Below, piece after piece: positions 1 through 64,000 of a DNA stretch of 64,000 nt. The notes beneath the pieces were generated by a model. That model saw only the letters and a program-made list of their open reading frames with translations, was not told the origin of the DNA and ran no database searches. The stretch lies in NCBI RefSeq assembly GCF_000756305.1, contig NZ_JRFE01000014.1, positions 525,006-589,005 on the forward strand, given 5' to 3'. How positions within the stretch are numbered: position 1 is the first letter of the stretch; each line of letters opens with the position of its first letter. A program made the position numbers and the translations under genes. Source of the DNA: Myxosarcina sp. GI1. GTDB lineage: Bacteria > Cyanobacteriota > Cyanobacteriia > Cyanobacteriales > Xenococcaceae.

Positions 1-105
1 GTAATTGAAACAGAATCAGAGATTGAAGAAACAACCACGTACGTAGAACCAGAACCAGTGGAAATTTTGGATTACGAAGACGCAATGGACGAATTTGGAT
101 GGTAA
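1..105 (+). CDS. tnsB: TnsB transposase, C-terminal tail (partial)
   Basis: An open frame enters from the window edge and ends with TAA at 103-105 after 34 codons. The tail is very acidic and ends in DEFGW. In V-K CASTs, TnsB is the DDE transposase that binds the transposon ends and joins them to the target, and its C-terminal tail contacts the TnsC filament. Identity rests on position directly before tnsC and on this acidic tail; none of the catalytic domain is visible. The stop overlaps the likely tnsC start, which fits one transcript. Confidence 0.8.
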   Translation, partial: VIETESEIEETTTYVEPEPVEILDYEDAMDEFGW

Positions 106-1007
106 CTATGGCTAAATCTAATGAAGATCGAGACGATTACAAAGAAGAAAATAGTCGGTATAAAAACTCAAGTGACAAAGATCAAGCTCAAGAATATGCG
201 GATGATTTGGGAAAAATAGAACTCCCAAACGAGTCTATCCAAAAAGAAATCGCTCGACTGAGATGTAAAAATATTGTTCTACTGCAACAGGTTGAACATT
301 TACATAATTGGTTGGAAGGAAAAAGAAAATCCCGTCAGTCTTGTCGTATTGTGGGGGAATCTCGTACTGGTAAAACTATCGCTTGTGAGTCATACAAATT
401 GAGACACAAGCCAAAACAAGAAACAGGAAAACCGCCAATTGTCCCTGTAATCAATATTCAACCCCCTCAAGAATGTGGTTCGAGAGATTTGTTTGCTCTA
501 ATTATTGAACATTTAAAGTACAAGGTTGTCAAAGGAACAGTCGGAGAAATTAGAAATAGAACTCTAAAAGTTTTGGAAAGATGCCAGGTTGAAATGCTAA
601 TTATTGACGAAGCAGACCGCCTAAGACCAAAAACTTTTGCTGATGTTAGAGACATTTTCGATAATTTAGGGATTTCTGTAGTTTTAGTGGGAACAGATCG
701 TTTGGACGCAGTAGTGAAGCGAGACGAACAAGTTCACAATCGTTTTCGAGCTTGTCATCGCTTTGGCAAATTATCTGGGGTTGAATTTCAAAAGACAGTA
801 ACTCTTTGGGAAAGGAACGTTTTGAAACTTCCTGTAGCCTCGAACCTGAGTAGTAAAGCTATGCTCAAAGTTTTAGCACCAGCAACTGGGGGTTATATTG
901 GTTTGCTAGATATGATTCTGCGAGAGTCTGCTGTTAGAGCTTTAGAAAAAGGTTTGAAGAAAATCGATCTAGCAACTTTGAAAGAGGTAGCGGGAGAGTA
1001 TAAGTAA
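99..1007 (+). CDS. tnsC: TnsC/TniB-like AAA+ ATPase of V-K CAST
   Basis: TnsC forms an ATP-dependent filament on target DNA and links Cas12k/TniQ to TnsB. The protein has a Walker A motif GESRTGKT (about residue 86), a Walker B motif MLIIDEADR (about residue 166) and a sensor-like stretch VVLVGTDRLDAV. From about residue 45 it follows closely what I remember of Scytonema TnsC (IARL, LQQVE/K, KRKxRxSCRxVGESRTGKT). The first 45 residues are charged and variable. ATG at 99 overlaps the tnsB stop; a second ATG at 108 is an equally good start. The stop TAA shares one base with the tniQ start (TAATG), indicating translational coupling. The frame is intact. Confidence 0.95.
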   Translation: MVTMAKSNEDRDDYKEENSRYKNSSDKDQAQEYADDLGKIELPNESIQKEIARLRCKNIVLLQQVEHLHNWLEGKRKSRQSCRIVGESRTGKTIACESYKLRHKPKQETGKPPIVPVINIQPPQECGSRDLFALIIEHLKYKVVKGTVGEIRNRTLKVLERCQVEMLIIDEADRLRPKTFADVRDIFDNLGISVVLVGTDRLDAVVKRDEQVHNRFRACHRFGKLSGVEFQKTVTLWERNVLKLPVASNLSSKAMLKVLAPATGGYIGLLDMILRESAVRALEKGLKKIDLATLKEVAGEYK

Positions 1008-1504
1008 TGGCAGAACTTCAGTCTTGGCTGTTTCAATTGGAACCTTATGAGGGAGAAAGTCTCAGCCATTTTTTGGGTAGATTTCGACGAGAGAATAATT
1101 TTACTACTTCTGTTTTAGGTCAAGAAGCAGGAATTGGTGCAGTAATTTCACGCTGGGAAAGACTTTATCACAATCCTTTTCCACCCCAGGAAGATTTAAA
1201 AGCACTAGCTAAAGTTGTTAAAGTAGACGTTAATCGCTTGAGAAAGATGCTACCACCAAAAGGTATTGGTATGAAGCATCAGCCAATTCGCCTCTGTGCA
1301 GCTTGTTATGTTGAATCACCTTGTCATCGCATTGAATGGCAGTTTAAGCAGACAGACAGATGTGAGAAACATCAGCTTAGGTTGTTATCGGAGTGTCCTA
1401 ATTGTAAAGCTAAATTTTCTATTCCTGCTTTATGGGCAAATGGCTGGTGCAGCAGGTGTTTTTTGACTTTTGCTGAAATGGTGCAGTATCAAAAATCTGT
1501 TTAA
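1007..1504 (+). CDS. tniQ: TniQ, small V-K type targeting adaptor
   Basis: This is a 165-residue protein, about the length of V-K TniQ and much shorter than TniQ/TnsD of other Tn7-like elements. It starts WLFQLEPYEGESLSHFLGRF, a TniQ N-terminal signature. Zinc-binding cysteine pairs follow: LCAACY (about residue 98), the CEKH region, CPNC (about 130) and WCSRC (about 147). TniQ caps the TnsC filament and joins it to the Cas12k R-loop. It is translationally coupled to tnsC by a one-base overlap and followed by a hairpin terminator. The frame is intact. Confidence 0.95.
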   Translation: MAELQSWLFQLEPYEGESLSHFLGRFRRENNFTTSVLGQEAGIGAVISRWERLYHNPFPPQEDLKALAKVVKVDVNRLRKMLPPKGIGMKHQPIRLCAACYVESPCHRIEWQFKQTDRCEKHQLRLLSECPNCKAKFSIPALWANGWCSRCFLTFAEMVQYQKSV

Positions 1505-1510
1505 TTGTAT

Positions 1511-1556
1511 TAAAGCGATCGCTGTTTTGAATAATGCGATCGCATTTTATTTTTTT
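1511..1556 (+). terminator. Rho-independent terminator built from two HIP1 octamers
   Basis: Two copies of GCGATCGC at 1515-1522 and 1536-1543 can pair as an 8-bp stem with a 13-nt loop, followed by a T-rich run (ATTTTATTTTTTT). It lies directly after tniQ, ends the tnsB-tnsC-tniQ operon and separates it from the convergent cargo gene. Confidence 0.75.
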
Positions 1557-3427
1557 GTTCGATAGGCTTGTTCGGGATGACTTGGTTTGTCGGGGTATCT
1601 TAATTCTATAAGTCCTTCTTCTACCATCTTTTTAAGAAATCGAGTTCTAAGCGTAGAATTAGTGCGATCGAGTATTACTTCTAATTGTTGCAGGGTTAAA
1701 AATCTCTCTTTGCACACCTCTAAAATAGCTTGTCGCATTACATCTGCTGAAACTTTTCTTTTCTCTCTGACAGGTCTTGCGATCGCCTTTAGTTTTTCCA
1801 AATCATCAGAGTTTTCACTTAAATGATCGGAGTTAACTGGCAAATGATCGGAGTTAACTGGCAAATGATCGGAGTTAACTGGCAAATGATCGGAGCTACT
1901 TACAGAAACTTGAATATTTTGATTCAATAGTAATGCTTTAGAAATATCTAAAGTGGGCAAACAATAGTAAGTGCCACGACCATGACCGTATTTTTGCAAC
2001 CAACGATTCTCTACTAAATATTTCAGGCGATCGCCAATATCTCTAGGGTGTTTTTGGCTAAAACCTTGGATACCATTATTGCTAATTTCCCCAAAACGAT
2101 GTGCTAACAATAAAATAATCCGATCTAACTCCTGGAGATAGCGATAATTATCCCCAACAAGTTTGCGTAATTCCTGTTCTATGTCTTCAGGAATGAAACT
2201 AACCATTGGTAGAGCAACTTTGGTAATGTTGAGATCTATATTTTCAGAAATAAAAGGTCTAAACCATTGTTGTTCTCGCCAAGCTCGCAAAATTTTAGGA
2301 AATCCAGAACCAGCTTGTTCTCCTAAACCAATCATTTTAAACATTTTTAATAAATTAGGATTACGAGGATCGCTTACACCTCCGTCGTAAAGCAGATCGA
2401 TAGGAATCCTTAAACGACCTGGATTAGAAAGCTCGAATCTGTCTTTAAATTTTAAAATCGTTATTGGGCGAGAAGATAAATGATCGGCATGGATTAACGT
2501 ATTAACCAAGGCTTCTCTTAGTGCTTCATGAACATGAGTCTCATCTTTACGCATGGCATCTCGATCGAGAATAAAAGGTACGTCCAAATCTTGTACGAGC
2601 CTTCCATAAACACGATAGTAAAAATTAAATAAATTTCCTTCCCATTTGCCATCTAAGGTAACTCTATATGTCCAACGTTCTTCTGGATCGTTAGATAATC
2701 TTTCTTGGTAATCCAAGTGGTAATGAGAGAAAAAATCTTGAATACTTAATTCAAGACCAAACATTAGTAATCCAGCAGCTGTTAGCCCTTCTTTTGTTGT
2801 ATTGCGATCGCGTTTCCATCCTCCTAACTTACACAGTAAATCTCGATCGTTCAATGCCAACCAAGGATGATCGGGTTGTCTAGAACTGAATCTTTGACGA
2901 TAAGCTTTGATTGTTTCTACATCGAGATCGCTAAAGTCAAAATTTTCCAAAATTTGAGAATCTTGGGGTTCACTGTTAGCATCCCGCAACATTTGGCGAA
3001 CTTCATCTTCTGTACAAGGATAATCTCCTTCATAGTTACGTTTATAAGTCCCTGTCATGGGATTGTTATTAATGTAAATAGGACGCTGAGTACGAGTTGC
3101 TTGAGGAACTTTAATAACGATTAGAGATTTATTCTCTATTGTTTCAATAGTTATGTCAGACTCGTTACAAATAGGGATGTTGAGTTTTTAAGGATTATTG
3201 TGATTGTCCCAAAATTCTTTAAGTTGTTTTTTTGAATTGTTAACACCGAGGATTTGAAATCTGCCTTTTTTCTCTGCAACACCAAGAACGACATAACCTC
3301 CTTCTGTATTGGCAAAAGCTGAAATACTTTTCCAAGCGTCTTTTGGTACGTTATCTTCAGCCCTTTTGCATTCAAAATCTTGACTTTCACCAATATCGAG
3401 TTTTTCTAGGAGGGTTTCTAAATCCAT
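1547..3427 (-). pseudogene. RecG-like AlbA_2/ATPase-domain protein, interrupted by one in-frame TAA
   Basis: The two open parts (3427-3188 and about 3187-1547) are in the same frame, separated by a single TAA at 3188-3190 in the context NNP-stop-KLNIP, most simply a CAA to TAA change. The N-terminal part is a Schlafen AlbA_2 domain (FECKRAED, SAFANTEGGYVVLGV). The main part has a HATPase_c_4-like block (HEALREALVNTLIHADHLSS) and GEQAGSGFPKI, typical of proteins annotated as ATP-dependent DNA helicase RecG-like or transcriptional regulators (COG2865). Winged-helix-like segments lie at the C terminus. The start is ATG at 3427 (MDLETLLEK). Such proteins are common on mobile elements and some are tied to phage defence, but the function here is unknown. 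The C-terminal part contains a heptapeptide repeat. Confidence 0.8.
1821..1899 (-). repeat. 21-bp tandem repeat coding for SDHLPVN units
   Basis: Three near-identical 21-bp units at 1821-1841, 1842-1862 and 1863-1883 plus a diverging fourth lie inside the RecG-like gene. On the minus strand they encode SDHLPVN repeated, then SDHLSEN and SDDLEKL. The units are multiples of three, so copy number can change without shifting frame. They form a low-complexity linker before the C-terminal winged-helix-like part. Confidence 0.9.
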
Positions 3428-3680
3428 TTGGAAAAAATAGCGATCGCACTTCAACAACAATCTACAAGCAACTACTATTTATAACTCACCTCTAAGAACA
3501 TTATGTCAATTTCTGCGTTTGTGGATAATCGCTAGCGAAAAGAGCTAAATATAGTGTTCTTATTTCATCACCGTGAGATAAGGCGAATATTTTGATTTCT
3601 TATTTCACATATAGCCTATTTTGTGAAATAAGACTTGTCATAAGTGCGATCGCTTTTCTCTAAATCCTCACAAAGCGCGA

Positions 3681-4859
3681 TTACAAAGTTAGCCGAAGAC
3701 ATCGCTTGTCAAGACATAGCTCACCTTTGAATGCTTTATCTAAAATAGAAGGAAGCAGTGCATCTAGTTCTTGTAATACTTTTTCTCGCGAATTTTTTGC
3801 ATTATCGACTTTCGCTTTTAAGTTATCAAACCAAAGTATCTTGTCATATGACGGAACTGGCACTTGAATATTATCCAATGCTTTGAGTCCAAGAGTTCTA
3901 TTCCTTCCTGCTCCTCCAGGCGAAGCATTTCCCAAATCTTCTAGACCTTTTGAAGTTAGAAAATGAAAGCATAAAAAGCTAGAAGAAGATAAACCTTGTT
4001 TGGGTACACAAGTTAAGAATCTGTGTGAACCAAATCTTCCGCTATCTTTTGGTTGTGCTACAGCTACTGCACCTTCCCAAGCAAAAACAATCTGAAACAA
4101 TAAATCGTTATTTTCGATTCGATACAGTTTTTTTGTTCCAACTTCTAATCCTGTCAAAGCAGGTTTATGAAAACTACCTTTACCAAAGCTTCTTATTCCT
4201 AATTCTGGATAGCTTTCTAAAGGATCTATTTCAACTTTTCTTCTTATTAATGGCGCAACTTTATTCATAGGTAAATAATCTGCACCTTCTATGATGTTTT
4301 GATAAACGCTGAGTAAAAGTCGCTCTAGTTTTTCGATTGCATCTTTTCTTAACGATCGCGCTTCTTCTATCTTCTCCGCCAACTCCTCAACCTTCGCCAC
4401 TATTCGCCGTTGTTCTTCTAATAGTGGTAATGGAATTTTAATCTCTAAAAATTTCTCTGGACGGATTCTATTTTTACCACTTGTACCCCTTGATTTTTCA
4501 TCGCATTGTTCCCAACAAGACTTTGTTTTGGTAAACCAATAAAATCAGCGTGGTTCTAAATTGTCTAAATCTGGTTTAAAACTGGGAAATTCATTAGATA
4601 CATAACATCCAGATAGATGAGAAGGAATAACAGTAACACTTCCATTTCTTGCCCATATTTTATTGACTATGATATCGTTCGTTTCGGTTCTGGATAGTTT
4701 TTTGTATTTAATTTGACTTCCATCTATTGATTCTCTTTGGTAAGCTCCTTCACCCCAAAGTCTTACTCCAATTTGTTTATAAAGTTTACCAGGAATTGGT
4801 GCTTCTGATCTTTCTACTGGTTTGACAATATCTTTTAACGAAATTAATGAAATTCCCAT
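3681..4859 (-). pseudogene. hsdS: HsdS, type I RM specificity subunit, interrupted by one in-frame TGA
   Basis: The two open parts share one frame and are split by TGA at 4545-4547 (LEPR-stop-FYWFTKTKS). HsdS recognises the DNA target with two target-recognition domains (TRDs) separated by coiled coils. The first TRD runs from MGISLISLKDIV (ATG 4859; a GTG at 4904 is also open but overlaps the upstream gene). A central conserved stretch follows (LPLLEEQRRIVAKVEELAEKIEEARSLR by pieces), then the second TRD (PGGAGRNR) and the C-terminal repeat (LDALLPSILDKAFKGEL). Length as read through is about 392 residues, normal for HsdS. The gene directly follows the DUF433 gene in the hsdR-hsdM operon. 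Without readthrough the M and R subunits lack specificity. Confidence 0.85.
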
Positions 4860-4875
4860 ATCTACCAAAAACTTT

Positions 4876-5124
4876 TTATGCAGTAATTTCAAACGGATAA
4901 ACACTTTCTCTTGTCAACAAAGCTGCATATTGCAAAGATTGTTTAATATCGTCTAGTTCTAAATCGGGATATTCTTCTAAGATTTCCTCGAAAGGTTTAC
5001 CGTTTGCTACTAAATTAAGAATTAAAGAAACGGGAATATGCATACCGCGAATACAAGCTTGTCCTGCCATAATGCGAGGGTTAAAGGTAATACGGTCTAA
5101 ATTTGCAAGATGATAATTATTCAT
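4876..5124 (-). CDS. DUF433-family small protein (VapB-like antitoxin type)
   Basis: This 82-residue protein has the DUF433 pattern: RITFNPRIMAGQACIRGMHIPV, then a helical region with LEEYPDLELDDIKQSLQYAA. DUF433 proteins are usually the DNA-binding antitoxin paired with a PIN-like DUF5615 toxin. No toxin gene follows here: hsdS begins 17 bases downstream. The ATG overlaps the hsdM stop as ATGA, so it is translationally coupled inside the RM operon. It is either an orphan antitoxin captured between hsdM and hsdS or an accessory regulator of the RM genes. Confidence 0.85.
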   Translation of the reverse strand: MNNYHLANLDRITFNPRIMAGQACIRGMHIPVSLILNLVANGKPFEEILEEYPDLELDDIKQSLQYAALLTRESVYPFEITA

Positions 5125-6968
5125 TGTTCGTTAATAATTGAATTAATTTCATTCATTATTTCCGCTACTCGCCGATCCTTTTCTAAAATATCGGCTAATA
5201 ACTGTTCTGGTGGTAAATGTTCGAGATCTTGTCCCGAATTGGGATTTTTGCGATCTAGATTATAAATTGCCCAGTAAATAGCATCGCCTTTGGTTTGTTC
5301 TTCTTTGGCGATGTCTCTTTGTTGTTTTTCTTCGGTTTGTAATTGTTTAATATCTTGCGCGATCGCTTTGATTTGAGTTTTAATTTCTTTTTGTTCTCTT
5401 TTGGGTGTGAAATCAAGAATAGTACTTTCTAAGTATTTGATTTTATCTTCTAACTCTTTAACTTGTTTGAGACATTTATCGGCTGTTGCTGATGCTTGTT
5501 TGACTGCATCTTTGTGAATGTTAGATTCGGCGATCGCTTTTTCCTTAGCTGCTTTAAAATTATATTTCCAAGCCTGTTCGTTTTCTTGGCGATTATTCCA
5601 CCACTCAATACAATCAACAAAAGCATCATCTTGAATGGGTTTGGTTTTGGTGTAGTTTTTTCTGCCTTCTGGTAAGGGTATCTCGTAGTACCAAATCTCC
5701 TCAGTAGGTTGAGAGGAATCAAAGAATAGTAAATTGGTGGGAATCTTAGTATAGGGTTCAAATACGCCGTTAGGTAAGCGCACAATGGTATGAAGGTTAA
5801 AGTCTTTGAGTAAGTCTTCTTTGATTTTGGCGCAGACACCATCCCCAAATAGAACGCCGTTAGGAAATACTACCCCTGCTTTTCCTATATGGTTATCTTT
5901 TTGCAGCTTCCGCATAATTAACTGCAAGAATAGCAGGGCAGTTTCTTTAGTTTGTTTGTCGCTAGGGAAATTGTTTTTAATTCTGTCTTCTTCCTCTCCC
6001 CCAAAAGGTGGGTTAGTCAGGATAATATCTACCCTGTCTTTAATTCCCATCTCGGAAAGACTAAACCGCAAACTATTACCGTCATCGATATCGGGATATT
6101 CAAACCCGTGTAGCAACAGGTTCATGTGCGCCAGCATTAAAGGTAACGATTTGGCTTCCCCACCGATAATGCTTTTCTGTAAAATTTGCCAATCGGTAGC
6201 AGTAGATTGTTTTTTGAGATATTCGTAAGCTTCGACTAAAAATCCACCCGTACCACAAGCAGGATCGAGAATAGTTTCTCCTAGCTTCGGTGCAATTACC
6301 TCCACCATAAAGCGAATTACAGGACGTGGCGTATAAAATTCTCCCGAATCTCCCGCAGCATCGCGCATTTCCTTTAACATTGATTCGTAAAGAAGGCTGA
6401 GAATATTGACTTCTTCCGATCTGTTGAAATGAATTTCGTTTATCTTGCTAAGAACATCGAATAACAATGTTCCGCTAATCATGCGGTTATTGACATCTTT
6501 AAATACTTTAGCAATGACATCGGCGCGATCGCGTCCTGTTTTACTTTTGAGACTGCGAAGATAAGCCAGTAACCCCAAACCCTTTGTTCCATCTGGTAAA
6601 TCCGCCTCATCGTTGTTGATAAAGTTTTTTAGGCGATCGCCACTAAAGTTTTCATTAGCAGCCCAATACGGCGCATCTGCGCCATCGTCTCCGAAGGAGA
6701 CTGGTGATGCTTCGCATCACGTCCAGCGATAGGGGGCTTTAATAGTAGGTTTATAAGTATCCCCTGCTAATTCTGCTTCATCTTCCCGTAGCTTTTCCGC
6801 ATCGTCTAACAGCTTGAGAAACATAATCCAAGTTAATTGAGGAAGGCGATCTAACTCCCCATTTAAACCCTTATCTTTCCGCATAATATCCCGTGCGGAT
6901 TTAATAACGCTTCCTAATTTTTGGGCGGTAGTAACTGATTTGGTAGTTTGTTTCTTTCTCGTTGCCAT
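5121..6968 (-). pseudogene. hsdM: HsdM, type I RM methyltransferase subunit, interrupted by a palindromic insertion with TGA
   Basis: HsdM is the N6-adenine methyltransferase and scaffold of type I RM. The N-terminal 83 residues (KLGSVIKSARDIMRKDKGL, LTWIMFLKLLDD, ending APYRWT) are open. Then comes a 51-bp hairpin-rich insertion (6669-6719) whose first codon in frame is TGA (6717-6719). After it the same frame resumes (YWAANENFSGDRL, then GLLAYLRSLKSKTGRDRADV). The SAM-binding motif DPACGTGGF and the catalytic motif NPPFGG are both intact. Reinitiation downstream (for example TTG at 6578) could give an N-terminally truncated protein. The start lies 4 bp after the hsdR stop and the end overlaps the DUF433 start. 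Confidence 0.88.
6669..6719. repeat. Palindromic small insertion (three hairpins) inside hsdM
   Basis: About 51 bp made of three adjacent inverted repeats: GGCGCA/TGCGCC, GTCTCC/GGAGAC and GTGATGC/GCATCAC, each with a 2-3 nt loop. It interrupts the codons for HsdM ...YRWT / WAANEN... and keeps the frame but brings in TGA. The GGCGCATCTGCGCC unit recurs in reverse-complement form near 54270, so this is a copy of a dispersed small repeat. Confidence 0.85.
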
Positions 6969-6972
6969 TTAA

Positions 6973-9795
6973 TTATGCAGAGTATAAAAGGTTTTGCAGT
7001 TGATATACGGCTTCTTTTAGCTGGGGAATACCACCAAATTTTTCTGCTATTTCCCGCACGTTGCCATAAGATTCAAATTCGCGGTTAGCTTTAAAGGTAG
7101 TAGGCATCTCTAATTCTTTTACTCCATATTCGGCGTATTTATTCAGAAGAATTTCTAAAATCTCCCGCGCATCTTCGCCATATTGTTCAAAAAAGTCCTT
7201 CTTACGACGTTTTAAGCGTTCTACTCGTTGCTTGTAAGTTAAAACTGGCGCATCAAAAGCAATATGACAAATTAGATCGAAGGGATCGGCTTCTGGTTGG
7301 TTGGCAACTTTCTGCAACTCTTCAAAATCGATTCCTTTTTCCTCTAACAACTCAATCACTTGCGATCGCCTATCTGGATCTGCCCATTTTTGCTGTATTT
7401 CTAAAGTAGAACGATAGAGAATACGGACTTGTTCTTTGGTATAGTCAATGAGTTTAGATAGTTTTAATTGATTCTCTGCATCAGGATCGTAGATTTGTTC
7501 CTCAACGATTTCTTCTGTTCCGCCATCTACATAGTATTTGCGAGGTAATTCTTCTTCATCTGATGGTAAACCTCTAAAACCAGATTCTTCTGTATCTTCT
7601 TGTTCTTGTTCCTCTGTTTCTGGTTCAATTGCTTTTCCCTCATCATCGATTTCTGTCTCCTCAACTAAAGCTGGTTCGCCGTCAAAATCAGGGTCTTCAA
7701 ACAGAACGGTGCTTTTAGTGTAGTCGATGATATTAAAGGATATTTTGTCGTATTCTTCTCTCACTCTAGTTCCTCTGCCAATTATCTGTTTAAAATCAGA
7801 CATCGAACGAATTACACGAGCAAGCACGATATTTTTACAGGTAGGAATATCGACTCCTGTAGTTAATAACTTAGATGTCACCGCAATAATATGGGTTTTA
7901 TCCTCGACATCTTTAAAATCATCTAAATGTCCTTTACCCACAACCCCAGCATCAGATGTAATGCGAGTAATGTAATCGGCATTGTCTTTAGTAATATCTG
8001 TATTGAGATTCCGTAATGCTTTAATCATTGCCTTGACGTGTTCTTCGTCTACACAAAAGACAATGGTTTTAGCGTATCTATCCGTAGCTTTGAGAAAATC
8101 TGTCAGGTGTTGGGCGATCGCTTTAGTTCTGGCTTCCCTAACTAGTCTTTGTTCAAAATCGGGAGTTAGATATGCCTCATTGGGAATAGTCCTACCATAG
8201 CAGTCTAGTTGTCCTTCACTCGGTCGCCATCCATCTTTATCCGAACGAGTCGTAACGCGATAAACTCGATATGGTGCTAAAAAACCATCCTCAATCCCTT
8301 CTTTTAGAGAATAAGTATATAAAGGATTGCCGAAATAACGATAGGTATCGACATTATCATTTCGTAGGGGCGTAGCAGTTAACCCCAACTGATAGGCAGG
8401 TTCAAAATACTCTAAAATACTACGCCAGCTACTCTCACTCTTCGCGCTACCGCGATGACACTCATCCACAATAATTAAATCGAAGTAATCGGGACTATAT
8501 TCTTTATACAGTCCAGGGCGAAAATTATCTTCAGCGATCGCCTGATAAATTGCAAAATAAATATCTCGTCCTTTCTTAGCTTCTCTTTGAATTTTATAAA
8601 TTTTATCCTCCTCAAAAGCCGCGAAATCCTTATTCATCGGATCGTCTACTAAGATATTGCGATCGGCTAGAAATAAGATTCTCGGCGGACGGGGTTCAAA
8701 AATTGTATTCCATTTCATCCCTGTAAGCATCCAGCAAATCTGAAAAGCTACCGAAGTTTTACCCGTACCCGTCGCCATTGTTAGTAGCAGCCTTTTTTGA
8801 CCTTTAATAATTGCTGAAACAGCAGCATAAATAGCATTTCGTTGGTAGTAACGAGGTTTTTTACCAGGAGTGGGGAACATCGAAGTAACTAACTTTTCTG
8901 CTACTTCAGTCTTTATTTGTTCGTCTGCCTCCCCAGTTAATCGCAACCAAAGCTGACTCGGAGTAGGAAATGTCTCTATTACATCAGACTGTTTTCCTGT
9001 AATGAAATCAAATTCTACAATTCCCTTTCCGTTAGTAGAGTAGGCAAACTTGACCCCTAACAACTTGGCATAATCGATCGCTTTTTCTAATCCCTCGTCG
9101 GGAGTTTTGTGTTTTCTCTTTGCTTCTACTACTGCGATTGGAAATTCACTCTTATACAACAGCAAGTAATCAACAAACTTTCTTTTCCCCCGTCGCTTCC
9201 TTTTTGACTGAATCTTACCAGCAGTAAAGTAATACTGTTCTGTATAATCATGAGGTTCACTTTCCCAGAGAGCTTCCCTCAGCTTCGGTTCGACATATTT
9301 ACGGCAAGTATTAGTTTCATTACTTATGCTGGCAAACTTTTTATTTTCTAATTCCTCTACTTGCTCTATTTTTCCCATATTTGCCAGTTTCTGACGCAAT
9401 CTGCGGTGAATGCGCTCTAACCATAAAGGAATCACGGGTTGACCCGATTTGACAGACGCGATCGCATCGGAAAAATTGAACTCAGCAAATGTCAGTGTTT
9501 CGTCAGTCAAGTTACGAGAAATTGCAAATTTTCTAGTCTGTGTCGGTTTAAAAAACTCTGGTTCTTCTTTTTTGACAGCTTCCAATCCAGCAACGGCTTC
9601 TTGAAACTCCAAACCAGCAGATAGTAAATACTCCATTACTGCCAAAGATACCAAGTCATCTTCAGTATAAAAAACACTGCGTCCTTTTCCTGTGGCATCT
9701 ACCGTAGGAACAACCACTTCTTTTTCTCGCCAATACTGTAACTGTCGCAGAGTACAGCCCGTAATTTTGGCTGCTTCCTTGCTGGTAAAAAACAT
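6973..9795 (-). CDS. hsdR: Fusion of a CvkR/MerR-type repressor to type I restriction subunit HsdR
   Basis: Residues 1 to about 150 are a MerR-family regulator: a winged-helix start MFFTSKEAAKITGCTLRQLQYWREK, then a helical part. By position (divergent from cas12k, 124 bp away) and by N-terminal sequence this is the Cas V-K repressor CvkR. From about residue 155 (SNETNTCRKYVEPKLREALWE) a complete EcoEI-like HsdR follows: nuclease motif VVEAKRK (about 225), Walker A MATGTGKT (about 340), DECHRG (about 436), GLTATP (about 465) and a C-terminal EcoEI_R_C-like region. Total is 940 residues, about 150 plus a normal 790. No stop or obvious start lies at the junction. It heads the operon hsdR-hsdM-DUF433-hsdS, so the RM genes sit behind the regulator's promoter. 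Known CvkR proteins, as I recall them, are separate small proteins. Confidence 0.9.
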   Translation of the reverse strand: MFFTSKEAAKITGCTLRQLQYWREKEVVVPTVDATGKGRSVFYTEDDLVSLAVMEYLLSAGLEFQEAVAGLEAVKKEEPEFFKPTQTRKFAISRNLTDETLTFAEFNFSDAIASVKSGQPVIPLWLERIHRRLRQKLANMGKIEQVEELENKKFASISNETNTCRKYVEPKLREALWESEPHDYTEQYYFTAGKIQSKRKRRGKRKFVDYLLLYKSEFPIAVVEAKRKHKTPDEGLEKAIDYAKLLGVKFAYSTNGKGIVEFDFITGKQSDVIETFPTPSQLWLRLTGEADEQIKTEVAEKLVTSMFPTPGKKPRYYQRNAIYAAVSAIIKGQKRLLLTMATGTGKTSVAFQICWMLTGMKWNTIFEPRPPRILFLADRNILVDDPMNKDFAAFEEDKIYKIQREAKKGRDIYFAIYQAIAEDNFRPGLYKEYSPDYFDLIIVDECHRGSAKSESSWRSILEYFEPAYQLGLTATPLRNDNVDTYRYFGNPLYTYSLKEGIEDGFLAPYRVYRVTTRSDKDGWRPSEGQLDCYGRTIPNEAYLTPDFEQRLVREARTKAIAQHLTDFLKATDRYAKTIVFCVDEEHVKAMIKALRNLNTDITKDNADYITRITSDAGVVGKGHLDDFKDVEDKTHIIAVTSKLLTTGVDIPTCKNIVLARVIRSMSDFKQIIGRGTRVREEYDKISFNIIDYTKSTVLFEDPDFDGEPALVEETEIDDEGKAIEPETEEQEQEDTEESGFRGLPSDEEELPRKYYVDGGTEEIVEEQIYDPDAENQLKLSKLIDYTKEQVRILYRSTLEIQQKWADPDRRSQVIELLEEKGIDFEELQKVANQPEADPFDLICHIAFDAPVLTYKQRVERLKRRKKDFFEQYGEDAREILEILLNKYAEYGVKELEMPTTFKANREFESYGNVREIAEKFGGIPQLKEAVYQLQNLLYSA

Positions 9796-9894
9796 TTACT
9801 TTACTATCTAATGTCTGTTGGAGTCTGAGATATCCATCTTATTGCCTAAAATAATTCTAAAAAATTTTGTTACATAAATTTTTATCTCCGCAAG

Positions 9895-9909
9895 AAAACA
9901 ATATGTTAT
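9895..9909. promoter_or_regulatory. Candidate CvkR operator upstream of cas12k
   Basis: AAAACAATATGTTAT fits 9 of the 10 fixed positions of the palindrome AnnACATnATGTnnT that I recall as the CvkR site from Anabaena. It ends 10 bp before the cas12k ATG at 9920, in the intergenic region shared with the divergent cvkR-hsdR fusion, so it could control both directions. Confidence 0.5.
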
Positions 9910-9919
9910 TATCAAACGT

Positions 9920-11906
9920 ATGAGCCAGATTACTATCCAATGTTACTTAATTGCCTCTGAATCTACCCGCAAACTTATGTGGGATATTAATGGCTGAGAA
10001 AAACACACCGTTAATCAATGAGATACTATGGCAAATAAACAATCATCCAGACTTTGACCAATGGCAGTCTGATGGAAAATTGCCTGGAAGTTTAGTTGGC
10101 GATTTATGCAAATCTCTGAAGAACGATCCGCTTTATGCAGGACAACCATCTCGGTTTTATCTGTCTGTAACCAAGTTAGTTAATTACATTTACAAATCCT
10201 GGCTCAAACTGCAGCAACGCAAACAGCGCCAACTTGAAGGAGAAGAACGTTGGTTATTGATGCTCAAAAGTGATACCGAGTTAATCAAAGAGTGCGAATG
10301 CAGTCTCGATGTTTTGCGAACTAGAGCCAAAGAAATTTTAAGCAATATAGAAACTAAGATAGAAAAAGCTAAGAAAAAGCCCAACGAAAAAGTACCAAAA
10401 AAGTCATCGCTTCTGTTCGAGCTATACGACGAATTTGAAGAGCAAGATGTTCTTACTCGTTCGGCAATATGTTACTTACTTAAAAACGGTAGCCAACTAT
10501 CCAAGCCAAATAAAGTTGAAGACAAAAAGAAATTTGCTCGGCGTCGTCGTAAAGTAGTCATTAAAATTGAAAGACTGAAAGAACAAATAGAAGGTAGTCG
10601 TCCTCATGGAAGAGATTTAACGAGCGAACAGTAGTTAGAAACTCTAATGATTGCTGCAACTACTGTTCCCAAAGACAATAAAGAAGCTCGTATTTGGCAA
10701 GATAAACTTTTAACCAAACCCAAATCTCTACCTTTCCCGATAACTTTTGAAACCAATGAAGATTTGAAGTGGTCGAGTATTGATAAACGGTTTTTGATTT
10801 GGCTAATATTCTTTTTTAGCATTAAAAATCAATTTGGATTTTCACTATTATTTTTGCGCTTATCTTCTTATCTCAATAGTCAACGCGACCGCTTATTTGT
10901 CAAATTCAATGGATTGAGTCAACATAGATTCCAAATATACTGCGATCGCAGGCAGCTATATTGGTTTCAACGCTTCTTAGAAGACCAACAAATTAAGAAA
11001 GAAGGCAAAAATAGTCACTCAAGCGGTTTGTTTATCCTTCGTTCGGCACAACTATCTTGGAGAGAAGATAAGAAAAAAAATACGGGCAAACCTTGGAATG
11101 ACAATCGCCTAGTTTTATTCTGTACTGTAGATACCAGATTTTGGTCGGCAGAAGGAACACAAGTAGCTAGAGAAGAAAAAAGGGCTAAAATTCTTAAGAC
11201 CATCGATAACATGAAGAAAAAAGGCGAGTTAACTGCTAATCAGCAAGCCTTTGTTCAAAAAAAACACACTACATTAGCTAAACTACACAATTTATTCCCT
11301 CGTCCATCTCGTAAACTCTACCAAGGCAAAGAAAATATAGTTCTTGGTGTAGCGATGGGTTTGTCAAAGCCAGCTACAGTCGCTATTGTTGATGGCAATA
11401 CAGGTAAGGCGATCGCCTTTCGTAGCATCAAACAATTATTGGGCAAAAACTACAGATTACTCAATCGCCAAAGACAACAGAAGCAAGCTTTATCTCGCCT
11501 GCGTCATAAAGCCCAAAAACGGGCATCTGATAACCAAAAAGGCGAATCTAACTTAGGTGAATATGTAGATCGATTGATTGCTAAAGCCATTGTGAAATTA
11601 GCCAAAGAGTATCAAGCAAGCGCGATCGCCGTTCCGAAAATTGAAGATATGAGAGAAATTGTTCAAAGTGAAATCAAAGCTAAAGCAGAGGCTAAAATTC
11701 CTGGCTATGAAGAAGGACAAAAGAAATATGCCAAGCAGTATCGAATCAACATTCATAACTGGAGTTACGGTAGATTAATTGAAAACATTACGAATCAAGC
11801 TAGTAAATCAGGTATTGCGATCGCCGAAGTCAAACAATCCGTACGCGGTAGTCCAATGAAAAATGCTTTAAGCATAGCGATCGCGTTTTATAATAAAAAC
11901 ACTTAA
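9920..11906 (+). pseudogene. cas12k: Cas12k, RNA-guided target-binding effector of V-K CAST, multiply broken
   Basis: Cas12k is the nuclease-inactive effector that binds tracrRNA-crRNA and the GTN-PAM target. The N terminus MSQITIQCYLIASESTRKLMW starts at ATG 9920. An extra base, probably in GGG 9981-9983, shifts the frame so that it ends at TGA 9995-9997, while the rest continues in the other frame as MAEKNTPLINEIL. An in-frame TAG at 10632-10634 stands where relatives have a tryptophan codon before LETL. After NEDLKWSSID about 35 hydrophobic residues are inserted before RLFVKFNGL (about 10785-10890), a place where relatives have almost none. Downstream the RuvC-like part (LGVAMGLSKPATVAIVD, HKAQKRA, LIAKAIVKLAKEYQASAIAVPK, AKQYRINIHNWSYGRL) reads open to the stop. 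A full protein cannot be made by ordinary translation. Confidence 0.93.
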
Positions 11907-11930
11907 TTTTTATCTCTGTGAACCTCGAAA

Positions 11931-11945
11931 ATTACATAATCTTCA
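11931..11945. promoter_or_regulatory. Candidate second CvkR operator at the tracrRNA 1 promoter
   Basis: ATTACATAATCTTCA matches 8 of 10 fixed positions of AnnACATnATGTnnT. It overlaps a -10-like TACATA and ends a few bases before the conserved tracrRNA start GCCGCAG, so a bound repressor would block that promoter. No such site is visible upstream of tracrRNA 2. Confidence 0.4.
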
Positions 11946-11947
11946 AC

Positions 11948-12175
11948 AGTGCCGCAGTTCATGTTTTAAACCTCTGAACTGTGAAAAATGTGGGTTAGTT
12001 TGATTATTGAAAGATAATCCTGCTTTCTGACCCTAGTAGCTGCTCACCCTGATGCTGCTGTCTACAAACAGGAATAAGGCGCACTCCCAGCAAAAAGGGC
12101 GCGGGTCTACTGCTGTAGTGGCTACTGAATCATCCTCGATCGAGGGGAAATCCTTTCTCACGCTTGGTTTGAGGC
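11948..12175 (+). ncRNA. tracrRNA 1 of V-K CAST
   Basis: The region keeps the conserved V-K tracrRNA blocks in order: GCCGCAGTTCATG, CCTCTGAACTGTG, GGGTTAGTTTGA, TGCTTTCTGACCCT, GTAGCTGCTCACCCTGATG, CTCCCAGCAA, GTAGTGGCTACTGAATCA. A hairpin (CCTCGATCGAGG) follows, then the anti-repeat AATCC-TTTC (12149-12157). This pairs with GAAA-T-GGATT of the array repeat (12381-12390) leaving one bulged T, the same arrangement as in the Scytonema system. The ends are estimates. The 118-codon open frame that overlaps it (12052-12408) is not a gene. Confidence 0.92.
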
Positions 12176-12358
12176 TTTGGGAATCGGCTTTTTTAACGAG
12201 TCGTACCGCGCAAACTTCAAAACCATTATTATGTATAGATTGTGGCTATTTTTCAAGTCAAGTATTTTTGACACCTATGACTGAAATGGACTTTTTATCT
12301 TGGTACCGCGCAAGTTGCGATCGAAAGGACTGCTGTATCAAGCTTTTAAGTTGCCGCT

Positions 12359-12469
12359 GTCGCAATTTACTTTTAGCGATGAAATGGATTGAAAGCTGTT
12401 TTGACTAAGTCCAGGTTGACCGAGTCGCCATTGTCGCAATCTACTTTTAGCTATGAGCGATCGCAGCAA
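12359..12469 (+). CRISPR. Minimal V-K CRISPR array: one repeat, one 37-nt spacer, one degenerate repeat
   Basis: The repeat at 12359-12395 is 37 nt, begins GTCGCAATTTAC and ends GGATTGAAAG, the usual V-K 3' end. The spacer is 12396-12432. The second repeat begins at 12433, exactly 74 bp after the first, and agrees at 22 of its first 24 bases, but its 3' part has decayed (no TTGAAAG). A GATCGAAAG at 12319-12327 may be a remnant of an upstream repeat, but the rest does not match. The target of the spacer is not in this window as far as I can see. Confidence 0.8.
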
Positions 12470-12524
12470 CACAATTCAGTTGTTTTATTAAATAAATACC
12501 TAGTTATCAACAATTAAAAAAAAT

Positions 12525-12750
12525 CGCGCCGCAGTTCATGCTTTGAAAAGCCTCTGTGCTGCGAAAAATGTGGGTTAGTTTGATTGTCTAAAGACGATCT
12601 TGCTTTCTGACCCTGGTAACTACTCGCCCCGATGCTGTTTCTAATTCAATTAGAAAGAATAAGGTGCGCTCCCAGCAATAGGGGTATGGGTTTACTATAG
12701 TAGTGGTTGCTGAATCACCTTCGAGCAAGAAGGATTTTTGCTTATTTGAT
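12525..12750 (+). ncRNA. tracrRNA 2, a second diverged copy
   Basis: This is a second full set of V-K tracrRNA blocks about 580 bp after the first: GCCGCAGTTCATGC, GGGTTAGTTTGATTG, TGCTTTCTGACCCTGG, GGTGCGCTCCCAGCAATA, GTAGTGGTTGCTGAATCA. It differs from tracrRNA 1 at many positions, mostly in helices. The hairpin CCTTC-GAGCAA-GAAGG (12718-12733) precedes an anti-repeat GATTTTTGCTTA. That sequence does not fit the array repeat well but can pair with the truncated repeat of the homing guide (AAAATT at 12776-12781 and TAAC at 12771-12774). This suggests it serves the homing guide. Confidence 0.88.
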
Positions 12751-12770
12751 TGACATTTAGTCAAGTTGAG

Positions 12771-12804
12771 TAACTAAAATTTGAAAGAATCGATTGGTTG
12801 TAGG
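12771..12804 (+). CRISPR. Delocalised truncated repeat plus homing spacer aimed at tRNA-Asn
   Basis: A short repeat remnant (TAACTAAAATTTGAAAG, 12771-12787) keeps the TTGAAAG end and is followed by AATCGATTGGTTGTAGG (12788-12804). The tRNA-Asn gene sense strand (minus strand 12943 to 12927) has AATCGATTGGTCGTAGG, so 16 of 17 match. The single difference gives a U-G wobble between guide and target strand. The three bases before the protospacer are GTT (12946-12944), a valid GTN PAM. Beyond 17 nt the match stops. V-K CASTs are known to use short guides placed between array and transposon end to home to tRNA genes. Confidence 0.9.
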
Positions 12805-12820
12805 AACTGAATGGTTCAAC

Positions 12821-12883
12821 GACAAATTATTTGTCAAGACGACAATAATTTGACAACGGTGACAAATAATGTGGCAATCGACA
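12821..12883 (-). repeat. CAST transposon end with three TnsB-type binding sites
   Basis: Sites GACAAATTATTTGTC (12821-12835), GACAATAATTTGACA (12841-12855) and GACAAATAATGTGGC (12861-12875) are spaced exactly 20 bp apart, and the element ends ACA at 12881-12883 (TGT reading outward-in). On the minus strand the layout lines up over about 65 bases with the end called LE in the Scytonema CAST, as I remember that sequence. The outermost site is the least regular, as usual for terminal sites. The boundary is accurate to about 1-2 bases. Confidence 0.85.
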
Positions 12884-12906
12884 AGGACAAAGCCAGTTAA
12901 ATTTAA

Positions 12907-12978
12907 CTCCCCAGGTAGGATTTGAACCTACGACCAATCGATTAACAGTCGACCGCTCTGCCGCTGAGCTACTGAGGA
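12907..12978 (-). tRNA. tRNA-Asn (anticodon GTT)
   Basis: The minus strand folds as a 72-nt tRNA. The acceptor TCCTCAG pairs with CTGGGGA (one G-T pair), the D arm is GCTCAGCGGCAGAGC, the anticodon loop CTGTTAA holds GTT, and the T arm is GTAGGTTCGAATCCTAC, with discriminator G. CCA is not encoded. Its 3' end is 23 bp from the CAST end, and its anticodon-to-T-arm segment is the homing target. The transposon sits downstream of the gene, so the tRNA is left intact. Confidence 0.97.
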
Positions 12979-13158
12979 TTGCTACAGACACTAGAGTTCA
13001 TGATAGCCAAAAAGAAATTTTTTGACAAGTATTCTGAAAAATATTCTATATTTCCCAATTAGCTAGATCTTAAGGATATCCTAGAAACGAGTGGATAAAT
13101 ATTGAATCGACCGAATAATAGCATCAGTTGTATAGTATTCTCGTTTAAATTGTAAGTA

Positions 13159-13644
13159 ATGCTAGTAAATCGTCATCAAAACGTATACCTATCGTTTATT
13201 TCTACCGATCTACCTATATGGCATGTTGTTGAAACTACTGCTGCTTTGTATCATCAAGATGGCGATTGCTTTCGTTTGTTGTTGGACAGACAAAATTTAC
13301 CTTATTCTACTTTTGCTAATGCACACACTAAAGAGAAAGTTAATGGCAATCGCCCGAAAGGAATATTTTGGCTGGAAATTTCGCCCTACCGAGTTATTCT
13401 GACTATGCAGGGAGATCGATGTACTAGCTATCGACACTTTTGGGAAAAAGGAATTTATGGAGTAAGTAGGTATTGCCTGAATGCCAAACCGCCAGAAGCG
13501 AGTAGTTCTATGAAGCTACGTAACTACACTCGAAAGCTAATTTTAAAAGCCGATCCCTATCCTACAAGTTTGCAAATCGAGTATGAACTATGGTCGGCAA
13601 CAGTCAACTTGGGTTCTTATATTCTATATATTGATATAGATTAA
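13159..13644 (+). CDS. Conserved-type hypothetical protein, 161 aa
   Basis: Not recognised. The protein has no signal peptide or membrane segment, is rich in aromatic residues (WHVVETTAALYHQDGDCFRLLLDR, FWLEISPYRVIL) and looks like a small soluble alpha/beta protein. The start ATG at 13159 lies in an AT-rich leader downstream of the tRNA gene. Its stop overlaps the convergent rimM stop by a few bases, so the two genes meet tail to tail. It lies outside the transposon. Confidence 0.65.
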   Translation: MLVNRHQNVYLSFISTDLPIWHVVETTAALYHQDGDCFRLLLDRQNLPYSTFANAHTKEKVNGNRPKGIFWLEISPYRVILTMQGDRCTSYRHFWEKGIYGVSRYCLNAKPPEASSSMKLRNYTRKLILKADPYPTSLQIEYELWSATVNLGSYILYIDID

Positions 13645-14306
13645 CTGCGATTGATTTCCAGCAAACCAGGAGGAGGTAAAATTTCCAGTCGCTTGTTTTT
13701 AAGATCTACTACTGGAACTATCTCTTTAACAAAAGGAATAAAAACCGTTACGGGCTTGCTAGCTTTAGCTTTTGGTCTCTTACGTTTGCTTTTACGACTG
13801 ATTGAAGAGTTGTCTTTCACAGGTAGCTCTTGTTTATCTGGTTGCCGATGTAGCTTTACTTCTAGTATATCGTTACCCGCCGTATACATCTCTACCGTTA
13901 CACCAATATTTTCTCCAGTGGTGCGATCGTACACTTCTAAATCGATAAGATCGGCAACATGATATTCATCAGGTGCTAATGCTGGTTTACCTCTTTTATC
14001 TGCTAAGAATAAAGACTGACGTAACTCTTCAGCGCGATCGCGGTTATCAATTCCTGCTAGTTTGATTACATAAAGATTTTTTTTAGCAACTCGTCCCTTT
14101 AATAACTCCACTTCTGTAATTTCTTGAGTTTGAGGATGCTGCAACCAACGAATTCCTGGGTTGATGAATCGTTCGGGAAAGTCAGAGTCAGCATATACTT
14201 TCAACTCTCCTTTGATTCCCTGTGGTGAAACAATCGTTCCTACTTTAATTAAGTTTTCGCTTATTAATGGCTCATCATTCATTATCTCTGTCATTTCATT
14301 TATCAT
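13641..14306 (-). CDS. rimM: RimM, 16S rRNA processing / 30S maturation factor
   Basis: RimM binds ribosomal protein S19 and helps mature the 30S head. The N-terminal RimM domain begins LIKVGTIVSPQGIKGELKVYADSDFPERF and the PRC-barrel part includes DEYHVADLIDLEVYD and the C-terminal VKEIVPVVDLKNKRLEILPPPGLLE. Between them lies a basic insert (SRKSKRKRPKAKASK) that makes it 221 residues, longer than the usual 170-190. The first ATG is at 14306; alternative ATGs at 14294 and 14282 are possible. A heptameric repeat lies just upstream. Confidence 0.95.
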   Translation of the reverse strand: MINEMTEIMNDEPLISENLIKVGTIVSPQGIKGELKVYADSDFPERFINPGIRWLQHPQTQEITEVELLKGRVAKKNLYVIKLAGIDNRDRAEELRQSLFLADKRGKPALAPDEYHVADLIDLEVYDRTTGENIGVTVEMYTAGNDILEVKLHRQPDKQELPVKDNSSISRKSKRKRPKAKASKPVTVFIPFVKEIVPVVDLKNKRLEILPPPGLLEINRS

Positions 14307-14352
14307 TTAGCATTTAGCAATTAACAATGTTTAATGTTCAACGATCGGTCAT

Positions 14353-15615
14353 TCATCTATAGCTAGCTTCGGTTACTGCTGCCAGTCGCTTCATGGCGGT
14401 GACTATCTCGGCTTCTGTTGCGGTAAGACTGAGACGCAGACATTGGTGTTTGTGCTGCCAGTCCGTTTGTAAGCCAGGAAAAAAGCTATTTCCAGGTACG
14501 GCAATTACTCCTACCTGTTTGAGCCGTTGATAGAACTCCCAGTCGGTTATGGGTAAATCTTTTAACCACAGCCAGGCAAAAATTGCCCCTTCTCCACGAT
14601 GCAAAAACCAGGGTAGACTTTGAGGCATTGCCTTATCTAAGGTTGCTTCGAGCAGTTCTAGTTTACGTTGGTAGTGAGTACGAATTACTTTCTGAGATAG
14701 TTCTGCCAGTCTACCAGAAGCAATAGCTAACGCTGCGATCGCCTGTCCGTAACGAGGAGAATGAATACAGGCATTAGTTTGAAAAGATTCCAAAATCTGA
14801 ATTAGCTGCGGATCGCCGATTGCCACCCCAACTCTTTCTCCAGGTAATCCCGCTTTAGATAAGCTCAAACAGTGAATGATATTTTCGCCAAAGCGAGGAG
14901 ACATAGCAGTAAAGTTAAGAGCGGGATAAGGCGTAGCGTAAGCAGAATCAATTAGTACGGGAACATCATTCACGGCAGCCATAGCCGCGATTTTATCTAC
15001 TTCTTCATCGCTCAAAACATTACCAGTGGGATTACAGGGACGAGAAAAGATGACACAGCCAGTTTCAGAGGTAATTTGCAGCTGGCTAAAATCGGGGCGA
15101 TATTTAAAACGATGTAGACTATCTTCAATGTCTAATTTTGGTTTGTAGGCTACTAAGGCTTCGGGTGTCAGAGTAACGCCTCCATAACCCGTATAGTCGG
15201 GACTTAGTGGTAAAACAACCTGTTTTAATTTGCCATCTGTGTAGCCACCAAAAGCATTAGCTGCATAAAAATATAAACTCTGAGAACCAGGAGTAATCAA
15301 TATATGGCGATCGCTCAGGTTCAAATTATAGCGAGCATTAAAATCGTTTTTGACAGCTTCAATCAGTTGGGGGTATCCCTGAGAAGAGCCGTAACGACAG
15401 ACAACTTCGCCGTATTCTTTACTGGCTAATAGTTCTTGAGTACATTCGCGCCATAATTGTTCTACTTCTGGGAGTATTACGGGATTACCAGCACTGAGGT
15501 TAATAAATTCTCTGTCGCCACTATTTCTCAAAGTTTCGATAATATCTTTCATAATCGCCCTGACTCCCGTAAGTTGGGACATTTGCTTACCGAATTGAGA
15601 TAGAGTGGGGTTCAT
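14353..15615 (-). CDS. avtA: Valine-pyruvate aminotransferase-like PLP enzyme
   Basis: A class I/II fold-type I aminotransferase of 420 residues. Hallmarks are NLSAGNPVILPEVE near the N terminus, YGSSQGYPQL, SRPCNPTGNVLSDEEV, the aspartate and tyrosine of VLIDSAYATPYP, and the PLP lysine in SLSKAGLPGERVG; the conserved arginine is probably in CLRLSLT. Similarity to AvtA (alanine plus 2-oxoisovalerate to valine plus pyruvate) rests on the start MNPTLSQFGKQMSQLTGVRAIMKDI; the exact substrate is not shown by sequence. Confidence 0.85.
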   Translation of the reverse strand: MNPTLSQFGKQMSQLTGVRAIMKDIIETLRNSGDREFINLSAGNPVILPEVEQLWRECTQELLASKEYGEVVCRYGSSQGYPQLIEAVKNDFNARYNLNLSDRHILITPGSQSLYFYAANAFGGYTDGKLKQVVLPLSPDYTGYGGVTLTPEALVAYKPKLDIEDSLHRFKYRPDFSQLQITSETGCVIFSRPCNPTGNVLSDEEVDKIAAMAAVNDVPVLIDSAYATPYPALNFTAMSPRFGENIIHCLSLSKAGLPGERVGVAIGDPQLIQILESFQTNACIHSPRYGQAIAALAIASGRLAELSQKVIRTHYQRKLELLEATLDKAMPQSLPWFLHRGEGAIFAWLWLKDLPITDWEFYQRLKQVGVIAVPGNSFFPGLQTDWQHKHQCLRLSLTATEAEIVTAMKRLAAVTEASYR

Positions 15616-15831
15616 AGTCGAGAAAAAAGGTAAAGAATAAAACGAGAATCGCGACGATATTAAAATGTTTGTTTATAAATTTTAAACTACTAAGTAATTA
15701 GACAGAATTGTAAACGGCAAACAAATACTACCAAAACTGCTTCTATTGTGTCTTCCGAACGAAACTGCTTTGAATCTGGGGTTCAAAATTTTTGGTAATT
15801 CTCGATATTGCTTCCTCTCCAAATTTATTTT

Positions 15832-16362
15832 ATGACACTCATCTTAGAAACTTCACGACTAATTCTCAAACCACTTCTAAAGTCTGATTTCGACTTACTT
15901 CACAAGATACTTGTCGATCCCTATGTCAGAAAATACCTCTGCGACGACACAATATTTTCTGTGGGGCAAATCCAAGCAATGTTGCAAAAGAGTCAAGAAC
16001 TTTTTGAGCGAGAAAAATTTGGTCTTTGGTCGATTGCAAACAAAACCAAATTAGAAATTATTGGTTTTGTCGGCTTGTGGTACTTCTTTGAAGAAGCTCA
16101 ACCTCAATTAATTTATGCCTTATTGCCTAAAGCCACTAAAAAAGGTTATGCGACAGAAGCCGCCGCCAGAATATTAGATTATAGCTTTGTCAAACTTGGA
16201 TACAATTATTTGGTCGTCAGTTGCGATCGCCCCAACCTCGAATCTCAACAAGTCGCGACAAGATTGGGAATGAAACAACTAGAAGCAAGAATGATAGACG
16301 GAAAACCTACTTTATTTTTCAGAATCGACAAAATTACATTTGCTAAAAACAATTGCACCTAA
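15832..16362 (+). CDS. GNAT-family N-acetyltransferase
   Basis: It begins TLILETSRLILKPLLKSDFDLLHKIL, the pattern of RimJ/RimL-like acetyltransferases, and has the acetyl-CoA region (IYALLPKATKKGYATEAAARILDYSF) and the closing motif VSCDRPNLESQQVATRLGM. It transfers acetyl from acetyl-CoA to an amine; the substrate is unknown. The start is ATG 15832; a TTG at 15808 would add eight residues with no support. Confidence 0.85.
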   Translation: MTLILETSRLILKPLLKSDFDLLHKILVDPYVRKYLCDDTIFSVGQIQAMLQKSQELFEREKFGLWSIANKTKLEIIGFVGLWYFFEEAQPQLIYALLPKATKKGYATEAAARILDYSFVKLGYNYLVVSCDRPNLESQQVATRLGMKQLEARMIDGKPTLFFRIDKITFAKNNCT

Positions 16363-16446
16363 AAACTCAGAACATCGGTTGCTAAATGCTTCAAATGAGT
16401 AACTAAACGCCGTCTAAAAATATGTAATGTAACTTTTTTTATCATT

Positions 16447-17121
16447 TTATTCAGTTTCTTCCGAACTAGGATTAGCCGTTGGTGGTGCAGTTTGTGGATT
16501 TGTAGGTATAGTTTCTGTGGGAGTTGCTTCTAGTTCGGGTTCTCTTTCTCGTACTGTTGGAGGAGGAATTAGCCACAATACTGCGGCTGCTAATGCCAAA
16601 CTAGCAACACCTACGACTGCGGGAGTTGCTCTGTCGGCAAATGGTTGTTCTGGCTTGCGGTAGCGTCTGCCTACAGAGTGGAGTTCTAGAGCCAGTTGTG
16701 GTAAGGTAGCGCGATCGCTGGCTAGCCGATCTATAGCATCGACAAGATCGAAAAACTCTACAGTAGTTAAATCGATCGCCGTAACAGCTTCACTACTTTC
16801 TGGTTGGGATTCTACAGTCAGTCGGTGTAAATTGTTTTCAGTTTGAGTAATTTTAACCTGGGGATATTCTGTCTCATTTTGAGGATGGGGTAAGCCACTT
16901 AGAAATTCTTGAGCATAGTTACTAACAGCTTGCACCAAGTTATTTAAAAATACGCTACCGCCACTGAGTTTTCGATCGGCACCGATAATACATTCAGCAT
17001 TGACTAAGATTGCCATTGGCGATCGCCCGTCTAAGATATTTACTTTATCTTCGGAAACATCTTCCAATCCTTCTAGGATTAAAGAACAGTTGGGTAAATT
17101 GTATTGCCTTGTAATGCTCAC
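16447..17121 (-). CDS. DUF4335-family cyanobacterial membrane-anchored protein
   Basis: A 224-residue protein with the DUF4335 start (SITRQYNLPNCSLILEGLED) and the block LSGGSVFLNNLVQAVSNYAQEFLSG. A single membrane segment (VVGVASLALAAAVLWLIPP) lies near residue 175, followed by an acidic Thr/Pro-rich tail. Function is unknown. It starts 1 bp after the stop of the DUF3038 gene, a pairing I know from many cyanobacteria, so the two probably act together. Confidence 0.85.
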   Translation of the reverse strand: MSITRQYNLPNCSLILEGLEDVSEDKVNILDGRSPMAILVNAECIIGADRKLSGGSVFLNNLVQAVSNYAQEFLSGLPHPQNETEYPQVKITQTENNLHRLTVESQPESSEAVTAIDLTTVEFFDLVDAIDRLASDRATLPQLALELHSVGRRYRKPEQPFADRATPAVVGVASLALAAAVLWLIPPPTVREREPELEATPTETIPTNPQTAPPTANPSSEETE

Positions 17122-17122
17122 T

Positions 17123-17752
17123 TTAAGCTACCTCTCCATCAAACAAACTGTACCAAACTCTCTCTATACCTCTAGTTCCCGTACAGAATAACAGCTTGCG
17201 TAATAAACTTAAAGCTAACTCGTTCAACTCTGCTTCCGAGCCTATGTACGCCGATACTTTAGCCCTTCTAGCATTCATCCGACTGCGAAAATGAGCGCGA
17301 AATCTGGCACAATATTCTGCCAGACGAAAATGATTTTCCAGAGGCAGTTGTTTGGCTCTCATTTGTTGTTCGGCAATTAATAACTGTCTGATTATGACTA
17401 CTAACTCTTTAGCACGATAGTTAGCCAAAATCATCAAAGCTTTTGCTTCGTCCAAACTTAAAGAATCCCGCGTATAAGAACGTCGCCAGGGATTGCTACG
17501 GCGCAAACGCCAAAAGACTACTCTATTTTTAATAATTTCCTCAATTTTTAACTGTTTTGCCGTAGCTAACATCTTTTCAGAAGCCCCCAACTCTAGAGCC
17601 TCAATAGCTAATAAGAGTAGATCGATTTGTTGTTGGGTGTGAGGCGAACAACCACGCGCTGGCAGGGCAATATCGGGTAAGGAATTTAAAATTGCTGGTT
17701 CCTTAGCGATCGCTGGCTGAAAATCGGATGTTGTGCTTGCGGATTGACTCAT
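17123..17752 (-). CDS. DUF3038-family cyanobacterial protein
   Basis: A 209-residue soluble, helix-rich protein with LPDIALPARGCSPHTQQQIDLLLLAIEAL, VVFWRLRRSNPWRR and LSLDEAKALMILANYRAKELVVIIRQL, the DUF3038 signature. It is the first gene of a two-gene unit with the DUF4335 gene. Function is not known. Confidence 0.85.
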   Translation of the reverse strand: MSQSASTTSDFQPAIAKEPAILNSLPDIALPARGCSPHTQQQIDLLLLAIEALELGASEKMLATAKQLKIEEIIKNRVVFWRLRRSNPWRRSYTRDSLSLDEAKALMILANYRAKELVVIIRQLLIAEQQMRAKQLPLENHFRLAEYCARFRAHFRSRMNARRAKVSAYIGSEAELNELALSLLRKLLFCTGTRGIERVWYSLFDGEVA

Positions 17753-17881
17753 TACTAAATAAAGTCCATATTCTAAATTAAATATTTCTTCTTAATCGAG
17801 GATAACAAATAGTTTCTGCTGCTATGATGCCATAGCGATGGCGATAAACATTGCCCTTAGTAGATTTATTGACTTTTATTT

Positions 17882-18400
17882 ATGGAACTAAAATCTTTAA
17901 TTCGCGATATTCCCGATTTTCCCCAACAGGGAATTATGTTTCGAGATATAACCACTTTGCTAAAAAATCCCCAGGGCTTACGCTACACCATCGATACTCT
18001 GACACAGAAATGCCGCGATCGCAATTTATTACCAGATTATATAGTCGGCATGGAATCAAGAGGTTTTGTTTTCGCTCCGCTTTTAGCCTATCAACTCAAC
18101 GCGGGTTTTATTCCCGTACGCAAACCAGGTAAGCTTCCTGCCGCAGTTCATCATATCGAGTACGAATTAGAATACGGTACCGATAGGCTAGAAATACATC
18201 AAGATGCGCTTGAAGCTGGTGCAAAGGTACTAGTTGTTGACGATCTCATTGCTACGGGGGGAACCGCTAAAGCTACTGCCGAACTGTTAGCCAAAATGGG
18301 AGCAAAAATTTTAGGATTTGCTTTTGTAATCGAACTGACTGGTTTAAATGGCAGACAAATGTTACCAAATTTACCGATTATTAGCTTGATGGAGTATTAA
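17882..18400 (+). CDS. apt: Adenine phosphoribosyltransferase
   Basis: Converts adenine and PRPP to AMP in purine salvage. 172 residues, the usual length. It starts [27 protein letters not shown], has [16 protein letters not shown] and the PRPP-binding loop [16 protein letters not shown] (about residues 117-132), and ends with the typical [12 protein letters not shown]. The ATG at 17882 is supported by the family N terminus. A divergent promoter region separates it from the DUF3038 gene. Confidence 0.97.
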
Positions 18401-18479
18401 AAAAATTAAAAGTCAAAAGCTTTAATTTATAATACTTTCAGATTTTTTTAACGGTTGCTTTATTCATCATTCATCATTT

Positions 18480-19358
18480 ATGAAGAAGCTATTAGTTACT
18501 GGTGCGAGTGGTTTTTTGGGTTGGAATTTGTGTCAGGTGGCAAGAAAGTACTGGCAGGTATATGGAACCTATTTTTCTCATTTGGTAGAAATACCTGGAG
18601 TAAGTTTGACCGAAATAGATCTGAGGGATTATTCTAGCCTCCAGCAGTTGTTTGTTGCGACCGCACCAGATGCGGTTATCCATACTGCTGCCGCTTCTAA
18701 ACCTAACTTTTGTCAAACCCATCCTTTAGAATCTTATTCAATTAACGTTGAGGCTTCGTTAAATGTTGCTCGCCTGTGTGCCAAGTTTAATATTCCCTGC
18801 GCTTTTACCTCTACAGATTTGGTTTTTGATGGTAAAAGTTCGTTTTATAAAGAAAGCGATCCTGTATCTCCAATTAGTTATTATGGCGAACAAAAAGTAG
18901 CAGCAGAACAAAAGATGCTAGCAATACATCCGCAAATAGCAGTTTGTCGGATGCCGTTGATGTTTGGTTTGGCTTCCCCCGTAGCTGGCAGTATGTTGCA
19001 GCCAATGGTAACAAATTTAAAAGCTGGAACAGAATTAAACTTATTTGTCGATGAATTTCGTACTCCCGCAAGCGCGACGACGGCAGCAAAAGGGCTGTTA
19101 CTCGCGATCGAAAAACGAGTAACGGGTATTTTACATTTGGGAGGTAAAGAAAGAATCTCTCGCTATGACTTTGGCTTATTATTGGCAAATATTTTAAATT
19201 TGCCAGCGAGTTTAATTAAACCTGGAAAACAAGAAGATGTAACTATGGCTGCACCGCGATCGCCCGATACTTCTCTAGACAGCAGCAAGGCTTTTGTTCT
19301 TGGTTATCAACCGCTATCTTTACGCGAAGAGTTATTGAATTTAGTCGAACATCTTTAA
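18480..19358 (+). CDS. NAD(P)-dependent sugar epimerase/RmlD-like reductase
   Basis: Extended short-chain dehydrogenase: Rossmann motif TGASGFLGWNL at residues 6-16, DAVIHTAAASKPNFC, and the active-site YYGEQK (Tyr-x-x-x-Lys, about residues 132-137). It resembles RmlD (dTDP-4-dehydrorhamnose reductase) and related nucleotide-sugar enzymes, but no sugar-pathway genes lie beside it, so the substrate is unknown. Heptameric ATTCATC repeats sit directly in front of the ATG. Confidence 0.8.
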   Translation: MKKLLVTGASGFLGWNLCQVARKYWQVYGTYFSHLVEIPGVSLTEIDLRDYSSLQQLFVATAPDAVIHTAAASKPNFCQTHPLESYSINVEASLNVARLCAKFNIPCAFTSTDLVFDGKSSFYKESDPVSPISYYGEQKVAAEQKMLAIHPQIAVCRMPLMFGLASPVAGSMLQPMVTNLKAGTELNLFVDEFRTPASATTAAKGLLLAIEKRVTGILHLGGKERISRYDFGLLLANILNLPASLIKPGKQEDVTMAAPRSPDTSLDSSKAFVLGYQPLSLREELLNLVEHL

Positions 19359-20069
19359 CTATAAATTGCTTACTGCGAATAAAGCCAGCGATTGACTATC
19401 TTAAGCATAGTTTTATCACCTAGCCCTTTGATTTTGCTAGCACTTCAAGTATACAGTTATCTAAATTAAATATTATTTAGATTAATATTGCCTGTGAAAT
19501 CAAGCTACAGACATTGCTTTTAAACTTTTTTACTCTATGAACGGCTTTTTGACAAAAGAGTAAAACTGTTTTTTTACTCAAGATTACAAGATTAACTGTT
19601 TAGTTTCAGAAGTGAACACTACATAATCTTTAATAATTTCATTCAAAGTTTGCTTTTACTTCTAGGTTACAGCTTTAAATTTATTAAATATAGTCATAGT
19701 AATAAGTAATTAATAAATTTTAGGGATAAAACACAATTTTATACTTTAAAAAATGATACCGCCAGCATAAATTTTGATTGTGCTGCAAACACTGAAAACA
19801 AAATATAACAATTCTAGAAAAAGTAATTACCTCATATCATCGAGAATTGGTATAGGTAAGTTGAATTTATTTTGCTGGGAGTAAAATTGATGTCGATTTA
19901 CTCGATTGATAGTCAGATTTTTTAAAATTAATTGCGATCGCTTTCTTACCAAACTTAAGAAAAAATTAATTCAAGTGAAATGCTCCCAAATCGTCAGCAA
20001 GATATTTAAGTTTTTTATACAATCTGCTGTAGAACGCAAAATTCATGCTGATTACTTCCAGAAATATAA
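19359..20069. other. 711-bp AT-rich intergenic region upstream of cydAB
   Basis: I see no convincing gene. The region is very AT-rich with long A/T runs. Open frames that start in the last 160 bp are out-of-frame with cydA and lack any family features. It presumably carries the cydAB promoter and long leader; I cannot point to a specific operator. Confidence 0.6.
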
Positions 20070-21512
20070 ATGGACTTTTTATCGAATCCTGTTGCTCTAT
20101 CGCGGATGCAGTTTGCCTTTACCGCTATCTTTCACATGTTATGGCCAGTTCTTACTACGGGTATGGCAATCTATCTGATAGTTGTAGAAGGAATGTGGCT
20201 CAAAACTCGCAACCCAGATTATTACTATCACGCTCGTTTTTGGTCGAAACTCTACGTACTTAATTTTGGTATTGGCGTAGCTACGGGTATTCCAATGGAG
20301 TTTCAGTTTGGTACTAACTGGGCACCTTTTTCGCAAGCTACGGGAGATTTTTTTGGTAGCGTTTTGGGTTTTGAAGCTTCGATGGCATTTATGCTAGAGG
20401 CTGGTTTTTTAGGCATTATGCTGTTTGGTTGGGAAAGAGTACCACCCGTAATGCACTATATTGCCACAATTATGGTGGCATTTGGAGCTAATTTATCTAT
20501 TTTCTGGATTTTGAGCGCGAATTCGTGGTTGCAGACACCCGCAGGTGGCGAATTTATTAACGGACATTTTGAAGTTCGAGATTATTTTCAAGCAATCTTC
20601 AATCCGTTTATGCTTAATAGCGTGATGCACATGTTTATGGCGACATTAGAAACGTCGTTATTTGTCATCGGCGGCATTAGTGCCTGGTATATTCTCAAAG
20701 ACCGTAATGCCAAATTTTTTAGCTTATCTTTTAAAATAGTTTTGGCAGTTGCGATCGCGGTTACTCCCCTACAGCTTTATATCGGACATTTAAGCGGCGA
20801 ACAAGTTTATCGCTATCAGCCAACCAAATTAGCAGCAATGGAAGCACAGTGGGAGACTATCCCCGCAGGTGAATCTCCCGCTTGGAGTATGATGGCAATT
20901 CCTAACGATAAAGCAGAGCAAAATGATTGGGAAGTTTCTATTCCTGGGTTGTTAAGCTACATTCTGGAAATTAAACCCCGACTGTCCGAACCCGTACAAG
21001 GACTCAAAGAATGGCAGAGTGAAGATCGTCCCCACATGATTGGTTTGGTGTACTATTCGTTTCGAGTCATGATTGCTATTGGCGTATTTTTGGCTGCTTT
21101 GATGGCATTGACTACCTTGCAATGGCTGCGAGGTAAACTCTCACCCGAAAACATTACCAAACAGCGTTGGTTGCTGAGAATTTGGATGTTAGCCGCACCT
21201 TTAGGCTATATTGCGATCGAATCTGGCTGGATCGTGCGCTGCGTCGGCAGACAGCCTTGGGTAGTCTATGGAGAAGTTCGTACTATCGATGGTGTTTCCG
21301 ATTTACCAGCAGGAGACATTATCGGTTCGCTAGCTGCATATATAATCGTTTACTCTTTACTATTTATTGCCACACTTTATTTTGGCAGTCGCATTATTCG
21401 CAAAGGTCCAAATTTAGATTTACCTATACCTGGTAAAGAGGTTGCTTCGGAAGTAGAAACCGAACCAGCGACTAAAATTCCCGATAATCGTCCTTTAGAA
21501 GCGCAACAGTAA
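20070..21512 (+). CDS. cydA: Cytochrome bd-type quinol oxidase subunit I
   Basis: Membrane-bound terminal oxidase subunit that carries the haems and oxidises quinol while reducing oxygen to water. It starts MDFLSNPVALSRMQFAFTAIFHMLWP, where the histidine is the haem-b ligand of the family, with GIGVATGIPMEFQFGTNW, FMLEAGFLGIMLFGWERVPP and SANSWLQTPAGG. It is 480 residues with a short Q loop, as in the CioA/cyanide-insensitive group. About nine hydrophobic segments are visible. cydB follows after 12 bp (or 21 bp, depending on start), so they form an operon. Confidence 0.95.
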   Translation: MDFLSNPVALSRMQFAFTAIFHMLWPVLTTGMAIYLIVVEGMWLKTRNPDYYYHARFWSKLYVLNFGIGVATGIPMEFQFGTNWAPFSQATGDFFGSVLGFEASMAFMLEAGFLGIMLFGWERVPPVMHYIATIMVAFGANLSIFWILSANSWLQTPAGGEFINGHFEVRDYFQAIFNPFMLNSVMHMFMATLETSLFVIGGISAWYILKDRNAKFFSLSFKIVLAVAIAVTPLQLYIGHLSGEQVYRYQPTKLAAMEAQWETIPAGESPAWSMMAIPNDKAEQNDWEVSIPGLLSYILEIKPRLSEPVQGLKEWQSEDRPHMIGLVYYSFRVMIAIGVFLAALMALTTLQWLRGKLSPENITKQRWLLRIWMLAAPLGYIAIESGWIVRCVGRQPWVVYGEVRTIDGVSDLPAGDIIGSLAAYIIVYSLLFIATLYFGSRIIRKGPNLDLPIPGKEVASEVETEPATKIPDNRPLEAQQ

Positions 21513-21524
21513 TTTGACAGTTAT

Positions 21525-22547
21525 GTGACAGTTATGGAACCATTACAAAATTTTTTACCTCAACTCTGGTTTGTAGTTCTGGCTTTATTTCTCTTTCTCT
21601 ACGTAATGTTAGACGGTTTCGATTTAGGGGTAGGCATTCTATCTATTACTAGCTCTACCGAAGAACGTCGCGGTATTCTCATGACTAGTTTAAATAATGT
21701 TTGGGATGCCAATGAAACCTGGTTGGTATTAATGGGAGGCGCATTATTTGGAGCATTTCCTCTAGCTTACGGTACGATTCTTCAAGCTTTATATATACCT
21801 ATTACGCTCATGGTTTTTGGGCTAATTTTTCGGGCGGTAGCTTTTGAATTTCGCGAACATTCTAACCGCAAATTGTTCTGGAATTTGGCATTTGGTATTG
21901 GTAGCTTTTTAGCAGCTACAGGACAGGGTTTTGCTTTGGGTGGAGTCTTAAAAGGTATTGCCGTAGACGAGTCGGGAATCTTTATTGGTAATACTTGGGA
22001 CTGGTTTAACTGGCAGTCGGTTTTGATAACTCTAACTTTGATTCAAGGCTATGTATTGATTGGTTCTACCTATTTGATTACCAAGACCGAAGGTGAGTTA
22101 CAAGATGTTCATTATAATACTGCCAGAATTGCTGCTATTACAACTTTAATCGGGGCGATTTTAATTACCATTACCACGCCAATTTTTTATGTCAGTGCCA
22201 GAGAACGCTTGTTTACCGAGCCATTTATCTATGTTTTTGCGGCAATACCAGTATTAGGGATTTTGCTGATAGGTTTATTGTTGAGAAGTATCCGCCGAAG
22301 GCGCGAACGCAGTCCTTTTATCTGGACTATTTTATTATTCTTACTTTCTTTTTTCGGATTGGGATTAATTGTTTTTCCCTATATCATTCCTACAGAAATA
22401 ACTATCTATGAAGCTTCGGCTAGTCTTAGTTCTTTAGTGTTTATGATAATCTTTATCGGCTTTTTGATTCCAATTATGCTGGCATACAACATCTATCAAT
22501 ATATTGTTTTTGGTGGCAAGGTTACGGAGCAAAATTATGGCGGTTAA
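21525..22547 (+). CDS. cydB: Cytochrome bd-type quinol oxidase subunit II
   Basis: Membrane partner of CydA, 340 residues with about eight hydrophobic segments. Signature stretches are MLDGFDLGVGIL near the N terminus, NVWDANETWLVL, FRAVAFEFREH and FPYIIP near the C terminus. GTG at 21525 is the first start; ATG at 21534 (MEPLQNFLPQ) is equally likely. Codons for RSIRRRRER overlap a GC-rich palindrome (near 22292-22310), possibly an old small-repeat insertion tolerated in a loop. Confidence 0.94.
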   Translation: MTVMEPLQNFLPQLWFVVLALFLFLYVMLDGFDLGVGILSITSSTEERRGILMTSLNNVWDANETWLVLMGGALFGAFPLAYGTILQALYIPITLMVFGLIFRAVAFEFREHSNRKLFWNLAFGIGSFLAATGQGFALGGVLKGIAVDESGIFIGNTWDWFNWQSVLITLTLIQGYVLIGSTYLITKTEGELQDVHYNTARIAAITTLIGAILITITTPIFYVSARERLFTEPFIYVFAAIPVLGILLIGLLLRSIRRRRERSPFIWTILLFLLSFFGLGLIVFPYIIPTEITIYEASASLSSLVFMIIFIGFLIPIMLAYNIYQYIVFGGKVTEQNYGG

Positions 22548-22660
22548 TTATAGTATTTTGTATATAAGACGGGGGAAGCTGTGAGAAATTTGAGCAATAG
22601 GTAATAAGTATTAAAGCGATCGCCTAGAACAAAAATTCTTTACTTTACCGCTTCTAGGTT

Positions 22661-23569
22661 TCAAACTAAAGTAGAAACTGCTTCTAATCCCCAATGAAAT
22701 AAAATAGGCACGAATAAAACGCCATCAATCCAGATATTGTAGAGCGCTCGCGACATTTCAGGTTTAACTATCCAAATATAGCCAATGGTTATTTCTGTAG
22801 ATAAAACTATCTCTGGATAATAGTTAAAAGTATTTGTCCTCCAGGCTGCAAACATTACCAACAGCATGACAACATTCAAAGTCGTTAAGACGATTCTCGT
22901 TCCTCGCACTCCTACTATTAGCGGTAAAGTAGTTACACCTTTATGGCGATCGGACTCGATATCCCGCAGATCGAAAGTATGAGAATTAGAAACAATAAAG
23001 ACAAAGGTAAACAGAGTCGTCAATGCTGCCATTGTATCAAACTGTCTTCCTGCGTAAGCTAATGGTAAAGCAACTGCTGCATAAGTTAGAGTTCCTCCCA
23101 CAATCCAGGCTTTAGAACCAGGAATATCTTTTAAGCGATACCATCTAATTTGGGAATTTCTGCGCCAGGGAAACAAAGGCGTACCGTAAAGTAGAGGCAC
23201 GATACCCGCACAGCTTACATATCGAACTATCAAAGGCGCGTCATATAAAAGTACGGCAGTGGCGATAATTGCTGCGATTAATAAGAGAAAAATATAAGGC
23301 TGACGAAAAAAAGATTGTGCCTCGGCTTCGGGGATTTCTTGCACGTAAGAATCAAAGATGCGATCGAGATTATAGGGAATGAGTCCCGTAGCGAAAATCA
23401 AAGCAATAGGTTTCCAATTAAACTCTAGCCCCATTAAAATCTGAGCAAAAATCCCCAATGAAGCGATCGCTGCCGATACCCATACACTCGGATAGATTAT
23501 TAGGCGAACAAAGCGGTCGTACAGCCAAGTTTGCAGATTAGTATCTTTCTCTAATAAAGCAGTTTTCAT
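22661..23569 (-). CDS. UbiA-superfamily prenyltransferase-like membrane protein
   Basis: A 302-residue protein with about eight hydrophobic segments. Two aspartate-rich motifs typical of UbiA enzymes are present: NLDRIFDSY (about residue 67) and DLRDIESDRHKG (about residue 200). These bind the Mg-diphosphate of a prenyl donor. The acceptor cannot be told from sequence. In cyanobacteria the family makes quinones, tocopherol and chlorophyll; this sequence is more divergent than those classic enzymes. It is transcribed divergently from psb34. Confidence 0.8.
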   Translation of the reverse strand: MKTALLEKDTNLQTWLYDRFVRLIIYPSVWVSAAIASLGIFAQILMGLEFNWKPIALIFATGLIPYNLDRIFDSYVQEIPEAEAQSFFRQPYIFLLLIAAIIATAVLLYDAPLIVRYVSCAGIVPLLYGTPLFPWRRNSQIRWYRLKDIPGSKAWIVGGTLTYAAVALPLAYAGRQFDTMAALTTLFTFVFIVSNSHTFDLRDIESDRHKGVTTLPLIVGVRGTRIVLTTLNVVMLLVMFAAWRTNTFNYYPEIVLSTEITIGYIWIVKPEMSRALYNIWIDGVLFVPILFHWGLEAVSTLV

Positions 23570-23750
23570 GTTTTGAGTGTTTTGGGCAAAAATAATAGAT
23601 TCTACTTTAGCCTAGAAAACTTTACATAGTTCGACAATCTATAACTCGCGCTAATCATAAAATACATTTTTGTCAACCATGCTTTACAAAACTAAAAATC
23701 TTTGTTAACATATATTACAGAAGCGTAAAACAAAAATTTAAAACTTAATT

Positions 23751-23921
23751 ATGACTACGACAAAAGACGAAAACGGAATTATTAATAACTTTGCTAAAGA
23801 ACCTAAAGTGTATGTTGCCGAAAACCCCACACCAAAAGAGCAACGTCGTTATGCAATCACTGGAGCTATATCTGGTCTGCTCATCGCAGGCTTTATTGCT
23901 GCTTCCTTTGCAATTAGCTAA
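23751..23921 (+). CDS. psb34: Psb34-type photosystem II assembly protein (ssl1498 family)
   Basis: A 56-residue protein: a polar N terminus (MTTTKDENGIINNFAKEPKVYV) with the family motif EPKVYVAENPTPKEQRRYA, then one membrane helix (GAISGLLIAGFIAASFAIS). Psb34 is a one-helix light-harvesting-like thylakoid protein that binds PSII assembly intermediates. The start is ATG 23751. A strong terminator follows 25 bp after the stop, so it is a single-gene unit. Confidence 0.9.
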   Translation: MTTTKDENGIINNFAKEPKVYVAENPTPKEQRRYAITGAISGLLIAGFIAASFAIS

Positions 23922-23945
23922 GACTTTAACTAGAGTTAAATTTAA

Positions 23946-23973
23946 AAAACCTCGGTAAGACCGAGGTTTTTTG
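23946..23973 (+). terminator. Rho-independent terminator after psb34
   Basis: AAAACCTCGG (23946-23955) and CCGAGGTTTT (23961-23970) form a 10-bp stem with a 5-nt loop followed by TTG and further T. It is A-flanked on the left, so it could also work for minus-strand transcripts. Confidence 0.9.
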
Positions 23974-24173
23974 TTTAGAGAAAATAATATAAGCTCTATT
24001 TTCTCTATATTCAGTACGAATATCGATAGTCGATGTTGATGACTTTAGTTAAAAACATTTAAGTAGGTAAGCGAAATAATTTATAAGACTCGAACGTAAA
24101 ATTTTATCCCTAATCCCCAATCCATAATTCCAAAATAAACTATCTTATATTTAATTACACTCACTTACTTAAC

Positions 24174-25436
24174 TTAGAGTGATGTTTGGTTGTTTGAATT
24201 TTCCATAAATACTTTGCTTTCATTCAAATCAGAACCAGAAATATTATCGACAAGATTGCTTAATTCATAATCTCGATCGATCTTAGCTGCACTTCCCAAG
24301 CTCGAATTAGTAGATAACTTAGAAAAAGTGTTCCAATTACCATCTTCTAACCAATCTTGGAATTTTTCTCTCCAGTTGCCACCAAGATCGACTGCATCAT
24401 TACCACCCGTAGGCACTGAATTATCACTACCCGTTAAGTTATCGTTATTACTGCTGTTTAGAGGAGAGCCAAAAACCTGCGTCCAATAATGATTGTAGTT
24501 GACTTTTCCCGTATCATTGGCTAAATATTCATAGCCAATACCAATTTCTTGGTAATTTGGATTGAGAATATTGGCACGATGACCAGGACTATTCATCCAT
24601 CCTGATACTACTTCGGCAGCAGTTCTCTGTCCCGCAGCAATATTTTCTCCTACAGTTGAATATTTATAGCCGCTATCTAAGGCGCGATCGCCTACACTAG
24701 AACCATCAATTCCCCTATGGCTAAAAAAGTCGTCCTCTGCCATATCGTTACTATGATTTTGAGCGGCATCAACTAATTGTGAATTTAGCTTTAAAGGTTT
24801 TAATCCCGCTTTAGTGCGTTCGGCGTTAGTAAGTTTGAGAACTTTGCTAATTATTCCAGTGTCTGGAGAATTAATATCTCGATCGATTACGGGAGTAGAT
24901 ATCGTTTTTTCTTTCTTAGGTTTAGAGGTAGAATCTCGATCTGTATTAGTAGGATTTGGTTCTACAGGAGTAGGATCTTCGGTTGTCGATTTTGGCAATT
25001 CCGCATTAGAACCTCCACTACGATTATTTAAAGAAGTTCCAAAAACTTGAGTCCAATAATGTTTGTAGTTAACCTTTCCCGTATCGTTGGCTAAATATCT
25101 GTAGCCAACGCCAAGTTCTTGGTAATTTGGATTGAGAATATTGGCACGATGACCAGGACTATTCATCCATCCTGATACTACTTCGGCAGCAGTTCTCTGT
25201 CCCGCAGCAATGTTTTCGCCTACAGTAGAATATTTGTAGCCACTATCTAAAGCGCGATCGCCTACACTAGAACCATCAATTCCTGTATGGCTAAAAAAGT
25301 CATCTTCTGCCATATCGTTACTATGGTCTTGAGCGGCATCAACTAATTGAGAATTTAGCTTTAAAGGTTCTAATCCCGCTTTAGTACGTTCGGCGTTAGT
25401 AAGTTTAAGAACTTGGTTAATTAATTCTGGATTCAT
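24174..25436 (-). CDS. Tandem CAP/SCP-domain protein
   Basis: Two nearly identical CAP domains of about 130 residues (about 1-135 and 196-330). Each starts VLKLTNAERTKAGL and contains HSNDMAEDDFFSH, VGENIAAGQRTAAEVVSGWMNSPGHRANIL and HYWTQVFG, the CAP signature histidines and glutamates. A Pro/Thr/Lys-rich linker joins them and an acidic Ser/Asn-rich tail ends the protein. CAP proteins are usually secreted, yet no signal peptide is visible at MNPELINQ; export by another route is possible. The near identity of the two copies points to a recent duplication. Confidence 0.9.
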   Translation of the reverse strand: MNPELINQVLKLTNAERTKAGLEPLKLNSQLVDAAQDHSNDMAEDDFFSHTGIDGSSVGDRALDSGYKYSTVGENIAAGQRTAAEVVSGWMNSPGHRANILNPNYQELGVGYRYLANDTGKVNYKHYWTQVFGTSLNNRSGGSNAELPKSTTEDPTPVEPNPTNTDRDSTSKPKKEKTISTPVIDRDINSPDTGIISKVLKLTNAERTKAGLKPLKLNSQLVDAAQNHSNDMAEDDFFSHRGIDGSSVGDRALDSGYKYSTVGENIAAGQRTAAEVVSGWMNSPGHRANILNPNYQEIGIGYEYLANDTGKVNYNHYWTQVFGSPLNSSNNDNLTGSDNSVPTGGNDAVDLGGNWREKFQDWLEDGNWNTFSKLSTNSSLGSAAKIDRDYELSNLVDNISGSDLNESKVFMENSNNQTSL

Positions 25437-26180
25437 AAAAAAGTATTCACATTACAAATACATCAAATAGCTAGACACTAAAACTTAGTCTTCTATTTTT
25501 TTTGACTTTGCTTTTACGTGCTGTTTTTTAAATTGGTTTTATAGTTTTAATTTATTTGTCTAAATAAAAACACCAGTATTAATTAGTCTGGCGATCTAAT
25601 ATAAAATCGACTAAAAAACAGTTTAAAAATACGTTGTGATAGCTTAATACAACCTAATATTTAGCTGTAAAATGTTAAAAAGCAATTGTATTTTGCTGTA
25701 TCAATGGGTTTACTGTATTTTCAAAAAATCTAAAATTTATAATGTTTTAGTATCGCTAAATTGTAGAATTATAAAAAGATCGACTTTTTAACTAAATAGC
25801 TAACGGTTACTTCATCGCTCTTTAATTGGTTCTACACTTTCATTTATAAAATTTTATTCAGTAAAGTCGTGCGATCGCGATTTGCTAATATTTGTGTTTA
25901 TTAATATTGCCAAATACACGAGTTTGTAATATAATAGAAGCTTTAAGTATTTAGATAACTATAAATAGCTAAGTAGATTTATTTCTCGCAAAGTATTTAC
26001 AACTTATTTCCAGAAATTAATTTAGAGCCAAATGTACAAAATATATTGGCAATCCGCTCAAAATTAGAAGTTTATCTTAAAGAAGGGTTAACATTGTCTC
26101 TATAGTTTCATTAGCAACATAAATACTTGTTGTACTTTCTTTGCTGAGTCTTGTTTTTTACTAAATATTAGTTTATATAA
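25437..26180. other. 744-bp AT-rich intergenic region
   Basis: This is the divergent region between the CAP-domain gene and dprA. I see no coding frame with family features and no clear structured RNA. A and T runs dominate, with one HIP1-like GCGATCGCG near 25871. Confidence 0.6.
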
Positions 26181-27296
26181 ATGCCAGAAGAACGAGCTTA
26201 TTGGTTGGCCTGGTCGCAGATATCGGGTATAGGTGCAATTTCTCTTAAAAGAATCGCTCGACACTTTGGTTCTTTGAAAGATGCCTGGAATGCTCCAGCT
26301 AATGCTTTTGGAGCAGTAGAAGGATTAAATAGTAAAGCTATTAATGCTATTATCCGCGAGCGAACGCCAAACTCTCTCGAACCCGAACAGTTACTCAAAC
26401 GACATCTACGGCACAATCCTCAATTTTGGACTCCAGATGATTCTGAATATCCGCGTCTATTACAAGAAATTCCCAGTCCTCCGCCTCTACTGTATTATTG
26501 CGGACGAGTTTTACTTGCAGAAAATCAGGGTGATACACCTTTAATCGGCATCGTTGGCACTCGTTATCCTACTGAATATGGCAGACGATGGACTAGCAAA
26601 ATCACTAGATATCTAGTCAAACATGGTTTTGGTATTGTTTCGGGAATGGCTGCGGGTATCGACGCAGTGGCTCACGATAGTTGTATCAAAGCAGGAGGTA
26701 GAACGATCGCCGTATTGGGTACGGGAGTAGATACAGTTTATCCCCTTAGTAATCGACAACTCTATCGACAAATAGAGCAAAATGGCTTGATAGTTAGTGA
26801 ATACCCCGCCCAAACCAAGCCAGAGCGCGGTAACTTTCCCGCTCGCAATCGCATCATTGCAGGTTTATGTCGAGCGGTCTTGATAATGGAAGCTCCTAAA
26901 AAGTCGGGTGCATTGATTACCGCTCGTTTTGCTAACGACTTCAATCGCGATGTCTATGTTTTACCAGGATCTTTAGACAATTCTCAATCTTTAGGATGTT
27001 TGGAACTATTAAATCGAGGCGCACACGTCATTTTGAGTGAGGAACATTTGCTAGAAATGTTGGGTACGATGCCTTATTTAGATCCGATAGAGCGATCGCC
27101 CGTTACTCAAACTTTACCACAGTTAGAGCCAGAACTAGAGCGTGTTTTTCAAACTATCGGAACTGGAGCGATCGCTCTAGATGCGATCGCCCAAAAAACT
27201 AACTTACCTCCAGAGCGAATAATGGCCGCCCTATCTCAACTAGAAATTATGGATTTAATCGTTCAGTTACCAGGGATGCGCTATCGAAGAACATAA
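26181..27296 (+). CDS. dprA: DprA, DNA-processing protein for natural transformation
   Basis: DprA protects incoming single-stranded DNA and loads RecA. 371 residues. An N-terminal helix-hairpin-helix-like part (WSQISGIGAISLKRIARHFGS) precedes the Rossmann-like core with GIVGTRYPTEYG, VSGMAAGIDAVAHDSCI, AVLGTGVDTVYPLSN and FPARNRIIAGLC (about residues 120-240). A C-terminal winged-helix domain (LDAIAQKTNLPPERIMAALSQLEIMDLIVQLPG) closes it. All these are the normal family order. Confidence 0.96.
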   Translation: MPEERAYWLAWSQISGIGAISLKRIARHFGSLKDAWNAPANAFGAVEGLNSKAINAIIRERTPNSLEPEQLLKRHLRHNPQFWTPDDSEYPRLLQEIPSPPPLLYYCGRVLLAENQGDTPLIGIVGTRYPTEYGRRWTSKITRYLVKHGFGIVSGMAAGIDAVAHDSCIKAGGRTIAVLGTGVDTVYPLSNRQLYRQIEQNGLIVSEYPAQTKPERGNFPARNRIIAGLCRAVLIMEAPKKSGALITARFANDFNRDVYVLPGSLDNSQSLGCLELLNRGAHVILSEEHLLEMLGTMPYLDPIERSPVTQTLPQLEPELERVFQTIGTGAIALDAIAQKTNLPPERIMAALSQLEIMDLIVQLPGMRYRRT

Positions 27297-27300
27297 GCTT

Positions 27301-27840
27301 TTATCTAACTGGGTAGCGATAAATAATATATGGAACTCTACTTTGTCCTCGTCTGAAAATTGAGGTCAGACTGTAAGGGTCGAAATAATTCTCAAATCTA
27401 AATACCCGATCTTTAATTACCTCACGAGGTAAATAGCTGGGGGAAGTTTGATAGCGTCTGAGATATGCCGTGTAGTCATTACCTATTTCATTGTCGATAT
27501 AGTATGTGCTACCAATAGTACTTAAGTCAACAGGAACACTGCCTTCTCCTAAAAAATATAGGTTATCGTCCGTTAAACTTTGGCTAGTTAAGGGGTCAGA
27601 GCCAACAATATTACTATTGTTGTTAATAATATTTAATTCTCCCTCAGTAGTAGCAGCCTCTGTAGTTTCACTGCTGACTAATCCCTGACTGGCATTGCAT
27701 ATATCTGTTAAATCGGTTAGCTCTCCAGAATTATCGATTAAAAAGCACTCAGGGCGTTCTTGAGCCATAGCTATTGGCACGATTGCACCAAGCGAGACAA
27801 TACTAGTTAAAGTTACTGACAGTAAAAACTGAAATTTCAT
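27301..27840 (-). CDS. Secreted hypothetical protein
   Basis: A classical signal peptide starts at ATG 27840 (MKFQFLLSVTLTSIVSLG, cleavage likely after AMA). The mature part begins ERPECFLIDNSGELTDLTDIC, a pattern I have seen in cyanobacterial proteins of unknown function, and ends in a basic, tyrosine-rich region. The upstream extension to 27864 is unlikely. Its stop is 4 bp from the convergent dprA stop. Confidence 0.75.
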   Translation of the reverse strand: MKFQFLLSVTLTSIVSLGAIVPIAMAQERPECFLIDNSGELTDLTDICNASQGLVSSETTEAATTEGELNIINNNSNIVGSDPLTSQSLTDDNLYFLGEGSVPVDLSTIGSTYYIDNEIGNDYTAYLRRYQTSPSYLPREVIKDRVFRFENYFDPYSLTSIFRRGQSRVPYIIYRYPVR

Positions 27841-27973
27841 CTTACTTGCTCCATCAAAAAACAATAATACCGATATATTTACTAATATCTTTATTTATTG
27901 TCGTTTAAAAGTGCAGTATTGTACTACTAAATTGGTTTTATTATTAACAATTGTTACTATCGATGCAACCAAA

Positions 27974-28050
27974 AAACGCTCGCGCTATAAATATAGAATC
28001 ATCCTAAGATTCACAAGTAACGCGAGCGTTTCGGTGCTTAGAAACCGAAA
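27974..28050. repeat. Two adjacent stem-loops in the leader of the secreted-protein gene
   Basis: AAACGCTCGCG (27974-27984) pairs perfectly with CGCGAGCGTTT (28021-28031), an 11-bp stem with a 36-nt loop. Overlapping it, TTTCGGT (28029-28035) pairs with ACCGAAA (28044-28050). The two stems share three bases, so they are alternative folds. No T-run follows either. They lie between two minus-strand genes and could be an attenuator, a processing site or an old repeat. Confidence 0.6.
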
Positions 28051-28099
28051 TGGACGGAAGTGGTCGAGCTAGATATTTGCTTTCCTAGAGCTATAGTCA

Positions 28100-28465
28100 C
28101 TAGCCGACCATTTCTACTAACTTTTTGCTATAACTTCTAATTTCTCCGTAATCGTTACTGTTATCGGCAAAAAATGTTCCGCTAACTTTAATTTCTTCTT
28201 CTCGTTCTTGAAACCACAAAGTATCTATGCCAGAGAAGCCAGCAAACGGTCCTTTGTGTTCCCGCCAGTGTAAAACTAAAACGCTTCCCCCTTCAGGATG
28301 ATTTCCTGCTGCCAGACATGTGAATACACCTTCTTCTTCGCCATCAGGAGTAGCATAAGTGCCTCCTCGCTCGTTTAACAATATTTGTACTAATTGCCAA
28401 TCATCTTGATGGGTACGGAATTGAGCATTAATTGTTATACTTCTAAGCCAATTTGGTACTGTCAT
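28100..28465 (-). CDS. Hypothetical protein next to a halogenase-like gene
   Basis: Not recognised. About 121 residues from ATG 28465 (MTVPNWLRSITINAQFRT; an ATG at 28483 adds six). It has no signal peptide or membrane segment. Regions such as GGTYATPDGEEEGVFTCLAAGNHPEGGSVLVLHWREH and IDTLWFQEREEEIKVSGTFF suggest a compact beta-rich soluble protein. It lies about 60 bp after the halogenase-like gene on the same strand, so the two may be co-transcribed. Confidence 0.6.
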   Translation of the reverse strand: MTVPNWLRSITINAQFRTHQDDWQLVQILLNERGGTYATPDGEEEGVFTCLAAGNHPEGGSVLVLHWREHKGPFAGFSGIDTLWFQEREEEIKVSGTFFADNSNDYGEIRSYSKKLVEMVG

Positions 28466-28527
28466 TACTTGATGCCTCCTCATAAAATTTTGCTAGTTTT
28501 ATTTATACTCAATCGCCAGGGCGATCT

Positions 28528-30165
28528 TTAATGACCTAAAGCTGTTGCTAAACTTTCAGTCGTTTGATTTTGAACGATGTAGGGATTCAGTTCTAAGTGA
28601 TTGTTGAGATAGTTAGACAAATAAGCCTCTATTTGTGCGATCATTGGTTCGTAATCTTTGGAGGACTGTTCGTCAATTGTTTTAGTTTTGCCTATTGTAA
28701 TTTCTGCTTGTCGCATAATGTGCCATAACTGTTGTTGGAATGACTGATAGACTGGATTGAGAATTCCCCAGACGTTAGTGTCGGCTAAAGTGTAGTCGGA
28801 GTTGATGTGCTGATTAAAGTGACGACGAGCATCAATTTCTTGAAAACGCTGAATAATTTCGATCGCTCTAGGATGATTGAACGACATATACACTAAGTGG
28901 TTGTCGCGTTCGTGAGCTTCATATAGTTTATAGGCAAAGTGTTCGTAATCGGCAAAAGCCTGGCGAGAAAAGTTACAGTTATCGAGCGCTCTTAAAGTGC
29001 TTTGAGCGGCAAAGTAAGCTGTAGCAGCACCGCTAGTCAATCCAGGAGAAATTAAGGGATCGACAAAGAAAGCTGCTTCGCCAATACTCAACCAACCGTT
29101 ACCCGTAATTTCTTTAGCGTAGCCGCGAATGTTTGCCCGCGTTCTCAAAGGCTGCTGGGTGCCGTAAAGATCGCTAACTAGTTCGGCACCTTCGAGCATT
29201 TCCTGAATGGCGGGATATTTAGCAGCATAGTGTTCTAAAGTAGCTTGGCGACCTTTACCAAACATATTGTCGCGATCGTCGCGTAAGACTAATCCCATGC
29301 TTACCAAATCTTCTTCGGGACAGCCATGAAGCGCGGCGAGTTCTTCTTTACTTGGTAAAGGAGATTCCGAATCTAACAAGCGAGCGAACATTGAATCGGC
29401 ATTGAGATTTGGTGCTTGTTCCCAAGAATTTAAAGGAATATACCACATCCAACCTTCTTTAAAACAGAAGTGTTGGGTGTATTCATCACGACTAAACTGG
29501 GCGACTTGGTTCCATTCCGTACGATTTCCCAGACGGTTGAGGTTTTTGAAATAACCCCAAACAGCATTATTCTGAAACAGAATATTTTCTTTAGTATACA
29601 AACCAAGATGTTTGGCAATGACGCTTGCAGGACCGCTAGCATCGACTAAAAGCTGACATTTAAGTTCGTATCTCTGTTTGCGGTAGCGATAAGCAACAGT
29701 ATTACCGCTGTCGCTAAGAACAGAAGCAGCTAGTTCGACTCTAGCACCTTGAATTACTTCTACACCCAAACGGCGAGCATTTGCAAGCAACAAACCATCT
29801 AACAAACGGCGTTCTACTTGAAAAGTTTCATCAAAAGTTTCTAAAATATATTCTGAAGCTTTACCTATGTCTGGTGTCGTTTCATCTATGTGGAAAAAAC
29901 CCAAACCGTTTTTAGGATAAAATAAAAGTTCTAGTGTTTCCTGAGATATACCTACAGAACGCAATGCTTTGCAAAATCCCGAGAGGGTACTTTCTCCGAT
30001 TTTATATTTAGGTGTTTCCTCTCGCTCTAAAATAACAACACTTAAGTCTGGGCGAGCTTGTTTTAGCCAGGAAGCATATAGTAAACCCTGGGGACCTGCT
30101 CCAATTACTGCAACTTGGCATTCATTACTATAGTTATTTAGATTAGATTTAGTGTTAGTAGTCAT
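28528..30165 (-). CDS. Flavin-dependent halogenase-like FAD monooxygenase
   Basis: A 545-residue FAD enzyme. The dinucleotide motif VIGAGPQG lies at about residues 20-27, then IGESTLSGF with a lysine soon after (SGFCKAL), a position compatible with the halogenase catalytic lysine. GWMWYIPL (about residue 246) satisfies the W-x-W-x-I-P motif, and FFVDPLISPGLTSG (about residue 372) satisfies F-x-x-P-x-x-S-x-G, both associated with flavin-dependent halogenases. These enzymes use reduced flavin, oxygen and halide to halogenate an activated carbon. The substrate is unknown and no biosynthetic cluster is visible; a non-halogenating oxygenase of the same superfamily remains possible. Confidence 0.75.
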   Translation of the reverse strand: MTTNTKSNLNNYSNECQVAVIGAGPQGLLYASWLKQARPDLSVVILEREETPKYKIGESTLSGFCKALRSVGISQETLELLFYPKNGLGFFHIDETTPDIGKASEYILETFDETFQVERRLLDGLLLANARRLGVEVIQGARVELAASVLSDSGNTVAYRYRKQRYELKCQLLVDASGPASVIAKHLGLYTKENILFQNNAVWGYFKNLNRLGNRTEWNQVAQFSRDEYTQHFCFKEGWMWYIPLNSWEQAPNLNADSMFARLLDSESPLPSKEELAALHGCPEEDLVSMGLVLRDDRDNMFGKGRQATLEHYAAKYPAIQEMLEGAELVSDLYGTQQPLRTRANIRGYAKEITGNGWLSIGEAAFFVDPLISPGLTSGAATAYFAAQSTLRALDNCNFSRQAFADYEHFAYKLYEAHERDNHLVYMSFNHPRAIEIIQRFQEIDARRHFNQHINSDYTLADTNVWGILNPVYQSFQQQLWHIMRQAEITIGKTKTIDEQSSKDYEPMIAQIEAYLSNYLNNHLELNPYIVQNQTTESLATALGH

Positions 30166-30496
30166 CGTTAATTAGTTAGCTTGAATTACTTAGACTACTA
30201 GAAGATAACCTCGCTATTTTTAATTGATAATGTGGAGAATACTTATGTTTTTATCCTGAGATCTAAAACTAGCTCAGTGAAAATATTTATGTAATAATAC
30301 ATTTTCAAGAAAACAATTATTCCGAATAACTGATATATTTAGCTTTGACCGTGAAATAAAGTTGAAAGCAAGTCTTACAACCAAAGAAAAAGTAGGAAGA
30401 AATTTAAGCTTTGGGCTTTGGAAAAGTAAGTAATAAATGGGTAATGGGAATAAGTGAATTATTTGAATTTGCTACTCGCTACTTGTTACTTACTAG
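30166..30496. other. 331-bp intergenic region with short heptamer-like repeats
   Basis: I see no gene. Near 30468-30495 runs of CTACTCG/CTACTTG/TTACTTA-type heptamers occur, resembling stretches near 56366 and 56755. The rest is AT-rich and contains the promoter of the halogenase-like gene. Confidence 0.55.
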
Positions 30497-32692
30497 CTAG
30501 TAATTCCACCGATCCAACCACAGTTTCAATGATTGATGGTGCAAGGGACAAGAAAACAAGTATCCCTGACCGTAAACACATTGGAGTCCACGCAATGCAG
30601 CTAACTGCTTTTCGGTTTCTATGCCTTCGGCAATTACTTTTAGACCCAGGCTTTTTGCCATCATGACAATTGCTTCGACAATTTTATTATTTTTATCTTT
30701 GCGATCGAGATTCTGTACGAAAGAGCGATCGATTTTAAGAGCGTCAATAGGCAAACTACGTAGGTAACTCAAAGAAGAATAACCAGTACCAAAATCATCG
30801 AGGTCGAGTTGTACTCCTAAAGCTCTTAATTGCTCCAATGTTTTCATCGTGGCTTCCGTATTATCCATGAGCATACTCTCAGTGATTTCCAATCTCAGGC
30901 TATCTGCTGCTAAACCCGTTGTTTCCAAAATTTGCACCAAAGATTCGGTCATAAACGGTTGCGATAGCTGCTTTTGTGAGAAATTTACCCCCATAGTCAA
31001 AGCAGGATTATTAAAACTCACTTGCCATTCTCTGAGTTGATAACAAGCCTCCTGCAAAATCCACCAGCCTAAAGTGACAATCGCTCCTGTTTCCTCTGCC
31101 AAAGGAATAAAATCTCCAGGACAAACCAAACCTTTTTGAGGATGCTGCCACCTGGCTAAAGCTTCAAAACCTTTAACTTTATTATCGGATAGGGAAATAA
31201 TTGGCTGATAATAAAGCTTGATCTCTCCTCTGTCTAAAGCTCTGCGAAAGTCAGTTTCTAACTGTAAGCGGTTTACAACTTGTACGTGTAGCGTGTCATT
31301 AAACAGTTCGTAGCGAGTTTTACCTAAAGCCTTAGCTTTGTACATGGCAATGTCAGCATTGCGTAAGAGTTTTTCCGCAGAATCCGAACTGCTATCACTA
31401 ATGGCAATACCAATACTCACGCTAGTAAAAACTTCATGAGTACCCAAACAAAATGGTAATTTTAGACTAGCTTGGATTCGCTCTGCCAATCTTGTCGCAT
31501 TACTAATACATTCAATATCGTCAATCAAAATTGCAAATTCATCACCGCCTAATCTAGCCAAAATATCGCTTTCACGTAAATAAGCCTGAATTCTCTGCGA
31601 GATTGTTACTAAAAGTAAATCGCCAAAAGTATGTCCCAAACTATCGTTGATTACTTTAAAGCGATCTAAATCTAAAAATAAAACTGCAAATTTATCGTTG
31701 GAATTGCGTCGGTATTTTTTCAAAGCATGAGTCAGATGGTCGCTAAATAAACTACGATTTGGCAATCCCGTTAGGGAATCATGTAAGGCATCGTGAATTA
31801 GCTGTTCTTCAACTCGCTTGCGTTCTAGTTCTGCTGCGGCGCGGGAAGCAAAAATTTTGAGAATGGCAAGTTCTAATGAGCCATCTTCAATAGGATTTTC
31901 GCTAATTATGGCAAGATGTCCCAATACTTGTCCTGAAGAGTTTAGTAATGGAACCCCAACATAACTTTCAGCATTAAATTTGGCAAAATCCGCATCTTGA
32001 GGAAAAATCTTTTGAATGTTACGAGGATAGTGACAGGGCAAACCATTAATTACTCTCTGACAGGGGGTATGTGCCAGTTTATATTCATAGTTTTGTCCGA
32101 AATCATCTTTACACCAGAATGCCAGGGTGCGAACCATCGGAATATCTCCTCGAAGACATTCAGTTACCAGAGCATAGTTGACCCCAAGCGCACGTGTCAG
32201 ATGATAGACCAAAGAGTAAAAGAATTCATTTCCCGTTGCTGCTGCGGTGCCTTCGGCTATGGAACGCAAACATGATTCCATTTGCTTGTATTCGGTAATT
32301 TTGGTTTGAGCGATCATTACCTTGGGCGAGTCGGCATCTTGAAATTTTTCTAAATGAATTGAAAACCAATTTTTGTTACTGCCGTTCCCATAGACATACT
32401 CTAATTTGAAATCGTTTCTCTGGCGATTGAGAATTTCGGCTATAGCTCGGTCGAGAGAGTTAATACAACTGCGATCGCTATCTTTAGCTACATTTTTCAG
32501 CCATAAACTAAAGTAGCTATCGCCTACTACTGCATCTCTATTTAATAAACTTAGTTCTCGATTGGTTTTCCAGGGTTGATTGATAGCAGTAATATATCCA
32601 GTTCTATCTACTATGGCAATTTGAGTAGAAAAAGTATTGAGTACAGCCTGTGATAGTTTGAGATCGAACTGAAACTGATTTGGCGATCGCAT
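30497..32692 (-). CDS. PAS-GAF-GGDEF-EAL cyclic-di-GMP signalling protein
   Basis: A 731-residue protein without membrane segments. A PAS-like sensor (about 15-130) and a GAF-like sensor (about 140-290, with TPCQRVINGLPCHYP) precede a GGDEF domain (about 300-460) with intact RLGGDEFAIL and an EAL domain (about 475-725) with intact FEALARW, ITESMLM and DDFGTGYSSLSYL. The active-site motifs of both a diguanylate cyclase and a phosphodiesterase are therefore present; which activity dominates cannot be told. Confidence 0.92.
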   Translation of the reverse strand: MRSPNQFQFDLKLSQAVLNTFSTQIAIVDRTGYITAINQPWKTNRELSLLNRDAVVGDSYFSLWLKNVAKDSDRSCINSLDRAIAEILNRQRNDFKLEYVYGNGSNKNWFSIHLEKFQDADSPKVMIAQTKITEYKQMESCLRSIAEGTAAATGNEFFYSLVYHLTRALGVNYALVTECLRGDIPMVRTLAFWCKDDFGQNYEYKLAHTPCQRVINGLPCHYPRNIQKIFPQDADFAKFNAESYVGVPLLNSSGQVLGHLAIISENPIEDGSLELAILKIFASRAAAELERKRVEEQLIHDALHDSLTGLPNRSLFSDHLTHALKKYRRNSNDKFAVLFLDLDRFKVINDSLGHTFGDLLLVTISQRIQAYLRESDILARLGGDEFAILIDDIECISNATRLAERIQASLKLPFCLGTHEVFTSVSIGIAISDSSSDSAEKLLRNADIAMYKAKALGKTRYELFNDTLHVQVVNRLQLETDFRRALDRGEIKLYYQPIISLSDNKVKGFEALARWQHPQKGLVCPGDFIPLAEETGAIVTLGWWILQEACYQLREWQVSFNNPALTMGVNFSQKQLSQPFMTESLVQILETTGLAADSLRLEITESMLMDNTEATMKTLEQLRALGVQLDLDDFGTGYSSLSYLRSLPIDALKIDRSFVQNLDRKDKNNKIVEAIVMMAKSLGLKVIAEGIETEKQLAALRGLQCVYGQGYLFSCPLHHQSLKLWLDRWNY

Positions 32693-32978
32693 ATAAATTA
32701 TATCTGGCAGTAAACTGCGATAAAGTAATCGAAAGCGATATTTTATAAGAAAAGTATCGATACTCCTAATGCTCGAATTAACGCAAGTGTCATTTAAGCT
32801 CTAGTTTGTTGGCTCGCTATTTTCCGCATAAATATACATAATATTAACGGCTAAGTGACTATACCGAACAAACTATCGATACTGCTTAAAATAAGCGTTA
32901 ATATTCTATCAAAAATCTCAATCCCCTGGTATACACTTAGTGTTTTTCTCTGAGATTGAGTAAGAACTTAAATTTTAG

Positions 32979-34991
32979 CTATATAGTTGCCTGAGCTTCT
33001 GCCTGAGTTATTTCCCGAAACTGAATTTCATCGCGATGTGGATCGGAACGAGTTACCCGCATTTCCAAACGATCGCCTAAAGCTACAGAGCGATCGAAAC
33101 GATGGGGTAACTCCAAACCCAAGTCTTCAATTAAAATCAAGCCTAAATTTTCATCTTCTCGCAGCCACCGTAAAACTAGCACTTGCCAAATACATTCTGC
33201 ATTGCGCCGTAAATATTCCAAACTCCAGTAACGATTGGTTTGGCGTTCGACTAAAGTAGCTTCGTAAGCCGAACTGGTAACGCTAAAGACAATTTCTTGA
33301 AGCTGTTCGCGTGCAAAAGGTAGCGGTTCGCCTTTAAGATGAGCTTTAATTTGAAAATGAGCCAGCAAATCGGTATAGCGACGAATGGGAGAAGTTACCT
33401 GAACGTAGCTGTCCAAACCCAGGCTAGCATGGCGGGTTGGGGTCATGTTAATTTCACTGCGGGGCATGCAGCGTCGCATAGCACAATAGCGAACTGGTCC
33501 TGGCGGTAAGAGCAGTAGTTCTTCATCTGATGGTAATTCTGGCTGTTGCTGCCCGCGATAGGGTAGGGGCAAACCATGTTCCGAACCGTATCTACCGCCT
33601 ATTTCTCCTGCCAATATCATCATCTCTGCTACCAGTTGACGCGATCGCGAACTGTCTAATAGTTCGATGACAATTTCATCATTTTCTTTGACTTTGATTG
33701 CAGATTCTGGCATTTTGATTTGGATCGAACCCTGAGACTTGCGCCGTTCTCTTCTCAGTCTCGCCCATTCTGATAATTCGGCAATTTCACTTTCGTTTTT
33801 TAAGCCAAAATCTAACATTTCATCGACATCGTCATAGGTTAGGCGATAAGTCGGTTTAATTAGAGTTGGTTCGATTCGATATTCTCGAATTTCGCCAGTA
33901 TCGTCGAGAATTACGCCAAAGCTTAGGGCGGCACATACCTGACTCTGTACCAAGCTCATCGGTCCTGTAGCTAGTTCGGGGGGAAACATCGAAACCATAC
34001 CCGTAGGTAGATACAAACTGGTACTACGGCGGCGAGCTTCTAAATCCAGTTCGTCTTCGGGAACGACCAAACGAGTAGGGTCGGCAATATGAATCCATAA
34101 CCGACTCGAACCATCATCGAGGTATTCAATGCTCAGACCGTCATCAATTTCTGTAGTACTTTCGTCATCGATGGTATAAACTTTGAGTTGGGTCAAATCC
34201 AAACGTTCTGGATCGGGTTCGGTCATGGTTGACTGAAGACGAGATTGCGCCACATCAAGTACCCTTTGAGAAAAGTTAAGTGGAAAAGAACTACGGCGTA
34301 AAAATAAATTTTCGTGTTCTTTCCACCATCCTATCTCTACCAACAGTTGAAAAGCACCACGAGAATCGTTAGTTTTGTTAGCAGCAGCTAAAATTTCTTC
34401 AGCAGTACGGGAGTTGTTGCTCGAATCTAATGCTAGTTTTTCTACTGCTTCTAGTCGCAGGCGATCGCTTTCCGTCCATTCAATAGCAGTTCCTGCTAGA
34501 GCCTGTTGGAGATGAGCGATAAATTCGGCTTGTTCTCGCTGTTTCTGTGCCCGAACTTGTTCTTGATGTTCGATTTCCTCTACTTGTGCTGCCGAGCGAG
34601 GTTCGTAACTGTCGCCTTTTTTCTTAAAATAAATTTTATCCTGACTTAATAGCACGTGAGCGGCATAACTATATATCGAACTGCGATCGGAAAACAGCAG
34701 TTCTGCCATCTCCTCTGGAGTAACGGCTCTTTCCTCTTCAGTTAAAATTTCCCAGGCTATCTGCAAACTATCTGGATCGATATATTTTCGCGCTCGTTCG
34801 ACAAAGCTGGGGATGTCGGCAACTTTATAGGAACCGCCATCGACCATATATTCGACTCGTTGAGGGCGTATTTTGTGGGATTGTCCTCCTTCGTCGATAA
34901 CTATCCAGTCTTTTTTTCCTTCTGGTCTTTCGGCAACTGCAAGGCGACGCTCGCCCTGCACTCTGAATTCAATCAGTTTTCCTTTTTCCAC
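32979..34991 (-). CDS. RNase II/R-family exoribonuclease
   Basis: A 3'-5' exoribonuclease of the RNB family, 670 residues. The catalytic RNB block has TIDDESTTEIDDGLSIEYLDD (four conserved aspartates, about residues 275-295), WIHIADPTRLV, GPVRYCAMRRCMPRSEINMTPTRHASLGLDSYVQVTSPIRRYTDLLAH in pieces, and a C-terminal S1-like tail. An N-terminal region rich in basic and acidic residues is typical of the cyanobacterial type (Zam-like). It follows rpmG and rpsR on the same strand with short gaps, a cyanobacterial operon order. Confidence 0.93.
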   Translation of the reverse strand: MEKGKLIEFRVQGERRLAVAERPEGKKDWIVIDEGGQSHKIRPQRVEYMVDGGSYKVADIPSFVERARKYIDPDSLQIAWEILTEEERAVTPEEMAELLFSDRSSIYSYAAHVLLSQDKIYFKKKGDSYEPRSAAQVEEIEHQEQVRAQKQREQAEFIAHLQQALAGTAIEWTESDRLRLEAVEKLALDSSNNSRTAEEILAAANKTNDSRGAFQLLVEIGWWKEHENLFLRRSSFPLNFSQRVLDVAQSRLQSTMTEPDPERLDLTQLKVYTIDDESTTEIDDGLSIEYLDDGSSRLWIHIADPTRLVVPEDELDLEARRRSTSLYLPTGMVSMFPPELATGPMSLVQSQVCAALSFGVILDDTGEIREYRIEPTLIKPTYRLTYDDVDEMLDFGLKNESEIAELSEWARLRRERRKSQGSIQIKMPESAIKVKENDEIVIELLDSSRSRQLVAEMMILAGEIGGRYGSEHGLPLPYRGQQQPELPSDEELLLLPPGPVRYCAMRRCMPRSEINMTPTRHASLGLDSYVQVTSPIRRYTDLLAHFQIKAHLKGEPLPFAREQLQEIVFSVTSSAYEATLVERQTNRYWSLEYLRRNAECIWQVLVLRWLREDENLGLILIEDLGLELPHRFDRSVALGDRLEMRVTRSDPHRDEIQFREITQAEAQATI

Positions 34992-35068
34992 CAGCTTTGT
35001 ACTTCAATTCAACAACCTTTGCTCTTTTAGTCTAGCTTCTTCTCTGTCAAATATTTGCTGGAGCGCGA

Positions 35069-35284
35069 TTATCCTTCTTTATTAACAAAGGGCAGCAAAG
35101 CGATCGCTCTTGCTCTTTTAACAGCTACAGTCAAGTGCCTCTGCTGTTGGGCAGTCAAGCCAGTAATCCGCCGAGGTAAAATTTTGCCCCGTTCGGTAAT
35201 AAATTTACGTAACAACTCCACATCTTTATAGTCGATAGGATCGCTTGGTTTGATAGGTGAAAGACGTTTGCGGTAATATGCCAT
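35069..35284 (-). CDS. rpsR: 30S ribosomal protein S18
   Basis: 71 residues with [27 protein letters not shown] and [23 protein letters not shown], the S18 signature. It sits between rpmG (20 bp upstream) and the RNase II/R gene in one transcription unit. Confidence 0.97.
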
Positions 35285-35304
35285 AACTAAAATTTAATTT
35301 TATT

Positions 35305-35499
35305 TTATTTGATTTCTTTGTGAACTGTATGTCGGTTGCAGTGGGTGCAGAATTTTTTTAATTCCATTCTGCCAGTAGTATTGCGTCGATTTTTGCTAGT
35401 CGTATAACGAGATACTCCAGCCGAACGTTTGTCGGTATTGCTGCGACACTCGGTACACTCTAAGGTAATAATAATTCGTACTCCTTTCTTGGCTGCCAT
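35305..35499 (-). CDS. rpmG: 50S ribosomal protein L33
   Basis: 64 residues, [19 protein letters not shown], then [12 protein letters not shown] and [15 protein letters not shown]. The two CxxC pairs for zinc are present, so it is the zinc-containing form. First gene of the rpmG-rpsR-RNase unit. Confidence 0.97.
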
Positions 35500-35549
35500 A
35501 GTTTTAATTTAAAGATATTTATACTTCATACTTATTAGCACGCAAATTC

Positions 35550-36080
35550 TCATTTTTGCATACTTCGCCGTATTTGAGCAACTATTTTTTTGAGACGTAG
35601 ATCTAGAGAAAAACCTCTCTTAGTTTGGGTAACTGCTGTTTGAGCCAAACGGTCGTGAAGTGCCTGGTTATAGTTTTCGTCGGCAATAGCGATCGCGCAA
35701 TCGACTAGTAAGGGGGCAAGTAACAGCAGCATCGATAAACCATTCTTAAAATTTATTTGTAAACCGATCGTAGCCAGCATTGCTGCTATACCGACTGCTC
35801 CTTCTCTCTTTGCCAAATCGACCAAACTGGGAACGCGATTAAAACGAGGATCGATAACTTTAATATCTAAAGCCCATTTCCCCAAACTTTGACCCTGATT
35901 TTTATCACCCAGCACGACCCGCATTCCCAACCAAACTAAAATAAATACTAGCCACTGGAAACTCACACCAAAAAAAGAACTAATAAACCAAACAGTCAAA
36001 AAATCAATTGCAAAAGCTCCAATTCTTCTGTCATTTGGAACTCTAGGAAAACGTTTGTAGCTAGTTTTTGAATCGTACAT
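35550..36080 (-). CDS. RDD-family membrane protein
   Basis: 176 residues with three to four hydrophobic segments. The Arg-Asp-Asp-like block is seen as RIGAFAIDFLTVWFI, followed by GDKNQGQSLGKWALDIKVID, typical of RDD proteins. Function is unclear; some RDD proteins are small transport-related membrane proteins. It is on the same strand as the ribosomal operon but 50 bp downstream of it. Confidence 0.8.
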   Translation of the reverse strand: MYDSKTSYKRFPRVPNDRRIGAFAIDFLTVWFISSFFGVSFQWLVFILVWLGMRVVLGDKNQGQSLGKWALDIKVIDPRFNRVPSLVDLAKREGAVGIAAMLATIGLQINFKNGLSMLLLLAPLLVDCAIAIADENYNQALHDRLAQTAVTQTKRGFSLDLRLKKIVAQIRRSMQK

Positions 36081-36313
36081 CGTTGCTGCCCAAATTTTTT
36101 AAGCTTGTTGGTTTTACCGCTTCGCGATAGCTATTAGCTATTGTATCTACTAGTAGACTGAGGCGTAATTAAAGACACCGTTAAAATCCTTGCTGTATCT
36201 TAATTGCTGCTTGTGAGACAGTTGCGTTTGGTGGGTTCCCCAACTCGAACAAACTGTCGAACCCGAAGAGCTACTTAAGCGAAGCGGTACTAACTATTTG
36301 TTGCTGCATCGCC

Positions 36314-37531
36314 TTAACTAGAGCGGGTAAAAAATCTATAGTAAAGCGAATTACTGAATTCTTTAATTGGGAAAAAGATAAATGTAATTGGGTTGATAGT
36401 CACGATAATATTGCGAATATCTCTTTTAGCCAGAGCAATAATTTGTTTGGCTACCCAGTCGGCAGACATAATCCCAATAGGATTGAGGTTGCTTTTAAAC
36501 GGTCCTAAAACCAGTTTGCGAACTACACAGGGGGCATCTAAACGGCGCATGGTAACCAAACTACCCATGGCTCTTTTACTCAGTTCGTATAAGGGACTGA
36601 AAGCAGGGTTTACTTCGGCTTCGGAAGTATTAATCCAAACTTCTTTTCTAACCATGTCGCGATCGCTCTTTACAGTTTTAAAAAATTGTTCCATCAGACG
36701 CAAACCCGAAAAAGTATTAATCTGATAAGACTTGGCGATCGCCTCTGCGGTTCTGTCTGCGTGTACGTTAAGCCCGTGATTGATAATTAAGATATCAATT
36801 TTTTCTAAGGTAGCTGCTAATTCGGCTTCGCGATCGCTCTGCCAAACAATAGTTTCGATAGGAATTTCTTTACCAGCAATTTCTAGATTAATTTGAGTTT
36901 GAGAAGAAGTTAGAGCTACAACTTTTGCTTCTTGCCGATAGAGTTGTGCCAGCAAAGCCCTACCCAAAGTACCAGAAGCCCCCGTAACGGCAACGCGCTT
37001 ATTTTTAAGCGATAGAGCCGTCCCCATCACTTTGTCTACCAAACTTAAAGTACCGCTAAAGTAGGCATTTTGGTTATCAAAATGATGCCGCCAGTGATAG
37101 GAACGATTGATAAACCAGCGAGACGGTAGAGTGGTTAACTTTCCCTGGCGATGGGTAATATCGGTAAGTTCGCCTACGTGGGGAATGCCCAGTCCCCTGG
37201 CGATCGCTCCTAGCAAAAAGCTTAATGTATATAAAAAACCCGCCCAGGCAGCCCATTGTGAAGATATATGATAAGTACGAACCATCAGCCAGGGCAGCAA
37301 ACTAAAGGTCAGCATTACCAATGATTCGGGAACATCGTTATACCAGTGTGCTTGACGATAAATGGCATCGTTGACTACAGACAAGTCTGGGCGAAAAACT
37401 CGATGATGCCAAACATGAAGGCGGTATAGCGGTTGCCAGATATGAGAACAAGCATGATATATATCTCGTACTATTTCTACCCATAAAACCGAGCCTAAAG
37501 CTACTGTCAACTCAGCTACGAAGTTAAACAT
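36314..37531 (-). CDS. Fatty-acid-hydroxylase-type domain fused to a short-chain dehydrogenase
   Basis: Residues 1 to about 170 are membrane-associated with histidine clusters (RDIYHACSHIW, LHVWHHRVF, HVGEL, RSYHWRHHFDN) like the di-iron fatty acid hydroxylase/sterol desaturase superfamily. From about 180 a Rossmann SDR domain follows: VAVTGASGTLGRALL, DILIINHGLN, with YELSK carrying the Tyr-x-x-x-Lys (about residues 318-322). The order hydroxylase then SDR is known in cyanobacterial proteins annotated as bifunctional sterol desaturase/short-chain dehydrogenase. Substrate is unknown, probably a lipid-like or carotenoid-like molecule. Confidence 0.8.
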   Translation of the reverse strand: MFNFVAELTVALGSVLWVEIVRDIYHACSHIWQPLYRLHVWHHRVFRPDLSVVNDAIYRQAHWYNDVPESLVMLTFSLLPWLMVRTYHISSQWAAWAGFLYTLSFLLGAIARGLGIPHVGELTDITHRQGKLTTLPSRWFINRSYHWRHHFDNQNAYFSGTLSLVDKVMGTALSLKNKRVAVTGASGTLGRALLAQLYRQEAKVVALTSSQTQINLEIAGKEIPIETIVWQSDREAELAATLEKIDILIINHGLNVHADRTAEAIAKSYQINTFSGLRLMEQFFKTVKSDRDMVRKEVWINTSEAEVNPAFSPLYELSKRAMGSLVTMRRLDAPCVVRKLVLGPFKSNLNPIGIMSADWVAKQIIALAKRDIRNIIVTINPITFIFFPIKEFSNSLYYRFFTRSS

Positions 37532-37968
37532 AAAACAAGTTTTTAGTTTTAAAATTATCGATCTCGTTTGATTATTAAAAGAGTTTTAATATTATTGCTG
37601 TAAACCGCTTAGTGGTAAGCGATAAGACTTCATTTTGAAGCTATGTTTTAGTAAATTCAAACTACTGTTCATAGGCTCTAATAATTACAGAGAAATTGTC
37701 CGATTTAGGATAGCAGAAGAAACACAAATCTGTTGGGGTTAGAGCTTGGAATCTAAAGTTTAAAGCTTTTGTTAAATTTTAGTCAAGAAAGTTTACATTT
37801 TTCGATACAATATAGACCATTAATTATTGACCGAGCCAAAGTTCCGCTGCAAGAGATTTCGGCGCGGAGCATAAAATCGAGAAAATGCAGCCTGGGACTC
37901 TTTCAGAGACAGACCATTAGCTGCCGCGAGCAAACCCAATACACCGAACCACAAACGCATTAACAATT
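37532..37968. other. 437-bp divergent intergenic region upstream of mgdA
   Basis: No supported gene. A short open frame at 37769-37963 has no family features and ends just before the glycosyltransferase gene. The region must carry promoters for both flanking genes. Confidence 0.55.
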
Positions 37969-39402
37969 ATGGCAGAGAATTACTGGCGAAACCAAGAAAC
38001 CGAATCAGATTTCGATCCGATTAACTCTTTGCTTTACGAATGGTCAGATCCTGAAGAAGAAGAAGAAGAATTTAGAAGTGAGTTTTTTGAAGGATTGTCA
38101 GGACGCAGACGCAAAGCGGCTTTCGTGTTAATGTCAGTGTGGGTAATTACGATTTTTATTCATTTATTTAGCTGGGGATACTGGTTAGTAGTTGGTGTTA
38201 CGGGATTGGTTGGCATGCAGTTTCTTAGATACTTATTTGCCAAACCAGAAGTAATGCCTCAGTTGTTGAGTGATGACGAAATAGCTACCGCTCCTAAGAT
38301 TTCTTTGCTAGTTGCTGCTAAAAACGAAGAATTGGTAATTGGCAATTCTATCGAAATGCTTTGTAACCTGGATTATCCTGCCGAAAAATATGAAGTTTGG
38401 GCAATTGACGATCGCAGTACCGATAATACTCCGTCTATTTTAGATAGATTAGCTACAAAGTATCCCCAGCTAAAAGTAGTTCATCGCCGCGATCCCGCTA
38501 CTGGTGGCAAATCGGGAGCTTTGAATCAAGTCTTACCCTATATGCAGGGAGAAATTATTGGCGTATTCGATGCTGATGCTAAAGTAACTAAAGATTTACT
38601 GCGCTGGGTAGTGCCAATGTTCGATAACGAATCTACAGGCGCGGTACAGGTACGAAAAGATATTGCTAACGCCTCAGAAAATTTTTGGACTAAAGGACAA
38701 GCTGCGGAAATGGCAGTAGATAGCTTTATGCAGCAGCAGCGTATTGCAGTAGGCGGTATTGGCGAACTGCGTGGTAACGGACAATTTGTCAGACTATCGG
38801 CTCTCAAACGCTGTGGTGGTTGGAATGAAGAAACGATTACTGACGATCTCGATCTGACTATTCGTCTACATTTGGATGGCTGGAAAATCGATTTTCTGAT
38901 GCTTCCTGCCGTAGAAGAAGAAGGAGTTACTAAAGCAACTTCCCTTTGGCACCAGCGCAATCGTTGGGCTGAAGGCGGGTATCAGCGATATCTCGATTAT
39001 TGGCGTTATATTATCAGTCAACCTATGGGCTTGGGCAAACGCTTCGATCTTCTTTGCTGGTTATGGTTACAGTACATTTTACCTGCGGCTAACATTCCCG
39101 ATTTGGTCATGGCGATCGCCCGACATCGTTTACCTTTGTTTGGTGCGATGACCAGTTTGCTGTTTTCTTTAGGCTTTATTGGTATTTTCAAAGGGTTAGT
39201 TCGCATTCGTAGCCACAGCGAACGACTTGGTTTTTTAACTATGTTAGATATTACCTGGCAGTCACTGCGAGGTATTGTTTATATGGCTCACTGGCAAATA
39301 GTTATGTTGAGTATTACCGCCAGAATGTCAGTACGTCCCAAAAAGCTTAAATGGGTTAAAACTATACATCAAGGTGGCGATCGCGAAAGTTTTGAATTTT
39401 AA
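37969..39402 (+). CDS. mgdA: Family 2 glycosyltransferase, probable monoglucosyldiacylglycerol synthase
   Basis: 477 residues with two N-terminal membrane segments (about 50-95) and a GT2 catalytic core: LLVAAKNEELVIGNS, WAIDDRSTDNTPSIL, VFDADAK (DxD for metal/UDP), ETITDDLDLTIRLH and HQRNRWAEGGYQRY (the QxxRW-type motif). More hydrophobic segments follow at the C terminus. Layout, length and the acidic leader before GLSGRRRKAAFVL match cyanobacterial MgdA (Sll1377), which glucosylates diacylglycerol as the first step to galactolipids of thylakoids. Confidence 0.8.
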   Translation: MAENYWRNQETESDFDPINSLLYEWSDPEEEEEEFRSEFFEGLSGRRRKAAFVLMSVWVITIFIHLFSWGYWLVVGVTGLVGMQFLRYLFAKPEVMPQLLSDDEIATAPKISLLVAAKNEELVIGNSIEMLCNLDYPAEKYEVWAIDDRSTDNTPSILDRLATKYPQLKVVHRRDPATGGKSGALNQVLPYMQGEIIGVFDADAKVTKDLLRWVVPMFDNESTGAVQVRKDIANASENFWTKGQAAEMAVDSFMQQQRIAVGGIGELRGNGQFVRLSALKRCGGWNEETITDDLDLTIRLHLDGWKIDFLMLPAVEEEGVTKATSLWHQRNRWAEGGYQRYLDYWRYIISQPMGLGKRFDLLCWLWLQYILPAANIPDLVMAIARHRLPLFGAMTSLLFSLGFIGIFKGLVRIRSHSERLGFLTMLDITWQSLRGIVYMAHWQIVMLSITARMSVRPKKLKWVKTIHQGGDRESFEF

Positions 39403-39420
39403 AACGAACAGGAGACAGTG

Positions 39421-39497
39421 AACAATTAACAATGAACAGTAAACAATGAACAATTTTTACCGACTACTGATATCTACTCATTGCTCATTGCTCATTG
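39421..39497. repeat. Heptameric short tandem repeats
   Basis: Five 7-bp units AACAATT, AACAATG, AACAGTA, AACAATG, AACAATT at 39421-39455, and three exact CTCATTG units at 39477-39497, in the gap between mgdA and the metallothionein gene. Similar heptamers lie near 14302, 18460 and 51841. Confidence 0.85.
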
Positions 39498-39558
39498 GTA
39501 AATGTCGAACGCAGGTTCCTCTACAATTTAAATACATTGTTAATTAGAGGAAAAAACT

Positions 39559-39726
39559 ATGGCTACTGCTAATATGGTGCAATGTGCTTGCGATCGCTGT
39601 CAATGCGATGTTTCTTTAGAAGAAGCTATTAAGAAAGGCGATCGCTACTATTGCTGTGAAGCCTGTGCCAATGGTCATGTAAACGATGAAAGCTGCAAAC
39701 ATCAAGATTGCAGTTGTGGCGACTAA
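39559..39726 (+). CDS. Bacterial metallothionein (SmtA-like)
   Basis: 55 residues with ten cysteines in the SmtA order: CACDRCQC near the N terminus, YYCCEACANGH in the middle, and CKHQDCSCG at the end. These Cys plus His bind Zn/Cd in a cluster. Start ATG 39559, preceded by an AGAGGAAAA ribosome-binding stretch. In Synechococcus SmtA is repressed by the ArsR-type SmtB; no smtB is adjacent here, and the ArsR gene at 53811 is of the arsenic type. Confidence 0.92.
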   Translation: MATANMVQCACDRCQCDVSLEEAIKKGDRYYCCEACANGHVNDESCKHQDCSCGD

Positions 39727-39748
39727 CTTCGTAATTATCAATTATTGA

Positions 39749-41764
39749 TTATCGCTCGAAGATTTCATGTCCTTTTATTGTCAGATTGCGCTCGCGCAAG
39801 CAGCGTAACCATCCATAATAACGACGAATAGCGTCAGGATTGTCTGACAAACCGAGTTGACGTTCGCGATCGCTAAGTTGGGCAAATAGACTATAATCAG
39901 GATAGTCGGGAGCGACTAAAGCCTCTTTGCGATGTAAGATTAAAGGATTGGGTTCGTCTGCAACATCGTGATAAACCACAGACAAATTTTGTAGGTCTAC
40001 TTCTAAAGTTGCCTGTAGTTGGGGATGAGCGACAGTATCGAAGTCGGGATAAGCTAAATAGGTTATTTTCGGTTTGTGATAATAAAGTTTGATAATGTTG
40101 GCAGATTCGAGACGATAAAAATTACGGCTGGCGCATCCTTCATACAGACGCAATAGGGGAGGTAGCTTTTCTAAAGCACTTACGTGGATTACCAGAGCAT
40201 TTTTTAGCTGTTTGCCGATCGAACTGGTTTGGCACAGGTAAGCGATTTTAGGTAAATCGCCTACGTGCAATAGTAATAAATCGGCAATAGTACAAGCTTG
40301 TTTGTAGCTGCCAAATAAAGCTTTGACATCGGCTTTAAGTTCGGGTGATAATTTTCTCACACTGGGGCGATCGCCAAACTTGGATAAAGCCAAATAAACT
40401 AACAGATCTTGACGGCGTTGTTCGGCAATTGCTTCCCATTCGTTTTCGTTAGTTGCTTGCAGTACCAGCTTGAAAGCGCGACGATAGTTACCAAATTCGG
40501 CTTTAATTTCAGCTTCGTTGGTAAGTTCTCCCTTAACAGGTAATCTACCTCTACGGGTATAAAATTCCATTAAGGGAGTCAGCAATTCTCGATAGTCCTC
40601 AAATTTTCTGACATCGAGTCGCACTCTAGGAGTACTGACGCGAGAGTTAAAACGTGAGGCGCGAAAAGATTCAGCTTGTGCTGCATCGCGAAATACTAAA
40701 TAAACTCCCAAACCAACGGGAATTGAATCGACTTCTAGCACCCCATCGATATATAGTTTGAGTTCTTCTTGTTCGTAATATTTCTGAAAGGTGTTGCGGT
40801 TGGTAATAATACCATCGCTGTAGGCTACCAAGCCCCTGCGGCGATCGTCTACTAAGATTTGAGCGGAAACAATAAGAACTTTTTTAGTCAACTTCCAGGC
40901 TTCAATTAAAGCCGTTCGTCTTTCTGCTATGTCTTCAATGACGTTGATAATGTAACCCAAGTTGATAATATCGGCTGAAGACAAAGGTGTGTTGAGACAA
41001 TAGTAAGGGTCCCATCCAGAACTAACATACCCTAAAGCCTCAATTTGCCGAACATCTTCTCCAAAGCCACAACCATAATCAAAAAAAGTTGTTGTTTCAG
41101 AAAATAACTCTGCTTCCAAGGCAATTCTAACGGGACGCGATAACTCGTTGCGTCGTAATGCCGCTTTGTGTCTGTCAATAGCAACCGTTTGTCTCGTTTG
41201 GGCAGTGGCATTAAGGGGACAAATCAGCCGATGTCCGACAAAGTCTATTCCTTGTTTTGCCAGTAACTTTTGCCATTCTTGCTGCGTACCGATAAAACGA
41301 GGATTATCTAACAATCCCAGATTGATTTCTGCTTGAGTCAGTGTGGCGAATTTACGATATTGAGGATAATCTGGCGTAACAAAAGTTTCTTTGCGGTGCA
41401 AAATTGGTGGATTGGCTGAATTTTGATATTGCCGTTGTGCTACTTGCTGGGTAGTTAAGTCGACTACGATACTCTGGTACAGTCGGGGATGGGGATCGCG
41501 ATCGAAATCAGGATAGTCTAAATAAGATATTTTAGGGCGATCGAGACTAAATTTTAGTATAGTTGCTCGATCAAAATTGTCTACTAGTTTTCTGGCTTGA
41601 CGTTCGTAAGCTTGTAACAGAGGATCTAAAGCATCGAGAGCGCGTATGTGAACGTAAAGAGCGGTGGGTAACAGCTTACCTATACTACTGTTTTTGCAGC
41701 TAGAGATAATAGTAGTAAATTGTTCTGGGGCGATTGCGCTATCGGATTCAACTATTTTTGGCAT
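39749..41764 (-). CDS. DNA phosphorothioation-associated putative methyltransferase with duplicated end domains
   Basis: 671 residues. The centre (about 175-330) is a Rossmann methyltransferase-like domain (TTFFDYGCGFGEDVRQIEALG, then DIINLGYIINVIED). Two homologous flanks enclose it: about residues 27-175 (SIGKLLPTALYVHIRALDAL, ISYLDYPDFDRDPHPRL, ILHRKETFVTPDYPQY) and 520-670 (SIGKQLKNALVIHVSALEKL, ITYLAYPDFDTVAHPQL, ILHRKEALVAPDYPDY). I recognise it as the family named after its frequent link to dnd phosphorothioation genes. No dndABCDE or other defence gene is near, so its job here is open. Confidence 0.75.
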   Translation of the reverse strand: MPKIVESDSAIAPEQFTTIISSCKNSSIGKLLPTALYVHIRALDALDPLLQAYERQARKLVDNFDRATILKFSLDRPKISYLDYPDFDRDPHPRLYQSIVVDLTTQQVAQRQYQNSANPPILHRKETFVTPDYPQYRKFATLTQAEINLGLLDNPRFIGTQQEWQKLLAKQGIDFVGHRLICPLNATAQTRQTVAIDRHKAALRRNELSRPVRIALEAELFSETTTFFDYGCGFGEDVRQIEALGYVSSGWDPYYCLNTPLSSADIINLGYIINVIEDIAERRTALIEAWKLTKKVLIVSAQILVDDRRRGLVAYSDGIITNRNTFQKYYEQEELKLYIDGVLEVDSIPVGLGVYLVFRDAAQAESFRASRFNSRVSTPRVRLDVRKFEDYRELLTPLMEFYTRRGRLPVKGELTNEAEIKAEFGNYRRAFKLVLQATNENEWEAIAEQRRQDLLVYLALSKFGDRPSVRKLSPELKADVKALFGSYKQACTIADLLLLHVGDLPKIAYLCQTSSIGKQLKNALVIHVSALEKLPPLLRLYEGCASRNFYRLESANIIKLYYHKPKITYLAYPDFDTVAHPQLQATLEVDLQNLSVVYHDVADEPNPLILHRKEALVAPDYPDYSLFAQLSDRERQLGLSDNPDAIRRYYGWLRCLRERNLTIKGHEIFER

Positions 41765-41893
41765 TAGCTTAAAAAGCAGAATTAAGAAAAAAGCTCTATC
41801 GTTAGCATTTTTTTAAAGTTTATAGTCTTCTACTAAATCGAGGGCAAAAAAATTCGCAAATTTTTATTATTTAATAATTTATCGCCAACTCAA

Positions 41894-42646
41894 ATGAAAT
41901 ATCATATTGGTTTTGACACCGAAGATCTGGGCAATAATCCGCCGCAAATCGCTTTGTTGTCGGGAGAACCAGAGCGATCGCAATACATTGCTCGCAATTA
42001 TTGTCAGAATGCCCGATTGCTTTCAGAATACCGAGGTTTAAATAGTTATGTAGGTTATCTAGCTGATGATAGACCGGTTTTAGTCGCCACTAGCGGTATG
42101 GGCGCACCATCGTTAAGTATTGTGGTTAATGAATTGGCGCAGGTAGGAATCGAGAAGTTTATTCGTATTGGTACTTGTGGCTCGATTCAACCCCAGGTAA
42201 AAGTAGGAAATATCGTTATCTCTCAAGGTGCTTTGTGTAGGCAGGGTGCTGCTGACGATATTGCACCACGCGAATATCCTGCGGTTGCCGATCCTTTTTT
42301 AACGGTGGCTTTAGTCTCAGCAGCAGATAAGCTAAAGATTCCCTATCATCTCGGTATTACCGCTTCGGTAGATACTTTTTATGAAGGACAAGAACGAGTT
42401 CGTTCTTCAGCTAACGTTAGTTTACAATTTTGGCTTCAGGGAATTACCACAGAATATCGCCATCTCAATATTCTTAATTACGAAATGGAAGCAGGTACGC
42501 TATTTAAAATGGCTGGAGTCTACGGTTTTGCAGCAGCTTGCGTCTGTGGTGTAGTAGCTCAACGAACTACAGGAGAAGATATTGTTTTAGAAGATAAAAA
42601 TTTAGCAGTAGAACGGGCAATTGCCACGGCGATCGAGGCGATTTGA
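41894..42646 (+). CDS. Nucleoside phosphorylase (uridine phosphorylase-like)
   Basis: PNP/UDP family 1, 250 residues: IALLSGEPERSQYIA near the N terminus (phosphate-binding loop), TSGMGAPSLSIVVNEL, FIRIGTCGSIQPQVKVG, DTFYEGQER and YEMEAGTLFKMAG with the substrate-binding Glu-Met-Glu. It cleaves a nucleoside with phosphate in salvage. The GTCGSI and FYEGQ blocks favour uridine phosphorylase but purine specificity is not excluded. Confidence 0.85.
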   Translation: MKYHIGFDTEDLGNNPPQIALLSGEPERSQYIARNYCQNARLLSEYRGLNSYVGYLADDRPVLVATSGMGAPSLSIVVNELAQVGIEKFIRIGTCGSIQPQVKVGNIVISQGALCRQGAADDIAPREYPAVADPFLTVALVSAADKLKIPYHLGITASVDTFYEGQERVRSSANVSLQFWLQGITTEYRHLNILNYEMEAGTLFKMAGVYGFAAACVCGVVAQRTTGEDIVLEDKNLAVERAIATAIEAI

Positions 42647-42736
42647 GTATTTTAAACCGCTTTTAAGATTTCGAGCAATTGGGGCGAACGATCGCTCGCC
42701 CTTACCATATTTAAGCTACACATAGCCCAATAAATC

Positions 42737-43345
42737 TTAAGCCAAACGAGAGTAATACTCAATTACGAGTAGTTCGTTGATTTGTAGGGCAACCCATTCT
42801 CGTTCGACAATGCCGTTAACTTTGCCAGTATAGGTATTTTTATCAAATTCCAAATGGCTGGGAACATTTGCCAACCCTGGATATTCCATATTGGTTTCAA
42901 CTACACGGCGAGAGGTTTCGCGGTCTCTAACTTTGATAACATCACCAGGACGACACTGATAGCTAGCAACATCAACTACTCGGTCATTGACGGTAATATG
43001 TCCGTGATTGACTAACTGACGCGCTCCTGGAATAGTACCTGCCATACCCATGCGAAAGATAGTATTATCCAAGCGCATTTCTAAAAATTCTAGTAAAGCT
43101 TGTCCTGTCGAACCACCAGTTCTACGAGCCTTACGGACGTAACGAACCAGTTGTTTTTCGGTAACTCCGTAGTTAAACCGCAGCTTTTGCTTTTCTTCTA
43201 GACGAATAGCATATTCCGATCGCTTTCTACGTCCTTGTCCGTGTTGACCTGGGGGATAAGATTTGCGGGGGCTTTTACGACTTAAACCTGGTAGTTCACC
43301 CAAACGGCGTACGACGCGCAAACGCGGTCCTCTATAACGAGACAT
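42737..43345 (-). CDS. rpsD: 30S ribosomal protein S4
   Basis: 202 residues, [41 protein letters not shown], then the S4 RNA-binding domain ([35 protein letters not shown]). Primary 16S rRNA-binding protein. It stands alone here, as is common in cyanobacteria. Confidence 0.98.
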
Positions 43346-43519
43346 ATATTAGAAATCTCCTTAATGTTAATAATTACAAAATACGTCCAAATATATCATT
43401 ATACTGTTATTTACAATTCGAGCAAAATATAAAAGACTTAAAAAAAAGCGATCGCGAAGCGGATGTCCTTCGAGCTTATCGCGCCGAAATTTTAACCGAA
43501 GCGACCGCTACTAACACAA

Positions 43520-45205
43520 TTAAGCAAACTGATGTTCTAAACGATTTAGTTGAAAATCGGGAATGCAGTTTTCTTCCATATAAGTTTTATATTCGCACTT
43601 TGCGCGATCGCATTGCTCTTGACTCCAGCCACAATATTTTTGCAACGTTTCGGTCACTACGGGCAATAGATCTAAGCCGTAATTACCATTCATTGCCAAC
43701 ATAGTGCGACGACGCATAATATCAGTTAATTTGTGGGCGTATTCGTGTTCTACTGCATAGACAATTTGAGCTTTAATGTCGGGTAGCGCGTCGCCAATTT
43801 GCGCTGCTAATTCGGGCTGTTCGCTAGTTAGATTCAATACTTCCAAAGCTGTTGCTCCATAAGCATTAAATAAATAATTTATAGTTCTAGGAGAGAGAAG
43901 AGAACTATAATCTACTATCGCCTGCTCTATGCGCTCGTCATCAGCCACAATACAACCTGGAAGTGGCTCTGAGGCAGTTGTACTATGCTTGCCCGACCGC
44001 TTCATTTTTTTCAATACCGCATCGGTCATTTCTTCTCCCACGTTGCGATAAGTAGTTAGTTTGCCGCCAATAAGCGAAAACATATTATTTACCCCCTCCT
44101 TTTTATGGTCGAAGATAATATGCTTGCGGGTAATGCTGCCTGGTTTTTTGCCTTCAGCATTAGGTAAGGGGCGAACTCCAGAATAGGTAAATCTAATATC
44201 TTCTCTGGTTAAATTAGCGGCAGGAATGATGTTATTAGTTTCGGTCAGTAAATAATCGATTTCATCATTATCGGCTTTAACGCGATCGAGGTCGCCTTTA
44301 AACGGCAGATCTGTCGTACCAATAAGATACATTCCCAACCACGGAACGATAAAGAACGGACGACCATCGGACTTGGCTTCTACGTATAGGCTACTGGTTT
44401 CTGGTGCGCCAGGGAATTTCGACACTACAATGTGACTGCCTTTAGTTCCACCAATTTTACGAGCATTGCCGATGGGAACATCTTTACCAGCTTTATTACC
44501 CAATTTACAAACTTTATCTACCCAGGGACCAGCAGTATTAACTACAACTGCATTTTGGCTACAGGAGATAGTAAAAATTTCATCTGATAGTCTATCTTTA
44601 CAGTCGATACTGCTAACGAAGTTGTTTTGCAAGGATATTTCGTTTACTTCTGCATAATTAAGAACCGTTGCCCCTGCATTTTCTGCTGAGATAATATTTT
44701 CCAAACACAAACGTTCGGCGAGGGTTGCCTGTCCATCATAGTATTGCGAACCTCCCGTTAGATGCTCTCTGTCTACATAGCGAAATAGCTGCTGAAATTG
44801 TTTTTTAGGCAACATCCGATGTAGGGGTAGAGTCTTGTCAAAGCTAAAAATATCGTACAGAATCATTCCCGCCCAAATTTTCCAATAGGGACGAGAGCGA
44901 TCGCCATAAATAGGAATAGTTAAAAGTAGGGGTTTGACTAAATGGGGCGCAACGCGAAAGAGAACTTCTCTTTCTTTAAGAGCTTCTCTTACCAAAGGAA
45001 ATTCAAAATACTCTAAATAACGCAAACCGCCATGAATTAATCTCGTAGACCAGCTAGAAGACCCGCTAGCAAAATCTTCTTTTTCAATCAAAATAGTTTT
45101 AAGACCTCTAAGGGCAGCATCTCTGGCAACTCCCGCTCCATTAATACCACCACCAATAATAATTAGGTCATATTCTTGCTGCTGTATTTGGGCTAAATCT
45201 CGCAT
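43520..45205 (-). CDS. glpD: Aerobic glycerol-3-phosphate dehydrogenase
   Basis: FAD-dependent, oxidises glycerol-3-phosphate to dihydroxyacetone phosphate and passes electrons to quinone. 561 residues: DLIIIGGGINGAGVARDAALRG (FAD), SSWSTRLIHGGLRYLE, TAGPWVDKV, RKIGGTKGSHIVV, GTTDLPFKGD and SLIGGKLTTYRNVGEEM. The C-terminal DAO_C-like domain is present. Sits alone with an AT-rich leader. Confidence 0.96.
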   Translation of the reverse strand: MRDLAQIQQQEYDLIIIGGGINGAGVARDAALRGLKTILIEKEDFASGSSSWSTRLIHGGLRYLEYFEFPLVREALKEREVLFRVAPHLVKPLLLTIPIYGDRSRPYWKIWAGMILYDIFSFDKTLPLHRMLPKKQFQQLFRYVDREHLTGGSQYYDGQATLAERLCLENIISAENAGATVLNYAEVNEISLQNNFVSSIDCKDRLSDEIFTISCSQNAVVVNTAGPWVDKVCKLGNKAGKDVPIGNARKIGGTKGSHIVVSKFPGAPETSSLYVEAKSDGRPFFIVPWLGMYLIGTTDLPFKGDLDRVKADNDEIDYLLTETNNIIPAANLTREDIRFTYSGVRPLPNAEGKKPGSITRKHIIFDHKKEGVNNMFSLIGGKLTTYRNVGEEMTDAVLKKMKRSGKHSTTASEPLPGCIVADDERIEQAIVDYSSLLSPRTINYLFNAYGATALEVLNLTSEQPELAAQIGDALPDIKAQIVYAVEHEYAHKLTDIMRRRTMLAMNGNYGLDLLPVVTETLQKYCGWSQEQCDRAKCEYKTYMEENCIPDFQLNRLEHQFA

Positions 45206-45599
45206 AATTTTTCTTCAATTTACAGATAGTAGTCATGATGGCTTGGTAAAACCAAAAATATTTACTAGGGAATTGGTAATATTTTTCTCAATTCCAGTCT
45301 TAAAAAGTTTTCACAATTAAACTTTAATGCAATTAAAAATCTTTTGCTTCCAATTTAGCCCAACTGTATATGAGTTAGGAGTTCAAAATTTGGAGTTAGT
45401 AGTTGCGAACAGCTTTATAAATTTAGTTGATTTGTAAACTTCAAAAACAGCACTGCACGGTAATAGAAGTGACGGAGATGTAAAAAATTTTCCTCATCGC
45501 GCAAGATAAGATCGCAAAAACAATAGGGGCAACTATCTTAGTTGCCCCTATAAAAGTAAAAAAATGTTTTATTGGCTCAAATAGCGATCGCTATTTAAT
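45206..45599. other. 394-bp intergenic region between glpD and rplT
   Basis: Contains the terminator of rpmI-rplT at 45525-45549 and the glpD promoter region. No open frame with features and no other clear structure seen. Confidence 0.6.
45515..45549 (-). terminator. Rho-independent terminator of rpmI-rplT
   Basis: On the minus strand AGGGGCAAC (from 45549) pairs with GTTGCCCCT (to 45525), a 9-bp stem with a 7-nt loop, followed by ATTGTTTTTG. It lies about 50 bp after the rplT stop. Confidence 0.88.
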
Positions 45600-45953
45600 T
45601 TAATCAGTTCCATCAGCTACTTCTACAACTTTGGCAAAAGCTTGAGGATCGATCATCGCAATTTGTGCCAACATTTTGCGATTGAGTTCGACATTAGCTT
45701 TTTTGAGCTTGCCAGTAAATTTGCTGTAGCTCATGCCGTGCTGGCGAGAAGCAGCATTAATGCGTGTAATCCATAGACGACGAAAATCCCGTTTGCGTTT
45801 GCGGCGATCGCGATAAGCGTTCCGCAACGCTTTCATTACCTGTTGGTTGGCAGTGCGGAACAGTTTGGAGTGAGAACCGCGAAATCCTTTGGCTAACTTG
45901 AGAACTTTTTTACGACGTTTGCGGGCGACGTTCCCTCTTTTAACTCTAGTCAT
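45600..45953 (-). CDS. rplT: 50S ribosomal protein L20
   Basis: 117 residues, [69 protein letters not shown]. Assembly protein of the 50S subunit. It follows rpmI by 63 bp in the usual rpmI-rplT order; infC is not upstream here. Confidence 0.98.
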
Positions 45954-46016
45954 AATTACTATTTACTGAAGTTTGTTTTTATAGTATTTAAATTTATCTC
46001 GAAAGAATTTTAGCCT

Positions 46017-46220
46017 CTACATATAAGGCATCATCAAGCGCACGTTTTTCTCGTCAGATTCGTGAACTACTGAGATGTTGGAAAGGCGGCGACGAGTACG
46101 TTCTTTACTTTTGTGCTGTAGTAAATGATTTTTAAATGCTTTACGGCGCATAATTTTTTTGCCGCTACCGCTTAGACGAAAGCGTTTGGCAGCAGATTTC
46201 TTAGTTTTGAGCTTGGGCAT
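46017..46220 (-). CDS. rpmI: 50S ribosomal protein L35
   Basis: 67 residues, [42 protein letters not shown], ending LMMPYM. Standard length and sequence. First gene of the rpmI-rplT unit. Confidence 0.97.
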
Positions 46221-46436
46221 AATCTTTCAGTGATTCGACACAATTTACAATTATACCTTTTTTATATGAGTTTAAATTTTTTTATTTTACTAAACCATAA
46301 AGACAACACCCGTAATGATTTGTGATGGAGGAAAAAGGTTTTGGGGTGCAATTTATAATCCAAAAACTAACGAGTTTAGCGATCTGGCTTTCAATGGTGA
46401 AATATAATGACTTTGTGACAGAAATGTTTTCTATTT

Positions 46437-46832
46437 ATGATTACATCTTCCTATTGTGCGCTAATTCCACTAGCTATAGAGAACAACTTCACTATTGCCA
46501 AACTTGCCGAACTATTATCAAAACGCCTACCAGAGTACGAGAGCGAATCGACAACAGACAGAATAGTTATTAGCCAAAATGAATGGACTCTTAATGTAGT
46601 TTTAGATAAGGGTGATTGGGTTAATATCGAAGCTAAAGAAATGGCTAAGTTTTATCCAGACTTGCCAAATATTGAATCTTTAAAATCTTCAACTCAGCGA
46701 ATCGATATCTCAAGTTATGCCAATGACTCGGAAATGGAGCATTTCAACACGTATTTATTTGTATTAGAAGAAATAGAGACATTTCAAGGTGTTCTGTTCG
46801 AGTTCGATCCGCGAGATGCTAAAACGCTCTAA
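46437..46832 (+). CDS. Hypothetical protein, 131 aa
   Basis: Not recognised. Soluble, acidic protein with no signal or membrane segment: NNFTIAKLAELLSKRLPEYESES, WTLNVVLDKGDWVNIEAKEMAKFYPD, then FNTYLFVLEEIETFQGVLFEFDPRDAKTL. The size and acidic, mixed alpha/beta character resemble immunity-type proteins, but this is only an impression. ATG at 46437; an overlapping frame from 46322 lacks support. Confidence 0.6.
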   Translation: MITSSYCALIPLAIENNFTIAKLAELLSKRLPEYESESTTDRIVISQNEWTLNVVLDKGDWVNIEAKEMAKFYPDLPNIESLKSSTQRIDISSYANDSEMEHFNTYLFVLEEIETFQGVLFEFDPRDAKTL

Positions 46833-46894
46833 GTCGAGTGGCAGTAAATAGAACACGATTGTAATTATTAGTCTTTATCGCGTCTGACGTTGTT

Positions 46895-49114
46895 CTATGT
46901 AGCGATCGCTTCATTATCTAAACGTCTAATTGCTACCACCGCAGGAATAGGAGGTTGGTTTGCTTTACCACTGAACCAATTAGAACCTACAGGAACTTGG
47001 CGTTTTTGAATAAATGATTTACCGTCGCTCGTTAACAATTCAAAGTCTTTTAATTCTGAAGCCATATCTCGACGAATGCCATTTGCTTCTCCTGGATGCT
47101 GAATTGACAAAAACAGGCTTTTACTATCATTGCTAAACATCAAACCCGTACATTCACACTCCATTGGACCCATCGCAAAAGGATAAACTTCTCCTGCCAA
47201 ATCTCCACTCAAAGGAACGTACCAGAGGGAATTGTTGCCAAAAACACCCGTTAGCTCGCTACTAGATAAAGCCTTGTCATTTTCCATTCTGCTGGAAACG
47301 GCACTATTTTGCTTGTCAGTAGACATATCCGTTACCATCCACAAATTGCCCTGGTTATCTACAGCCAAATTATCGGGATTAGCAAAACCAGCACCGCCAA
47401 GCGCGGGTTCGCCGCCCATAGCCAACATACTCCAACGGAAGCTTAAGGATTCGGGATTGCTGTTGTCTTCTTCTAATTTCATAATCCAGCCATATTCATA
47501 GTCGGATTCGCCGTTAGGTCCTGTAAACACCTGCTTGTCAGGTCCGCCATCCTCGTCGGCAGCACCAGAGGTAAAAGTAATAAACAAAGTACCGTCCTTA
47601 GTAATTTCGGTATCTTCAGGACGAGCAGTACAGGTAACGCCTGCCGCACTTGCCGCCAAATGAGCGTCGATTAAAATCGCTCCCTGCTGTTCTAACTCGC
47701 TACTTCCTCGATAGAGATCTCCTAATTTAGCAAATCGCTCTTGAAATGGAGGAACTTGACTGTTGCTGCTTGCCGTCATCGCTCCTCCAGAGTTGCGGTT
47801 GTTGTTGGGAAGTTGCACTACGCCGCCGACTACTTGAGAAGGTAGTATGGGATTGACTGCGGTTTCGGGACTCAAAGGAATCCATTCGCCGCTACCATCG
47901 GGATTTAGTTTAGCTCCATACAGCATTCCTGCTTCAAATAAACTAGAGTTAGCTTTATCTTGAGGATCGTTAACGAAATTGCGACTGATAAACTTATAGA
48001 GATGACCGCCTCGGCGATCGCAACCAGAATAAACGGCTAACTTTTTACCTGCTACAGCGCGAATGCCAAAAGCTTCGTGGCGAAACCTGCCCAACCAAGT
48101 ATGTTTGGTGCCATAGTCGTTGGGGTTGGCGGGATCGACTTCTACCATCCAGCCGTATTTATTCCCCGCCAAACCAAATACGTTACCGTTACCAGCAACT
48201 GTTTCTTCGTCAATTACAAACGGCATCTGGCTGGGACTCATTGCCGAACCATCTGCCATTACCGCTTCTATTACTTGATCTTGAAAATTTTCTTCCGCAC
48301 TTAACACTGTACCCCAGGGGGTCATTCCTCCCGCGCAGTTTTGAAAAGTACCAATGATGCGATCGCCCAAATTATCTTTGTAACCGAGCTTATTTTCTTT
48401 GTTAAAGATAGCCGTTGCCGCGCCAGTAGATTTTAGTAGGCGACTTTCATCGTCCAAACCAGAAATTCCTGTAATGCGGCGATCGCCAGAGCGATAAGTT
48501 CGTTCCCATTGACCGTTTTCATTACGGCGTACGGAAATTACGCCAATTCCTAAATCGGTTAAACCCTCGCGTGCAATTTCTACAATCTGAGCTTTAAGAG
48601 GATCGTCATCGCTCAAGGTAAAAGCATCGATTTGGCTATCTGTCGCTTTGGCGGCAACCTCAGCAAAGGGTAAAGTTTTACCAATAACTAGCGGATAAGT
48701 TTGCATCCAGGTTTTACTGCTAAGATACTCAAAATTAACCGTTAGCAAACCTTCGTTAGGTGTGGTTTCAACTAGTGCCAAATAGTCATTGTTATAACCA
48801 AATCTCGAATCTCCTACCCGATCGCCCCAGGCAGCAATTACGTCGTAAGTAAACCCATCTGGTAAGACTAAATCGTCTTTTACTTCATAACTACTATAAG
48901 CCGCTATCTGTTCCTCTGTAGCGAGTGTTTCTAATTTCAAAGGTAGTGGCGGTTTTACTGGTTGAAAACCCAAGCGATCGCTCAAGTTGAGAGCTTTAGT
49001 TCTGGCTTGCTCTCTAGAAAATTTGCGAACTTGTGGCTTAGCGATCGCCTTCAATGGCAATGAGCCAACAGCAGCTCCTAAAAATAGCAGAAGATTGCGG
49101 CGTTTGAGAGTCAT
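46895..49114 (-). CDS. phoX: PhoX-type alkaline phosphatase (DUF839), Tat-exported
   Basis: 739 residues. A twin-arginine leader is present at the start (LKRRNLLLFLGAAVGSLP). The body has PhoX hallmarks: TPNEGLLTVNFEYLSS, CAGGMTPWGTVLSAEENFQ, SGCDRRGGHLYKFIS, TFTSGAADEDGG, PDNLAVDNQGNLWMVTDMS and MGPMECECTGLMFSND. PhoX enzymes are periplasmic Ca/Fe-dependent phosphomonoesterases that release phosphate from organic esters; some family members have other activities. No clear Pho box is visible in the short divergent gap upstream. Confidence 0.88.
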   Translation of the reverse strand: MTLKRRNLLLFLGAAVGSLPLKAIAKPQVRKFSREQARTKALNLSDRLGFQPVKPPLPLKLETLATEEQIAAYSSYEVKDDLVLPDGFTYDVIAAWGDRVGDSRFGYNNDYLALVETTPNEGLLTVNFEYLSSKTWMQTYPLVIGKTLPFAEVAAKATDSQIDAFTLSDDDPLKAQIVEIAREGLTDLGIGVISVRRNENGQWERTYRSGDRRITGISGLDDESRLLKSTGAATAIFNKENKLGYKDNLGDRIIGTFQNCAGGMTPWGTVLSAEENFQDQVIEAVMADGSAMSPSQMPFVIDEETVAGNGNVFGLAGNKYGWMVEVDPANPNDYGTKHTWLGRFRHEAFGIRAVAGKKLAVYSGCDRRGGHLYKFISRNFVNDPQDKANSSLFEAGMLYGAKLNPDGSGEWIPLSPETAVNPILPSQVVGGVVQLPNNNRNSGGAMTASSNSQVPPFQERFAKLGDLYRGSSELEQQGAILIDAHLAASAAGVTCTARPEDTEITKDGTLFITFTSGAADEDGGPDKQVFTGPNGESDYEYGWIMKLEEDNSNPESLSFRWSMLAMGGEPALGGAGFANPDNLAVDNQGNLWMVTDMSTDKQNSAVSSRMENDKALSSSELTGVFGNNSLWYVPLSGDLAGEVYPFAMGPMECECTGLMFSNDSKSLFLSIQHPGEANGIRRDMASELKDFELLTSDGKSFIQKRQVPVGSNWFSGKANQPPIPAVVAIRRLDNEAIAT

Positions 49115-49167
49115 AATAATATAAATTGCAAACTAATTTTTTTCACTACAACACCATCATTTATTTT

Positions 49168-49767
49168 ATGTTTTCAGTTGGTGAATGGCTGACACAAAGC
49201 CAAGACTGGCTTAGTTCTCTCGGTTACGGTGCATATCCCGCTTTTATAATTCTGTATTTATTGTCAACTTCGATTGGTTTACCGACTATTTTTTTATTTA
49301 TTGGTGCTGGTAGTTTGTTCGGGTTCATTCCTGGTTCTTTGGTGGTTTCGGTTGCCGATACCTTGAGCATCGCCATTTGTTATGTTTTGGGCAGAACTAT
49401 AGCTCGTAAAAAGGTTAACCAGTGGATTTCCGATCGCCCTGAATGGAAAAAATTCGACCGTACCGTTGCCGAAAAAGGCTGGAAAATTGTGTTTTTAGCT
49501 CGCCTCGCTCCAGTTTTGCCTTCTAATCTACTCAACTATGGTTTTAGCCTGACTGAGATTAATTTTTGGCAGTATTTACTCGTTTCTTGGCTGGGTACGG
49601 TTCCAGTTATCGCGCTATATGTTTATCTTGCTTCTGTGGGAGCTAACTTACTATCTGGAAATAACGACCCCCGACAGATTATATTTTCGATTATCGGCGC
49701 GATTGCGGCGGTTGCAGCTTTGATATACACTACTAAGATTATTAGAAATACTTTTTCCAAGGAATAA
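49168..49767 (+). CDS. TVP38/TMEM64 (DedA-like) membrane protein
   Basis: About 199 residues with five to six hydrophobic segments. The family core is visible as LPTIFLFIGAGSLFGFIPGSLVVSVADTLS, then LGRTIARKKVNQW, VFLARLAPVLPSNLLNYGFSLTEINFWQYLLVSWLGTVP in pieces. Such proteins belong to the VTT superfamily, linked to lipid scrambling and transport. ATG 49168 (MFSVGEWL) fits the family start; the upstream TTG-started extension is unlikely. Confidence 0.85.
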   Translation: MFSVGEWLTQSQDWLSSLGYGAYPAFIILYLLSTSIGLPTIFLFIGAGSLFGFIPGSLVVSVADTLSIAICYVLGRTIARKKVNQWISDRPEWKKFDRTVAEKGWKIVFLARLAPVLPSNLLNYGFSLTEINFWQYLLVSWLGTVPVIALYVYLASVGANLLSGNNDPRQIIFSIIGAIAAVAALIYTTKIIRNTFSKE

Positions 49768-49817
49768 AAGTTTTTTAACTCATTTTCAATGGGTTTGAAG
49801 TCAAATATTAGTTATAG

Positions 49818-50141
49818 TCATTGTGAAGACATTTTTTCACAACTTTTATAATAAAACGTAGAACCGTTAACTTCAGGTTGCCAACCCAGAGCAATAGCAT
49901 CTCTAATGCAATGCTCGATATCTTTTGGTGTAATTGAAAATTCTGCACCGGAATAATAGTTATAGCAGTTCCACAAAAAAGTAATTGAAAGAACTGAGCC
50001 TTTAGTTTCTACTCTTTCGACTCCAGCAGTTATGCAAGTGGCATAGTCGCCTTGAGTGTGAGTAGGTTTCCTTCTGACATACCATCTATACGGAATTCCA
50101 TCAACAATAATCTTTCGCGTCCCTTTTTTAGGTATTGCCAT
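49818..50141 (-). CDS. Small hypothetical protein, 107 aa
   Basis: Not functionally recognised. It begins MAIPKKGTRKIIVDGIPYRWYVRRKPTHTQG, a pattern seen in scattered small bacterial proteins, and contains LNC/WNCYNYYSGAEFSITPKDIEHCIRDAIALGWQP. Soluble, likely a single small domain. It stands about 80 bp from arsC on the same strand. Confidence 0.65.
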   Translation of the reverse strand: MAIPKKGTRKIIVDGIPYRWYVRRKPTHTQGDYATCITAGVERVETKGSVLSITFLWNCYNYYSGAEFSITPKDIEHCIRDAIALGWQPEVNGSTFYYKSCEKMSSQ

Positions 50142-50220
50142 AAATTAAATGTATTTTTCCTCCCGAGCTGACTTGATTAACACACGGGTAATAACATAAG
50201 CGTCACCAATAGCAAATTAC

Positions 50221-50616
50221 TCAGCTAAGTTGCTTAATTAACTTGGCTACTCTATCTTTAATTTCGTCTCTAACACGGTAAAAGGTTTCAATTGGCTGTC
50301 CGTCTGGATCTTCTAATTCCCAGTCGTCAAACACTTCTTGCATTACCCATTCTGAGGGTAAATTAGTGCCGCAACCGCACATCGAGATGACGGCATCGTA
50401 ATCTTTGGCATTGAAATCACTTAGAGCATCAGAAGTTTGATTGCTAATATCGATACCAATCTCTGACATAACCTCAATAGCGGTAGGATGAACTCTGCTA
50501 GCTTCCAAACCCGAAGAGGTAACTTCAATCTTATCTTTACCCAAAGCTCTAGCAAAACCCTCTGCCATTTGCGATCGACAGGAGTTTCTCTTACAGACAA
50601 ACATAACTTTTTTCAT
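50221..50616 (-). CDS. arsC: Arsenate reductase, low-molecular-weight phosphatase type
   Basis: Reduces arsenate to arsenite for export. 131 residues: the P-loop VCKRNSCRSQMAEGFAR holds the Cys-x5-Arg nucleophile site (about residues 8-14), the cysteines in SMCGCGTNLP (about residue 80) are in the place of the redox relay pair, and WELEDPDGQPIETF has the DP acid. It is 21 bp downstream of acr3, so arsenite made here is handed to the exporter encoded next to it. Confidence 0.92.
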   Translation of the reverse strand: MKKVMFVCKRNSCRSQMAEGFARALGKDKIEVTSSGLEASRVHPTAIEVMSEIGIDISNQTSDALSDFNAKDYDAVISMCGCGTNLPSEWVMQEVFDDWELEDPDGQPIETFYRVRDEIKDRVAKLIKQLS

Positions 50617-50637
50617 AATTAATGATTGAATTGCAAT

Positions 50638-51792
50638 TTAACGATAGGGACTAACACAGCGAGGATCGAGGAGAGTAGCTTTTTCTGGTTGTCGGGGGAA
50701 CCAAGTAGCAGTACGCTTGCAAAATTCTACTAACATTAGCATTACTGGTACTTCTATTAATACGCCAACGACAGTAGCCAAAGCCGCGCCAGAATTTAAG
50801 CCAAATAAAATTACTGCCGTAGCGATCGCAACTTCAAAGTGATTGCTCGCGCCAATTAAAGCCGCTGGTGCGGCATCTTCGTAATAGAAATTAAGTTTTA
50901 AAGCGGCTACATAAGTAATAAAGAAAATAAAGTTGGTTTGGAGAAATAACGGTACGGCAATTAAAAGAATATGTAAGGGGTTGTTGACAATTAGTTCGCC
51001 TTTAAAAGCAAACAAAAGTACTAAGGTTATTAGTAAAGCCGCGATCGCCACAGGTGAAAGATACTGCAAAAATTTGGTTTCAAACCAGCGTCTGCCTTTA
51101 TGCTTCAAAATCCAGTAGCGACTAAAAATTCCTGCTATTAGCGGTAAGCCAACATAAATTAATACTGAGAGTACGATTGTCTGCCAGGGAACGACCAAAT
51201 TATTAGTCGCTAGCAACCACTTCCCTAAAGGTGCGTACAGAAATAGCATCGCTAAGGAGTTAATTGCCACCATTACTAAAGTATGTCCCTGATTGCTGTA
51301 AGAGAGATAACCCCACATCAAAACCATCGCCGTACAGGGGGCAATTCCCAATAAAATTGCTCCTGCAATATAGGAATTAGCTAAAGTAATTTCTGCTCCG
51401 CGAACCAGTTCGGTTTCTGATAACAAAGGAAGAAATAACCAGCCTAAAAAAAACTGAGCAAATGCGACCATAGTAAATGGTTTAATTAGCCAATTTATTA
51501 CTAGAGTAAGAATTACTGGTTTGGGTGTTTTAGCAGCTTTTGCAGCTTGAGAAAAGTCGATTTTTACCATGATGGGATACATCATGAAAAAAAGACAGAC
51601 TGCGATCGGAATAGAAACGTTATAAACGCTCATATTATCTAAAGCTTGAGCGATTTCTGGAAAGACTCTTCCTAAAGTAATTCCAATCAAAATACAAACT
51701 ATTACCCAAACAGTAAGGTATTTTTCAAAAAAACTTAGATTGCTTCCTGCTTTAACAGATTGAGGATTGATTTTAGAACTATGATTAGCCAT
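50638..51792 (-). CDS. acr3: ACR3-family arsenite efflux permease
   Basis: 384 residues with ten hydrophobic segments. Signature stretches: [58 protein letters not shown] with the conserved transport cysteine (about residue 155), and [34 protein letters not shown] in pieces. It exports As(III) at the plasma membrane. A 234-bp gap with AAAAGTT-type heptamers separates it from the upstream methyltransferase gene. Confidence 0.95.
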
Positions 51793-52026
51793 GAAACTTG
51801 TAAAGAATAAAATTTATAGTGAATTACTCTGGTAAAAATTAAAAGTTAAAAGCCAAAAGTCAAAAATAAAGTTTTTGATTCATAAAGCTTTCAGCGACTG
51901 AAAATATCTTAATTCTTGTGTTCGCTGCTATAATTATTTACTTTTATTAACGATAGTTTGTAAATAGGTATAAAAGACACATTTTTGCGTTTCAATTACC
52001 AGCACAAATTAGGATTTTTAAAACCT

Positions 52027-52671
52027 TTAGTTTTCTTTAATAGCAGTTGCGATCGCCATTCCCCACAAAAAATCCAGCTTAAATTTATCGGCTTTAACTA
52101 CAGTTAAGTTTGCTACAGCTAATAACTGATGTAATTGAAATTGTGTATAACATTTTTCGTGTGCCGAATCAAAAAACTTAAGAAATATATTTAGAGCTTT
52201 TATCGTCCAAAAATCACGACACCAATCTAAAATTATCAGTCTACCATTTGTTTTTAAAACTCGCTTTATTTCTAAGAGAGCTAGTTGTGGATTTTCAAAA
52301 TAATGAAGTGCGCTAGCGCAAATAACTAAATCGAAACTTTCGTCATCAAAAGGTAATTTACTAGCCGTTGCTTGCTGAAATTCTACATTAGAATATTCCC
52401 GACATTTTTCTCTGGCTACCTGTAGCATATTCGCAGAAAGATCGATTCCTGAAATTTGCTGACTGGAATTTTGTTCGAGGATTAATTTCGCCAATTCACC
52501 AGTCCCACAAGCTACATCCAACACTTTTTCGTTATTAGTAACTTGCGATCGTTGCAAACAAATAGCCAAAGTTTTGTCAATATATTTCTGCCATCGGCGA
52601 TCGTACCAACTAGCCATTTTGTCATACTGCTGGTTGACTTTTTGTTCGGATAAGTTGGTAGTTGATGACAT
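52027..52671 (-). CDS. Class I SAM-dependent methyltransferase in the ars cluster
   Basis: 214 residues: YDKMASWYDRRWQKYI, VLDVACGTGELAKLIL (motif I), GIDLSANMLQVA, FDLVICASALHYFENP and GRLIILDWCRDFW. It is UbiE/COQ5-like. The three cysteines that define arsenite methyltransferase ArsM are not evident, so arsenic methylation is not supported by sequence even though the gene lies between pstS-like and acr3. It is 20 bp downstream of the pstS-like gene and co-transcribed with it. Confidence 0.8.
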   Translation of the reverse strand: MSSTTNLSEQKVNQQYDKMASWYDRRWQKYIDKTLAICLQRSQVTNNEKVLDVACGTGELAKLILEQNSSQQISGIDLSANMLQVAREKCREYSNVEFQQATASKLPFDDESFDLVICASALHYFENPQLALLEIKRVLKTNGRLIILDWCRDFWTIKALNIFLKFFDSAHEKCYTQFQLHQLLAVANLTVVKADKFKLDFLWGMAIATAIKEN

Positions 52672-52691
52672 ATAGATATATACTGGCTTGT

Positions 52692-53714
52692 TTAGAAGTT
52701 TGCTCGTTTGCGTAATAGTTCGCCCAAAGTTAAGTTTAGTGCCGCTTGCCCATCAAATACCGTACCGACTTTACCTCTGGTAAAGTGAAGTTTGTCTAAC
52801 TGATAGCCATCTTCAGATAGAGCTACGTAACCTACTTCGGTAGCGGTTTGCGGAACTTCATTCAGGTAAAATTCAACGAACTCTTTGAGAGCGGGATTAT
52901 CTTGTGCTGCGCTAGAGTTAATGTAAATAAATAATGGACGAGAAAGAGGCTGATATTTTCCTGCTTCTACCGTTTCACTGGAGGGTAATACCGCACCATT
53001 ACCGCTGTCTATCGCCAAAGCTTTCAAATTGTTTTGATTTGCTTCGTAGTAAGCATAACCAAAATATCCCAAGGCATTAGGATCTTGTTCTATTCCCTGC
53101 ACTAAAACATCATCGTCTTCACTAGCTAGATAATCACTACGACTAGAACCAGATTCTCCAACTACCGCTTCGGTAAAATAATCAAAAGTACCCGAATCTG
53201 TACCAGGTCCGTATAGATTTAAAGGTCGGTTTGGTAAACTGCTGTCTACTTGATTCCAGCGAGTAATTTGTTGTTCGGCTTCTGGGGACCAAATTTGGCT
53301 TAATTTTTTTAGAGAAATTTCGTTTAGCCAGTCATTGTTGGGATTGACTACTACCGTCAGTGCATCAAAAGCAATTGGTAGTTCGATATAAGCTACTCCT
53401 GCTGCTTTGCAAGTGTCCATTTCTGCTTTAGTAATGGGACGAGAGGCATTATTAATTTCAGTTTCTCCCGCACAAAACTTTGCAAAACCGCCCCCAGTCC
53501 CAGAAACGTTTAGTTCGATATCACTAGCTTCAGGGCGAGTAGATTCAAAGTCCTTAACTACAGCTGCAGTAATCGGATAGACGGTACTAGATCCATCAAT
53601 TGTTATTGATGTATCTTCCTGGGAGTTAATTTTGGCACCTGTGAGAATAAATGCAGTAAAAACTCCAAAGTATAAAACCAAGCTAGTAAGTTTTTTGTGA
53701 ATTTTTGTATTCAT
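52692..53714 (-). CDS. PstS/SphX-type phosphate-binding protein in an ars cluster
   Basis: 340 residues with a signal peptide ([20 protein letters not shown]). The mature part has the phosphate-binding blocks [44 protein letters not shown], and [16 protein letters not shown]. It is a periplasmic phosphate binder, but no pstCAB transporter genes are nearby. Placement between arsR and acr3 suggests a role in discriminating phosphate from arsenate or in keeping phosphate uptake under arsenate. A Pho box and an ArsR-type operator lie upstream. Confidence 0.88.
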
Positions 53715-53760
53715 TTTTAACCATCCCCAATTTATATCTGGGTAATCGTACTCTTATTAT

Positions 53761-53776
53761 TTCAAAAAAAGTTGAT
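53761..53776. promoter_or_regulatory. Candidate ArsR operator upstream of the pstS-like gene
   Basis: TTCAA-N6-TTGAT at 53761-53776 fits 9 of 10 fixed bases of ATCAA-N6-TTGAT, which I recall as the ArsR site of Synechocystis. It lies 47 bp before the pstS-like start and just downstream of the Pho box. Confidence 0.5.
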
Positions 53777-53780
53777 ATGA

Positions 53781-53799
53781 CGGTTAAGAATAATTTAAG
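53781..53799 (-). promoter_or_regulatory. Candidate Pho box upstream of the pstS-like gene
   Basis: On the minus strand CTTAAATT (53799-53792), a 3-bp gap, then CTTAACCG (53788-53781). This is the cyanobacterial Pho box layout of 8-bp PyTTAAPyPyT/A repeats spaced by 3 bp, with two of the usual three repeats. It suggests induction by phosphate starvation through the SphR/PhoB response regulator. Confidence 0.5.
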
Positions 53800-53810
53800 A
53801 AAACTACTTT

Positions 53811-54134
53811 TTAGCGAGCGCAATTTCGTAAGGGAAAGATAGTGGCATGACGGCGAAACTCTGCTAAATACTGCTCGATAATTACAAACTGAGGCAAATT
53901 AAGACTATAGTATATCCAGCGTCCTTCTTGTCGAGAGTGAATTAGCTTTGCTTCTTTTAAGGTTTTGAGATGAAATGACAGCTTAGACTGACTGAGATCT
54001 AGATGCTGACAAAGATCGCAAACGCATAGTTCGCGGTCTTTCAACAAATCGACTACCGCCAGACGTATGGGAACGGAGAGGGCATGAAACCCTGTCATAA
54101 TCAGAGTAGAATCTGTAGATGGTTCGACTTGCAT
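53811..54134 (-). CDS. arsR: ArsR-family arsenic-responsive repressor
   Basis: About 107 residues. Winged helix with RELCVCDLCQHLDLSQSKLSFHLKTLKEAKLIHSRQEGRWIYYSLN; the cysteines of LCVCDLC are the classical As(III)-binding site in the recognition helix region. As(III) binding releases it from DNA. It heads the unit arsR, pstS-like, methyltransferase, acr3, arsC on one strand. ATG 54134 is preferred over TTG 54137; an operator overlaps the start. Confidence 0.95.
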   Translation of the reverse strand: MQVEPSTDSTLIMTGFHALSVPIRLAVVDLLKDRELCVCDLCQHLDLSQSKLSFHLKTLKEAKLIHSRQEGRWIYYSLNLPQFVIIEQYLAEFRRHATIFPLRNCAR

Positions 54135-54148
54135 CAACTTTTATTGAA
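54133..54148. promoter_or_regulatory. Candidate ArsR autoregulatory operator
   Basis: ATCAA-N6-TTGAA overlaps the arsR start codon, matching 9 of 10 bases of the ATCAA-N6-TTGAT type. Binding here would repress arsR itself. Confidence 0.45.
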
Positions 54149-54251
54149 ATGACTCTTTTACCTTAACCTAAATATTAGGACTCACGCACTCAGAATATAA
54201 AAACGTCTGTAAACTGACATTTTATGTTCCCTGTTTTCTGTTTTTGTCTTA

Positions 54252-54344
54252 GCGAGCGTTCTCTTGCGGATTCAGGCGCAGATGCGCCAAACGTCGCTTC
54301 TGCCTTGTGCGATTCCGCGGAATCTCGCTGCTATTCCCTAAAAT
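54252..54344. repeat. Palindrome-rich small-repeat cluster
   Basis: Several short inverted repeats in about 90 bp, including GGCGCAGATGCGCC (near 54271-54284) and GATTCCGCGGAATC (near 54321-54334). The first is the reverse complement of the unit in the hsdM insertion. It lies between arsR and the Npun_F0494-type gene and is more GC-rich than its surroundings. Confidence 0.7.
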
Positions 54345-54385
54345 CCTGATTTTTTGTTTTACTGCGTAACTTCGTAAATATTATA

Positions 54386-54784
54386 ATGACTAGCACTGGT
54401 CAAACTCCAATCTATCCTCGTCATACTGTCAATCGAGCTACTAGAGCTTTGATTTGTTCTCCGTTTCAATTAGCACTATTTCAGGCACTGCGAAATCAAA
54501 GCGTTCCTCTAAACAAAATTGCAGGTGTCAAGGGAGTTGAAGCAGGTTATACTCAAAAGACTATATCTGAATCCAGGGCTGAAGCTCAATTACTGTGGTT
54601 GATAAAAGTTGGTTTATTAAGGCGAGAGGTAGATGGACAGGGCTTGACTGATAGTTTTCGTCTGACTCCTCTAGGCAGACAAATAATAACCAAATACGAA
54701 CCAACACCAAATTCACTGCCTCAGCCCGACTCGTTCGCTAGAGTTTTCAATTGGCTAAATCGTTGGTTAAAATGGTCACTTTAA
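54386..54784 (+). CDS. Npun_F0494-family cyanobacterial protein
   Basis: 132 residues. The stretch YPRHTVNRATRALICSPFQLALFQALRNQSVPL followed by TISESRAEAQLLWLIKVGLLRREVDGQGLTDSFRLTPLGRQII is characteristic of this cyanobacterial family. The C-terminal half looks like a winged helix, so a regulatory role is possible; function is not established. It ends 54 bp before cobQ on the same strand. Confidence 0.75.
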   Translation: MTSTGQTPIYPRHTVNRATRALICSPFQLALFQALRNQSVPLNKIAGVKGVEAGYTQKTISESRAEAQLLWLIKVGLLRREVDGQGLTDSFRLTPLGRQIITKYEPTPNSLPQPDSFARVFNWLNRWLKWSL

Positions 54785-54838
54785 GTAAACTAGCAACCGT
54801 AAATACGGTGAAACATATTATAAGCAGGGGCTAGATTG

Positions 54839-56332
54839 ATGAAAGCGATTATGGTGGTAGGGACTACCTCTCATGCAGGAAAATCCTTCTTGACTGCTGC
54901 TTTGTGCCGCATCTTGGCAAGACAGGGCTGGAGGGTTACTCCTTTTAAAGGACAAAATATGGCTCTCAACGCCTATGTAACGGCTACGGGAGGTGAAATT
55001 GGTTATGCTCAAGCAGTACAAGCCTGGGCAGCGGGAGTAGTACCCCAAATAGATATGAATCCGATTTTGCTCAAACCCCAGGGTAACATGACCTCGCAAA
55101 TAGTTATCAAGGGTAAAGCAGTAGGAGCCACCAAAGCCGCAGACTATTACGAAAAGTATTTCGATTTGGGTTGGGAAGTCATTCAAGAATCTCTCTATCG
55201 CCTATCATTAGAATTCGATTTAGTTATTTGTGAAGGGGCTGGTAGTCCAGCAGAAATCAATCTCAAACATCGCGACTTAGCTAATATGCGGGTTGCCAAA
55301 CATTTACGAGCGGCAACGATCTTAGTTGTCGATATCGAACGTGGTGGTGCTTTCGCTCACGTTGTAGGTACTTTAGAACTATTAGAACCAGAAGAGCGAT
55401 CGCTTGTCAAAGGTATAGTTATTAATAAGTTTCGTGGTGATAAAAAGCTTTTAGATCCAGGAATTGAATGGCTGGAAAAACATACTGGCATCCCAGTTTT
55501 GGGAGTAATTCCCTGGCAAGAGACAGCCCTACCTGCCGAAGATTCTTTAGATTTACTAGAAAGAAACTATCGACCAAATCCTAACAACATAAATATTAGT
55601 ATTATCCGCTTACCAAGAATTGCTAACTTTACCGATTTCGATCCTTTGAACGCCGAATCGACAGTTTCAGTAAAATATGTTGGCATCCACGAAACTTTAG
55701 GTCATCCCGATGCGGTAATTATTCCTGGAACCAAAACTACAATCTCCGATATGCTAGCTCTAGAACAAAGCGGCATGGCACAGCAAATTAAGGAATATGC
55801 GGCGGCTGGAGGCACAGTTTTAGGAATTTGTGGCGGCTATCAAATTCTCGGTCAGCAAATTATCGACCCTGAAGGCATTGAAGGCGAAGCTGGAGAGTTT
55901 GAAGCTCTAGGTTTAATGCCAATAAGCACTATCCTGGCAAACAATAAAGTTGCCCGTCAGAGACAGGTCGTTTCTAACTTGCCACAGGCAGGACTACCCG
56001 TCGATGGCTATGAAATTCATCAAGGGCGAAGTCGCATCAATCGCAAATTTAGAGATATTGAGTCTGACTACCAAGCAATTTTTGACGACCATAATTTAGG
56101 CATGACCGATAAAAGCCAATCAATCTGGGGCTGCTATATTCATGGTTTATTTGATAACGGTGCTTGGCGACGTTCCTGGTTAAATCAACTACGCAAACAG
56201 AGGGGTATGCCATCATTAGCAACGGGAATTGCTAATTATCGCGAACAAAGAGAAACTGCTTTGAACGAGATCGCGCAGATGGTAGAAAAACATCTTGACT
56301 TAAGCACATTTGCTTTAACTCGCAGATATTAA
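54839..56332 (+). CDS. cobQ: Cobyric acid synthase
   Basis: Glutamine-dependent amidation of four side chains of adenosyl-cobyrinic acid a,c-diamide in cobalamin synthesis. 497 residues. The ATP-binding N-terminal domain starts MKAIMVVGTTSHAGKSFLTAALCRIL and has PFKGQNMALNAYVTATGGEIGYAQAVQA; the glutaminase domain has GTVLGICGGYQILGQQI with the catalytic cysteine (about residue 333) and the late histidine of CYIHGLF. ATG 54839 is chosen; the TTG just before it adds one residue. Confidence 0.96.
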   Translation: MKAIMVVGTTSHAGKSFLTAALCRILARQGWRVTPFKGQNMALNAYVTATGGEIGYAQAVQAWAAGVVPQIDMNPILLKPQGNMTSQIVIKGKAVGATKAADYYEKYFDLGWEVIQESLYRLSLEFDLVICEGAGSPAEINLKHRDLANMRVAKHLRAATILVVDIERGGAFAHVVGTLELLEPEERSLVKGIVINKFRGDKKLLDPGIEWLEKHTGIPVLGVIPWQETALPAEDSLDLLERNYRPNPNNINISIIRLPRIANFTDFDPLNAESTVSVKYVGIHETLGHPDAVIIPGTKTTISDMLALEQSGMAQQIKEYAAAGGTVLGICGGYQILGQQIIDPEGIEGEAGEFEALGLMPISTILANNKVARQRQVVSNLPQAGLPVDGYEIHQGRSRINRKFRDIESDYQAIFDDHNLGMTDKSQSIWGCYIHGLFDNGAWRRSWLNQLRKQRGMPSLATGIANYREQRETALNEIAQMVEKHLDLSTFALTRRY

Positions 56333-56457
56333 AAAAGCAGGTTTTAGAATTTAGGAATTACTATTGGGTAACTACTCGCTACTTGAAAATAGACTCTATT
56401 TATTGAAATTGGCTATAAATAAATATAGACATAGATTCTAAATAGATAAAGTATAGT

Positions 56458-56697
56458 ATGAGTGTGAGAGTCCGCTTTTTGCCCGATGATGTTGTTGTTG
56501 CTGCCGAACCAGGCGAACCACTGCTACAGGTTGCCGAACGAGCGGGAGTATTTATTGCTACGGGATGTTTGATGGGAAGCTGTCATGCTTGCGAAGTAGA
56601 GTTGGAAGATGGAACAGCAGTTCGCGCCTGTATTAGTTCCATACCAGGCGATCGCCCAAAACTTACAGTTAATATTTATGAAGATCTGGCTTGGTAG
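56458..56697 (+). CDS. Small 2Fe-2S ferredoxin-like protein
   Basis: 79 residues with GCLMGSCHACEVELEDG and RACISSIPGD: cysteines spaced C-x4-C-x2-C and a fourth about 20 residues later, the plant-type 2Fe-2S arrangement. It lacks the N-terminal part of photosynthetic PetF, so it is a variant with a separate electron-transfer role. It follows cobQ on the same strand after 125 bp and may serve a reductive step of cobalamin metabolism, which is an inference from position. Confidence 0.85.
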   Translation: MSVRVRFLPDDVVVAAEPGEPLLQVAERAGVFIATGCLMGSCHACEVELEDGTAVRACISSIPGDRPKLTVNIYEDLAW

Positions 56698-56765
56698 AGT
56701 AAAGATGTTCTTTTAAGTAGCAGATAGCAGATAGCAATTAAAAGTAATTTGCGTCTTGCTACTTG

Positions 56766-56870
56766 CTACCTCGCGCATTCCCTAGCGGAGGACGGGCGGC
56801 ATAATCTTTGGAGGTTTTCTCCAAAGACACGCCCTCAACCATCCGCGGTGTCGCTCGTTTATTTGCTACT
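56766..56870. repeat. Palindrome-rich small-repeat cluster
   Basis: GC-rich stretch of short inverted repeats (for example CTTTGGAG/CTCCAAAG near 56805-56828, and CCGCGG near 56844) just after runs of GCTACTTG-type heptamers. It separates the ferredoxin gene from the convergent von Willebrand gene and may act as transcription terminator for both. Confidence 0.55.
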
Positions 56871-56871
56871 T

Positions 56872-57492
56872 CTAATCGGTAATTGCGTTTAGCAATACTT
56901 CCGCTAGAGTCAAACCTTGCATATCGTCAATAGTTACCGTATCGACAATATCAAATTTAGCCCCAGCAGCTTCTAAACGGTCGTCTAATGCCTTAAGAAA
57001 CTGGGTGGCTTTGCGATCGTTGCCAACTTGAATTAGAGAAATGGCTAGTTCTTCATCGCGGTCTATTTGCCGAGAAGCATCGATAATCAACCGCATTACC
57101 GATTTATAGTCGTCGGGTTCGCCGTCGGTAATAACTAAAATAGTCTCCCCATTGGCTTTAGCTTGCCCCGCAGCTTTGCGTTGAAAATAGTTATCGAGAG
57201 CATCAGATAAAACGCTATATAGATCGGTACGACCCATAGGATCGTTTTCTTCGTAAATTTGGTCTACCTTGTCGGAAGTAACATTGTCGTAACGGCGAAA
57301 ACGACCAGAAAATAAGTATACGGTAATACCATCAGGATCGATTTCTTCGCATTTTTTTGCCAAAGCTAGAGTTGATTCTCGCGCTGACTGCCAGCGTGTT
57401 TTACCTCCAGGACGGTCATTAGTAGACATACTACCGCTTTTGTCAATAATTAACGTATAGTCGCGGTCTTCTATAATAGAACCTTCAGCCAT
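56872..57492 (-). CDS. von Willebrand factor A-domain protein (TerY-like)
   Basis: 206 residues forming one vWA domain. The MIDAS metal site is complete: DKSGSMS (about residues 17-23), the threonine in MGRTDLYS (about 90) and the aspartate in VITDGEPDD (about 122). Such cytosolic vWA proteins mediate metal-dependent protein contacts, often in tellurite-type or stress systems; no partner genes lie here. No signal peptide. Confidence 0.85.
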   Translation of the reverse strand: MAEGSIIEDRDYTLIIDKSGSMSTNDRPGGKTRWQSARESTLALAKKCEEIDPDGITVYLFSGRFRRYDNVTSDKVDQIYEENDPMGRTDLYSVLSDALDNYFQRKAAGQAKANGETILVITDGEPDDYKSVMRLIIDASRQIDRDEELAISLIQVGNDRKATQFLKALDDRLEAAGAKFDIVDTVTIDDMQGLTLAEVLLNAITD

Positions 57493-57830
57493 AGTGTTAT
57501 AGTAAACTCCTAAAAACTAATTTTTTCTTTGATTCACGCTCGAGCGAGTTCAAACTAAATTTACCAAGATTAAGGAAGCCTTATCGAACGAGGGCGGAAT
57601 TTTCTCCGAGCGATAAAGAACGCAAACTTATTCTAAAAAGACAATTTTGGCAGTTGCCTCGCTTAAAAAAATAATTTTTGAGTATTTATACTGTACCGCC
57701 AAGTAAATTGTAAACAGATATTGCAGGACTGGAACAAATATTTAAATGTTGTTATGAATAAAGAGCGAGAGCGCATTTATTATCTACATTGAAAGATAAC
57801 TAAGAAACATTATTATTTACGAGATAAATC
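57493..57830. other. 338-bp divergent intergenic region
   Basis: Only a palindrome CGCTCGAGCG (57538-57547) and AT-rich sequence. No open frame or RNA recognised. Promoters of both flanking genes must lie here. Confidence 0.55.
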
Positions 57831-58157
57831 ATGGATAACGAACTCCAAAAATATAAGATGATCTGTACCCTTAAATTTGGTGATATTTACGGTCAGATTA
57901 TTGTCTGGTTAATTGTTATTTTTATTAGCTTAGCTACTACCTTAGCTCTTTGGAGTAGTACGCGACAAATTTATGCTTTGGCTACTGTAGGCATCGTTTT
58001 AGTTCTCTCTCTACCTTTCTTGCTGTTTGCCTTTGTAACTACTCTGTTAAATCATATTGAATTTGCACCTCTAGAAGAAGCAGATACTCTAAGCCGCAGA
58101 AATGCCAATCGCGAAGCTGCTAGAGCTTCTCGTCAAAAATCAGCAGCGGCAGGTTGA
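57831..58157 (+). CDS. Small membrane protein of unknown function
   Basis: 108 residues with two hydrophobic helices (IIVWLIVIFISLATTLALW and LATVGIVLVLSLPFLLFAFVTTLL) and a basic, alanine-rich cytosolic tail. The family is not recognised. A hairpin terminator follows 20 bp after the stop. It is convergent with rbcR. Confidence 0.7.
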   Translation: MDNELQKYKMICTLKFGDIYGQIIVWLIVIFISLATTLALWSSTRQIYALATVGIVLVLSLPFLLFAFVTTLLNHIEFAPLEEADTLSRRNANREAARASRQKSAAAG

Positions 58158-58177
58158 ACGAATCTATAGCGTATGCT

Positions 58178-58212
58178 ACTCGCTTGCTGTGGTAATTTTG
58201 CAAGCGAGTTTG
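58178..58212 (+). terminator. Hairpin terminator between two convergent genes
   Basis: ACTCGCTTGC (58178-58187) pairs with GCAAGCGAGT (58200-58209), a 10-bp stem with a 12-nt loop and a short TTTG tail. It could serve both the membrane-protein gene and rbcR. Confidence 0.7.
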
Positions 58213-58216
58213 ACAG

Positions 58217-59191
58217 CTAATGAATGTTGAGCTGATGATGACATAAAAGATCTATAGCCTGAAAATCTCTAAAAGTAGAAAACTGAGGTAGAATTTCTTT
58301 ACTAAATGCCTCTGCGGCTTTAGAACGGTAGCGATTGGGATTGATAATCACAGAAAGCGTCCGCTCAATACTGACTTCGTTAATTTTAGCTCGGTGTAAT
58401 ACTCCCATCTGTAGTTCTTTTTCGATCGCCGTTGTCGAGACAAAAGCAGCACCTAGCCCCGACTGTACGGCATTTTTAATTGCTTCAATTGAGTTAAGTT
58501 CCATCTCGACTTTAAGACGTTTGGGATCTATTTCATAGCAGGTTAAAACTTTATCAATCACTTTACGGATTGTTGATTGAGAATCGAGAGTAATAAACTG
58601 TAACTTATACAAATCGTCTTTGTGAATGGTTTCTTCTCGTGCCAGGGTATGAACGGCAGGTAAAATCAAAGCTAATTCGTCATCGGCATAGGGAATAATC
58701 TGGAGTACTTCTTGTAACTCTGCTGGTACTTCGCCACCAATAATAGCCAGATCTACCTGTCCGTTTGCTACCGCCCAAGATGTACGGCGCGTTGAGTGTA
58801 CCTGTAACTGTACGGAAACATCGGGGTATTTTTGGCGAAACAAACCAATCATGCGCGGAATTAAATAGGTTCCTGTAGTTTGCGAGGCACCGACAATTAG
58901 GGTACCACCTTGTAAATTTTGGAGATCTTCAATCGCCCTACAGGTTTCCTGACACAGTGAAATAATTTTCTCGCCGTAGCTTAATAATAAATGTCCTGCT
59001 TCGGTCAACTGCGCTCTGCGCCCGCCGCGATCGAATAAAGGTACATTTAGCTGTTTTTCTAGATTTTGTACCTGAAGACTAACGGCAGGTTGAGAGACAT
59101 ACAAACTATCAGCCGCTCGTTTGAAGCTTCCTTCTGAAGAAATTGCCTTGAGAATGCGAAGCTGATCCAAAGTAAAGGGAATATCAGACAT
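58217..59191 (-). CDS. rbcR: RbcR-type LysR regulator of RuBisCO genes
   Basis: 324 residues. Winged helix at the N terminus ([48 protein letters not shown] in pieces), then a periplasmic-binding-like effector domain with [24 protein letters not shown] and [25 protein letters not shown]. The sequence follows cyanobacterial and plastid RbcR (Ycf30). It activates rbcLXS in response to metabolites; rbc genes are not in this window. Confidence 0.9.
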
Positions 59192-59351
59192 ATATTTATA
59201 AGATCGAACTTTAAATTTAATTTGTAGTTATGAGGTTGTATCTTAAGAAAGTTTTTTTATTTCAATTTGCACCCTACCACGAACGGCTCGTATTTTTGGT
59301 TAATTATTGCTACTATCGACTATGATAAATAACACTTATATAGGTATTAAG

Positions 59352-60068
59352 ATGTCCGTACCGAGTTGGTTCACTCCCAGTCACGGGATTATCTTAGGGC
59401 TGCTGCTCGGTTTTGCTATGGTGCATAGTGGTTTGGCAGCTTTAAGACCTTGGGCTGAAGCTAAAATGGGGGCGAGGCTATATCGAGTAATTTTTGCTAG
59501 TGCCAGCATTCCCTTTGCCACTGTTTTAATTATTTATTTTTTCAATCATCGCTATGATGGTTTTCAATTATGGCAGGTTCGGGAAGTTACGGGTATGATA
59601 CCTTTAGTGTGGATACTATCGGCAGTCTCGTTTATTTTTCTCTATCCTGCTACCTTTAATTTACTGGAAATTGCCGCCGTGCAAAAGCCAGAAATTCATC
59701 TGTACGAAACGGGAATTATACGTATTAGTCGCCATCCTCAAATGGTAGGACAGGTAATTTGGTGTATCGCCCATACTCTTTGGTTGGGTACGACCTTTAC
59801 CTTATTTACTTCATTAGGCTTAATTGCCCATCACTTATTTGCGGTTTGGCATGGCGATCGCCGTTGGGAACATAAATATGGCGAGGCTTTTTTAAAAGTC
59901 AAACAGCGTACTTCTGTGGTTCCTTTTTTGGCAGTTATTGATGGTCGTCAAACTTTAAAGTGGCACGAGTTTTTGCGACCTGCCTATTTGGGAGTTTTAG
60001 CTTTTGTGTTGCTCGTATGGTGGGGACATCCCTGGCTAATGCAAGCAACTTCTAGAGTATATTGGTAG
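59352..60068 (+). CDS. NnrU-family membrane protein (zeta-carotene isomerase-like)
   Basis: About 238 residues with six hydrophobic segments. The family features are HGIILGLLLGFAMVHSGLAALRPW, YRVIFASASIPFATVLIIYFFNH, ETGIIRISRHPQMVGQVIWCIAHTLWLG and HHLFAVWHGDRRWEHKYG, with conserved histidines suited to haem binding as in Z-ISO (15-cis-zeta-carotene isomerase). Cyanobacteria often rely on CrtH for isomerisation, so the role is not certain. ATG 59352 is preferred; 59322 is an alternative. Confidence 0.8.
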   Translation: MSVPSWFTPSHGIILGLLLGFAMVHSGLAALRPWAEAKMGARLYRVIFASASIPFATVLIIYFFNHRYDGFQLWQVREVTGMIPLVWILSAVSFIFLYPATFNLLEIAAVQKPEIHLYETGIIRISRHPQMVGQVIWCIAHTLWLGTTFTLFTSLGLIAHHLFAVWHGDRRWEHKYGEAFLKVKQRTSVVPFLAVIDGRQTLKWHEFLRPAYLGVLAFVLLVWWGHPWLMQATSRVYW

Positions 60069-60166
60069 TTTGCCAGATTTTCTTTGTTAGTAGCTTTCAA
60101 TTAAGGGCAACACGGTTTAAATTAAACAGTATATTTGAAATTTTAAAATTTATTATTAGATTCAAT

Positions 60167-60514
60167 ATGTCATCTGCGATTGACGAACATAATTTTCAAC
60201 AAGAGGTTTTAGAAAATTGCCAGCTAGTTTTAGTTCACTTTTGGGCTCCTTGGTGCGGTTTGTGTCGCTTAGTCGAACCTATGCTAGAAAATTTACAGGC
60301 AGACTTTCAATGTGGGATAAAATTAGTTTCAGTTAATGCCGATCGCAATTTCAGGTTAGCTAATACCTACCGCATTCAAAATTTACCTACTTTATTATTG
60401 TTTCATAATGGAAACCTGGTTCAAAAGCTAGATAGCTTTCAAAATCGAGAAAGCTTATATTCAACTTTAGAAATATTTCTTTCCGAACGGGCAAAGGAAA
60501 TTCAATCTGCATAA
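60167..60514 (+). CDS. Thioredoxin-fold protein with WCGLC active site
   Basis: 115 residues with a thioredoxin fold: LVLVHFWAPWCGLCRLVEPMLENL, VNADRNFRLANTYRIQNLPTLLLFHNG (the cis-proline is present). The active site is WCGLC where ordinary thioredoxins have WCGPC. That change usually shifts redox potential and partner choice. A TTG-started extension from 60062 lies in the preceding gene's end and is unlikely. It follows the NnrU-like gene on the same strand. Confidence 0.88.
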   Translation: MSSAIDEHNFQQEVLENCQLVLVHFWAPWCGLCRLVEPMLENLQADFQCGIKLVSVNADRNFRLANTYRIQNLPTLLLFHNGNLVQKLDSFQNRESLYSTLEIFLSERAKEIQSA

Positions 60515-60641
60515 GTTAACGTCAGTTAGAGTTGGAAAAATTTATAGGTTGAGGTAGCACGTCGAGCGAAGCTCAACAAGCGCTAAGCAGTGTAGATGTA
60601 AACCTTAAGCCTGTAAAGATAGAATCAAGTGAGATTTAGAT

Positions 60642-61070
60642 TTAAAGTATTTCGGCTTCAAACAACTCAAAAACCTGACGACAAAACAACCTGAGTTTTT
60701 GTTCGACATCTTCAGAGGGTTGACATTTACCCACAAACTGCCAATTATCGACTGTAGAAAACCGCCAAGCTCTACCCAGATGGCTAAATCCCGCAGTTTC
60801 TAGTCCGATTAGCTTTTCACCTGCTTCTAATGCGTCGTTGTGAAAGCGAATTTGAACTAAAATACTGTTGCTTTGAAAACGTCTGCTCCAGCCTGGAAAA
60901 TGAAAACCAATATCAATCGAATCTGGATCGACTAATTCTAAAGTTTCGGGATCGTTTTTCCAGGGTTTGAGATCGGCTTTAGCATCGGGAAACTGTATTT
61001 TAAACAAGTTAACCACAGAAGCAATTTTGGCAGTCATGTCCAAACTTTTAGCTCTTTCTGATGCGTTCAT
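60642..61070 (-). CDS. Conserved-type hypothetical protein, 142 aa
   Basis: Not functionally recognised. Soluble protein: MTAKIASVVNLFKIQFPDAKADLKPWKNDPETLELVDPDSIDIGFHFPGWSRR in pieces, then ILVQIRFHND, GLETAGFSHLGRAWRFST and VEQKLRLFCRQVFELFE. The pattern is typical of small cyanobacterial proteins of unknown role. It is divergent from cobI. Confidence 0.7.
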   Translation of the reverse strand: MNASERAKSLDMTAKIASVVNLFKIQFPDAKADLKPWKNDPETLELVDPDSIDIGFHFPGWSRRFQSNSILVQIRFHNDALEAGEKLIGLETAGFSHLGRAWRFSTVDNWQFVGKCQPSEDVEQKLRLFCRQVFELFEAEIL

Positions 61071-61216
61071 TGTGTTCGCTCTCCTTTAATTAGTTCGATT
61101 AGCTTGAGTTAAATGTCCATATTCAAATATTTATTGCTTGTTACCAGAAACTGGTTGTCAGCTTCAAACGCGCTATGGTAAAAGCATAGATCGAACATAG
61201 CTAAATTGAGATTGAC

Positions 61217-61942
61217 TTGTATACACTTTATGGCATTAGCGTAGGCACGGGCGATCCAGAACTAATTACTCTTAAAGGACTGCGACTCTTACAACAAGCA
61301 CGGGTAGTAGCTTTTCCCGCAGGTAAAGGTGCTCGCCCAGGAGTAGCGCAGACTATTATTTCTGATTGGCTCAAGCCAGAGCAAAAGACTTTAAAACTCA
61401 ACTTCCCTTATGTCTGTGAAGAAGCTATTTTACAACAGGCTTGGCATACTGCCGCCAGACAAGTTTGGCAATGTCTGCAACATGGCGATGTTGCTTTTGC
61501 TTGTTTGGGAGATGTCAGCCTCTATAGCACCTTTACCTATTTGGCTCAAACTTTGCGCCAGCTAGCTCCAGAAACGCAGATAAAAACAGTACCTGGGGTT
61601 TGTTCGCCTGTGGCGATCGCTTCAGAGTTAAATATTCCTCTGACAGTAAATCACCAGCGTTTGGCAATCTTACCAGCCATTTATAGCGTTGCCGAATTTG
61701 AAACGGTGCTTACCTGGGCAAATGTGGTAGTTTTATTAAAAGTCAATTCTGTATATCCACAAGTGTGGCAGCTTTTAAAAGCCAAAAATTTACTCGAACA
61801 TAGTTGGGTGGTAGAGAAAGCTACTTTTCCCGACCAAAAAATTTATGCCAATCTCGCTCGATTTCCTCAGCTGAAATTATCGTATTTTGCTTTACTGTTA
61901 GTTGCTAACGACAAAAATACCGATTATTCGTCAGTTTATTAA
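61217..61942 (+). CDS. cobI: Precorrin-2 C20-methyltransferase
   Basis: SAM-dependent methylation of precorrin-2 (or cobalt-precursor) at C20 in cobalamin synthesis. 241 residues: ISVGTGDPELITLKGLRLLQQARVVAFPAG (glycine-rich SAM loop), FACLGDVSLYSTFTYLA, TVPGVCSPVAIASELNIPL. The start is TTG 61217, since no ATG fits before the conserved YTLYGISVGTGDP. cobQ is about 4.9 kb upstream on the same strand. Confidence 0.93.
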   Translation: MYTLYGISVGTGDPELITLKGLRLLQQARVVAFPAGKGARPGVAQTIISDWLKPEQKTLKLNFPYVCEEAILQQAWHTAARQVWQCLQHGDVAFACLGDVSLYSTFTYLAQTLRQLAPETQIKTVPGVCSPVAIASELNIPLTVNHQRLAILPAIYSVAEFETVLTWANVVVLLKVNSVYPQVWQLLKAKNLLEHSWVVEKATFPDQKIYANLARFPQLKLSYFALLLVANDKNTDYSSVY

Positions 61943-62147
61943 CGCGAATCAAGCCTACCTTGGTTGTAGAAGCCTGTATTTTTTGCTAATTAAAATATTT
62001 ACTGAGTAATATTGGCGAATTTTCCGAGATTTTTTATGATTTATGTTTCAAAATATTTAAACTTTAGTTAATTTGTAGATTGTAACTATAGCTCGTGATA
62101 CTTTTAGAAAGTACTTTACTATACAAAATTTTCTTGGGACAGAATTA

Positions 62148-62348
62148 ATGAATATTCAGCACGCAGATAACCAACCAAAATTATTTCGTGAAGATATTAG
62201 CGAATATGTCGCACAGTTACAGTTGCACATGACTTTGCAAGCCCGCAACTTAGTCCCTACCCTTACAGAAGCAACAGACAGTAGAAAACAGATGCTTCAA
62301 GAAACTCAGGCAGCGGTAGAAAAATTAGCGTCTCGTCAATGCTTCTAA
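62148..62348 (+). CDS. Small hypothetical protein, 66 aa
   Basis: Not recognised. Soluble, predicted mostly helical: FREDISEYVAQLQLHMTLQARNLVPTLTEATDSRKQMLQETQAAVEKLAS in pieces. A GGGACAG stretch precedes the ATG. Codon use looks like the neighbours, so it is probably a real small gene. Confidence 0.6.
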   Translation: MNIQHADNQPKLFREDISEYVAQLQLHMTLQARNLVPTLTEATDSRKQMLQETQAAVEKLASRQCF

Positions 62349-62930
62349 TTTAAACAGATTCTTTTTAGCAAGTATGGTTTGAGTTTTTTGAGATTAACAT
62401 TCAAACTATACTTGTTTTTATTTCTTTATTGTTAGTGGTTTTTTGATGATACTTGGTTTTGTTTCTAAATATTTATTTTTTATTGCATGGGTTTTAAATC
62501 TTTGCTTAAAAGCAATAAATTAGTGGTTTGACGACAACCTGACATTTAAATAAGCTGTTAATAATTTAAAACGAATACCTGGTTCGTTGTACGCTCGCGT
62601 TAAATACCAATTAAAATTTTTGGTTGGCTGTGGGTAATTATCTCTAACCTCATTTTAGGTTAGTGCGATCGGTATATTTATTTAGACTGTTTCTAAATAT
62701 TAGTGATATAAAGGTGATGTAAGAAAGTAAGCCTTTATAGCATGACTTAGCGCCAGCAGAACGATTAAAAAACTTAAGACACTAGTTACTATCTAATTTG
62801 CTACGATCGCTCAATTATCGAGCGAAAGTTTTCGAGTAGGTTTAATCGATCCACTCGCCTAAAAAAGTTGATTTGTCAAAACTAACGGTGTTTGACTGTA
62901 TTTAAAAGTTATTTATTGCCAAACAATATA
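62349..62930. other. 582-bp intergenic region
   Basis: I see no coding frame with features. The region is AT-rich. A weak inverted pair lies at 62368-62412 (AGTATGGTTTGAG / TTCAAACTATACTTG), likely the terminator of the small gene before it. Promoter of the response-regulator gene lies towards 62900. Confidence 0.55.
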
Positions 62931-64000
62931 ATGAACCAAATATGCAACATTAGATCGCAAAAAAATATTTTAATCGTAGAAGATCTTCCAGAAAGCCTAC
63001 AGCTTTTGTATTCATTGTTGACCAAACAGGGCTATAACGTTACCTGTCTTAATGATGGACAAATGGCACTACAAGCTATTGAGAATGACCTTCCCGATCT
63101 GATCGTACTAGATATCATGCTGCCAACTATTGATGGCTATAAAGTTTGTGAAATTCTTAAAGCTCAAGAACGCACTTGTCATATACCAATTATTTTTTTG
63201 AGTGGCTTGGATTCAGAAATTGATAAAGTCCAAGCATTTAAAATAGGAGCGGCAGACTATATTAGCAAACCTTTTTTTATTGAAGAAGTTATTGCTCGCG
63301 TACAAAATCAATTAAAAATACTCAGCCAATACCAAGAACTGCAAGCAACCATACACCAGCAGCTTGTTTCTCATCAAGCTATCGAACGACAATTAAAACG
63401 CTCTCGCAATTTATTGTATGGGGTATTAGATAGTTCTCTAGATGGCGTGGCAGTATTTGAAGCCGTTCGCGATATTAAAGGGCAAATTATTGATTTTAGA
63501 TGGTTGCTTGCCAATACTGTCGCCATGATGACTGTAGGAGAAACCAAAGAAGGCGTAATTGGCAAAAGTTTATTTGCAGAAAAATCTCCAAGAAATTTAT
63601 TTGATAAATTGTTCGATTCATTTGTGCGAGTAGTAGAAAATTGTACCGTTTTAAACAAAGAATACTACTATAATTCAGTTGCTCTTAAAACTTGGATTCA
63701 TGTCGTGGCTGTTAAATTAGGAGATGGATTTGCCATGACGTTTCGAGACATTAGCGAGCGCAAGCAAATAGAAATTGCTTTAGAATCAGCTAATATCAGA
63801 CTGCAATCGCAGGTAAATTATGACAGTCTTACCAAAGTTTATAATCGCCGACGTTTTGATGAATATATCGCTAGCGAATGGTTGAGGTGCGCTCGGGAAC
63901 AACAATACATTTCGCTAATTTTATGCGATATCGATCGCTTTAAAGCCTACAATGATACTTATGGACACGTACTTGGCGATCGCTGCCTCCAACAGGTGGC
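62931..64000 (+). CDS. Response regulator-PAS-GGDEF protein (3' end outside window)
   Basis: Starts ATG 62931. A receiver domain comes first (ILIVEDLPESLQLLYSLL; phosphoacceptor aspartate in LIVLDIMLPTIDGYK; conserved lysine in GAADYISKPF), then a coiled coil (ILSQYQELQATIHQQL), a PAS-like domain (from about residue 160) and the start of a GGDEF domain (NYDSLTKVYNRRRFDEYI, LILCDIDRFKAYNDTYGH). The GGDEF signature itself lies past the edge. Likely a diguanylate cyclase controlled by phosphorylation. Confidence 0.9.
   Translation, partial: MNQICNIRSQKNILIVEDLPESLQLLYSLLTKQGYNVTCLNDGQMALQAIENDLPDLIVLDIMLPTIDGYKVCEILKAQERTCHIPIIFLSGLDSEIDKVQAFKIGAADYISKPFFIEEVIARVQNQLKILSQYQELQATIHQQLVSHQAIERQLKRSRNLLYGVLDSSLDGVAVFEAVRDIKGQIIDFRWLLANTVAMMTVGETKEGVIGKSLFAEKSPRNLFDKLFDSFVRVVENCTVLNKEYYYNSVALKTWIHVVAVKLGDGFAMTFRDISERKQIEIALESANIRLQSQVNYDSLTKVYNRRRFDEYIASEWLRCAREQQYISLILCDIDRFKAYNDTYGHVLGDRCLQQV

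Follow-up and report, generated by a model that had tools for sequence, protein, structure and literature searches.

CvkR-HsdR Fusion in the Window

In the 64,000-nt stretch of the Myxosarcina sp. GI1 genome analyzed in this study (the window), a single ORF encodes a true fusion of CvkR, the repressor of type V-K CASTs, with a complete HsdR of the EcoAI type (type IB). We consider it fairly probable that the fusion of cvkR with hsdR created a bifunctional protein, repressor and R subunit at once, that the RM genes travel as cargo of the CAST, and that the copy in the window is a relic. The ORF and its parts are as follows.

6973..9795, minus strand: CvkR-HsdR fusion ORF, 940 aa, with an ATG start and no internal stop
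9376..9795, minus strand: CvkR part, residues 1-140, with wHTH, dimerisation domain and C-terminal helix (7xn2 match, Pfam MerR_1)
9322..9375, minus strand: linker, residues 141-158
6976..9321, minus strand: EcoAI-family HsdR, residues 159-940, with nuclease, SF2 motor and EcoEI_R_C domain (NF046051 match)

Searched separately, as an earlier note on this DNA had proposed, the two parts were recognized as CvkR and as EcoAI-family HsdR. Residues 2-139 of the fusion matched the whole of Anabaena CvkR/Alr3614 (PDB 7xn2, its residues 9-151) with an E-value of 2.1e-35, the second-best PDB match having an E-value of 0.05. The part shows the features of its family at full length, namely a MerR-type wHTH, the CvkR dimerisation domain and the C-terminal helix. 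Its start at 9795 on the minus strand is divergent from the cas12k ATG at 9920 on the plus strand, which is typical for the CvkR family; this cas12k is a pseudogene. The earlier note had described a MerR-type regulator at the position of the Cas12k repressor, and the 7xn2 match together with the divergent arrangement identifies it as a true CvkR.

Residues 159-939 matched profile NF046051 (EcoAI/FtnUII HsdR) over positions 2-768 of 768 with 1003 bits, the curated cut-off being 550 bits, and the solved HsdR 3h1t matched residues 1-564 of the HsdR part with an E-value of 8e-221. The D and ExK of the PD-(D/E)xK nuclease, Walker A and DECH are present, and the QxxxY motif reads K in place of the Q that unfused relatives retain. 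The claims that a complete HsdR follows in frame without a stop at the junction and that it carries the nuclease, Walker and DECH motifs were thus both correct. CvkR and HsdR are joined end to end, and neither partner lacks an essential portion.

Fused Proteins in Other Cyanobacteria

Sampled cyanobacterial genomes were scanned with the CvkR domain and the loci found were then inspected. Including the window, ten fusion ORFs were present in nine genomes, so that the search for other CASTs with the same architecture, also proposed in the earlier note, led to fusions in eight further genomes. A scan of a plasmid collection revealed no CvkR-HsdR fusion. Five of the fusions (L042, L073, L043, L045, L046) are full-length proteins of about 1018-1069 aa whose HsdR belongs to a family here called type A; the shorter ones are L044 (642 aa), L047 (299 aa), L074 (292 aa) and L138 (273 aa). 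All five full-length type A fusions retain every motor motif as well as hsdM and hsdS. In L045 and L046, whose HsdR is thus not of the window's EcoAI type, tnsB, tnsC, tniQ, cas12k, hsdM and hsdS are all apparently intact ORFs. In L043, HsdR, HsdM and HsdS are kept, the CvkR domain is short by about 23 residues and no cas12k is located nearby. The damaged CvkR of L043 on the one side and the motor-less L047, L074 and L138 on the other indicate that the loss of one half does not entail that of the other.

In a CvkR-domain tree of 72 rows, the window, all type A fusions, L047 and L074 formed one clade (support 100/97), which also contained the relic L097. L044 was placed outside this clade as sister to an unfused CvkR (100/100), and L138 (tree row L037, labelled unfused there) likewise fell outside it, on a long branch. 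Because well-supported branches separate L044 from the fused clade, the tree argues for at least two origins of the CvkR-HsdR fusion; L138 suggests a third, and overall there were probably three or more.

The HsdR parts of type A share 64-90% identity with each other and match PRK11448 from position 227. Among the sampled cyanobacteria, type A HsdR was found only in fused form at an E-value threshold of 1e-100; two further matches belong to a distant family of the phylum with a different N-terminus. The idea that all fusions contain a single HsdR family was rejected, as the window HsdR is about 27% identical to type A. This low identity and its EcoAI type imply either a further fusion within the same CvkR clade or an exchange of the HsdR part. 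The grouping of the L044 HsdR beside that of the window rests on a very long branch and carries no weight as evidence.

Operators and DNA-Contact Residues of the Repressor Half

The published CvkR operator is the palindromic 15-nt sequence AnnACATnATGTnnT. One site of the form used by the fused clade is present in the window, and it is the only one.

9895..9909: CvkR operator in the cas12k promoter, AAAACAATATGTTAT, one mismatch to AnnACATnATGTnnT (shuffle P 0.015)

The operator in the cas12k promoter is perfect in L042, L046 and L073, has one mismatch in L045, L047 and L074, and is absent from the cas12k promoter of L044. In the tnsB promoter, it is perfect in the CAST of the window (position 10366 of locus L040, shuffle P 0.002), in L044 and in L046, and has one mismatch in L045. 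With respect to the residues by which Alr3614 contacts DNA, R20 and Q23 are conserved in all ten fusions and R42 in nine of them, while K40 is kept in four and replaced by R in four more; the window CvkR holds all four contacts (R20/Q23/K40/R42). These sequence comparisons support the view that cognate CvkR operators have been kept at the cas12k and tnsB promoters.

Selection on the Restriction Half and Reduced Forms

For the pair L042 and L073, dN/dS was lowest in the motor (0.08), followed by CvkR (0.13), the C-terminal domain (0.15) and the nuclease domain (0.21), and these low values in one close pair indicate purifying selection on both halves. Four of the fusions have lost a functional motor. 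In L044 it is dead, with Walker A changed from GTGKT to ESGTT and DECH to DECEE, but about 490 diverged HsdR-derived codons remain without a stop and show the codon-position G+C of a coding region, and six stops occur in the 70 codons beyond. The L044 fusion ORF (15975-17900) adjoins apparently intact cas12k, tnsC and tniQ genes. The other three fusions comprise only the nuclease domain.

L047, 9916-10812: nuclease-only fusion, type A nuclease domain
L074, 9479-10354: nuclease-only fusion, type A nuclease domain
L138, 9932-10750: nuclease-only fusion, EcoAI-type nuclease domain

D, ExK and QxxxY are retained in all three, whose ends lie close to the linker that connects the nuclease with the motor domain: the HSDR_N match stops at residue 264-274 in L046, L047 and L074, and the motor match of L046 starts at residue 305. 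A motor remnant was looked for downstream of the fusions in L047 and L074 and none was found. That all three stop at this boundary could be due either to selection in favor of the nuclease domain or to cargo having been lost repeatedly, and L047, L074 and L138 could possibly act as repressor-nuclease proteins of 273-299 aa. The three consecutive genes behind the repressor-nuclease gene of L138 (10947-16016) resemble, by sequence look only, those of a VWA protein, a phosphatase and a large kinase.

State of the Transposon and the RM Operon in the Window

The element in the window is ordered tnsC, tniQ, cargo as far as the fusion, cas12k, two tracrRNA-like stretches and a tRNA-Asn. Besides the fusion and the operator, the following features were assigned to it.

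99..1007, plus strand: tnsC, intact ORF
1007..1504, plus strand: tniQ, intact ORF
1547..3460, minus strand: Schlafen/AlbA-type cargo gene, interrupted by a TAA at 3190
3681..4904, minus strand: hsdS, interrupted by an in-frame TGA at 4547
4876..5124, minus strand: DUF433 gene of the RM operon
5121..6968, minus strand: hsdM, interrupted by a 17-codon insertion with an in-frame TGA at 6719
9920..11906, plus strand: cas12k pseudogene with a frameshift near 9987, a TAG at 10632 and about 33 extra residues
11951..12144, plus strand: first tracrRNA-like stretch with a repeat pair, named by position and look only
12528..12729, plus strand: second tracrRNA-like stretch with a repeat pair, named by position and look only
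12907..12978, minus strand: tRNA-Asn (GTT) beyond the CAST genes, probably the attachment-site side

Of the intact tnsB, tnsC, tniQ and cas12k genes that mark a functional V-K CAST, the window holds only tnsC and tniQ; tnsB of this CAST (locus L040) is frameshifted and lies mostly just outside the window. The 4-nt gap between the fusion and hsdM and the overlap of hsdM with the DUF433 gene are as the earlier note had given them. The functional RM operon under the repressor's promoter that it had also proposed does not exist in the window, because hsdM and hsdS are both broken, and the working cas12k that it had implied beside the fusion is the pseudogene listed above. As cas12k, tnsB, hsdM and hsdS all carry disabling lesions, this copy of the CAST and its RM operon is probably a relic. 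The disruption of HsdM, HsdS, Cas12k and TnsB leaves no local dual function unless other subunits act in trans, and the fusion in the window can at most serve as a repressor. That its 2.8-kb ORF has stayed unbroken amid this decay is not significant: with about seven lesions in 8.5 kb of neighboring genes, we estimate the chance of such an ORF escaping at roughly 1/10.

Some further observations concern the same region. The DUF433 gene is located between hsdM and hsdS, and the insertion in hsdM (about 6664-6719), which supplies the in-frame TGA, resembles a short dispersed palindromic repeat. The tracrRNA-like stretches downstream of cas12k are two diverged copies with 77-90% identity in pieces, and an Rfam search with them gave no match. 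Contig C24 of the same genome (L041) contains a second pair consisting of cas12k (8401-10248) and cvkR (10322-10834), with a cas12k ORF of 615 aa, a perfect operator and a CvkR that is not fused; this pair could be a target in trans for the fused CvkR of the window.

Origin of the Fusion

The closest relatives of the window HsdR, with 74-78% identity, are unfused and start with M-SNEANTC. At the position of their start ATG, codon 158 of the window ORF (9322-9324) is ATA, followed by SNETNTC. Since the M of the unfused relatives aligns with this ATA, the former hsdR start codon is now an Ile codon. The same alignment bears on the possibility, raised in the earlier note, that the N-terminal part is an unrelated HsdR extension: as the closest HsdR homologs begin with M-SNEANTC where the window has I-SNETNTC, this part is CvkR and not an HsdR extension, and together with the 7xn2 match the start-site alignment rules that possibility out.

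A locus resembling the presumed ancestor was found in L139, where cvkR, TAA, ATA, GCT, ATG and hsdR follow each other in one reading frame and the genes are unfused; its HsdR is 78% identical to that of the window. In L128, a 5′-truncated cvkR and hsdR are likewise in frame, 17 nt apart, and in L140 cvkR and hsdR lie directly side by side, out of frame with each other. RM operons of this type occur as cargo near cas12k or other CAST genes in L129, L130 and L139. About 17 of some 60 unfused CvkR loci, among them L077, L078 and L139, have hsdM or hsdR as the gene that directly follows cvkR in the same orientation, so that RM genes frequently share the direction of the CAST repressor gene. The tandem genes in L139, L128 and L140 and the RM neighbors of unfused cvkR genes show that the ancestral setting of the fusion is still visible. 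Most likely, the fusion would have arisen from a tandem, in-frame cvkR-hsdR pair by loss of the cvkR stop codon and of the hsdR start codon.

Such a setting also makes accidental joining easy. Read-through might have joined an RM gene behind cvkR to the repressor, whose tail would then be tolerated without benefit while the two halves work independently. This explanation, to which we give slightly less than an even chance, is compatible with the preferred one, and the truncated or motor-dead tails tolerated beside an intact cas12k in L044 and L074 agree with it. However, the fused clade is old, with about 50% CvkR identity, and every member read is fused; moreover, the restriction of type A HsdR to the fused form in the sampled cyanobacteria and the repeated origins are not what a mere passenger would lead one to expect.

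Possible Functions of the Fused Proteins

According to the preferred explanation, that of a bifunctional repressor/R subunit, a dimer of the fusion in the intact relatives would bind the 15-nt palindromic operator and so repress cas12k and tnsB, and the same chain would join HsdM and HsdS as R subunit for restriction. For L045 and L046 such a dual role is likely, and we infer that both biochemical activities reside in the one protein. Elements of this type, in which all genes are apparently intact, are candidates to reveal what switches such transposons on.

A free HsdR might be formed in addition, by internal initiation or by proteolysis near the junction, and the two products would then act separately. 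ATG codons close to the junction occur in the window (codon 140) and in L043, L045, L046, L047 and L073. We regard this as unlikely, since in the window no Shine-Dalgarno-like sequence precedes codon 140 and the native HsdR start has become ATA, and L042 has no start-like codon before codon 179, which is inside the nuclease domain.

The two halves might instead be coupled as a switch: ClpXP would destroy HsdR translocating on unmodified DNA, the fused repressor would be removed with it, and the transposition genes would be released on arrival. The window HsdR is of the EcoAI type, and as EcoAI is the prototype of type IB, removal of the fused repressor is conceivable in a host that is not yet methylated. 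ClpXP degrades R subunits of types IA and IB during their translocation on unmodified DNA; this degradation requires the motor, being abolished by motor mutations (PMC3874165, PMC4231737). CvkR has no recognized effector (PMC9938897), a gap that a ClpXP-type signal would fill. If this were true, the dependence of HsdR activity or stability on DNA methylation would provide a direct, testable signal relieving CvkR repression. We nevertheless think a switch of this kind improbable: the ClpXP effect was established outside the cyanobacteria, and the motor-less L047, L074 and L138 and the motor-dead L044 could not use it. A broader version, in which the fusions are a selected device that frees the CAST when HsdR is engaged or destroyed by ClpXP, as a signal of arrival in a new host, and in which some lineages were reduced to a repressor-nuclease (about 275-300 aa) whose PD-(D/E)xK site seems intact, is a speculative proposal that we hold to be doubtful.

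It is also rather improbable that the HsdR part has given up restriction and now serves the repressor as a DNA-binding or nuclease appendage. The three forms ending behind a nuclease domain with D, ExK and QxxxY, and the long open, diverged HsdR stretch of L044 (about 490 codons) with its dead motor motifs, would fit such a domesticated tail. However, the full-length L042, L043, L045, L046 and L073 keep their motor motifs, hsdM and hsdS, and cargo loss could have left the reduced forms behind. Finally, an assembly or sequencing error at the window junction, which the many broken genes around the fusion might bring to mind, is hardly credible in view of nine other fusion ORFs in independent assemblies, some of which consist of a single contig or a few, and of a junction that differs from L139 in both the stop and the start codon.

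Comparison with Known Systems

Four CvkR-HsdR fusions in V-K CASTs were reported in a single sentence by Ziemann et al. (2023; PMC9938897), which was the only paper naming both CvkR and HsdR that we found in a literature search. The earlier note had taken a fusion of this kind to be undescribed, a view that this sentence overturns. As described there, these proteins likewise combine a CvkR-family regulator with an hsdR restriction domain, in cyanobacterial V-K CASTs and divergent from cas12k. The main text gives no anatomy. The comparison is one of descriptions, and the window may be among the four. Because the local copy is probably a relic and fusions of this kind have been published, the window itself is of limited interest. 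Fusions have arisen repeatedly, with two HsdR families, and reduction to a repressor-nuclease has recurred as well, which suggests something beyond a single accident.

CvkR/Alr3614 of Anabaena PCC 7120 (7xn2) shares with the window protein the whole repressor length, the contact residues and the operators in Pcas12k and PtnsB, but it is a free protein of 150 aa, whereas about 800 residues follow the CvkR part in the window. Compared to HsdR of the EcoAI/FtnUII family (type IB; NF046051; 3h1t), the nuclease, motor and C-terminal domains are equally complete; the differences are the added N-terminal CvkR, the loss of the own start codon and K for Q in QxxxY. RM operons with their own regulator, such as controller proteins or other RM repressors, also encode a DNA-binding regulator together with the RM genes. 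The regulator in the window, however, is of a transposon-control family and covalently joined to the R subunit, so that this is a resemblance only. New in comparison with the published fusions are the two HsdR families, the several origins, the nuclease-only and motor-dead forms, the conservation of the operators and the decayed state of the host element.

Follow-up and report, generated by a model that had tools for sequence, protein, structure and literature searches.

Homing of type V-K CASTs uses a delocalized crRNA that consists of a truncated repeat (R*) and a 17-nt anchor spacer, as described in three papers (PMC9938897, PMC8730458, and PMC11406308). The origin of this crRNA is called unclear in a 2024 review (PMC11656645). 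Published V-K homing elements carry cas12k together with tnsB–tnsC–tniQ, a tracrRNA after cas12k, 37-nt repeats, and a truncated repeat with a 17-nt spacer by the left end, whose target in a tRNA gene has a GTN PAM; the element described here has all of these features. In the plan as published, a single tracrRNA stands apart from R*, an arrangement that is usual but not obligatory; this element has two tracrRNA copies, the second of which lies between the array and R* and is fused to R*. Unlike the published form, its R* is also devoid of the array-type pairing segment.

Natural single-guide RNAs are known for Cas9 systems, as cited in PMC8730458. They resemble the RNA proposed here in that the tracrRNA and guide are part of one natural RNA, but the effector is a different one and their role is regulatory, not transpositional. 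The engineered single-guide RNA of ShCAST (used in PMC9876797) likewise has the 3′ end of the tracrRNA joined to the end of the crRNA repeat, followed by the spacer; it is man-made, whereas the natural form carries hairpin sequences of its own and a homing spacer of 17 nt. The literature that we searched names one natural single-guide RNA, in Cas9 systems, and none for a transposon, and among the papers listed on natural single-guide RNAs none dealt with Cas12k. To our knowledge, natural single-guide RNAs are rare, and in Workman's 2021 work in Cell the Cas9 example was reportedly a longer form of the ordinary tracrRNA, with no duplicate joined to a homing repeat. A fused guide in a CAST is not described in the searched literature, which excluded Saito 2021 and Hsieh and Peters 2021, so that priority is provisional; nor are fused guides described in the passages covered from the V-K reviews and a 118-element survey. 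Truncated repeats with short spacers are already known to serve homing; the tracr–R* fusion seems to be new within the limits of the same literature.

Results

A decayed type V-K CAST with two tracrRNA copies

We analysed a 64,000-nt stretch of DNA from Myxosarcina sp. GI1 (NZ_JRFE01000014.1, positions 525,006 to 589,005; hereafter, the window), which carries a type V-K CAST beside a tRNA-Asn gene, with both tracrRNA copies inside the element. The gene order tnsB, tnsC, tniQ is that of a type V-K CAST: tnsB lies directly upstream of the window, split over two frames, followed by tnsC (99–1007, + strand; Pfam TniB/AAA_22) and tniQ (1007–1504, +; Pfam TniQ). Around positions 17580–17650 of the locus L007, tnsB is broken and contains extra sequence, after which reading resumes in another frame. 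The Cas12k effector gene (9920–11906, +) was identified by its sequence and by NF038191 matches to both of its halves; its frame is broken by a frameshift near 9978, close to the gene start, and by an in-frame TAG at 10632–10634. The window copy is a fossil and, with both tnsB and cas12k broken, could act only with help in trans. These breaks may also be assembly errors.

Starting from cas12k, the order of parts is tracrRNA 1, mini-array, tracrRNA 2, truncated homing repeat, anchor spacer, left end, and tRNA. As is typical of type V-K CASTs, the 37-nt repeat and the tracrRNA lie downstream of cas12k on the same strand. The array-type tracrRNA 1 (11946–12159, +) precedes the mini-array (12359–12456), which comprises one 37-nt CRISPR repeat (12359–12395, +), a sole 37-nt spacer (12396–12432, +), and a degenerate terminal repeat (12433–12456, +). 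tracrRNA 2 (12523–12743, +) belongs to the fused-type clade described below. The GAAAG end of the homing repeat (12783–12787, +) leads into the 17-nt anchor spacer AATCGATTGGTTGTAGG (12788–12804, +), which matches tRNA-Asn at 16 of 17 positions. Its protospacer (12927–12943) and GTT PAM (12944–12946) are both on the − strand within the tRNA-Asn (GTT) gene (12907–12978, −), the attachment site. The left end (12805–12883, +) finishes with TGTGGCAATCGACA at 12870–12883, an inverted copy of which forms the right end at L007 position 3427. The PAM is about 61 nt from the left end, inside the range of 46–82 nt given in PMC9938897. One right end and one left end bound an element of about 27.5 kb, and its flanks, AGAAC and AGGAC, are a possible target duplication with one change. 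At gathering thresholds, Rfam returned the tRNA as the sole match.

Pairing of the two tracrRNA copies in trans

A first-pass annotation of this DNA had claimed two tracrRNAs whose anti-repeats fit different repeats. Both copies are present: a tracr profile search gave 197 bits at 11946–12159 and 191 bits at 12523–12743, and the duplication is visible as ungapped repeats of 90 and 73 nt with 83% and 77% identity. The letters of the two proposed pairings were also found. In tracrRNA 1, whose 3′-end anti-repeat is AATCCTTTC, AATCC-TTTC can pair with GAAA-T-GGATT of the repeat at 12359–12395, and in tracrRNA 2, GATTTTTGCTTA (12733–12744) can pair with TAACTAAAATT of the homing repeat (from 12771).

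The same annotation had held cross pairing to be poor, which our duplex folding bore out for the first copy and less so for the second. tracrRNA 1 favoured the array repeat in 10 of 10 two-copy elements, by a mean of 7.6 kcal/mol, while tracrRNA 2 favoured the homing repeat in 8 of 10, by a mean of just 1.5 kcal/mol. In the window itself, tracrRNA 2 paired better with the full 37-nt array repeat than with the homing repeat (−10.1 versus −5.5), albeit out of register. With a preference this weak and pairing out of register, a case built on trans pairing would not stand by itself, and we set aside trans duplex energies as the main argument because they are not decisive for tracrRNA 2. This bears on the possibility that the element has two trans-acting tracrRNAs, each for its own crRNA, with tracrRNA 2 stopping at a T-run and the homing crRNA being made separately. 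The difference in pairing specificity between the copies speaks for such an arrangement, but the size of the preference of tracrRNA 2 speaks against it.

A putative fused homing guide in the window

In the window, the tracrRNA 2 anti-repeat and the truncated homing repeat are only 26 nt apart and the linker between them is self-complementary, so that the tracr, the homing repeat, and the 17-nt anchor spacer can form one RNA. The minimum-energy fold of 12520–12804 contains a linker hairpin (12733–12782, +) between the tracrRNA 2 arm (12733–12744) and the homing-repeat arm (12771–12782), a hairpin that is found at the same place and in the same register in relatives. The whole RNA had a folding energy of −82.2 kcal/mol (z −3.1), and an isolated 54-nt segment had a z of −2.4. 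A CTTTC partner for the GAAAG end is kept within tracrRNA 2. The tracr and crRNA parts are therefore contiguous and able to pair in cis, as in a natural single-guide RNA. Judging from the sequence, tracrRNA 2 is most likely the 5′ part of such an RNA, which is a better reading than a second trans-acting tracrRNA; tracrRNA 2, R*, and the spacer would be transcribed as one RNA, and this fused RNA would load Cas12k and serve homing.

The end of tracrRNA 2 also carries a terminator-like stem with a T-run (12718–12739), at which transcription of the window copy could stop short of the homing repeat; if termination there were efficient, this copy would yield a plain tracrRNA, as two trans-acting tracrRNAs would need. 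The T-run is, however, absent from copies such as those of G003, G038, and G153.

Fused homing guides in related genomes

We collected Cas12k loci from 27 genomes of the family and by scanning 84,980 species, where 80 of the 101 loci were retained. For tracr DNA, we searched 388 genomes from the order and 386 from the phylum. A homing guide was defined as a tracr profile match with a downstream GAAAG and a 17-nt spacer whose match has a GTN PAM. Among 87 distinct homing guides, 17 were fused and 70 separate: the distance from the tracr end to GAAAG was 8–39 nt in the fused guides and 182–1217 nt (median 569) in the separate ones, and no guide among the 87 had an intermediate distance. Additional fused cases outside the 17 were G066, a second G039 copy, G121 (a 17/17 match to tRNA-Phe, PAM GTG), and two Crocosphaera loci (L065 and L087) with a longer linker. 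A plasmid collection gave one weak tracr match and no fused guide.

The tightest fusions are minimal hairpins of down to 17 nt, for example AATTCTC-TTT-GAGAATT-GAAAG in G106, and hairpins of this kind make a separate crRNA implausible. With the parts at most 39 nt apart in every fused case of the 17, and with no room for a crRNA promoter in G106-type hairpins, we consider it unlikely that two trans-acting tracrRNAs explain the arrangement. The fused guide is also unlikely, to a still greater degree, to be a regulator that is bound by Cas12k and merely occupies the tRNA or represses a promoter. Regulatory natural single-guide RNAs have a precedent in Cas9 systems (reference in PMC8730458), but the targets here are attachment tRNAs with a GTN PAM and normal left-end spacing, as for the anchor spacers known from PMC9938897.

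Ten two-copy elements share the same order of parts. In L065 and L087 (7899–8380), another order is seen: the fused guide comes immediately behind cas12k, and a 3′ fragment of a tracr follows, ahead of the array. Hyella (L153) and G121 (L199) have a fused guide, and tracrRNA 1 was not found in the stretches examined; L199 also lacks an array in the interval from the guide to the tRNA. These two loci are possibly homing-only CASTs.

Of the 17 fused guides, 14 start at the T-loop of the tRNA (GTT PAM followed by C[AG]A[AG]TC), compared with 9 of the 70 separate ones. The spacer of G004 resembles a serine tRNA but lies beside tRNA-Asn and matches at only the 12 PAM-proximal bases, so that a T-loop seed may let elements change their tRNA.

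Arm complementarity and covariation in the fused guides

The linker helix starts 0–2 nt past the terminal tracr stem and stops 0–2 nt before GAAAG. It keeps the register in which AATCC and GGATT ordinarily pair, and several types of pair occur at positions 2, 5, and 6. The first-pass annotation had suggested a comparison of related CASTs for paired changes, and such changes were found: the arms covary and pair better with their own partner than with the partners of other elements (−5.5 versus −2.2 kcal/mol), with a permutation p of 5e-5 for all arms and again for 12 non-redundant arms, p-values that overstate independence because the sequences are related. Against the model, several AT-rich arms (those of Xenococcus, G020, and Hyella) are not predicted to form a stable helix by themselves. 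In a ten-sequence alignment of the fused RNAs, 22 of 56 predicted pairs showed a compensatory change. Of 16 fused copies, 15 keep an internal CTTTC that could pair with GAAAG, and the remaining one has CTTTT. The array-type GGRTTGAAAG, by comparison, occurs in 57 of the 70 separate guides versus 1 of the 17 fused guides.

Origins of the fused copies

A tree built from 100 tracr copies places the fused ones at no fewer than three separate positions, which points to at least three independent origins. Group A comprises Xenococcaceae and a Prochloraceae MAG; support there was 1.0 for the fused copies, 0.73 for their array-type partners, and 0.93 for the union of the two; the corresponding values in group B (G039, G106, G153, and G200) were 0.995, 0.987, and 0.94, and G066 and G138 have the same fused type as group B. 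In group C, the G038 pair had a support of 0.97, and of 0.87 together with Crocosphaera; this G038 pair may owe its form to gene conversion. Each copy type in groups A and B forms its own lineage, which fits two maintained functions and not a random duplicate. The split into two guide channels put forward in the first-pass annotation is well supported by the common order in the ten elements and by these separately supported clades in two lineages; what needs revision is the second channel, which most likely uses no second trans-acting tracrRNA but a tracrRNA fused in cis to R* and the spacer.

Some 10 nt upstream of the group B fused copies in L158, L161, L162, and L163 lies a TATAAT box that is common to them all. 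The region around it differs from that upstream of their tracrRNA 1, which suggests a separate promoter for the fused copies. Unbroken cas12k matches were obtained for the two-copy elements of G038, G106, and the Prochloraceae MAG. The G106 element looks intact from its sequence, with tnsB, tnsC, tniQ, a MerR gene, and cas12k all matched without interruption in a stretch of about 9 kb.

The same genome as the window carries other CASTs. A V-K CAST on contig C24 has an unbroken cas12k and a single tracrRNA; its array contains six repeats, and its homing repeat lies at a distance, at tRNA-Ala. The approximately 2.6 kb between its array and homing repeat (L008) include what looks like a group II intron that carries a reverse transcriptase gene. 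CAST remnants are present at tRNA-Phe and tRNA-Ser. In the latter (L009), only the 3′ end of a tracr is left; a homing repeat adjoins it, followed by a spacer that mismatches the tRNA at three positions.

Such remnants, and the decay of the window element, would suit the view that tracrRNA 2 is left over from a second, tandem CAST, which the first-pass annotation had named as its main alternative, or that it is a non-functional local tracrRNA duplicate. We rejected the tandem-CAST remnant, since no transposon-end sequence lies between the array and tracrRNA 2 and the arrangement recurs across species. Together with the order common to the ten two-copy elements, the copy-specific clades, the covarying arms, and a fold conserved with compensatory changes, this makes a remnant or a chance duplicate very improbable.

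Discussion

We consider it very likely that one Cas12k is served by two guide systems, namely a dual guide for the array and a natural single-guide RNA for tRNA homing. In the first, tracrRNA 1 would pair in trans with crRNAs from the CRISPR array. In the second, a short hairpin would link the 3′ anti-repeat of the duplicated tracrRNA in cis to the truncated homing repeat with its anchor spacer of 17 nt, and the fused guide would load Cas12k for the tRNA gene with no need of a separate crRNA. Homing would probably gain from this by being freed from competition with array crRNAs for tracrRNA. With somewhat less confidence, we favour the broader view that V-K CASTs convergently evolved homing-dedicated natural single-guide RNAs at least three times, by tracrRNA duplication and fusion to the homing repeat. 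This would have split homing from the array pathway, left the homing repeat free to diverge, and allowed elements with a fused guide only.

If true, a two-part RNA for the array and a one-part RNA for homing would give a physical basis for two transposition pathways by one effector, and the effect of guide format on homing efficiency or specificity becomes testable. Fused guides also bear on the origin of the delocalized crRNA, the question raised in PMC11656645, and offer naturally tuned, compact single guides for Cas12k tools.

Finally, a 940-aa ORF in the window element (6973–9795, −) combines a MerR domain and a type I restriction R subunit in one frame (Pfam MerR_1, ResIII, and EcoEI_R_C). 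The MerR domain sits where the CAST repressor gene cvkR would, in the same orientation, and the fusion might tie transposon control to a restriction system.
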